Below, piece by piece: positions 1 through 28,142 of a stretch of DNA of 28,142 nt. The position numbers and the translations under genes are program-made. Position 1 is the first letter of the stretch. Every line of letters starts with the position of its first letter. Below the pieces are notes generated by a model. That model did not search any database and had not been told where the DNA came from. It saw only the letters and a list, made by a program, of their open reading frames with translations. The DNA is from a virus. The stretch is from the IMG/VR virus record IMGVR_UViG_3300010885_070806, positions 1 through 28,142 of that record; one strand, given 5' to 3'.

Positions 1-991
1 AATCTTCAGTTTCTACTTGCACAACCCCATCTGGAATAATTGCAAATCGGCATTTACCTTCGTCTTCAACTTCTTGAGCAATTATCTTGCAAACACCATT
101 ACCTTCGTAAAGAACACAGTTTGCACACTTTACCCCAATTTCTTTAACATCATTCTCTTCTGGACTATCATATCCAGCCCAGATACCAGTTTCGTCTTCG
201 TTAAACTTTCCGTGCATTCTGGCAATTGCGGTTAGTGCGTCAGCAAGCATTGCTTCTTCTTCGGCAAGGTCTTCAGCAATCTTATCTAAGCCATCAATTG
301 ATTTAGATACGACTCTGTAACCTCCACCTCTTTTTTTGTATTCACGCACAAGCCATGCGTTTGCGTATGCCGATGGGTATACATCAAATTTTGCTTTAGC
401 CTCCGCTTTCACACGAGCATATAAAGCCGGGTTGGTCGGGACATTGACACTTGCTTTCTCAACATCCGTAGAGACATTAATTGGTTTTTTATCTTCTCTT
501 GTTTGAGTTGACTCAGCTCTTTGTTTTCTATTTACAGCTGAGCGAATTTGCTCCGGAGACATTCTTGCAGCACGGGCTGCGGGTACGCATTTAGGATATT
601 TCCCACTACTAGCATCAGACCTACCACATGGGGCAAAACCGCCTCCAGCTTTTGGCCTAGAGAGATCAACCCAATTTTCTTCAAACCACTGAGTTAAACT
701 TTTTTCAATATCATCAATAAGCATTTGAGTTTTGTTTTTGACTTTCTTCTTTTTATTTTTTGCAGGGTATCCTTGTTGAGGTTTTTTTAAACCTGAAGCC
801 ATAGAAGAGGTAGTTACTTCATTTATTTTTTCTTTATAACCATTTAATCTAGCAGCAACACCCTGAAGCCTGGCTTTATTTTTAGCTTGCTTCATGGATA
901 GGTCATTACCTTCAGTGTATGTATAACACATACCTTGTTCGCCCCATTTATAACCGGGCTTACCACTATTTGAGCAAGAGTTAATTGGCAT
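1..991 (-). CDS. DUF5872-like phage protein, partial (C-terminus beyond left edge)
   Basis: I translated the minus strand by hand from the ATG at 991. It stays open for 330 codons to the window edge, so the C-terminus is missing. Near residues 5-25 is a GKPGYKWGEQGMCYTY segment. Around residues 115-155 is a WVDLSRPKAGGGFAPCGRSD...KYPKCVPAARAARM segment, which I recognise as the DUF5872-type domain common in marine phages. A KFDVYPSAYANAWLVREYKKRG block follows near residue 210. Close to the edge is a four-cysteine cluster, CANCVLYEGNGVCK then GKCRF, which could bind a metal or an iron-sulfur cluster. It is the last gene seen in the minus-strand operon. The function is unknown; related blocks occur beside or within head-maturation proteins, so a structural role is possible. 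The family names are from memory and need a profile search. Confidence 0.85.
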   Translation of the reverse strand, partial: MPINSCSNSGKPGYKWGEQGMCYTYTEGNDLSMKQAKNKARLQGVAARLNGYKEKINEVTTSSMASGLKKPQQGYPAKNKKKKVKNKTQMLIDDIEKSLTQWFEENWVDLSRPKAGGGFAPCGRSDASSGKYPKCVPAARAARMSPEQIRSAVNRKQRAESTQTREDKKPINVSTDVEKASVNVPTNPALYARVKAEAKAKFDVYPSAYANAWLVREYKKRGGGYRVVSKSIDGLDKIAEDLAEEEAMLADALTAIARMHGKFNEDETGIWAGYDSPEENDVKEIGVKCANCVLYEGNGVCKIIAQEVEDEGKCRFAIIPDGVVQVETED

Positions 992-1010
992 AATCTATAA
1001 TTTTATCACA

Positions 1011-1301
1011 TTATTCGTAAATTGAAACAACATCTTCTTGCTCCCATCTTTGTACCGGAATCTTAACTTTCCAAAAATAATGAGCGGCATCCTCGGATGA
1101 ATAAACTATACGAGCATAAGCTTGTTTTGCTCCTTCGTCATAAACTGAGCATTTTGCATTAGGGCAAAAATATAAAGCTTTATATTGATATTTATCTTCA
1201 TGCCAATGCACTGCATTAACAACAACAAGAATTTTATTACAATATGGGCATGTTTTAGTCGGGTAAGGAAAATCTTTAATCAGTTGACCCAGTATCATCA
1301 T
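1011..1301 (-). CDS. small zinc-ribbon-like protein
   Basis: This 96-residue protein has CPYC near residue 18 and CPNAKC near residue 46. Two such cysteine pairs about 28 residues apart are the usual layout of a zinc ribbon. Between them lies an aromatic and histidine-rich stretch (HWHEDKYQYKALYF). The gene overlaps the end of the upstream acidic gene by about 26 bases in another frame. Two adjacent ATG codons are possible starts. The GAGGT ribosome-binding sequence sits only two bases before the first and five before the second (1298), so the second may be used. I do not recognise a specific family. A nucleic-acid-binding or regulatory role would fit a phage zinc ribbon, but that is inference. 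Confidence 0.75.
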   Translation of the reverse strand: MMILGQLIKDFPYPTKTCPYCNKILVVVNAVHWHEDKYQYKALYFCPNAKCSVYDEGAKQAYARIVYSSEDAAHYFWKVKIPVQRWEQEDVVSIYE

Positions 1302-1566
1302 CTACCTCATCATCATCGTCTTCATCTTCGTTAAAGATTTTTTTTCTTAAAATAAAATTAATAATTTCATCAAGTTTAGATTTGGCAATCTCAACACCAT
1401 CCATTAAAGAATTTACTTCATCAATTGACATTGAGTAATTGTCATCAGGAGACATTATTACAAAAACCGGAAGATAACTTTTTTCATAAGGAACTGCTTT
1501 AATAATTATTTGCAAACTCTTAACATCTTCTAAGTCTGTATTATCTTCAAAATTTGAAATTTTCAT
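1276..1566 (-). CDS. acidic hypothetical protein
   Basis: This 96-residue protein has no family I recognise. The first 70 residues look like a compact alpha/beta fold (SLQIIIKAVPYEKSYLPVFVIMSPDD, then a helix around VNSLMDGVEIAKSKLDEIINFIL). The tail is a run of Asp and Glu (EDEDDDDEVDDD) that is probably disordered, so the protein could be a DNA mimic or simply a soluble acidic protein. Its ATG lies inside the stop of the upstream membrane-protein gene (AAATGA), and its own end overlaps the zinc-ribbon gene. The three are therefore almost certainly translationally coupled. Confidence 0.7.
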   Translation of the reverse strand: MKISNFEDNTDLEDVKSLQIIIKAVPYEKSYLPVFVIMSPDDNYSMSIDEVNSLMDGVEIAKSKLDEIINFILRKKIFNEDEDDDDEVDDDTGSTD

Positions 1567-1844
1567 TTGTTACCTTTGTTTCTTTTTTTAAAATTAGTAT
1601 TAATAATACTATTAAAATCTGAGATAGATTTATGGTCAATCTTTTGACTTTTATTTTTAGCGTTATTAATTTTATTAATATCTTCTTTATTTAAAGGTTT
1701 AATAAATCTAATCCATTGATATGTTAATAGTATTAATAATGCATTTATTAAACTTAAATCTACATTAAGTAATTGCATACTAGTATACTTAATACAAACA
1801 CTAGCAACAAAACTCCAGATCAACCAAAAAAATAAAGCAGTCAT
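1563..1844 (-). CDS. small membrane protein with two predicted helices
   Basis: This 93-residue protein has a hydrophobic N-terminal helix (about residues 3-20, ALFFWLIWSFVASVCIKY) and a second helix (about 27-48, including INALLILLTYQWIRFI). A basic, lysine- and asparagine-rich soluble tail follows. Read on the minus strand, an AAGGAG ribosome-binding site sits four bases before the ATG, so this is the first gene of the leftward operon. It is not assignable to a family. A two-helix protein with a basic tail can be a holin or an envelope-interacting early protein, but nothing here decides it. A copy of the AGCATACTA-type repeat lies inside its coding sequence at 1775-1792. Confidence 0.7.
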   Translation of the reverse strand: MTALFFWLIWSFVASVCIKYTSMQLLNVDLSLINALLILLTYQWIRFIKPLNKEDINKINNAKNKSQKIDHKSISDFNSIINTNFKKRNKGNK

Positions 1845-2055
1845 AAATCTCCTTGTGTAAATATTATCAGAGAATTACGAAAAACTTTTGTAATCACCAG
1901 AAAATTTTTTATTCTTGTGGTATGCTTACGCATGCAAGGCGTACCAGCATACTATGTATACTAAGTATACTTAATAAACTTATATACAATAAGCATACTA
2001 GTGTACTAAGCATGCTAGTGTACTAGCAGTATTAATTTTGGTTTTAAGCAAAACA
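1845..2055. promoter_or_regulatory. divergent control region between leftward and rightward operons
   Basis: This 211-base gap separates the head-to-head operons and holds no plausible gene. It is very AT-rich and dense in short palindromes: TAAGTATACTTA at 1962-1973 is a perfect 12-base palindrome, and GCATGC occurs at 1930-1935 and within 2009-2016. TATACT hexamers, the -10 sequence seen before other genes here, occur at 1957-1962 and 1966-1971. The arrangement resembles an operator region or phage switch, but I cannot place start sites with certainty. Confidence 0.55.
1946..2025. repeat. three copies of a 17-18 bp AGCATRCTA...TACTA element
   Basis: The copies are AGCATACTATGTATACTA at 1946-1963, AGCATACTAGTGTACTA at 1992-2008, and AGCATGCTAGTGTACTA at 2009-2025. 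The last two are directly adjacent and differ at one base. A related copy, GCATACTAGTATACTTAA, lies at 1775-1792, and the core CTAGTATACTT recurs at 23641-23651 before the oxygenase cassette. Copies in the divergent gap suggest a protein-binding operator; an iteron-like origin element is the alternative. Confidence 0.6.
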
Positions 2056-2310
2056 ATGGTAAAGTTAAACATGAAAATAATTGCAGTTGTGGAATCTGAT
2101 GATTACGGCCCGGCTGCAATTCTTGACCCCACGCATATTACCATTACAAGATTCAATGGATTCTATCTTGCGGCTTCAAGATGTGTATTTACAAACACTC
2201 CAATTACTTGTGAAATTTCTGAAGAAACAGCTCTTTCTCTTATTCAAAAAGGTGTACAATGTTTAAATATGTCAAGCAATAACAACACTTTAGAAATAGA
2301 GAAAGAGTAA
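2056..2310 (+). CDS. small hypothetical protein
   Basis: This protein is 84 residues from the ATG at 2056, or 79 from the ATG at 2071, which begins MKIIAVVESDDYG and may be the better start because it opens directly on a beta strand. Neither has a strong ribosome-binding site. The sequence alternates beta-type segments (IIAVVES, HITITRF, FYLAASRCVF) and ends in a short acidic tail. I recognise no family. It is the first gene rightward of the divergent control region, six bases before the glycosyltransferase start, so it belongs to that operon. Confidence 0.6.
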   Translation: MVKLNMKIIAVVESDDYGPAAILDPTHITITRFNGFYLAASRCVFTNTPITCEISEETALSLIQKGVQCLNMSSNNNTLEIEKE

Positions 2311-2316
2311 TGTTTG

Positions 2317-3330
2317 ATGAAAAAAATTAGTTGGTTTAGTCTTAACAATCAAGATGCATCTGGTGAATTTTGGTTCAGCCAAGGTTATCAACACGCTGCT
2401 TTAGAGACTATTCAAGCATTGAAGAAAAAAGAATGTGGTGTGTTTTATAACCGAGAAGATATTCCTTTTCATGTAAACTTCTGTCCTCCTCCTTACTATC
2501 AGAATAAATCAAAGTATACGGTTGGTTACACTCCTTGGGAGTCAACTAAAATTCCAGAACATTGGGTTTACAGTATGCAAAAATGCGATGAGATTTGGTC
2601 TACTTCAGAATTTATCAGCGACATATATCGGAAACAAAACGCAAATGCAAATATATATACAATACCTCATGGCGTGTCAGAAAATTTTTCTATATACGAT
2701 AGACAATTAACAGGAAGATTTGTTTTCTTGCATGTAGGTGGAGATAGTAAAAGAAAAAATGCTCAAATGGTTGTAGATGCATTTTTAGACTTATATGATG
2801 ACGATGATGATTATAGACTTGTTTTAAAATATAATAAATTTTGTACTGCGGAATGTTATGTTGATAACAAATTAGTTCCGGCTATTTATCATCCTCAAAT
2901 TATTGGTATTGGTGATAATTATACAGTAGATGAGTTAGTTGAGTTGTATCACAAATGTCATTGTATGGTTTATCCAACAATGGGAGAAGGTTTTGGCATG
3001 ATCCCTTTTGAATCAATTGCAACAGGTATGCCTACAATTCTTACTGATGCAACTGGTTGTAAAGATTTTTCTCATTATGGAATTCCTTTGTCGGCAAGTT
3101 TTGTAAAAGCAGACTGGCAAGATAATCTTTATGCAGCTGATACCGGTAACTGGGCGAGTCCTGATTTTGATGAACTATTGCACTTGATGTCTAGTGTTGT
3201 AAACGAATATGAGATTTACAAAAAGTTTTCTTTAAAATCAGCAAAAATTTTACACTCTGAGTTTTCATGGGCTATGACTGCTGATAAGATATTAAAGCGT
3301 TTAGAATTTTATGAAAATTCTTTGCTGTAA
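2317..3330 (+). CDS. glycosyltransferase, GT-B fold, GT4-like
   Basis: This 337-residue protein resembles GT1/GT4 family glycosyltransferases, which move a sugar from a nucleotide-sugar donor. The N-terminal half has the acceptor-side features of short phage and bacterial enzymes (YTVGYTPWESTKIPEHWV, then CDEIWSTSEFISDIY). A hinge-like YTIPHGV leads to the donor domain (FVFLHVGGDSKRKNAQMVVDAF). The signature GEGFGMIPFES carries the E-x7-E pair at residues 224 and 232, which normally contacts the donor. A TTG lies directly before the ATG at 2317; I prefer the ATG. The acceptor is unknown: candidates are phage DNA, virion proteins and host surface glycans. The gene is followed by a 69-base gap with a promoter, so it may be transcribed with the upstream small gene. 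Confidence 0.85.
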   Translation: MKKISWFSLNNQDASGEFWFSQGYQHAALETIQALKKKECGVFYNREDIPFHVNFCPPPYYQNKSKYTVGYTPWESTKIPEHWVYSMQKCDEIWSTSEFISDIYRKQNANANIYTIPHGVSENFSIYDRQLTGRFVFLHVGGDSKRKNAQMVVDAFLDLYDDDDDYRLVLKYNKFCTAECYVDNKLVPAIYHPQIIGIGDNYTVDELVELYHKCHCMVYPTMGEGFGMIPFESIATGMPTILTDATGCKDFSHYGIPLSASFVKADWQDNLYAADTGNWASPDFDELLHLMSSVVNEYEIYKKFSLKSAKILHSEFSWAMTADKILKRLEFYENSLL

Positions 3331-3346
3331 TCCTTAGTAATATTCA

Positions 3347-3394
3347 TTGACTTTAACTTTTTACATAGTAAACTAGTTATTCATTTCGCGGAGG
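3347..3394 (+). promoter_or_regulatory. promoter and ribosome-binding site for ribonucleotide reductase
   Basis: TTGACT (3347-3352) and TAAACT (3369-3374) are 16 bases apart, a good sigma-70-type pair. A strong GGAGG (3390-3394) lies five bases before the TTG at 3400. The strong ribosome-binding site is the reason to accept the TTG start codon. Confidence 0.55.
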
Positions 3395-3399
3395 CCAAA

Positions 3400-5328
3400 T
3401 TGTCGTTATTAACTTATGATTTTATAAATTCCTATTCCCAAAAACAAGTTCCTTGGGGTTTTGGAGGGCTAGGAGAAGTTGTTTATCTAAGAACATATAG
3501 CAGAAAAATTGATGGCACAGATAGGACAGAAACATGGGTGGAAACCATTAAAAGAATTATTGATGGTGCTGTAGAAATCGGCGTTCCGTTTACACAACAA
3601 GAAGCAGAATCTTTGTTTGATCACATGTTTAATTTAAAATGTAGCGTGTCTGGTCGTGCGTTGTGGCAATTAGGAACACCTTTGGTTTCTAAATTATCAG
3701 GCACATCTCTTAATAATTGTTTTTTTACTAATATTGAAAAAATTGAAGACTTTGAATTATTGTTTGATTATCTGATGCTTGGTGGAGGAGTTGGTTTTTC
3801 TGTAGAGCGTTCTAAGATTCATGATCTGCCAAAAGTAAAACAAGTGGAGAAGATTATTGCTGAAAGAACCAATGATGCTGATTTCATTATCCCAGATTCA
3901 AGGCAAGGCTGGAGAGAGTTGTTGTCAAAAGTTCTTGAGTCTTATTTTGTAACAGGAAAATCTTTTACATACTCAACAATTCTTATTAGAGAATTTGGTG
4001 CACCATTAAAAACTTTTGGTGGCACAGCATCTGGTCCAGGGGCTTTAGTAGATGGTATTGCTGATATTTGTAAAGTGCTTAACAACAGAGTAGGTAAAAA
4101 ACTTCGTTCAATAGATGTCCTTGATATTTGTAACATCATTGGAAGAATTGTTGTATCTGGTTCATCTCGCCGTTCGGCGCAGATTGCAATTGGAGACCCT
4201 GATGATGTTTTGTTTTTGAGAGCAAAAAACTGGGGTTCAGGAGACATTCCTGCTTGGCGATCAAACAGTAACAATTCAATTTATGCAGATGCATACAGTG
4301 AAATTATGCCTGAATTATGGCGAGGCTATGATGGTACAGGTGAACCGTATGGCTTACTTAATAGAAAACTAGCAAGAACTTATGGTCGTGTTGGAGAAAA
4401 AAATCCAGACCCAACAATTGAAGGGTTTAACCCATGTGCAGAAATTGCTCTTGGAGATGGAGAGTCTTGTAATCTTTCAACTATCTTTTTGCCAAACATT
4501 GATTCATTGTCTCAATTTAAAGAAATTAGCAAATTACTTTATATGATTCAAAAACAAATTTCTAAGTTATCTTATCCATATGAAAAAACAAATACTATTG
4601 TTCATAAAAATTCAAGACTCGGGCAATCCGTAACTGGGATTCTGCAATGCGATGAAGAAAAAATTGGATGGCTAGACGAAGTTTATAAATATATTAAAAA
4701 CTTTGATAAAGAATATTCAGCTAAAAATGGCTGGGGTCCTTCTGTAAGACTTACAACGGTGCAGCCATCAGGAACGCTTTCTTTACTCCCAGGCGTTACT
4801 CCTGGAATACATCCAGCATTTGCTCCATATTACATCAGAAGAGTTCGTTTTAATTCTGTTGACCCTCTTGTTGATGTTTGTCGCAAACGAGGTTATAAAA
4901 TTGTTTGGGATAAAGGGTTAGATGGTCGTGAAGATCACACCAAATATGTTGTTGAATTCCCATGCAAGTCCCCAGAAAACTCTGTGCTTGCAAAAAACAT
5001 GACGGCTGTTGATCAGCTTGAGTGGGTTAAAAAACTTCAAACTATTTGGGCTGATAATGCTGTTTCTGTAACTGTCTATTATCGTAAAGAAGAGCTTGAA
5101 TCCATTAAAGAATGGTTATCCAAGAATTATGATAAATCAATTAAGTCAGTATCTTTCTTGCTTCATGTTGATCATAACTTTGTATTGCCTCCATATGAAG
5201 AAATTTCTGAAAACGAATATAATTCGGCAGTTTCAAAGCTTGATTTATCAATTCCGGCAGTTGTTGTTCACGAAACAGAGCTGTTATCTCTTGATGATTG
5301 CGCTACAGGGGCTTGCCCAATCCGTTAA
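3400..5328 (+). CDS. nrdJ: adenosylcobalamin-dependent (class II) ribonucleoside-triphosphate reductase
   Basis: This enzyme makes deoxyribonucleotides for phage replication using a B12-generated radical. The 642-residue protein matches the monomeric class II type (Lactobacillus leichmannii RTPR). Key residues visible are NNCFFTNI with C107, one of the active-site redox pair; NPCAEI with N344, C346 (thiyl radical) and E348; and ESCNLS with C357, the redox partner. The spacing of 11 between C346 and C357 equals that of C408/C419 in the reference enzyme. The C-terminal CATGACPIR supplies the swinging pair C634 and C639, with the same spacing of five as C731/C736. The protein is about 100 residues shorter than the bacterial enzyme, as is usual for viral forms. 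It starts at TTG behind a strong GGAGG. No oxygen or second subunit is needed, so it works alone in the host cytoplasm. Confidence 0.95.
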   Translation: MSLLTYDFINSYSQKQVPWGFGGLGEVVYLRTYSRKIDGTDRTETWVETIKRIIDGAVEIGVPFTQQEAESLFDHMFNLKCSVSGRALWQLGTPLVSKLSGTSLNNCFFTNIEKIEDFELLFDYLMLGGGVGFSVERSKIHDLPKVKQVEKIIAERTNDADFIIPDSRQGWRELLSKVLESYFVTGKSFTYSTILIREFGAPLKTFGGTASGPGALVDGIADICKVLNNRVGKKLRSIDVLDICNIIGRIVVSGSSRRSAQIAIGDPDDVLFLRAKNWGSGDIPAWRSNSNNSIYADAYSEIMPELWRGYDGTGEPYGLLNRKLARTYGRVGEKNPDPTIEGFNPCAEIALGDGESCNLSTIFLPNIDSLSQFKEISKLLYMIQKQISKLSYPYEKTNTIVHKNSRLGQSVTGILQCDEEKIGWLDEVYKYIKNFDKEYSAKNGWGPSVRLTTVQPSGTLSLLPGVTPGIHPAFAPYYIRRVRFNSVDPLVDVCRKRGYKIVWDKGLDGREDHTKYVVEFPCKSPENSVLAKNMTAVDQLEWVKKLQTIWADNAVSVTVYYRKEELESIKEWLSKNYDKSIKSVSFLLHVDHNFVLPPYEEISENEYNSAVSKLDLSIPAVVVHETELLSLDDCATGACPIR

Positions 5329-5330
5329 TA

Positions 5331-5400
5331 TTCAAAAACTAGATAACTTGCACTATACTTTGTTAAGAATGTTCATTTTTTAATAAAAATGATGTATACT
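5331..5400 (+). promoter_or_regulatory. two tandem sigma-70-like promoters before the head module
   Basis: TTCAAA (5331-5336) with TATACT (5354-5359) and TTCATT (5372-5377) with TATACT (5395-5400) each have 17-base spacers. The second -10 ends only eight bases before the ATG at 5409, which predicts a leaderless transcript; the gene indeed lacks a ribosome-binding site. The -35 boxes are weak matches, so the -10 boxes carry most of the evidence. Confidence 0.5.
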
Positions 5401-5408
5401 GTGTATCA

Positions 5409-5744
5409 ATGGGATACGATACTATCAAAAAAAGTAACCTTTGGGTTCCAGAAAGAACATTTGGTGTATGCATGTGGATTTTGCCTAACGGTAAACCACT
5501 AATGGATGCAGATGGCAATGTGCTTTCAGCAGAAGGTTTTGTTGGTGATCCTGATATAGAAAAAAGAGTTCTTGAAGCTGGTATTTATTGGTCAGGTTCA
5601 GATGAAGGGGATGTTGCTTGGGTTCACGGGGCAAGAAAAATTTCTTCTTCAGAAAGAGATGATCAAGCCGATAGACTTAACAATGGGCTGCTACCAGACC
5701 CGTATGAAGATTTTTTTGACGGATTGAGGAAACATGGAAGATAA
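5409..5744 (+). CDS. conserved-looking hypothetical protein preceding the portal gene
   Basis: This 111-residue protein begins MGYDTIKKSNLWVPERTFGVCMW and ends in a helical, charged segment, DPYEDFFDGLRKHGR. The first half reads like a beta-rich domain (a GKPLMDADGNVL turn), and the middle contains IYWSGSDEGDVAWVHGARK. I do not recognise a family. The gene sits directly behind two promoter-like sequences and overlaps the portal start by 11 bases, so it is coupled to the head module. A role in packaging or head assembly is possible by position only. Its start has no Shine-Dalgarno sequence, which fits a leaderless message. Confidence 0.8.
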   Translation: MGYDTIKKSNLWVPERTFGVCMWILPNGKPLMDADGNVLSAEGFVGDPDIEKRVLEAGIYWSGSDEGDVAWVHGARKISSSERDDQADRLNNGLLPDPYEDFFDGLRKHGR

Positions 5745-7347
5745 CAGAATGACACATATAGAAGACACCGAGGTTCTGGGTGAAATTGATGACATTAATT
5801 ATTTTGGCTTTGAGACATCTGTTATAAATGATGACCCATTTGCTAAAGTAAATTTTAATAATCTTTCTACAAAGATGAAAAGAAAAGCTCAACGGTTAGC
5901 TAAAAAATATGAAGGTATTGATGGCGTATCTACAAAATATATTGATCCTGAAACACTTGATGGTTATTCCCTTTATGACATAGTAAACCCACCATACGAT
6001 TTGGATACATTGGCGGGTCTTTATGATTCTAGCGCTGTTCATAACGCTTCTGTTGCTGCAAGAGTTATGAACACAGTTGGTTTAGGTTTTGAGTTTATTG
6101 AAACATTAAAAGCAAAAAGAAAAATTGAAAAAGCGTCTAATGATCCTGACAAACTTGCAAAAATTCGTAAAATGCTTCAAGATGAAAAAGAAAGACTTGA
6201 ACAAATTTTTGAAGATACCAATAAGGAAGAAACTTTTCTTGAAACAATGGTAAAAGTTTGGCAAGATGTTCTTACCATTGGAAATGGTTATTTAGAGATT
6301 GGTCGTAATAACTCTGGCGAGATTGGATACATTGGTCATATTCCTGGCACCTTAATGAGAGTTAGGCGTAAACGGGATGGTTATGTGCAAATTGCTAGAA
6401 GTAATAAAATTTCAGCGGTGTTTTTCAGAAACTTTGGCGACTCTGAAACAGAAGACCCAATTAATACAGATGTTAACCCTAATGAAATTATTCATTTCAA
6501 AACATATTCTCCTAAAAATACCTACTACGGTATTCCTTCTGCTGTTTCTGCAGCATCTGCTATTGTTGGTGACAAGTTTGCTAAAGAATACAATATTGAT
6601 TATTTTGAAAACAAAGCTATTCCTCGTTATGCAATTGTGCTTAAAGGGGCAAAGCTTAGCAATAAATCAAAACAAGAATTGATTAATTATTTTAGAAAAG
6701 AAGTAAAAGGTCGCAATCATGGTACTTTAGTTATTCCTCTACCTGCATCAATTGGTTCGGATAGCGATATTCGTTTTGAAAAACTAGAAGCCGGTATACA
6801 AGATGCTTCGTTTGATAAATACCGTAAATCCAACAGAGATGAAATTTTGGTTGCAAACAGAGTCCCGGCTCCTAAAGTTGGTGTATATGATAACGCGAAC
6901 CTTGCAGTATCAAGAGATGCTGATAAAACATTTAAGATGCAAGTTATTGGCCCTGATCAATCTGTTATTGAAAAAAGATTGAATAGAGTAATTCATGAAT
7001 TTAGCGATTTGCTTATTATGCAGTTTAAACGCATTGACTTGATTGATGAAGATATTCAATCTAGAATTAATGATAGATATTTGAGAACAGAAGTTATTTC
7101 TCCAAACGAGGTTAGATCATCTCTTGGTCTTACTGAGAGAACTGATGGAGATGTACCTTTGCCGTTCCCAACAAAAATTAAGAAAGAACAATCTGGGCCA
7201 GGGGCTCCGGTTGGAAATTCTAATAATATATCTTCTCAGCCAAGAAACGCTCGCTCTGATACACCGGAAGGTTCTTCAGACCCACGAGCATCTGGAGATC
7301 AGGCTGAGAGAGGTCAAGTACAAGATACCACAGGAGGTTCTGAATGA
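5734..7347 (+). CDS. phage portal protein (PBSX/HK97-like)
   Basis: The portal forms the dodecameric ring at the capsid vertex through which DNA enters and leaves. The 537-residue length is normal. Features of the Phage_portal/PBSX family include a helical AARVMNTVGLGFEF segment near residue 110, VWQDVLTIGNGYLEIGRN near 175, the GHIPGTLMRVRR strand, NPNEIIHFKTYSPKNTYYGIPSAVSA around 250, and the helical FAKEYNIDYFENKAIPRYAIVL region. The tail after about residue 470 is Gly, Ser, Asp and Arg-rich and probably disordered. AGGA lies three bases before the ATG, inside the preceding gene. The stop overlaps the next gene's start (ATGA). The first 40 residues are acidic; an in-frame ATG at 5749 is an alternative start. 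Confidence 0.93.
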   Translation: MEDNRMTHIEDTEVLGEIDDINYFGFETSVINDDPFAKVNFNNLSTKMKRKAQRLAKKYEGIDGVSTKYIDPETLDGYSLYDIVNPPYDLDTLAGLYDSSAVHNASVAARVMNTVGLGFEFIETLKAKRKIEKASNDPDKLAKIRKMLQDEKERLEQIFEDTNKEETFLETMVKVWQDVLTIGNGYLEIGRNNSGEIGYIGHIPGTLMRVRRKRDGYVQIARSNKISAVFFRNFGDSETEDPINTDVNPNEIIHFKTYSPKNTYYGIPSAVSAASAIVGDKFAKEYNIDYFENKAIPRYAIVLKGAKLSNKSKQELINYFRKEVKGRNHGTLVIPLPASIGSDSDIRFEKLEAGIQDASFDKYRKSNRDEILVANRVPAPKVGVYDNANLAVSRDADKTFKMQVIGPDQSVIEKRLNRVIHEFSDLLIMQFKRIDLIDEDIQSRINDRYLRTEVISPNEVRSSLGLTERTDGDVPLPFPTKIKKEQSGPGAPVGNSNNISSQPRNARSDTPEGSSDPRASGDQAERGQVQDTTGGSE

Positions 7348-7619
7348 GTTACGATAACGGAATTGTTTTTTCTAATACAGCCGCAACTAGCACAAGCGGC
7401 ACAGGCGGAGTTGTTTCTTTAAATACACACACTAGCTGTATTCATTTTTACAATACTCATGCTACAACTAATGCTACGGTCAAACTAAATGGTGGTCCAC
7501 ATCAAGTGGTCATTCCAGCAATTAATAGCGGTGGGGGTTATGTTGAAATTGAAGGGGATTACACTACATTTCAAATTATGACTTCTGGCGTTACTTTAGC
7601 AGTCTATGCAATTGCATAA
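7344..7619 (+). CDS. small beta-rich structural protein, possible head decoration
   Basis: This 91-residue protein is rich in Thr, Ser, Gly and beta-strand patterns (CIHFYNTHATTNATVKLNG, HQVVIPAINSGGGYVEIEG, TFQIMTSGVTLAVYAIA). It resembles in style the small beta proteins of the fibre region, with an alternating hydrophobic pattern expected of a jelly-roll or Ig-like fold. AGGAGG lies six bases upstream and the start overlaps the portal stop, so it is translated with the portal. A virion structural role, perhaps decoration or connector, is an inference from position. No specific family is recognised. Confidence 0.75.
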   Translation: MSYDNGIVFSNTAATSTSGTGGVVSLNTHTSCIHFYNTHATTNATVKLNGGPHQVVIPAINSGGGYVEIEGDYTTFQIMTSGVTLAVYAIA

Positions 7620-7620
7620 T

Positions 7621-7649
7621 TTGCTTGTATTAAAATAATATAATATACT
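7621..7649 (+). promoter_or_regulatory. promoter before the protease-scaffold gene
   Basis: TTGCTT (7621-7626) and TATACT (7644-7649) are separated by exactly 17 bases, the best -35/-10 pair in the window. The -10 ends 14 bases before the ATG at 7664 and there is no ribosome-binding site between them, so the transcript would have almost no leader. It would supply protease, scaffold and capsid messages. Confidence 0.6.
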
Positions 7650-7663
7650 GTAAGATACAATAT

Positions 7664-9187
7664 ATGAATAACCTTAACTTTTCTTTCCCTATCAGTATGA
7701 TCAAGAAAGAACAACGCATTGTTTCTGGTATTGCAACTGCTGATAATGTTGATAAATCTAACGATATAGTAGACTTTGCTGCTTCTGAAATTGCGTTTAA
7801 AAACTGGCAAGGTAATATCCGAGAAATGCATGCTCCTATTGCTGTAGGAAAAGCTATTAGCTACAAACCAATTAAAATGAAAGATGCTGATGGAAAAGAA
7901 TATAATGCTATTGAAGTAGAAGCTTATATTTCCAAAGGGGCTGAAGCAACTTGGCAAAAAGTTCTTGATGGTACTCTTCGTGCTTTTTCTATTGGCGGAA
8001 AAATTATGAAAAAAGAAATACTTGCTGGCAAGCTTCATAACAACCGACCAATTAATATTATCAAAGAATATGAACTGGGTGAATTAAGTCTTGTTGACAA
8101 TCCAGCTAATGCTCTTGCAACAATTGATCTTGTCAAGATGGACACAGATGGCAAACTTGGTTATGTTTTAAAATGCTGTGATGATGTATGCGAATGTGTT
8201 GCTATTGAAAAAAAACAACCATTAAAAGACCCTAAAGGTGGATTAACCGCTGCTGGCAGAAGACACTTCAAGCAAACTGAAGGGGCTAACTTAAAGCCAG
8301 GAGTTAAAGGCCCAGCCAACACTCCAGAGAAAATGCGCAGGAAAGGTTCTTTCCTTACCAGATTTTTTACCAATCCATCTGGTCCAATGAAAGATGATAA
8401 AGGTAGACCGACTAGGCTTGCTCTATCAGCTGCTGCCTGGGGTGAACCTGTACCCCAAGATACGCAAGACGCAGCTAGGTTGGCGGCTAAAGGCAGAAGA
8501 CTTCTTGAGAGATATAAAAACATGAAAAACAAAAGCTACTCTATTGAAGATGAAGAAGAGATTTTACTTGAATTATTGTTAGAACTAACATTACCTTTTG
8601 ATGAAGATAATTTAAATGAAGATTTTATTAATATTGAATTGCAAAATGATGCAGATTATGATAATGTTAAACCTATGGAAAATTCATTGACAGATAATAA
8701 ACTGTCTTTAATTAAGAAGTTTATCAATTGGCTTGCGCCAGAAGATAATTTAGGACTAGAAAAGTCCGAGCATAATACTGAAACTTCAACTGAAGTGGAA
8801 GTGGATGTCAAACAAGTGGAGGAACAAGAAATGGATATTGAAGTTCTTAAAGAAGCGCTTGGTTCAGTAATTGATCAGAAATTGACTGATTTCGCAACTT
8901 CCTTTAAACAAGAAGTTGAAGAGAATGTTAATGCAAAGATTGAAGAAGTAGCCAAGAGCGTAGAAACTCAGAAAGCAGAGTTGGCTGAGAAGTTGGAAGC
9001 AACTGAAAAAGCTCTGGAAGTTCAAACGGCAAAGGTTGAGGAGTTCGCTCAAGCTGGTGCTGTAAAGAAAAGCGTTGACTCAGAAGATGATGAAGATGTG
9101 CAGCTGGTAAAGTCAGCACCTAAATCATTTTGGGGAAACATGTATTTGCCACAGGGTGTAATTAGCTCCTTGGGCTACAAGTCATAA
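7664..9187 (+). CDS. prohead protease fused to DUF6321-like domain and scaffold
   Basis: Residues 1-160 match the XkdF/S78-type prohead protease, which cleaves scaffold and capsid protein during head maturation. H56 (IREMHAPI) and S109 (LRAFSIGG) are the likely catalytic pair, with an acid in the ELGELSLVDNPAN segment. Residues 185-285 form a separate basic block (DPKGGLTAAGRRHF, KPGVKGPANTPEKMRRKGSF, RPTRLALSAAAWGEPVP) that I recognise as DUF6321-like. A very acidic linker (SIEDEEEILLELLLEL) follows. Residues 390-465 are a long coiled coil typical of scaffold, and the C-terminus ends FWGNMYLPQG. The 507 residues thus hold three functions, with the capsid gene 15 bases downstream. Whether the DUF6321-like part binds DNA is unknown; its high positive charge would allow it. 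Confidence 0.9.
   Translation: MNNLNFSFPISMIKKEQRIVSGIATADNVDKSNDIVDFAASEIAFKNWQGNIREMHAPIAVGKAISYKPIKMKDADGKEYNAIEVEAYISKGAEATWQKVLDGTLRAFSIGGKIMKKEILAGKLHNNRPINIIKEYELGELSLVDNPANALATIDLVKMDTDGKLGYVLKCCDDVCECVAIEKKQPLKDPKGGLTAAGRRHFKQTEGANLKPGVKGPANTPEKMRRKGSFLTRFFTNPSGPMKDDKGRPTRLALSAAAWGEPVPQDTQDAARLAAKGRRLLERYKNMKNKSYSIEDEEEILLELLLELTLPFDEDNLNEDFINIELQNDADYDNVKPMENSLTDNKLSLIKKFINWLAPEDNLGLEKSEHNTETSTEVEVDVKQVEEQEMDIEVLKEALGSVIDQKLTDFATSFKQEVEENVNAKIEEVAKSVETQKAELAEKLEATEKALEVQTAKVEEFAQAGAVKKSVDSEDDEDVQLVKSAPKSFWGNMYLPQGVISSLGYKS
8818..8822 (+). promoter_or_regulatory. internal Shine-Dalgarno (GGAGG) within the protease-scaffold gene
   Basis: A perfect GGAGG lies eight bases before the in-frame ATG at 8831. 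Its strength matches those used for the portal-coupled gene and the capsid gene, whereas the annotated start of the parent gene at 7664 has none. Confidence 0.5.
8831..9187 (+). CDS. possible separate scaffold protein from an internal in-frame start
   Basis: Codon 390 of the protease-scaffold gene is an ATG preceded by a full GGAGG (8818-8822) with an eight-base spacer. Translation here would give a 118-residue protein, MDIEVLKEALG onward, that starts exactly where the coiled-coil scaffold begins. Lambda uses the same arrangement for C and Nu3, where a nested start yields excess scaffold over protease. The parent gene lacks a ribosome-binding site of its own, so the internal start could be the stronger one. 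This is inferred from sequence alone. Confidence 0.5.
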   Translation: MDIEVLKEALGSVIDQKLTDFATSFKQEVEENVNAKIEEVAKSVETQKAELAEKLEATEKALEVQTAKVEEFAQAGAVKKSVDSEDDEDVQLVKSAPKSFWGNMYLPQGVISSLGYKS

Positions 9188-9202
9188 TAGGAGGAAATTA
9201 CT

Positions 9203-10234
9203 ATGGCAACACAAGAAGAAATCCTCGCTAAAGCTAACGAAGTAACTACAAGTGTCGTTGGCAATGCGTCAGGTGGTCTGCTTAATGCAGAGCAATCAAA
9301 TCGTTTTATTGATTTCGTAGTTGATCAATCAAACCTCATGAAGAATTCTCGCGTTGTGCGCATGCGCACACCGACAATGGATATTGACAAAGTATCTGTT
9401 GGAACAAGACTCATGGCAAAAGCAACAGAAGCAAGCGATACTGGCTCAAACGCAGCAGTAACTTTTACAAAAGTTTCATTGTCAAGTGTCAAGCTTCGTC
9501 TTGACTGGGAATTGAGCACAGAGTCTCTTGAAGACAATATTGAAGGTGCTTCGCTTGAAGATCATCTTGCGCAAGTAATGGCTCGTCAAACAGCTAACGA
9601 CCTTGATGACTTGTTGATCAATGGCAATACATCTTCAAACAATGGTCTTCTAAAAGCCCTTAATGGTTTTACTAAGCTAGCACTTGCTGGTGGAGTAGTT
9701 GTTGATGAGGCCGGTAACAATGTTACTCGTGCAACATATGACCGAGTTCTCCGTAATATGCCAACAAAATACTTGCAACGCCGAAGCGAACTTCGTTTCT
9801 TCAGTGGTGCAGGTGTTGTGCAAGACACATCATTCAGTTTGCAGAATCCAAACTCTGCAACCGCTGCTTCAGCTGGTGCTCCTGCTCCAGGGTCAACATA
9901 TGGTGAGCAGGCATTCATGAACGGTTCTATTCGTGCAAACGGTGGTCCTGGTTCAACTGGACTTTCTCCATACGGTGTTCCGTTGATTGAAATTCCATTA
10001 ATGCCAGAAACGGTTGCTGGTGATTACTCGCCAACATCTGGATATCATGGTTATGTAGAGCTAACTTTCCCAAATAACAGGGTAATCGGCTTGAACCGTG
10101 ACATCACAGTGTACCGTCAGTTCCAACCAAAAACCGACACAATTGAGTACACTCAGTTTATGCGAGTTGCTAATAATATTGAGAATCTTGATTCTTATGT
10201 TATTGCAAAGAACGTAAAACTTCGTACACTCTAA
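9203..10234 (+). CDS. major capsid protein, HK97 fold
   Basis: This 343-residue protein forms the icosahedral shell. It matches the phage major capsid family: a helical N-terminus (LLNAEQSNRFIDFVVDQSNLM), then the strand MRTPTMDIDKVSVGTRLMAKATE leading into an acidic E-loop-like region, the spine-like helix LEDHLAQVMARQTANDLDDLLINGN, and the P-domain and A-domain segments through GVPLIEIPLMPE and NRVIGLNRDITVYRQF. A perfect AGGAGG lies eight bases before the ATG. There is no long N-terminal delta domain, consistent with scaffold encoded separately in the gene before it. A stable hairpin follows the gene. Confidence 0.93.
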   Translation: MATQEEILAKANEVTTSVVGNASGGLLNAEQSNRFIDFVVDQSNLMKNSRVVRMRTPTMDIDKVSVGTRLMAKATEASDTGSNAAVTFTKVSLSSVKLRLDWELSTESLEDNIEGASLEDHLAQVMARQTANDLDDLLINGNTSSNNGLLKALNGFTKLALAGGVVVDEAGNNVTRATYDRVLRNMPTKYLQRRSELRFFSGAGVVQDTSFSLQNPNSATAASAGAPAPGSTYGEQAFMNGSIRANGGPGSTGLSPYGVPLIEIPLMPETVAGDYSPTSGYHGYVELTFPNNRVIGLNRDITVYRQFQPKTDTIEYTQFMRVANNIENLDSYVIAKNVKLRTL

Positions 10235-10254
10235 TTTGAATTAGATATCAATTC

Positions 10255-10285
10255 ATGGCGGGGCAGGGTAAAACCTCCCCGCCAT
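10255..10285 (+). terminator. strong GC hairpin after the capsid gene
   Basis: ATGGCGGGG (10255-10263) and CCCCGCCAT (10277-10285) pair perfectly. After one bulged C the stem continues with AGG and CCT around a GTAAAA loop, giving 12 pairs. The following bases (AATTGTG) are not a U tract, so it is not a classic intrinsic terminator. It may trim readthrough or protect the 3' end of the abundant capsid message. A smaller palindrome, CTAATTTGAATTAG, overlaps the capsid stop codon at 10231-10244. Confidence 0.65.
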
Positions 10286-10292
10286 AATTGTG

Positions 10293-10298
10293 TATAAT
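10293..10298 (+). promoter_or_regulatory. TATAAT -10 candidate before the fibre region
   Basis: A consensus TATAAT lies just after the capsid hairpin and 36 bases before the ATG at 10334. No convincing -35 is present. If active, it would start transcription of the tail and fibre genes independently of the capsid message. Confidence 0.35.
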
Positions 10299-10333
10299 TG
10301 ATTTAATCATATATTGATGATAGGATATATAAC

Positions 10334-10639
10334 ATGACAAATAGAGATAACATTGTAAAAAGCGAAGATGTTGCACCGGTTAAAAAACAACCTGTAAAGA
10401 AAGTTATTAAAAAAGAAATTATTGAAGAAAAAGTTACCACAGATAACGAAGGAGATAGTGTTTTAATTTACTTTGAAAGTGGTGCTGGATATGTTACAAA
10501 AAGCGGTTTAAAATTTTCAAGCGAGAATAAAATGGCAGAAATTTCTGCTGAAGAAGCCAATTTGCTATTAAGACTTCCAAACTTCCGATTACCTAGTGAT
10601 GAAGAAAAAGAAGTGTACTATAATAGTCAGGAGGATTAA
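10334..10639 (+). CDS. hypothetical protein following the capsid gene
   Basis: This 101-residue protein has a lysine-rich, probably disordered N-terminus (VKKQPVKKVIKKEIIEEKV) and a compact C-terminal half (SVLIYFESGAGYVTKSGLKFS, then EEANLLLRLPNFRLPSDEE). The second half looks like a small beta domain followed by a helix, a layout common in short proteins encoded after phage capsid genes, some of which are head-tail connectors. I cannot assign a family. AGGA lies nine bases before the ATG, and the next gene begins three bases after its stop with its ribosome-binding site inside this gene. Confidence 0.75.
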   Translation: MTNRDNIVKSEDVAPVKKQPVKKVIKKEIIEEKVTTDNEGDSVLIYFESGAGYVTKSGLKFSSENKMAEISAEEANLLLRLPNFRLPSDEEKEVYYNSQED

Positions 10640-10642
10640 CAG

Positions 10643-11023
10643 ATGGCCGGCAATTTAACAAATTATTTAGAAAACAAACTCCTAGATCACTTTCTTGGTA
10701 CTACTACATATACAAGACCAACAGTTTATGTTGCTTTGTTTACGGTAGCACCAGGTGATGCAGGTGGAGGCACAGAGGTTACTGGTGGGTCCTATGCTCG
10801 CCAAGCTGCTGCGTTTGACGCTGCTTCTAGCGGTGCAACTTCAAATTCAGCAAATATTGACTTCACCGGAATGCCAGCCGCTACGACAGTAGCTATTGCT
10901 ATATTTGATGCTTCAACATCGGGCAATATGCTTGTTCATGGAACTCTTACTACAAATAAAACAACAGATGCTGGAGATACTTTAAGAATTGCTACAGGCG
11001 ATCTTGATATCAGCATAGATTAA
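10643..11023 (+). CDS. phage tail-fibre-like structural protein (NYLENKLLDH family)
   Basis: This 126-residue protein begins MAGNLTNYLENKLLDHFLG and continues TYTRPTVYVALFTVAPGDAGGGTEV, GGSYARQAAAF and a beta-rich tail. This pattern is familiar from a widespread family of short phage proteins usually annotated as tail fibre or structural. The N-terminal helix followed by YVALFT strands suggests a small beta-sandwich assembled into the virion. AGGAGG lies seven bases upstream. It opens the fibre region. The exact position in the particle is unknown. Confidence 0.75.
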   Translation: MAGNLTNYLENKLLDHFLGTTTYTRPTVYVALFTVAPGDAGGGTEVTGGSYARQAAAFDAASSGATSNSANIDFTGMPAATTVAIAIFDASTSGNMLVHGTLTTNKTTDAGDTLRIATGDLDISID

Positions 11024-11032
11024 GGAGATATC

Positions 11033-11374
11033 ATGTTGCGAAGAGAATTTAATGGCGCAGTATTGCAAACAGCATTAGCTTCTTCATTGTCTAATTCCGC
11101 AACTTCTTTTACCGCAGTAGACGGTTCTACTTATCCAAGCGGCGACAACCCTTTTGTTGTAGTTATTGATCGCGGTGTTGGTGCAGAAGAAAAAATTTTA
11201 ATTTCGTCTAGATCAACTAATGTTTTTACAGTATCTCAAAGAGGGTATGATGGCACAACAGCTGTTGCTCATAACTCTGGAGCACTTATAGATCATGTTC
11301 TTGATGCAATTACTATACAAGATATGAATACCACAACTTACGATAATGAAGTTTTAATGTGGATGGGGGTTTAA
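11033..11374 (+). CDS. short structural protein with RGxxGT-type beta domain
   Basis: This 113-residue protein contains SFTAVDGSTYPSGDNPFVVVIDRG, EEKILISSRSTNVFTVSQRGYDGTTAVAHNSGALI. The same type of unit (TITVAS...FPTSGTLCV...INYTGITATTFTGLTRGQSGN) appears inside the 919-residue protein encoded at 18580-21339, so the two share a domain. That domain is common in phage baseplate and fibre proteins. AAGGAG precedes the ATG by six bases. The next gene starts immediately after its stop. The function is structural by similarity of pattern and by location. Confidence 0.75.
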   Translation: MLRREFNGAVLQTALASSLSNSATSFTAVDGSTYPSGDNPFVVVIDRGVGAEEKILISSRSTNVFTVSQRGYDGTTAVAHNSGALIDHVLDAITIQDMNTTTYDNEVLMWMGV

Positions 11375-11710
11375 ATGGCTAATCTAACACCAAAAAGTTT
11401 TTATATAGGAACTAGTTCTACGGGTTCTAATGTTTACACTACGGCTAATACTGTAGGAAATTATTCAATTATCAAAAACATTAACCTTTGTAATACAACC
11501 GGCTCTAACGCTGTGTGCAGTATTCATATTCTTGTAGGCGCTGCTTCCCCTGCGGCTAATAATAAAATTTTGAGCAATGTTAGTGTGTTGTCAAATAATG
11601 TTGTGTTTTATAACACCTCAGTAGTCATCCCGGCAAACAGTAAATTATATGTAGACCAGGTAACAGCCAATGCTGTAACATTTACAGTCAGCGGTGTTGA
11701 ATATGCCTAA
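11375..11710 (+). CDS. small beta-sandwich structural protein (fibre-region small-beta family, copy 1)
   Basis: This 111-residue protein begins MANLTPKSFYIGTSSTGSNVYTT, followed by IIKNINLCNTTGSNAVCSIHILVG, FYNTSVVIPANSKLYVD and a final TFTVSGVEYA. This is the same plan as the small proteins at 12468, 18272 and, more loosely, 16583 and 22054: an N-x(T/N) strand, a hydrophobic beta hairpin, an IPA or PAG turn, and an SG(V/M)E end. The likely fold is an Ig-like or jelly-roll domain that forms a collar or trimer adaptor. Its last eight bases overlap the next gene in another frame. The role is inferred. Confidence 0.75.
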   Translation: MANLTPKSFYIGTSSTGSNVYTTANTVGNYSIIKNINLCNTTGSNAVCSIHILVGAASPAANNKILSNVSVLSNNVVFYNTSVVIPANSKLYVDQVTANAVTFTVSGVEYA

Positions 11711-12464
11711 TCTTACCGGCCAAACTTTAGTTGATGTAGCGGTTGCAAGTGGAGCAACAATTTCCAGTAATGCTCCGGCTTCACCTAGTGCTGGACAGGT
11801 TTGGTTTAATTCAGATACAGCACAAACATTTGTTTATTATGACTCATACTGGATTGAAATTGGTACATCAGGAACTGCTGCTATTATCTCCGATACAGTT
11901 CCATCTAATCCTGTATCTGGTCAAATCTGGTTTAATTCATCAACCGGCGGGACTTATGTTTATTATGCAGATGGATCTTCAAATCAATGGATTGAAGTTG
12001 GAGCGCAACCTTCTGTTATAAATATTGGAGATTCTGCTCCATCAAGCCCTGTTGCTGGTCAAATATGGTTTGATTCATCAGCTGCTGCTACCAGTATTTA
12101 TTATGATTCTCATTGGATTGAAATTGGTGGCGGTGGAAGTATTGCTGTAATTTCAGATACTGCACCGTCAGCACCAGCGGCTGGACAAATTTGGTTTAAT
12201 TCATCATCTGGGGCTGCTTATGTTTATTATGATAGTGCTTGGGTTGAAATTGGTCAAGCACCTTTTGATGTTTTATTAAATACAATTGATGCTAAAGGTG
12301 ATTTGCTTGTTGGAACAGCTAATAACACTATTGCAAAATTATCATCTTCTGCAATCAACAATCAAGTACTTACTGTTGACACAAGTACTGCTACTGGGTT
12401 AAAGTGGAGTGCGGGTGTAACGACAGGTAAAGCAATAGCAATGTCAATAGTGTTCGGAGGATAA
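11703..12464 (+). CDS. fibre protein with four adaptor-type repeats
   Basis: I start this gene at the ATG at 11703 (MPNLTGQTLVDVAV) rather than the GTG nine bases upstream. It is 253 residues. Four imperfect repeats of about 43 residues (roughly 24-54, 66-100, 112-142 and 153-184) share the pattern SPxAGQxWFNSS...xYYDSxWIEIG. The pattern resembles the MAIDFPxSP adaptor motif of four other proteins here. The C-terminal part (NTIDAKGDLLVGTANNTIAKL...LTVDTSTATGLKW) is a widespread phage fibre segment, also found in the protein at 21551. It is probably a shaft or adaptor carrying the tip proteins encoded next. Confidence 0.8.
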   Translation: MPNLTGQTLVDVAVASGATISSNAPASPSAGQVWFNSDTAQTFVYYDSYWIEIGTSGTAAIISDTVPSNPVSGQIWFNSSTGGTYVYYADGSSNQWIEVGAQPSVINIGDSAPSSPVAGQIWFDSSAAATSIYYDSHWIEIGGGGSIAVISDTAPSAPAAGQIWFNSSSGAAYVYYDSAWVEIGQAPFDVLLNTIDAKGDLLVGTANNTIAKLSSSAINNQVLTVDTSTATGLKWSAGVTTGKAIAMSIVFGG

Positions 12465-12467
12465 ATC

Positions 12468-12821
12468 ATGGCAGCACCAAATATAGTAAACGTAGCAACA
12501 ATCACAGGTAAAACAGCAGTTCTTGCTGTAACGACTTCTGCAACAGCAATCGTTACAAACAGTGCCGCGTCAGGAAAAGTTTTTAAAGTTAATGCTCTTT
12601 ATGTATCAAATGTTGACGGAGTAAATGCGGCTGATATAAGTGTTGATCTATTTCGTTCTTCTGTTGCTTATCGTATTGCTTTTACAGTTTCGGTCCCCGC
12701 AGATGCAGTATTGGATGTTATTTCTAAATCCATTTATTTAGAGGAGGGCGATACTCTCCGCTTAACAGCAAGCGCAAACTCCGATTTGGAGGCTGTCTGT
12801 AGCTACGAAGAGATTAGCTAA
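12468..12821 (+). CDS. small beta-sandwich structural protein (copy 2)
   Basis: This 117-residue protein, MAAPNIVNVATITGKTAVLAV onward, contains KVNALYVSNVDGVNAADISVDLFR, a VPADAVLDV turn and YLEEGDTLRLTASANSDLEAVCSYEEIS. It follows the plan of the other small proteins in the fibre region. GGAGG lies eight bases before the ATG, and its stop overlaps the next start (TAATG), tying it to the glycine-rich adhesin that follows. The pairing of a small beta protein with a glycine-rich tip is repeated at 16583-17915 and 22054-23220. Confidence 0.8.
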   Translation: MAAPNIVNVATITGKTAVLAVTTSATAIVTNSAASGKVFKVNALYVSNVDGVNAADISVDLFRSSVAYRIAFTVSVPADAVLDVISKSIYLEEGDTLRLTASANSDLEAVCSYEEIS

Positions 12822-13624
12822 TGCGTTCTAACGGTGGGGTTATCGGGGGGAAGAAGACGGTAACTGGTTCTGCTGCGTCTGGTATTTGGGCTATGCGTGA
12901 CCAACAAAGAGAAAAAGGTGCAAGCAACTGGCCAAGCATTCCTTTTAATGCAACAGTAACTTTGTTGGGCGGCGGTGGAGGCGGTGGTACTGGTAATGCA
13001 CAATGGGCTGGCGGCGGTAGTGGCGGAGGCTATTTAGTTGCAGATTTTTTAGTAGCAGAATCTGTTAATTATTCAACAACTGTCGGTGCTGCTGGAGCAG
13101 GGCAAACTGCCTGTAACAACTCAGACCATAGAACTGTTGGAAAAGGAGGGGACTCTATTTTTTCTTCATCTTCTGCTGGTGGCGGGCAAGGTGGTAACTC
13201 ACTGAGTGTTGGAGCGAGTGGAATCGGTGGGACAAATGTTACTACTGGGTCAGTAAGCGTTACTACGAATTATGTTGGACAAACTGCAGCATATACAGGT
13301 GGCGACTACAACAATGCAGGTGGAAATAATGGTTTAAGAAATGGTAATGGAACAACAACTTACGGAGCAGGAGCATCTGGAGGTCCGAATAGCCAAGCAG
13401 GAGCGTCTGCTTCAGGAAAAGGCAACGGTGGTGCTGGTGGTCCATCATGTCAGACCCCCACTGCTGGAGGAGGTAATGGCTCTATAGGTGTAGTTATTTT
13501 GACATATCCAGATTCAAAGACGATTACTATCGGTGCAGGTTTAACAGGTACGACAGCGGCTCCATCTGGGGGTTTTAAAACAACCACAATCACCGCTGGT
13601 ACAGGAAATGTGAGTTGGGCATAA
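12821..13624 (+). CDS. glycine-rich tail fibre adhesin, copy 1
   Basis: This 267-residue protein has many Gly runs (GGGGGGGTGNAQWAGGG, GGGQGGNSL) interleaved with short beta segments. The ending VVILTYPDSKTITIGAGL...GGFKTTTITAGTGNVSWA is shared with the other two glycine-rich proteins. Such sequences form stacked polyglycine-II helices in phage adhesins (for example S16 gp38), whose loops bind the host receptor. The N-terminal 50 residues are basic and not glycine-rich and may attach it to the fibre. Its start overlaps the previous stop. Its stop is followed by ATGGC in the same TAATGGC junction found at copy 3. Confidence 0.85.
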   Translation: MRSNGGVIGGKKTVTGSAASGIWAMRDQQREKGASNWPSIPFNATVTLLGGGGGGGTGNAQWAGGGSGGGYLVADFLVAESVNYSTTVGAAGAGQTACNNSDHRTVGKGGDSIFSSSSAGGGQGGNSLSVGASGIGGTNVTTGSVSVTTNYVGQTAAYTGGDYNNAGGNNGLRNGNGTTTYGAGASGGPNSQAGASASGKGNGGAGGPSCQTPTAGGGNGSIGVVILTYPDSKTITIGAGLTGTTAAPSGGFKTTTITAGTGNVSWA

Positions 13625-13683
13625 TGGCTACTGAATCAAATCTCATCAATAAACAATGTAAAATATATAAAGGAGAAATATAA
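13624..13683 (+). pseudogene. 19-codon orphan reading frame at a module junction
   Basis: An ATG coupled to the adhesin stop (TAATGGC) opens MATESNLINKQCKIYKGEI and then stops. The equivalent start at 23220 leads directly into a full MAHYAFLD protein. Here that protein instead begins three bases after this frame ends, with its own ribosome-binding site inside it. The frame may be a relic of a former gene start or a coupling peptide; translation is doubtful. Confidence 0.35.
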
Positions 13684-13685
13684 AC

Positions 13686-14057
13686 ATGGCACATTATGCA
13701 TTTCTAGATCCCGAAAATATTGTTACCGAAGTTATCGTTGGTAAAAACGAGGGTGAAGACGGTATTGATTGGGAGCAATGGTATGGGGAGTTTCGTGGTC
13801 AAACATGCAAACGCACCTCGTACAACACTCATGGTGGTCAACACAGCGATGGCGGTACACCATATCGTAAAAACTATGCGGGCATTGGCTTTAAGTATGA
13901 CGCGACACTAGACGCTTTCTACGCCCCACAACCATATCCATCGTGGATTCTTGATGAAGATACCTGTGTTTGGGAAGCACCTGTTGCTTACCCATCAGGG
14001 GAGGGTGCTTACTCTTGGAATGAAGAGAACCAAAATTGGGATAAAATTGAAATCTAA
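13686..14057 (+). CDS. MAHYAFLD-type fibre-associated protein, copy 1
   Basis: This 123-residue protein begins MAHYAFLDPENIVTEVIVGKNEGED and contains TCKRTSYNTHGGQH, RKNYAGIGFKYDATLDAFYAPQPYPSWILDEDTCVWEAPV. The pattern is widespread next to tail fibre genes in marine phages, but I know of no assigned function. A role as fibre assembly factor or fibre component is inferred from context. The second copy at 23220 shares the opening, the TCKRTS segment and the FxAPQPxPS segment. GGAGAA precedes the ATG. The stop overlaps the tailspike start (TAATGG). Confidence 0.8.
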   Translation: MAHYAFLDPENIVTEVIVGKNEGEDGIDWEQWYGEFRGQTCKRTSYNTHGGQHSDGGTPYRKNYAGIGFKYDATLDAFYAPQPYPSWILDEDTCVWEAPVAYPSGEGAYSWNEENQNWDKIEI

Positions 14058-16102
14058 TGGCTATAGATTTTCCAGACTCACCAACCCTTGATCAAGTATA
14101 TACTGTCAATTCCCGAATTTATTCATGGGATGGGAGTGCTTGGACATTAAATGGTTCTGTAGCATCAAATACTATTGCTTCAAATGATATTACAGATGGT
14201 TCTGTTTCAACAGCAAAACTTGCTGCTGGTGCTGTTACTTCTGCAAAGATCGCCTCTGGCGCTGCTGTAACCAACATAGGCTATACACCTGCTAATATTG
14301 CTTCTCCAACATTTACTGGAACAGTTGTATTGCCAAGTACTACTTCTGTTGGTAATGTTTCAAACACTGAAATTAGTTATCTTGATGGTGTTACTTCGGC
14401 TATTCAAACCCAAATCAACGCTAAAGTAAGCAAAACATCTTTGCCTGTTTCTGTTTCTGATTATAGCGCTGTTGGTGACGGTGTTACTGACAACACAACA
14501 GCTTTCTCTAATGCAGCACAAGCAAGAACTGGTGCTGTTACATATACTGATAATGGAATTTTAAGAGCTAATTGTGTTTTTGTTACTGTTCCTGATGGCA
14601 ACTATGTGCTTTCAAGTCTTGTAGATACCGGTGGTAGAGAAGTTGTTTGGGTATTAGATAGAGGAGCAAAAATTCTTAACCCAGAAAATTTAAATGGAGA
14701 TCTTCTTCGTGAGGGTCAAAGAATTATGTCAGCTCCTTACGGCAACGAAGATAGTGCAACAGGTTTTGCAGTAAGACTTTACCCAAGCGGTTCTGATTTT
14801 AATAGTGCTGCTGAAGTTTTAGGTGTTTCTAATGAAACAGATATTTCCGTCTATACAGATAGAGATGCTGTTTCTTTTTTTGCAGATGTATTAGCACCAC
14901 CACCAACATTAACTCTTGCTGCTGCAACGTATACGGCAACAACAGTTGTTCCTGCTTCCGCAATCAGTGCAGCAAACATAAAACTATTGCGTAAGGGAAT
15001 GATTATTGACACTGCTCATAGCCCAACAAAATACAGTGGATTTATTACTGATTGGGCTGCTAACGGTACAAGTATTACAGTTGAAGGTTGGTATTTGGCA
15101 AACGGCACAGTCCAGTCTGCTTCAACACCATCTGGTTCAGCGACTGCTTATGTAAACCCTTTTACTAAAGTTTGGGCACATAATGCAAATGTTTTAATGG
15201 ATGCTTCATCTCACGCAAACGCAATGACTGGATTTGAGTTAGGATTGTTAGATAATAAAGCAGCATCAACGGCAGCAACTGGCGGATCACATTATGCGTG
15301 GGGCTTTGATGCTGTAAATCTTGGTACATATAAAATTCAAAGTTTCTTTGTAGCTCGTGGTTCTGGTTTTGTGGGCTTAAGAGTAGATGATGCAGATACT
15401 GCTTTGTATTATACAGGCGGCACAAATGTTATTGATGCATATATTTCTAGTCAGCGTTCAGCACTTATTCGTGCCGATGGAACAATGGAACTTGGTAAAC
15501 AAAACACCGCGGCAACTTGGTATATGGATCTCCATACTTCAGGTAATGCTGAGGCGGAAAACGATTATGATGCAAGAATCCAAGCAAGCGGAGGTACAAC
15601 TACTGACGGAACCGCAACAATAACAATTTTTGCATCCAACACAGATACTCAAACTCTACGCCCTCGCACTGATTCAACTTATTCTCTTGGCGGGGCTGCT
15701 CGCAAATGGACAGTTGTTTACTCAGACACTTCTGCAATCAATACTTCAGACGAAAGACGAAAAGAACAAATTGATGATATTGATGAAGCTGTTTTAAGAG
15801 CTTGGGGGAATGTCAAATATCAACAATTTAAATTTAAAGATTCTGTTGCTAAAAAAGGAGATGGGGCTAGATGGCATATTGGCTTGATTGCTCAAAGAGT
15901 TAAGGAAGCATTTGAAGCTGAAGGAGTTGACCCATTTGCATACGGAATTCTTTGTTATGATGAGTGGGATGAGCAAGAAGAAAAAATAGAAGATGGTGTT
16001 GGTGTTGTGCAAGAATTTCAAGCATCTGGGAATTCGTATGGAATCCGTTACGAAGAGGCCTTGGCTCTTGAGTGCGCTTATTTAAGGAGCAGATTGTCAT
16101 AA
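14057..16102 (+). CDS. tailspike with beta-helix and S74 intramolecular chaperone
   Basis: The 681 residues read as successive modules. Residues 1-31 are the MAIDFP adaptor. Residues 44-67 repeat ITDGSVSTAKLAAGAVTSAKI. Residues 75-123 are a common fibre segment (YTPANIASPTFTGTVVLP, then TSAIQTQINAK). From about 135 the pectate-lyase-3-like opening DYSAVGDGVTDNTTAF leads into a right-handed beta-helix, the likely receptor-binding or glycan-cleaving part. From about 560 is the endosialidase-type chaperone: S564 and K569 in TSDERRK match the Ser/Lys dyad spacing of endoNF (S911/K916), predicting self-cleavage after trimer folding. About 117 residues would be released. Glycan-cleaving activity is not shown by visible residues. 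Confidence 0.88.
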   Translation: MAIDFPDSPTLDQVYTVNSRIYSWDGSAWTLNGSVASNTIASNDITDGSVSTAKLAAGAVTSAKIASGAAVTNIGYTPANIASPTFTGTVVLPSTTSVGNVSNTEISYLDGVTSAIQTQINAKVSKTSLPVSVSDYSAVGDGVTDNTTAFSNAAQARTGAVTYTDNGILRANCVFVTVPDGNYVLSSLVDTGGREVVWVLDRGAKILNPENLNGDLLREGQRIMSAPYGNEDSATGFAVRLYPSGSDFNSAAEVLGVSNETDISVYTDRDAVSFFADVLAPPPTLTLAAATYTATTVVPASAISAANIKLLRKGMIIDTAHSPTKYSGFITDWAANGTSITVEGWYLANGTVQSASTPSGSATAYVNPFTKVWAHNANVLMDASSHANAMTGFELGLLDNKAASTAATGGSHYAWGFDAVNLGTYKIQSFFVARGSGFVGLRVDDADTALYYTGGTNVIDAYISSQRSALIRADGTMELGKQNTAATWYMDLHTSGNAEAENDYDARIQASGGTTTDGTATITIFASNTDTQTLRPRTDSTYSLGGAARKWTVVYSDTSAINTSDERRKEQIDDIDEAVLRAWGNVKYQQFKFKDSVAKKGDGARWHIGLIAQRVKEAFEAEGVDPFAYGILCYDEWDEQEEKIEDGVGVVQEFQASGNSYGIRYEEALALECAYLRSRLS

Positions 16103-16147
16103 AAGCAACTTGCTCAATCACCAATAAAAGGATATCATAGATAGTAT

Positions 16148-16558
16148 ATGGCAATAGATTACCCAGATTCTCCAACCGTAGGGCAAACATTTACAACCGC
16201 AGGTAGAACCTGGGCGTATAGTGGTTCTAGGTGGACAGTTGTAAGCACTGGTGTAACTATAGACGTTGCAGCTAATAGCATTACATCTGCAAAAATTCTT
16301 GATGGAACAATTGTTGCGGGTGATATCGCAAGCAATGCTGTAACTACAGCAAAAATTTTAGACGAAAATGTAACTACTGGTAAACTTGCAAATGCTGCAG
16401 TTACAGCAACAAAACTTGCTAATACAACAGTAACAGCAGGGTCTTACACAACTACAAACGTTACTGTAGATGCTCAAGGTAGAATTACTGCGGCTTCATC
16501 AGGGCAAGTTGATGCTTTTAGTGATCAATTTTTTATAGGAACGCAAGTATGGGGTTAA
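16148..16558 (+). CDS. MAIDFP adaptor with TAKI-type repeat shaft
   Basis: This 136-residue protein begins MAIDYPDSPTVGQTFTTAG and RTWAYSGSRWTVV, the adaptor module also at the N-terminus of the tailspike. Tandem near-heptad segments follow (ITSAKILDGTIVAGDIASNAV, VTTAKILDENVTTGKLANAAV), a pattern of thin triple-stranded beta fibre shafts. It ends with a DAQGRITAASSGQ fibre segment and FSDQFFIGTQVWG. It has the adaptor and shaft of the tailspike without the beta-helix. The two genes that follow give a small beta protein and a glycine-rich adhesin, so it may be the base of that fibre. Confidence 0.8.
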   Translation: MAIDYPDSPTVGQTFTTAGRTWAYSGSRWTVVSTGVTIDVAANSITSAKILDGTIVAGDIASNAVTTAKILDENVTTGKLANAAVTATKLANTTVTAGSYTTTNVTVDAQGRITAASSGQVDAFSDQFFIGTQVWG

Positions 16559-16582
16559 TATATATAAACATAGGAGAAAATT

Positions 16583-16954
16583 ATGCCAACATTAAGTAAA
16601 TTAGCATTACAGCCAGCCGGCACTACTGGGGATGGTTTGGGTATTTTGGTAGCCAACACAGCTACTGCTGGTACAACAATTCATACAGCTAGCGCAACTA
16701 CAACAACGGTTGATGAAATTTGGTTGTATGCTTATAATAACCATTCAGCATCTATTCTTTTAACAATTGAATTTGGTGGGGTAACTGCTCCAAAAGATGT
16801 AATAAAGCAAACGCTTACTGCTCAAAACGGTTTAGTTTTAGTTGTTGCTGGTTTAGTAATTCAGGGCAATGCTGTTCCAAAAGTTGTTCGTGCTTTTGCG
16901 GCAACAGCAAGTCAAATATCAATTTTTGGGTATGTCAATCGTATAACGGCTTAA
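16583..16954 (+). CDS. small beta structural protein (copy 3)
   Basis: This 123-residue protein contains DEIWLYAYNNHSASILLTIEFGGVT and VLVVAGLVIQGNAVPKVVRAFA, and ends GYVNRITA. The protein at 22054 has the same length, matching EVWIYAQNNHTSDVALRLGFGGVT and the identical ending GYVNRITA, so the two are clear paralogs. GGAGAA precedes the ATG. Four bases after its stop the glycine-rich gene begins without its own ribosome-binding site, implying coupled and stoichiometric synthesis. A collar or tip-adaptor role is inferred. Confidence 0.82.
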   Translation: MPTLSKLALQPAGTTGDGLGILVANTATAGTTIHTASATTTTVDEIWLYAYNNHSASILLTIEFGGVTAPKDVIKQTLTAQNGLVLVVAGLVIQGNAVPKVVRAFAATASQISIFGYVNRITA

Positions 16955-16958
16955 ACAT

Positions 16959-17915
16959 ATGACAGCATTTGGTCTTCGTAGCAGAGTAAACACAAATATT
17001 GGCACTTGGCTGAATAATGGTTTTGGTGGTTTGGGTACGACATTATTTCCTACACCAACAGTTGATTACCTTGTTCTTGCTGGCGGTGGTGCTGGTAGTA
17101 ATAATACTTACGGTGGCGGTGGCGGTGGTGCTGGCGGTTTGCGTAGCACGGTTACTGCAACCGGTGGTGGTGGAACTTTAGAGTCTGTTCTTAGCATTTC
17201 TGGTGGAGTTGCGTATACAGTCACAGTTGGCGGTGGAGGAACATCATCTTCAACTAACGGTGCTGTTGGTGGTAGTGGAAGTAACTCTGTTCTAGGTTCA
17301 ATCACATCAACAGGTGGCGGTGGTGGTGCTGGTGGCGGTAGTGCTGGTGTTGGTGGTGGTTCAGGTGGTGGCGGTGTAGGCGAAGGTACATTTGGTGGCG
17401 GAACTCGCACGGCTTCACCTGTTCAAGGGTTTAATGGCGGTTCCAGTGGGGGTCGTGGTTGTGGTGGTGGAGGTGGTGCTGGCGCTATTGGTGGCAATGT
17501 TAGTGGCGCTACTTGCGGTGCTGGTGGTGCAGGTTCATCTTCAAGTATTACTGGTTCTTCTGTCCAAAGAGGCGGTGGCGGTGGTGGAGGATTTAGACCT
17601 GGTGACTCGCAAAACACTCCAGGCGCTGGTGGTGCTGGTGGTGGTGGAGGTGGCGGTGCTGGAGTTCCTTCATCGGGTACAGCAGGTACACCAAATCTTG
17701 GCGGTGGAGGTGGTGGTAAGACAAACACTGATCCTGGTTTCAGCACAGGCACTATAGGTGGTAACGGTGGTAGCGGTATAGTCATTTTGCGTTATGCAGA
17801 TACATTCCCCAACATAGTTTCTATCGGTGCTGGGCTTACTTACACCGGTCCAGTAACTTCAGGCGGGTATAAAGTTTATTCATTTACAGCCGGAACAGGA
17901 GATATAACTTTCTAA
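16959..17915 (+). CDS. glycine-rich tail fibre adhesin, copy 2
   Basis: This 318-residue protein has the longest glycine tracts of the window. After a short N-terminal part (MTAFGLRSRVNTNIGTWLNN) comes VDYLVLAGGGAGSNN, then many GGGGGAGG blocks separated by short strands such as YTVTVGGGG. SSSSITGSSVQRGGGGGGGF is shared with copy 3 (SSSITGSSVARGGGGGGGGF). The conserved end is IVILRYAD...VSIGAGL...GGYKVYSFTAGTGDITF. A polyglycine-II lattice displaying receptor-binding loops is the expected structure. Proline-rich frames on the opposite strand are by-products of the glycine codons. Confidence 0.87.
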   Translation: MTAFGLRSRVNTNIGTWLNNGFGGLGTTLFPTPTVDYLVLAGGGAGSNNTYGGGGGGAGGLRSTVTATGGGGTLESVLSISGGVAYTVTVGGGGTSSSTNGAVGGSGSNSVLGSITSTGGGGGAGGGSAGVGGGSGGGGVGEGTFGGGTRTASPVQGFNGGSSGGRGCGGGGGAGAIGGNVSGATCGAGGAGSSSSITGSSVQRGGGGGGGFRPGDSQNTPGAGGAGGGGGGGAGVPSSGTAGTPNLGGGGGGKTNTDPGFSTGTIGGNGGSGIVILRYADTFPNIVSIGAGLTYTGPVTSGGYKVYSFTAGTGDITF

Positions 17916-17953
17916 TTGCAAATTAATTATCAAAGAGGTATTATAGGAGTTAT

Positions 17954-18256
17954 ATGGCAATCAATTTTCCAAACACACCATCAACTAATGATGAGTTTAC
18001 TGCAAACGGCAAAACATGGTATTTTACAGGATCTAATTGGACACTGAAATCAATAACATCAACAGCCGATGGAACAATTGGAACTCTTGCTTTAGCAGAT
18101 ACTTCTGTTACTGCTATTAAGTTAGCTAGTAATGCTGTTACTACTGCTAAAATAGTGGATAATTCAATTACTACTGCTAAAATAGTGGATAATTCAATTA
18201 CTTATGCTAAGCTAGGTAGTGATGTTGAAATACCTTTTATTATGGGGGTTTACTAG
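17954..18256 (+). CDS. MAI(D/N)FP adaptor with duplicated TAKI repeat
   Basis: This 100-residue protein has the adaptor MAINFPNTPSTNDEFTANGK and TWYFTGSNWTL, followed by the short shaft TAIKLASNAVTTAKIVDNSI TTAKIVDNSI TYAKL. The two TTAKIVDNSI units are encoded by a perfect 30-base tandem repeat, so the shaft length changed recently. AGGAG lies six bases before the ATG. It begins the third adaptor, small-beta and tip set, whose tip is the 919-residue protein. Confidence 0.8.
   Translation: MAINFPNTPSTNDEFTANGKTWYFTGSNWTLKSITSTADGTIGTLALADTSVTAIKLASNAVTTAKIVDNSITTAKIVDNSITYAKLGSDVEIPFIMGVY
18141..18200 (+). repeat. perfect 30-base tandem duplication in a fibre shaft
   Basis: Positions 18141-18170 and 18171-18200 are identical. 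Each unit encodes ten residues of the shaft in frame. Perfect identity at the wobble positions implies a recent slippage or unequal exchange event. Confidence 0.9.
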
Positions 18257-18271
18257 TGTCTAGAGGTTTAA

Positions 18272-18580
18272 ATGGCTAATATAGCAAAAGCTTTATTTCG
18301 TGGTGCTGCAACAACTACTACAAATACAGTTCTTTATACAGTGCCGGCATCAACCGTAACTGTTGTAACAAACATTGTTGTTGTGAACACTAATTTATCT
18401 GCAGCTGCTTCATACACTTTAGCTTTAGATAGTGTTTCTTTGTTTCCAGGAGTTTCCATTCCTGCCGGTGGTGTTGTAACCATTGATGTAAAACAAGCTT
18501 TAGCAACAACTAAAACAATTACCGGTGGAGCTTCTGCTACTACAGTTAATTTTCATATTAGCGGAATGGAGTCAGCATAA
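18272..18580 (+). CDS. small beta structural protein (copy 4)
   Basis: This 102-residue protein contains NTVLYTVPASTVTVVTNIVVVNTN, SYTLALDSVSLFPGVSIPAGGVVTID and ends VNFHISGMESA. The plan matches the copies at 11375 and 12468: a VTNI strand with an N-terminal-type turn, a beta hairpin, an IPAG turn and an SG-M/V-E ending. The stop overlaps the start of the 919-residue fibre gene (TAATGG), so the small protein and large protein are made together, just as the other small beta proteins precede glycine-rich tips. Confidence 0.8.
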   Translation: MANIAKALFRGAATTTTNTVLYTVPASTVTVVTNIVVVNTNLSAAASYTLALDSVSLFPGVSIPAGGVVTIDVKQALATTKTITGGASATTVNFHISGMESA

Positions 18581-21339
18581 TGGCAATTCAACAACTTCCT
18601 ACTGGGGAAACAACATTTAAACCTTCGGAACTATTTAATGATCCGGTTAACAGACTTCGTGTATCTCAACCTCAATCATTGATTGATACCGACTTTGAAT
18701 ACGGTACACAACAAACAAAATGGGAAAATCTTGGTCTAATTGATAACAGACCATATGTATATTCATCACAGACACCTATTTCTGGTATTACAGCTATTAC
18801 TTTTAACACTAGCTCAAGAACGGTAACTGTATCTCTTCCGTCAACTACAGGTATTGCGGTTGGTACACCAATTTCAGTTTATGATACTTTTTTAAGTCCG
18901 GCTAATGGTAATTTTATTGTTGAATCAGTATCATTAAACGTAAGTTTTACATATACAGCTCAAGCTGTGAATAGCACAGCTGTTCAAGCAATTTTTGATT
19001 CAAACAAAACAGCTATTTATATTGGTTCTATTTTTTCTGGTGCTGCGATTGGAGCAGCTCCAACGGCAGTAACAATTGATGGCACTACTACTAAAGTAAC
19101 TATTACGACAACAGTTCCTCATGGGCTTTCTATTGGCAACGAAATTGTTGTCACTGGTATTACAACAACAGGTGCAAACCCTCCAAACGGTTCGTTCTTC
19201 GTTGCTCAAATTTTGAGTAACACACAGTTTGTTTATTACGCTAACGCTGTGCCAACAGCAACTTTATCTTTTGGTTCTGCTGCTGTTTATGTAAGACCGC
19301 AATCGCAATTCTTGCACAGACCTTTTGATGGTGGAGTTATTTTCTCATCTAATGGGACATCAAACTTTTGCAGTGCAATTCGCCAGACACGCCGTTATTT
19401 CCGTTATCAATCAGGTAAAGGTGTACAAGTAAGTTCGGGAACTATTTTAAAACCAAATTTTCAAGTTGATTCGCTTTCTTTTTCTGGAGGCGTAGTCACT
19501 GTACAAACAAAAGAACAACATAATATTCAACCAGGAGCTACAGTAGCTGTAACTGGTGCATCAGATGCAAATTATAATGGAACATATACTATTACAAATG
19601 TTACTGGTTTTAATACATTTACATATGTGCCAACATCTTCTCCTTCTCAAACACCAGCGGGAGGAACTATTTATGTAGCAATAAATAGCTGGCATGGTTG
19701 TGCAAATAGACTTGGATTGTTTGATCAACAAAACGGTGTATTTTTTGAATTTGATGGTCAAACACTTAATGCGGTAAGAAGATCTTCTGTGTTTCAACTT
19801 GCTGGTAAAATTTCTGTAACATCTGGGCAAAATACGGTAACTCAAACAGATTCCTCTTTCCCAACTGTATTTTCAAGACAACTCAATATTGGTGATTATA
19901 TTGTAATTCGTGGGGCATCATATCGTGTTACAGATATCGCAAGCGATACATCTCTTACTATAAGCCCTTCATATCGTGGGGCTACTACTACATATTCAGT
20001 TGTTACAAAAACAATTGAAACCCGTTATGCTCAATCAACATGGAATCTTGACAAATTTGATGGGACAGGACCTTCTGGGTACAATGTTGATCTTTCAAAA
20101 ATGCAAATGTTTTATATTGATTATTCTTGGTATGGTGCTGGTTTTATTCGTTGGGGGATGAGGGCTACTAACGGAGATGTTGTTTATTGTCATAAAGTAC
20201 CCAATAACAACGTCAACTCAGAATCGTGGATGCGTTCTGGAAACATGTGTGCAAGATACGAATCAAGCACAGTTGTCCCATTTACAAATACCACCGCAAC
20301 TCTTAATAGTGGTGATACAACAATTACTGTTGCAAGTACTTCTGGTTTTCCTACTTCAGGAACCCTATGTGTTCGCCATGCAACACATGGTTATGAATTT
20401 ATCAATTATACAGGTATAACCGCTACAACATTTACTGGTTTAACTAGAGGACAAAGTGGTAACACTTCATTAGCTTTAACCATTGCTTCTGGTTCAAACT
20501 CTGCAACAGTGTCATCTGCTTCTAACTTGCAGATTGGTCAAAGAGTTATTGGAACAAATATCCCTGAAGGAACATTTATTTCTAATATTGTTGGAACAAC
20601 ATTAACATTGAGTCAAGCAGCAACTGGCGCTAACCCTACAGTTATCGTATCTGCGCTTGGTTCAGGCACTTCTGTTTCATTCCCGTATTCAGCAACATCA
20701 CCTGTGGTTGTAGAACAAGCATATCCAACTTATGCAAGTTCTATTTCTCACTGGGGCACTTCAGTAATCATGGATGGTCGTTATGATGACGATAAATCTT
20801 TGGTGTTTACTTATGGCACTAGTGGTTCAATTGCTGTAGCTTCCGGAGCAACCAACGCTCTTCTTTCAATCAGGGTAGCGCCTTCTGTTGATAATGGAGT
20901 CGGCGGTGTGTTTGGGTCAAGAGAGTTGATTAACAGAATGCAGTTGATTCTTCGTGCATTGGATGTTACGACATCAACTGCCGGTTCTAACCTTTTGATT
21001 TCAGCTATTCTTAATGGAACAGTATCTGCTGGACAAAACTGGAACCGACCTGCTGGCGCAAACTCAAGTCTTGCACAAGTTGCTGACTATAGTACGACTA
21101 CAACAACACTTACTGGTGGTGAAGTTACTGGTGGATTCTTTGTAAACACAACTACAAGCATTGACTTGTCGGGAGTTAGAGACTTGGGTAACTCAATTCT
21201 CGGTGGCGGAACTGGTGCAACATCAACAACAAATATTTTTCCAGATGGTCCCGATGTCCTTACCATCATGGTGCGTAACCTTGGTGCTGCATCTTCTACG
21301 GTGTTCGGAAGATTATCTTGGACTGAGGCACAAGCTTAA
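18580..21339 (+). CDS. large virion structural protein, probable long fibre or baseplate protein
   Basis: The 919 residues make it the largest product in the window. The start MAIQQLPTGETTFKPSELFNDPVNRLRV is typical of a large structural protein seen in cyanophages and other marine phages. The middle holds repeated beta-sandwich units of the type VVTVQTKEQHNIQPGATVAVTG...NGTYTITNV (also TTKVTITTTVPHGLSIGNEIVVTG). A conserved core is MFYIDYSWYGAGFIRWGMRATNGDVVYCHKVPNNN. An RGQSGN-type unit related to the protein at 11033 follows near residue 590. The C-terminus (LLISAILNGTVSAGQNWNRP, TIMVRNLGAASSTVFGRLSW) looks beta-rich. I cannot tell whether it is baseplate or fibre. Confidence 0.8.
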   Translation: MAIQQLPTGETTFKPSELFNDPVNRLRVSQPQSLIDTDFEYGTQQTKWENLGLIDNRPYVYSSQTPISGITAITFNTSSRTVTVSLPSTTGIAVGTPISVYDTFLSPANGNFIVESVSLNVSFTYTAQAVNSTAVQAIFDSNKTAIYIGSIFSGAAIGAAPTAVTIDGTTTKVTITTTVPHGLSIGNEIVVTGITTTGANPPNGSFFVAQILSNTQFVYYANAVPTATLSFGSAAVYVRPQSQFLHRPFDGGVIFSSNGTSNFCSAIRQTRRYFRYQSGKGVQVSSGTILKPNFQVDSLSFSGGVVTVQTKEQHNIQPGATVAVTGASDANYNGTYTITNVTGFNTFTYVPTSSPSQTPAGGTIYVAINSWHGCANRLGLFDQQNGVFFEFDGQTLNAVRRSSVFQLAGKISVTSGQNTVTQTDSSFPTVFSRQLNIGDYIVIRGASYRVTDIASDTSLTISPSYRGATTTYSVVTKTIETRYAQSTWNLDKFDGTGPSGYNVDLSKMQMFYIDYSWYGAGFIRWGMRATNGDVVYCHKVPNNNVNSESWMRSGNMCARYESSTVVPFTNTTATLNSGDTTITVASTSGFPTSGTLCVRHATHGYEFINYTGITATTFTGLTRGQSGNTSLALTIASGSNSATVSSASNLQIGQRVIGTNIPEGTFISNIVGTTLTLSQAATGANPTVIVSALGSGTSVSFPYSATSPVVVEQAYPTYASSISHWGTSVIMDGRYDDDKSLVFTYGTSGSIAVASGATNALLSIRVAPSVDNGVGGVFGSRELINRMQLILRALDVTTSTAGSNLLISAILNGTVSAGQNWNRPAGANSSLAQVADYSTTTTTLTGGEVTGGFFVNTTTSIDLSGVRDLGNSILGGGTGATSTTNIFPDGPDVLTIMVRNLGAASSTVFGRLSWTEAQA

Positions 21340-21344
21340 TTGTT

Positions 21345-21551
21345 ATGGCTGCTATAGATTTTCCAAACTCCCCAAGCGTAAACGATACTTTTATTGCTGC
21401 GGGGAAAACATGGTTGTATAATGGTTCTAGTTGGACATTGCTTGGGGTTTCATTAATATCAACAGGTAGTTCTTATAATTTAGACGGAGGTACTGCTTCT
21501 ACAGTTTATGGAGGCATTACCACTGTTAGTGGAGGAGGTGCATTAGGCTAA
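21345..21551 (+). CDS. minimal MAIDFP-type adaptor protein
   Basis: This 68-residue protein is almost nothing but the adaptor: MAAIDFPNSPSVNDTFIAAGK, TWLYNGSSWTLLG, then SLISTGSSYNLDGGTASTVYGGITTVSGGGALG. The last part resembles a segment found at the end of longer fibre proteins. Its stop overlaps the next start (TAATGG). No ribosome-binding site is obvious in the five-base gap after the previous gene, so it may depend on coupling. Its small size supports the idea that the adaptor folds alone. Confidence 0.72.
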   Translation: MAAIDFPNSPSVNDTFIAAGKTWLYNGSSWTLLGVSLISTGSSYNLDGGTASTVYGGITTVSGGGALG

Positions 21552-22036
21552 TGGCAGTTCAAATTCAAATGCGCAGAGATACAGCAGCTGCTTGGACATC
21601 TGCTAACCCGGTTTTGGCAGCTGGAGAATTGGGTTTAGAAACAGATACTACTTATTATAAAGTTGGTGATGGTTCCACGGCATGGAATTCTTTAGGTTAT
21701 GGCGCATACAATGGTGTAATTTCTGCAAATACAATTACAACAGCGATGCTCCAAGATAACTCAATCACTACAGCAAAAATTGCTGCCAATGCGGTTACTA
21801 CATCAGATATTGCTGATGGCGCTGTCACTGCTGTAAAAATAGCAACAGCGGCATGGTCAACGAATGCAGTCATAGATGCAATCGGAGATTTGCTTATCGG
21901 CACTGCAAATGATACTCTAGGTAGGATAGCAATTGGAACAAATCAATTTTTATTGACATCAAATGGCACAACTGCTATTTGGCAAAAATTTAATGAAAGT
22001 GATGATCAAGTAATTTTGGCTTCACAGGTATTTTAA
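21551..22036 (+). CDS. fibre adaptor with Mtd-N-like domain and TAKI repeats
   Basis: This 161-residue protein opens with QIQMRRDTAAAWTSANPVLAAGELGLETDTTYYKVGDGSTAWNSLGY, the N-terminal domain known from the major tropism determinant of Bordetella phage and many phage fibres. It forms an intertwined trimer that anchors receptor-binding proteins. TAKI-type repeats follow (ITTAMLQDNSITTAKIAANAVTTSDIADGAV). The end, AIGDLLIGTANDTLGRIAIGTNQFLLTSNGTTAIWQKF, parallels the end of the protein at 11703. It is the trimeric base for the tip set encoded by the next three genes, by inference. Confidence 0.83.
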   Translation: MAVQIQMRRDTAAAWTSANPVLAAGELGLETDTTYYKVGDGSTAWNSLGYGAYNGVISANTITTAMLQDNSITTAKIAANAVTTSDIADGAVTAVKIATAAWSTNAVIDAIGDLLIGTANDTLGRIAIGTNQFLLTSNGTTAIWQKFNESDDQVILASQVF

Positions 22037-22053
22037 TTATATAGGAGATAGTA

Positions 22054-22425
22054 ATGGCAACATTTAGCAAACAACTTCTTTCAGCAAGTACTGATGGTCG
22101 CGCAATTAAGGTGGTTGCAACAGCGATTGCTACATCACCAACTTTGATTCATACTGGTTCTTCAACAGCGACAATATTTGAAGAAGTTTGGATTTATGCA
22201 CAAAACAACCACACATCAGATGTTGCTTTGCGACTTGGTTTTGGTGGGGTAACAGATCCTGATGATATTATTGAATATACAGTAAAGACTAAGGGTGGTT
22301 TGTATCTTGTAGTTCCTGGTTTGATTCTTAAAGGTAATGCTTCAGCAGCTTTGACAATCCGTGCAGCAGCTGGTACTACAAACGTTATTTCGTTGTCAGG
22401 ATACGTTAACCGAATCACAGCATAA
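22054..22425 (+). CDS. small beta structural protein (copy 5, paralog of the protein at 16583)
   Basis: This 123-residue protein contains EEVWIYAQNNHTSDVALRLGFGGVTDPDDIIEY and LYLVVPGLILKGNASAALTIRAA, and ends GYVNRITA. Length, motif order and the last eight residues match the protein at 16583. Many other positions differ, so the duplication is not recent. GGAGAT precedes the ATG. The glycine-rich gene follows after three bases with no ribosome-binding site of its own, repeating the arrangement at 16954-16959. Confidence 0.83.
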   Translation: MATFSKQLLSASTDGRAIKVVATAIATSPTLIHTGSSTATIFEEVWIYAQNNHTSDVALRLGFGGVTDPDDIIEYTVKTKGGLYLVVPGLILKGNASAALTIRAAAGTTNVISLSGYVNRITA

Positions 22426-22428
22426 TTT

Positions 22429-23220
22429 ATGTCGCGTATTAAACGGAACACTACTGGCGGTAAAGCTGTTGGAGGGGGCGCTCTTGCCCCTAACACTAAA
22501 CGTACTAATAGTACATTTCAAGTTGATGCCTATTCTCGCGGCGGGGGGTCAACTCCAGTCTCTGTTCAGTACTTGATAATTGGCGGCGGCGCGGCTGGCG
22601 GTGGCGGTGATAGCCCTCACGGAAACGGCGGTGGCGGTGGAGGTGCTGGCGGTCACTCAACAGGTACTTATACTGAACTTGAAAAGGGAACGAATTTTGC
22701 AGTGATAGTTGGTGGTACTAGTTCTTTAAGCCGATTTACGGGTCCTACAACAGTTACCGCTAATGCTGGCACCGCAGGTAATGGTGGAGGCCCAGGGTAT
22801 TCTGGTTCAGGCGGTGCGTCAGGTGCTGGATACGGCGGTGGTGGTGGCACTCAGTATTCTGGTGGAGGTGGCGGTGGCACTGGTGGTAATGGTGCTTCTG
22901 GGCACTCAGGTGAATACGGTGCTAGCGGCGGTGGTGCTGCAAGCAGTTCAATTACTGGTAGTTCCGTAGCGCGAGGCGGAGGAGGAGGCGGTGGTGGCTT
23001 TTATGGAAGCGGTGGCGCAGGTGGTAGCGGACCTGGTACTGGTAGTAGTTCTTCACGAAACGGGAACATAGGAGGCGCTCAGGGTGGTGCAATCTTTTTA
23101 AGATTTGCTAATGATTCCGTAATTACGGTAGGTGCTGGACTTACTTCTTCTTCTGCTGCCGATGGTTCTTTCACCGTTGTTACGATTAACGCTGGTAGCG
23201 GCAATGTAAGTTGGGCATAA
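22429..23220 (+). CDS. glycine-rich tail fibre adhesin, copy 3
   Basis: This 263-residue protein starts MSRIKRNTTGGKAVGGGALAPNT; a basic N-terminal segment is followed by VQYLIIGGGAAGGGGD and dense Gly tracts. SSSITGSSVARGGGGGGGGF is shared with copy 2, and the end AIFLRFANDSVITVGAGL...TVVTINAGSGNVSWA is shared with copies 1 and 2. The C-terminal GNVSWA and the following TAATGGC match copy 1 at DNA level apart from wobble changes. The predicted role is receptor binding through loops of a polyglycine-II lattice. The ATG has no Shine-Dalgarno sequence and lies three bases after the previous stop. Confidence 0.86.
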   Translation: MSRIKRNTTGGKAVGGGALAPNTKRTNSTFQVDAYSRGGGSTPVSVQYLIIGGGAAGGGGDSPHGNGGGGGGAGGHSTGTYTELEKGTNFAVIVGGTSSLSRFTGPTTVTANAGTAGNGGGPGYSGSGGASGAGYGGGGGTQYSGGGGGGTGGNGASGHSGEYGASGGGAASSSITGSSVARGGGGGGGGFYGSGGAGGSGPGTGSSSSRNGNIGGAQGGAIFLRFANDSVITVGAGLTSSSAADGSFTVVTINAGSGNVSWA

Positions 23221-23627
23221 TGGCACATTACGCATTTTTGGATTCAAACAATATTGTTGTTTCAACGATTAAAGGAGTTGATGAAACAGAAACGCAGATT
23301 GATAACGGCGTTGAGGTTGGCGGTTCAACAGAAGCGTGGGAAGCGTTTTACGCAGCACAACCCTGGAATGCAGGCATGACTTGTAAGCGCACTTCAATCA
23401 CTAACAGTTTTCGCAAGCAATACGCAATTCCTGGTTTTACCTATGACCCTGTGAACGATGTTTTTATTGCACCACAACCTCATCCGTCTAAGGTTCTTAA
23501 TGAAAACTTTGATTGGGTACCACCAACGCCAATGCCAACAGAGGATATAAGTCCTCAAAATTGGTATTGGGACCCAGACACAGAGATATGGCGAGGCGTT
23601 ACCCCTATCGTTATACCCGAGCAATAG
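23220..23627 (+). CDS. MAHYAFLD-type fibre-associated protein, copy 2
   Basis: I start at the ATG at 23220, which overlaps the adhesin stop in TAATGG, not at the in-frame TTG nine bases upstream. The 135-residue protein reads MAHYAFLDSNNIVVSTIKGVDE, then TCKRTSITNSFRKQYAIPGFTYDPVNDVFIAPQPHPSKVL. It aligns with copy 1 at the opening, the TCKRTS segment and the F-I/Y-APQP segment. It is longer in the middle (EVGGSTEAWEAFYAAQPWNAGM). It closes the fibre region. Being coupled to the adhesin suggests that it assists or caps it, but that is inference. Confidence 0.8.
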   Translation: MAHYAFLDSNNIVVSTIKGVDETETQIDNGVEVGGSTEAWEAFYAAQPWNAGMTCKRTSITNSFRKQYAIPGFTYDPVNDVFIAPQPHPSKVLNENFDWVPPTPMPTEDISPQNWYWDPDTEIWRGVTPIVIPEQ

Positions 23628-23640
23628 ATTCAATAAACCA

Positions 23641-23651
23641 CTAGTATACTT
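23641..23651 (+). promoter_or_regulatory. leaderless-type promoter element before the oxygenase-halogenase cassette
   Basis: TATACT (23645-23650) lies four bases before the GTG at 23655 with no ribosome-binding site. The flanking CTAGTATACTT recurs at 1779-1790 near the divergent control region. No convincing -35 is visible, so control by a phage factor is possible. Confidence 0.45.
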
Positions 23652-23654
23652 GTT

Positions 23655-24263
23655 GTGAAAATAACAATTCCTAATAAAAAAGCACCAGTGATTTTGGTAA
23701 GTGATTTGTATAGTCAGTCAGAACTTGAACAAATGTTTTTTGAAATAAACTCTCTTTGTAGTCATCAACTTGATCCTGAACAAACAGGTGGTAGTAAGGT
23801 TAATAACATATTGCAAAAAAATACAAAAGGATTGTTTTTAGATACACATTATAAAGAGAACAGACACCTCTCTAAGTGTTTAAAATTCAATCGTAAAATC
23901 TTTATTGAAGAAAACATGATTGCTTTTGAAAAAGCGATGCCTTGTTTTTCTTTATTAGCTACTAGTAGTAAAGATACAACTTTACTAACCTGGTATGGCG
24001 ATAAAACCTTTTACAAACCCCATCGTGATACTTGTAGCGTAACTTGTTTAACATATTTTATTCCCGAACAGGATTCTTTTTCAGGGGGTTTGTTAGTTTT
24101 TGATGATTTTGATTTAAAAATAAAACCTGAAAACGGGCTAATTGTATTGATGTTAGGAAGTTTGAAACATAGCGTTACTGTAGTGAATACTTTAATTAAA
24201 GATAAAAAAACACCAAGGATCGTTATGTCACAATTTATTTGTCACGAGGACCGTGCTTCATGA
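23655..24263 (+). CDS. 2OG-Fe(II) oxygenase 1
   Basis: This 202-residue protein has the 2-oxoglutarate/iron dioxygenase core. H123 and D125 in KPHRDTC, H172 in SLKHSVT and R188 in TPRIVM are the expected two-His-one-carboxylate iron site and the 2-oxoglutarate-binding Arg. The strand-turn SGGLLVFDDFDLKIKPENGLIVL is typical of the prolyl-hydroxylase-like branch. It starts with GTG directly behind a TATACT box. The stop overlaps the next start (ATGA). The enzyme would hydroxylate a protein or small-molecule substrate that cannot be read from sequence; the neighbouring halogenase and oxygenases suggest a shared substrate. Confidence 0.85.
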   Translation: MKITIPNKKAPVILVSDLYSQSELEQMFFEINSLCSHQLDPEQTGGSKVNNILQKNTKGLFLDTHYKENRHLSKCLKFNRKIFIEENMIAFEKAMPCFSLLATSSKDTTLLTWYGDKTFYKPHRDTCSVTCLTYFIPEQDSFSGGLLVFDDFDLKIKPENGLIVLMLGSLKHSVTVVNTLIKDKKTPRIVMSQFICHEDRAS

Positions 24264-24844
24264 CAAATAATAACGGTGATGGCTCGTTGTTTATTCAAAC
24301 AACTTACATTGATGAAAATATTTGTAAAGATTTAATAGAATATTTTGAGAAACACCCCAACCAAGAACCAGGAAAGATATACACTTCAGACATTTTAACT
24401 GTTAATACAAATGTTAAAAACTCTACTGATGTCCATATTACTTCTTTAGATTGTTATGATTCAGCAATAAATAATTATTTAATAGAGCTACAAAACTCAT
24501 TGAATGATTATATTTCAAAGTTTCCTGTATTACAAAAACACAATCAATACACTATTGGAAACGGTTTCAACATACAGCGATATTACCCAAATGAAGCTTA
24601 TTTTCAATGGCATTGTGAAAGAAACAGTTTTCAATCCTCACCAAGATTGTTAGTATTTACAACGTATTTAAATACCGTAAACGATGGTGGAGAAACGGAA
24701 TTTATGTATCAAAATCTAAAAATAAAACCAGAAACTGGGTTGACAGTGATATTTCCAGCAGATTGGATGTACTATCATAGAGGTATCCCCTCAAACACAG
24801 AAACAAAATGGATAGTAACTGGATGGTTTTCTTATGTTAAATAA
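24260..24844 (+). CDS. prolyl 4-hydroxylase-like 2OG-Fe(II) oxygenase 2
   Basis: I start at the ATG at 24260, which overlaps the previous stop and has GAGGA nine bases upstream, giving 194 residues. The core is YPNEAYFQWHCERN with H118 and E120, then LLVFTTYLNTVNDGGETEF, KIKPETGLTVIFPADWMYYHRG with H173, and K183 as the likely 2-oxoglutarate ligand, as in prolyl hydroxylases. The iron-binding motif reads H-x-E instead of the more usual H-x-D. Sequences of this type are common in T4-like cyanophages. The stop overlaps the halogenase start by 11 bases, so expression is coupled. The likely substrate class is protein, by family. Confidence 0.88.
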   Translation: MTNNNGDGSLFIQTTYIDENICKDLIEYFEKHPNQEPGKIYTSDILTVNTNVKNSTDVHITSLDCYDSAINNYLIELQNSLNDYISKFPVLQKHNQYTIGNGFNIQRYYPNEAYFQWHCERNSFQSSPRLLVFTTYLNTVNDGGETEFMYQNLKIKPETGLTVIFPADWMYYHRGIPSNTETKWIVTGWFSYVK

Positions 24845-26426
24845 AATAGTCATAGTAGGCGGAGGCTCTGCTGGTTGGATGACAGCAGCAACACTCATTA
24901 AATCTTTTCCAGATAAAGAAATTTTATTAATTGAATCACCAAACTTTGAAACAATCGGAGTTGGGGAATCAACCGTTGGTTTATTAAGACCATGGATAAA
25001 TTATTTAGATTTAGATGAATCTTCTTTAATTAGAGCAACTGATGCATCTTTAAAATTAAGTATCAAATTTAATAATTTTTATAAAAAAGATTCTGAAGGC
25101 TTTCATTATCCACTTGGTGTTCCATACACAACATTTGGAGAAAACCCATTTGATATTTGGCATAAGAAAAAATATTTTTATCCAGATACTCCGCTTTCTG
25201 ATTTCGTAGATTGCTTGTTCCCAGCAGCAGCGTTATTTGAAGAAAATAAATATTCAGAAAATATTGATGGTCAATTTGATAATTTTAATCCAGAAAGGGA
25301 TGTTGCATACCATTTTGATGCTATAAAGTTTGCTCAATGGCTTAAGAATGATTACTGCCTTCCAAGGGGGGTCACACTAATCCCAAAAACTGTAAAACAC
25401 ATACCAACAAATCATAAGGGTGTTGAAAAGTTAATATTTACAGACGATACAGAAATTACAGCAGATTTATTTATTGATTGCACTGGTTTTAAAAGCATGT
25501 TACTAGAGCAAACTCTAAAAGAACCTTTTGAATCATACGAAGACTTGTTACCAAACAACAGTGCTTGGGCATGCCAAGTTCCATATAAAGATAAAGACCT
25601 AGAAATGCGCCCATACACAGATTGCACCGCGATAGATAATGGTTGGGTTTGGAACACTCCGCTGTACTCAAGAATGGGAACTGGATATGTTTATTCAGAC
25701 AAATTTGTTACTTCGGAACAAGCCCAAGAAGAATTAAAACAACATATTAAGAACAATCTGGTTGTTAAACGAACTGATGAGGAAATAGAAAGCTTTAAGT
25801 TTAAGCATTTAAAATTTAAGATTGGAACGCATGCAAGGATATTTGTTAAGAATGTTGTAGCAATTGGGTTGTCTGCTAGTTTTAATGAGCCAATAGAAGG
25901 CAATGGGTTGTATAGCGTTCATGAATATTTAACACGCTTAATTGCTATTTTAAAACGAAATGATATATCTCAATTTGATAGAGACATGTATAACGTTGCA
26001 TGTCGTAATTTGTTTGATGGTTTTACTGAGTTCATTATCCTGCACTACGCCTTATCTCACAGAGATGATACCCCTTATTGGGAGAGTATTAAGAATAAAC
26101 ATTTTATTGACCGTAATGGAGATCCGTACACTCAGACTCATAAACGTGTTCAAAATTTATATTATTTAGGAAACAATTTTATGAATGAATGGTATCACCC
26201 ATATATAAATGGAGGAGGAGTGTATCTATCTACAGGTATGAACTTATTAATGTGGGACGATTTTAGAATTAGCTCATCAGCGTTAGTATGGGAATATGAC
26301 CCTCTTGAAAACATTAGCGGTGTGGTTAAAACTTATGAGATTAGAAAAGATAAATGGCGAGAAGCGGCTAAAAAAGAATTAACTTTATATCAATACCTTA
26401 AACAAACATATTACAACAAGGAGTAA
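24834..26426 (+). CDS. flavin-dependent tryptophan-halogenase-like enzyme
   Basis: This 530-residue protein matches the tryptophan halogenase family, which uses reduced FAD, oxygen and halide to halogenate aromatic substrates. VIVGGGSAGWMTAATL (FAD-binding GxGxxG, residues 7-20), GVGESTVG (42-49), KLSIKF with K74 and K78, one of which would match the catalytic Lys near residue 79 of PrnA and RebH, and GWVWNTP (270-276, the GWxWxIP-like signature with Thr in place of Ile) are all present. Its length is normal. No flavin reductase is encoded nearby, so the host must supply reduced flavin. A cyanophage relative, VirX1, iodinates many substrates in vitro. The substrate here is unknown; the two oxygenases upstream and one downstream suggest a multi-step tailoring pathway. 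Confidence 0.9.
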   Translation: MLNKIVIVGGGSAGWMTAATLIKSFPDKEILLIESPNFETIGVGESTVGLLRPWINYLDLDESSLIRATDASLKLSIKFNNFYKKDSEGFHYPLGVPYTTFGENPFDIWHKKKYFYPDTPLSDFVDCLFPAAALFEENKYSENIDGQFDNFNPERDVAYHFDAIKFAQWLKNDYCLPRGVTLIPKTVKHIPTNHKGVEKLIFTDDTEITADLFIDCTGFKSMLLEQTLKEPFESYEDLLPNNSAWACQVPYKDKDLEMRPYTDCTAIDNGWVWNTPLYSRMGTGYVYSDKFVTSEQAQEELKQHIKNNLVVKRTDEEIESFKFKHLKFKIGTHARIFVKNVVAIGLSASFNEPIEGNGLYSVHEYLTRLIAILKRNDISQFDRDMYNVACRNLFDGFTEFIILHYALSHRDDTPYWESIKNKHFIDRNGDPYTQTHKRVQNLYYLGNNFMNEWYHPYINGGGVYLSTGMNLLMWDDFRISSSALVWEYDPLENISGVVKTYEIRKDKWREAAKKELTLYQYLKQTYYNKE

Positions 26427-26429
26427 TAA

Positions 26430-27038
26430 ATGATTGTCTATGTAGAGCATTTTTTTTCATACCCTGTAGTCATAATTGATATGGGGGATAAATTAAAAAA
26501 CTTATTTAAACAGCAAAAAATAAGTGCGGAATGGACTGAAAACATTCATGAGCATTGTCATAAAAATTATCAATCAAAATCTCTTGATATATTAAAAGAC
26601 TACCCGGATGAACACGACTTTTTGCTTGATTGTGCTGAAAAATACAAAAACGAAATTTTCAAATGGGACTCTGTAAATTTAAAGATAACTACATCCTGGA
26701 TGACTAAAACAGAACAAAATGGTTTTTCAAAACCCCACTCTCATAAAAATTCATTAATCAGTGGAGTTGCATACGATGACTTGGACGGTCAAGGTCATTT
26801 AGTTTTTCATAACCCCAAGCCTCTACCAATCTTGCCCTGTAGTCCAAGTTCTTTTACACACGAAAATTGCACTGATTATTCAATTGTGCCCGCACCAAAT
26901 CGTTTAGTATTATTTGAAAGCAGTTTAGAACATCATATTGGAAAACACCCAAAAGAAGATACTCGTTTTTCTTTGGCTTTTAATACTTTTCCGACTGGGC
27001 AGGTTGGCGATTTTGATTCTTCTATAAAAATACTATGA
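26430..27038 (+). CDS. 2OG-Fe(II) oxygenase 3 (TIGR02466-like)
   Basis: This 202-residue protein follows the halogenase with AAGGAG seven bases before the ATG. Its pattern is that of the putative 2OG-Fe(II) oxygenase family common in T4-like phages: SWMTKTEQNGFSKPHSHKNS (H103 and H105), SGVAYDDLDGQGHLVFHNP, RLVLFESSLEHHIGKHP (H168 or H169) and DTRFSLAFNTFP with R179. An acidic iron ligand is not obvious next to the HxH, which is usual for this family. It is the last gene of the cassette and is followed by a hairpin. The substrate is unknown; membership in the cassette suggests it acts with the halogenase. Confidence 0.82.
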   Translation: MIVYVEHFFSYPVVIIDMGDKLKNLFKQQKISAEWTENIHEHCHKNYQSKSLDILKDYPDEHDFLLDCAEKYKNEIFKWDSVNLKITTSWMTKTEQNGFSKPHSHKNSLISGVAYDDLDGQGHLVFHNPKPLPILPCSPSSFTHENCTDYSIVPAPNRLVLFESSLEHHIGKHPKEDTRFSLAFNTFPTGQVGDFDSSIKIL

Positions 27039-27044
27039 GACATA

Positions 27045-27063
27045 GGTAGCTGATATTGCTACC
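27045..27063 (+). terminator. weak hairpin at the end of the cassette
   Basis: GGTAGC and GCTACC pair around a seven-base loop (TGATATT) seven bases after the oxygenase stop codon. The downstream sequence is AT-rich (ATTTATCTAAAAAA) but not a clean U tract, so termination would be partial. Confidence 0.4.
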
Positions 27064-27089
27064 ATTTATCTAAAAAATAAATTTTAAAC

Positions 27090-27095
27090 TATAAT
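27090..27095 (+). promoter_or_regulatory. TATAAT -10 candidate before the lipoprotein gene
   Basis: TATAAT ends six bases before the GTG at 27102, again predicting an almost leaderless transcript. No good -35 is seen. Together with the hairpin just upstream it would separate the last operon from the halogenase cassette. Confidence 0.45.
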
Positions 27096-27101
27096 GTAGG
27101 G

Positions 27102-27296
27102 GTGAAAAAGATAACCCGGATTTATATATTTTTATTTACTTTTCTTGCCATAATGTTCCTCACTTCTTGTGGGTATGACGGTAGTTATCGCTACTCATGT
27201 CAAGAGTATGAGAACTGGGAAAACCCAGAATGTAATCCACCTATTTGTGTGCCTAGTGGCACATGCACAGAGGACTTGATCAAGGAGGCCCCGTAA
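27102..27296 (+). CDS. small phage lipoprotein
   Basis: This 64-residue product starts with GTG. It has a lysine-containing start, a hydrophobic helix (IYIFLFTFLAIMFL), and the lipobox LTSC-G with Cys23 as the lipidation site. The mature part, GYDGSYRYSCQEYENWENPECNPPICVPSGTCTEDLIKEAP, has four more cysteines and resembles a short lipoprotein I have seen in marine phages near late genes. It would be membrane-anchored. Being directly coupled to a holin-like gene, it may act in lysis (an outer spanin-like role) or superinfection exclusion; the sequence does not decide. Confidence 0.8.
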   Translation: MKKITRIYIFLFTFLAIMFLTSCGYDGSYRYSCQEYENWENPECNPPICVPSGTCTEDLIKEAP

Positions 27297-27607
27297 TGAG
27301 TTTCTTTAATAAAGAACGATATACATCCGAACAGCTGCATGCCCGAATGATTTTTGGTGTCGCAATTATTTTGGCAGCAGTTTTTGCTATCACGGTTATT
27401 GGTTTTGTATATGCTTTGATGTTTGTTACACAGCCAATCGGTCAACAATCGCCAAACGATTCCGCTTTCATTGATTTGCTCAAAACGCTTACTGTTTTCT
27501 TAACAGGAAGTCTTGGCGGTTTGGTTATGTCTAATGGAATGAAAACAAAAAAATCTGATGAAGATAAAGATGGCAATGGAATCCCAGACCATTTGGAGAA
27601 TCAGTAA
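27296..27607 (+). CDS. holin-like membrane protein with a DxDxDG tail
   Basis: I start at the ATG at 27296, which overlaps the lipoprotein stop (TAATG) and has AAGGAGG seven bases upstream, giving 103 residues. Two helices are clear: FGVAIILAAVFAITVIGFVYALMFV (about 18-42) and LLKTLTVFLTGSLGGLVM (about 61-78). The C-terminal tail DEDKDGNGIPDHLENQ has the acidic DxDxDGxGIPD pattern of calcium-binding thrombospondin type 3 repeats. Size and topology fit a phage holin, and its neighbours fit late functions, but there is no endolysin in the window to confirm a lysis module. Confidence 0.72.
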   Translation: MSFFNKERYTSEQLHARMIFGVAIILAAVFAITVIGFVYALMFVTQPIGQQSPNDSAFIDLLKTLTVFLTGSLGGLVMSNGMKTKKSDEDKDGNGIPDHLENQ

Positions 27608-28011
27608 TGTACGAGTATCGCGTAAAAAAAGTTTTGAAAGTTGTTGATGGGGACACGATTGATGTTGACATTGATTTGGGTTTTGATATTTCTTATTCAC
27701 AGCGTGTTCGTCTTGCCGGTATTGATACACCTGAATCTCGTACAACAGATAAAGCCGAAAAGGTTTTGGGGTTGGAAGTAAAAGATAGATTGAAAAAAGC
27801 AATTGATGCTGCAACAAATATTGTTATCAAAACCGAAAAGCCAGACAGTTCAGAAAAGTATGGTCGTATTTTGGGTTGGGTATTTCTTGATGACAATAAA
27901 GTATCTATCAATCAAACATTGATTGATGAAGGCTATGCGTGGGGCTATATGGGCGAAACAAAAGTTAAAGACTTTGATGCGCTTTTAAAGAAGAGAAATG
28001 GAAAGAAGTAA
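27607..28011 (+). CDS. staphylococcal-nuclease-like (thermonuclease) protein
   Basis: This 134-residue SNase-fold protein has KVVDGDTIDVDIDLGF (calcium-binding Asp pair), QRVRLAGIDTPESR (catalytic Arg in VRLAGIDTPE), a conserved KYGRILGWV (second Arg) and the helical tail LIDEGYAWGY. The expected catalytic Glu is in the TPE segment. It starts in the stop of the holin-like gene (TAATG). It has no signal peptide, so it would act in the cytoplasm, probably breaking down host or competing DNA or recycling nucleotides that feed the ribonucleotide reductase. The stop overlaps another ATG at 28011. Confidence 0.9.
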   Translation: MYEYRVKKVLKVVDGDTIDVDIDLGFDISYSQRVRLAGIDTPESRTTDKAEKVLGLEVKDRLKKAIDAATNIVIKTEKPDSSEKYGRILGWVFLDDNKVSINQTLIDEGYAWGYMGETKVKDFDALLKKRNGKK

Positions 28012-28043
28012 TGAAGGTTTGGATTGACCAAGACTTATGTTGA
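28011..28043 (+). pseudogene. ferredoxin-like N-terminal stub (ten codons)
   Basis: The ATG at 28011 is coupled to the nuclease stop (TAATG), as in the genes before it. The frame reads MKVWIDQDLC and then stops at TGA. This matches the usual start of actinobacterial ferredoxins (M-K/R-V-W-I-D-Q-D-L-C-T-G-D-G), cut exactly at the first cluster cysteine. A second stop follows in frame soon after, so recoding is unlikely. It is a truncated gene, a join, or a chance match over ten residues. Confidence 0.5.
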
Positions 28044-28142
28044 GCGTTCCTGACCACATTGTGAAGCCGCCGTACGCAGAGACTGGCAAGGTCACGCGCT
28101 GGCAGGAATCTGCTGTGAAGTCCCCTGAAATTATTGAACGCA
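28037..28142 (+). CDS. map: methionine aminopeptidase-like N-terminus, partial
   Basis: An ATG at 28037, overlapping the end of the ferredoxin-like stub, opens a frame of 35 codons to the window edge. The product starts MLSVPDHIVKPPYAETG and contains AVKSPEIIER. This resembles the N-terminal extension and the start of the catalytic domain (VKSPEEIERMRxAG) of type I methionine aminopeptidases of Actinobacteria. The enzyme removes the initiator methionine. The catalytic metal ligands lie beyond the edge. The GC content rises sharply here compared with the phage genes. It may be a phage-borne host gene or host sequence joined by assembly or integration. Confidence 0.55.
   Translation, partial: MLSVPDHIVKPPYAETGKVTRWQESAVKSPEIIER

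Follow-up and report, generated by a model that had tools for sequence, protein, structure and literature searches.

A fibre-adjacent cassette of a VirX1-like halogenase and three 2OG oxygenases in an actinophage-like virus, possibly acting on virion fibres

The DNA analysed here (the window; all 28,142 nt of IMG/VR record IMGVR_UViG_3300010885_070806) carries four genes on one strand at 23655-27038, in the order oxyA, oxyB, VirX1-like halogenase and oxyC. We tentatively read this locus as a late-expressed, modular oxidative tailoring cassette behind fibre genes, with virion fibres as its likeliest target. Relatives do not keep the exact four-gene set, although they do keep its logic: parts are swapped rapidly among relatives, and the fibre-adjacent placement recurs.

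The ORF scan confirmed the arrangement described in the initial annotation, with three 2OG oxygenases around a tryptophan-halogenase-like flavoenzyme, overlapping or close gene starts, and a position directly after fibre genes. PHROGs annotations agreed with Pfam for all four cassette genes, which are real ORFs. The oxyB ATG at 24260 overlaps the oxyA stop by 4 nt (an alternative TTG start at 24239 was also in the scan), the halogenase start overlaps the oxyB end by 11 nt, and two fibre-side ORFs immediately precede the cassette. The features are as follows.

22429-23220, + strand: Gly-rich ORF resembling a fibre or adhesin (263 aa, 33% Gly), either a candidate substrate or a neighbour; homologue in the related locus L166 at 629-1522
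23220-23627, + strand: small W/Y-containing ORF, phrog_7759 (135 aa from ATG), perhaps fibre-associated
23655-24263, + strand: oxyA, 2OG-Fe(II) oxygenase (PF13640, E 8e-7, above cut-off; phrog_61), H123xD125...H172
24260-24844, + strand: oxyB, 2OG-Fe(II) oxygenase of prolyl-4-hydroxylase type (PF13640, E 1.6e-12; phrog_61), HxE...H
24834-26426, + strand: VirX1-like flavin-dependent halogenase, 530 aa (PF04820, E 5.7e-100; phrog_2928, "tryptophan halogenase")
26430-27038, + strand: oxyC, 2OG-FeII_Oxy_5/TIGR02466-type oxygenase (PF13759, E 4.9e-15; phrog_81), HxH...H
27045-27063, + strand: terminator-like hairpin just 3' of oxyC, where the transcription unit may end

The flavoenzyme is predicted to be an intact VirX1-type halogenase. 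Its best PDB match was VirX1 (6qgm; E 1.6e-95), and its PF04820 score was 335.8 bits against a curated cut-off of 21. In a quick tree it fell in the same clade as VirX1, comprising 77 rows (76 viral, 1 MAG) with a support of 100 and separate from bacterial halogenases. The FAD motif GxGxxG is present (GGGSAGW), as are the catalytic Lys K74 (LKLSIKF) and the catalytic Glu E355 (NEPIEGNG), which are conserved in 93/94 and 90/94 aligned homologues, respectively; the loss of FAD or catalytic Lys residues that had been named as counter-evidence was not seen. After the catalytic Glu, G-N replaces S-T (G in 4/94 homologues, N in 48/94), and the WxWxIP motif reads WVWNTP, retaining both Trp and the Pro with Ile changed to Thr (T in 7/94). 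Comparison with L002, a 90%-identical relative, gave an omega of 0.07 for the halogenase and hence strong purifying selection; this value and the conserved catalytic residues exclude a decayed halogenase.

An HxD/E...H metal triad was found in oxyA (H123-x-D125...H172) by alignment and predicted fold, and in oxyB (HCE at 24611-24619, H at 24776-24778) by sequence and prolyl 4-hydroxylase (P4H) matches. The sequence search found no significant solved relative of oxyA, and fold prediction was therefore used; the AlphaFold2 model (pLDDT 88) matched the putative oxygenase 3dkq, P4H, PHD2 and LH3 in Foldseek. The closest solved relatives of oxyB by sequence were prolyl 4-hydroxylases (E 1.5e-7). 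These nearest structures are protein prolyl hydroxylases, many of which also appear among the oxyA Foldseek matches, and both observations count for the fibre-tailoring reading. The triad of oxyC is H103-x-H105...H168, not two His and one carboxylate; all three residues are invariant in the 13 aligned sequences, so the HxH characterises the subfamily and does not reflect decay. oxyC is under purifying selection (omega 0.14-0.22), and its AlphaFold2 model (pLDDT 84) matched the solved 2OG oxygenases 3bvc and 2rg4; its placement in PF13759/TIGR02466 is based on profile and fold, with a TIGR02466 score below that model's cut-off. The earlier statement that all core catalytic residues are present was thus nearly right, holding for K74 and E355 of the halogenase and for the oxyA and oxyB triads, and failing for oxyC.

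On the fibre side, the phrog_7759 ORF has a second copy within the window at 13686-14057, and its homologues adjoin Gly-rich ORFs in L037, L040 and L166. Gly-rich fibre tips have been described for phages (PMC9608196). Halogenase-adjacent Gly-rich ORFs exceeded others in His, Trp and Tyr (His 2.6% vs 0.55%), a difference confounded by phage lineage. The Gly-rich ORF next to the cassette was not rich in any of these residues in a composition check, which counts against a fibre substrate; fibre composition was dropped as a substrate clue because of the lineage confounding and the misfit of the window's own fibre.

The GTG start of the cassette has a TATACT box 4 nt upstream, and strong boxes of this kind accompany 18% of gene starts vs 3% of other ATG/GTG in the window. 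The leaderless-type promoter proposed earlier for the cassette is nevertheless a weak candidate: the preceding gene ends just 27 nt ahead of the start, which makes read-through equally likely. The sigma-70 scan listed no site at the cassette start. Five terminator-like hairpins were found in the region where 3.7 were expected, and the one at 27045-27063 is therefore only suggestive as a transcription end.

The window's phage comes from a large group of aquatic phages that has actinobacterial viruses as relatives. Among named phages, Streptomyces phages have the portal and major capsid proteins most similar to its own (43-50% identity), and a cyanophage origin is not supported. Oxygenase number and type differ between its close relatives: L002 keeps the halogenase-oxyC order and has two inserted 2OG genes, and L166 shares the fibre-side context and carries a sulfotransferase in the cassette slot. 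The L009 locus has the halogenase with no neighbouring 2OG gene detected. According to the tree, the same fibre-adjacent slot within this group holds distantly related halogenases from several other branches. An assembly artefact is unlikely: the end of oxyB and the halogenase-oxyC pair recur in L002, and the context on the fibre side recurs in L166.

Across 60 non-redundant halogenase loci, 39 had at least one 2OG oxygenase within four genes of the halogenase and 25 a Gly-rich fibre-like ORF within the same distance; Gly-rich ORFs near halogenases lay upstream in 32 cases vs downstream in 10. This gene-neighbourhood check, suggested by the initial annotation, did not find halogenases usually standing without oxygenases. 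In 12 phage genomes, 42/153 2OG genes lay within 10 kb of a halogenase vs 20 expected (p ~0.001, in a test that ignores relatedness and counts related genomes as independent). The 2OG share of genes was 27% at distance 1-2 from the halogenase vs 13-14% at distance 5-12. The proposed coupled four-enzyme pathway was retained in part: in several unrelated phages, halogenase and 2OG genes occur together more often than chance would give, but composition varies among loci, which excludes a fixed four-gene operon, and the cassette has no scaffold-making enzyme, so that it amounts to a set of tailoring enzymes short of a whole pathway. Some halogenases occur in replication/recombination neighbourhoods (L004-L007 and L012-L019, sliding-clamp or clamp-loader-like; L042-L048, SbcCD-like; S-B64), in some cases also with 2OG genes nearby, so the link does not always involve fibres. 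These loci, and the 21/60 with no neighbouring 2OG oxygenase detected, count against the fibre reading.

In the reading favoured here, the cassette would be expressed late. The halogenase would take host-supplied reduced FAD, O2 and halide to form hypohalous acid, which Lys74 would guide onto an electron-rich aromatic ring, while the P4H-like oxygenases would hydroxylate side chains using 2-oxoglutarate, O2 and Fe(II). The shared substrate would most likely be a newly made virion fibre or adhesin, whose stability or receptor specificity the modification may alter. Several unrelated phages have related, shuffled sets next to their fibre genes, so chemical decoration of a phage's own receptor-binding fibres may be more widespread. 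A wider proposition, which we regard as somewhat unlikely, is that phages halogenate and hydroxylate these fibres during late assembly through exchangeable fibre-adjacent cassettes (halogenase, P4H-like oxygenases, sulfotransferase), in which case VirX1 would naturally act on a fibre protein instead of a free metabolite. A literature search for 2OG enzymes that modify phage fibres turned up no paper, and to our knowledge no viral halogenase, VirX1 included, has been assigned a natural substrate.

It is somewhat unlikely that the cassette instead decorates a polysaccharide of the surface, or produces a small molecule, halogenated and hydroxylated, by which the infected cell is protected from rivals. 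Iyer and colleagues proposed a polysaccharide or metabolite role for S-SSM6a-type cyanophage clusters, which combine a halogenase with 2OG oxygenases and carbamoyltransferases (PMC7824862), and VirX1 accepts many small aromatics in vitro (PMC8407142). A carbamoyltransferase adjoins the halogenase in L037 and L040 and lies a few kb from it in S-MbCM6, and a PhyH-like gene is among the L024 neighbours; the L037, L040 and L024 neighbours fit sugar or small-molecule chemistry. A glycosyltransferase gene of the window (2314-3330) also counts for this alternative, but it is ~20 kb from the cassette, beside RNR. The cassette has no carbamoyltransferase, methyltransferase, ligase or export gene, and ORF, Pfam and PHROGs scans found neither a carbamoyltransferase nor a methylase among the scanned neighbours. 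In five cyanomyoviruses including Syn10, the halogenase follows a small gene that has a T4-type late-promoter motif 29-34 nt upstream, a position chosen after looking and a motif of the cyanomyoviruses, not of the window's phage. The motif counts for the fibre-tailoring reading, and such timing in fibre-linked relatives would be late for a change of the host surface.

We consider it unlikely that the site is simply a fibre-adjacent insertion hotspot whose halogenase and oxygenases are independent cargo with separate jobs (e.g. host metabolism or 2-oxoglutarate signalling) and no common substrate. The fast shifts in gene content between close relatives and the halogenase of L009 fit this explanation, as does the abundance of 2OG genes in cyanophages, with 6-21 in each of 12 genomes; cyanophage 2OG genes have been tied to host nitrogen state (PMC3037559). 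Against it stand the overlapping genes, the halogenase-oxyC order conserved in the window and L002, the 2OG enrichment above local background, the strong purifying selection, and the recurrence of different halogenases in one slot along with oxygenases. That the flavoenzyme now works on protein Trp as a hydroxylase of the flavin type or as a maturase, like its distant relatives LodB, GoxB and QhpG, is highly improbable: the weak NCBIfam matches (LodB, E 5e-10; QhpG, E 9e-10) and the altered motifs point that way, but the VirX1 and tryptophan halogenase matches are far stronger, the catalytic Lys, Glu and both Trp are kept, and the variants are shared with other clade members.

The recurrent fibre-adjacent, late-promoter-linked placement provides a concrete hypothesis for fibre modification, testable on existing isolates. 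If true, halogenation and multiple hydroxylation would join the means by which phages change their receptor binding, and some of the large 2OG oxygenase arrays kept by aquatic phages, which are usually listed as auxiliary metabolic genes, could be accounted for in this way.

Compared with known systems, the oxygenases resemble the prolyl-4-hydroxylase superfamily (bacterial P4H; PBCV-1 vCPH, 5c5t; PHD2), oxyB by sequence and oxyA and oxyC by predicted fold, whereas the Foldseek matches share ~10-25% identity, oxyC has HxH instead of HxD, and no collagen-like substrate was identified in the window. The S-SSM6a cluster (PMC7824862) likewise groups a halogenase with several 2OG oxygenases in a phage; the window's cassette differs in lacking its carbamoyltransferase, HemK methylase and HAD phosphatase, in sitting behind fibre genes, and in phage type. 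VirX1 of cyanophage Syn10 shares the clade and the catalytic K and E with the halogenase described here, at ~39% identity over 83% of the protein and with S-T where the latter has G-N. In both phages the halogenase adjoins 2OG genes and has fibre genes on its upstream side, the Syn10 locus comprising Gly-rich ORFs, a small gene, two halogenases and then seven 2OG genes within 10 kb, although Syn10 is a cyanomyovirus and the window's phage is actinophage-like. A near-identical order behind structural and fibre genes occurs in Synechococcus phage Sf-CH11 (structural, Gly-rich, 2OG, 2OG, halogenase, 2OG, "ferrochelatase", LamG), a T4-like cyanomyovirus that differs in having a second fibre-like gene and an extra 2OG-like gene, annotated as ferrochelatase and scored as 2OG in this analysis, and whose halogenase is 45.6% identical to that of the window.

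Four ORFs on one strand occupy 23655-27038 of the 28,142-base window, which comes from an IMG/VR virus record, and all four were recognised by both Pfam and PHROGs.

23655-24263, + strand: oxyA, 2OG-Fe(II) oxygenase (2OG), 202 aa, overlapping oxyB by 4 nt
24260-24844, + strand: oxyB, 2OG, ATG at 24260, overlapping the halogenase by 11 nt
24834-26426, + strand: halogenase, 530 aa
26430-27038, + strand: oxyC, 2OG, 202 aa, starting directly after the halogenase stop, with an AAGGAG box ahead of its start

The top solved relative of the halogenase was VirX1 of cyanophage Syn10 (PDB 6qgm; E 1.6e-95). The nearest solved relatives of oxyB were prolyl 4-hydroxylases, and those of oxyC were two uncharacterised structures, 2rg4 and 3bvc; AlphaFold2 models of oxyA (pLDDT 88) and oxyC (pLDDT 84) both matched solved 2OG oxygenases. 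These identities are far firmer than the overall reading, which we hold tentatively: a late, modular oxidative tailoring cassette behind fibre genes, most likely acting on the virion fibre.

Of 94 aligned halogenases, 93 have the catalytic Lys and 90 the Glu. Both residues are retained in the window enzyme, where Gly-Asn replaces the Ser-Thr that follows the Glu and the WxWxIP motif contains a Thr. The initial annotation stated that all core catalytic residues are present, which holds for these two residues and for the metal motifs of oxyA (HxD...H) and oxyB (HxE...H) but needs qualifying for oxyC, whose motif is HxH...H, identical in 13/13 aligned sequences. Against L002, a related locus, omega was 0.07 for the halogenase and 0.14 for oxyC.

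The portal and major capsid proteins of Streptomyces phages are 43-50% identical to those of the window, so the host is probably an actinobacterium, judging from sequence. The phage group was defined by a capsid-protein search of viral contigs (best 80 of 221 related stretches). Glycosyltransferase and ribonucleotide reductase genes lie directly ahead of the portal region (2314-5328), and many contigs of the group have ORFs of nearly equal lengths at that place.

The fibre-side slot varies among relatives. L002 shares 90% (halogenase) and 71% (oxyC) of residues with the window and carries an oxyB-like gene end followed by two tandem 2OG-like ORFs, 69% identical in DNA, inserted ahead of the halogenase. 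L166 has the Gly-rich and small phrog_7759 ORFs in common with the window, as well as oxyC. It additionally carries another oxyC-like gene and, between the Gly-rich and phrog_7759 ORFs, a sulfotransferase (PF13469; 1513-2286), and no halogenase was detected in it. A PF04820 match occurred in 6/23 records tested (the capsid-defined group plus L166). Behind the fibre region, L109, L093, L106 and L131 carry a halogenase with 2OG genes; L118 and L091 carry 2OG genes with no halogenase detected. In a quick-method tree with SH-aLRT as the only support measure, the window halogenase fell in a 19-row clade with L109 close by but outside, L093 grouped with HTVC008M, and L106 and L131 grouped with P-SSM2. 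Because they sit on different branches, we read the group's halogenases as candidate repeated acquisitions into one slot. The closest genome-collection homologue (L173; 47%, 'Deltaproteobacteria' MAG) branched within the clade formed by viral halogenases; its contig may itself be of viral origin.

The pair of Gly-rich and small phrog_7759-type ORFs occurs twice in the window (12821-14057 and 22429-23627), with a third Gly-rich ORF at 16959-17915. Fibre-region ORFs of halogenase-bearing group members show an unusually high content of Tyr/Trp/Cys (YSCPSGG repeats) or of His (L093 14986-15897, L106 8252-9178, L109 15014-15925 and L131 14898-16496, the last with 6.6% His), unlike the window's own fibre.

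Seven phages (S-RIM44, S-WAM1, S-CREM1, Sf-FR1, Sf-FP1, P-RSM6 and Syn10) share a layout in which Gly-rich or named tail-fibre genes lead into a small gene, followed by one or two halogenases, with 2OG genes after them. The order in Sf-CH11 is structural, Gly-rich, 2OG, 2OG, halogenase, 2OG, 'ferrochelatase' (scored here as 2OG) and LamG. The motif [AC]TAAATA, which we take to be a T4-type late promoter, lies 29-34 nt upstream of the small gene immediately 5' of the halogenase in Syn10, S-RIM44, S-CREM1, Sf-FR1 and Sf-FP1, against 0.003 expected per such position from motif density, the position having been picked post hoc. In other phages, Gly-rich distal domains serve in receptor binding (PMC9608196).

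Across 12 phage genomes, 42/153 2OG genes lay within 10 kb of a halogenase versus 20 expected (rotation test, p ~0.001). In a split chosen post hoc, with neighbourhoods already known, eight fibre-linked VirX1-like genomes carried the signal (33/91; 13 expected), and the other four showed none (9/62; 7 expected). Among 60 non-redundant loci, 39 had a 2OG gene within four genes of the halogenase, 28 had two or more, and 25 had a Gly-rich ORF; the 2OG share of all genes was 27% at distance 1-2 versus 13-14% at distance 5-12, and nearby Gly-rich ORFs were upstream in 32 cases versus downstream in 10. The 2OG detector was an iterated search seeded with the window's genes and two relatives; an independent Pfam scan confirmed the calls for many loci. 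A ~250-aa family, often adjoining the halogenase, is a possible further partner (20/60 loci; L093 17078-17872, L072 9571-10359, L118 10558-11259 and others); the possible L118 member matches PF19541 (DUF6065). The name of phrog_274, 'DNA endonuclease V', is probably a misannotation, as the family resembles 2OG oxygenases: a 161-aa ORF of L002 (in 41-1018) that matches phrog_274 with E 8.5e-41 carries HxD...H...R, and genes annotated endonuclease V in P-SSM2, S-WAM1, Sf-FR1 and Sf-FP1 match PF13640.

Flavin-dependent halogenases use FADH2, O2 and halide to form hypohalous acid, which the active-site Lys guides (PMC8407142). The cassette contains no flavin reductase, so a host enzyme would be needed to supply the halogenase. 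Its 2OG enzymes are of the prolyl-hydroxylase type, a superfamily for which protein side chains are frequent substrates. Glycan or metabolite chemistry, and not fibres only, would also fit such cassettes, as Iyer and colleagues proposed for cyanophage clusters (PMC7824862); carbamoyltransferases in L037 and L040 and a PhyH-like gene in L024 are consistent with it. By reading of neighbouring ORFs, halogenases also lie by sliding-clamp or clamp-loader-like genes (L004-L007, L012-L019) or SbcCD-like genes (L042-L048), and in S-B64 in the annotated replication region; some of these loci contain 2OG genes, which argues against a fibre-only reading. The virion fibre would nevertheless be the favoured substrate, given that the cassette has no scaffold-building genes, its slot is fibre-adjacent, relatives carry late-promoter motifs and enzymes turn over fast beside fibres.

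Halogenases in viruses, 2OG genes in cyanophages and clusters that combine the two have been described before. New, as far as the literature consulted shows, are an actinophage-like carrier of a halogenase-2OG cassette, a recurring fibre-adjacent slot occupied by unrelated halogenases, and the tie between halogenase loci and late-promoter motifs.
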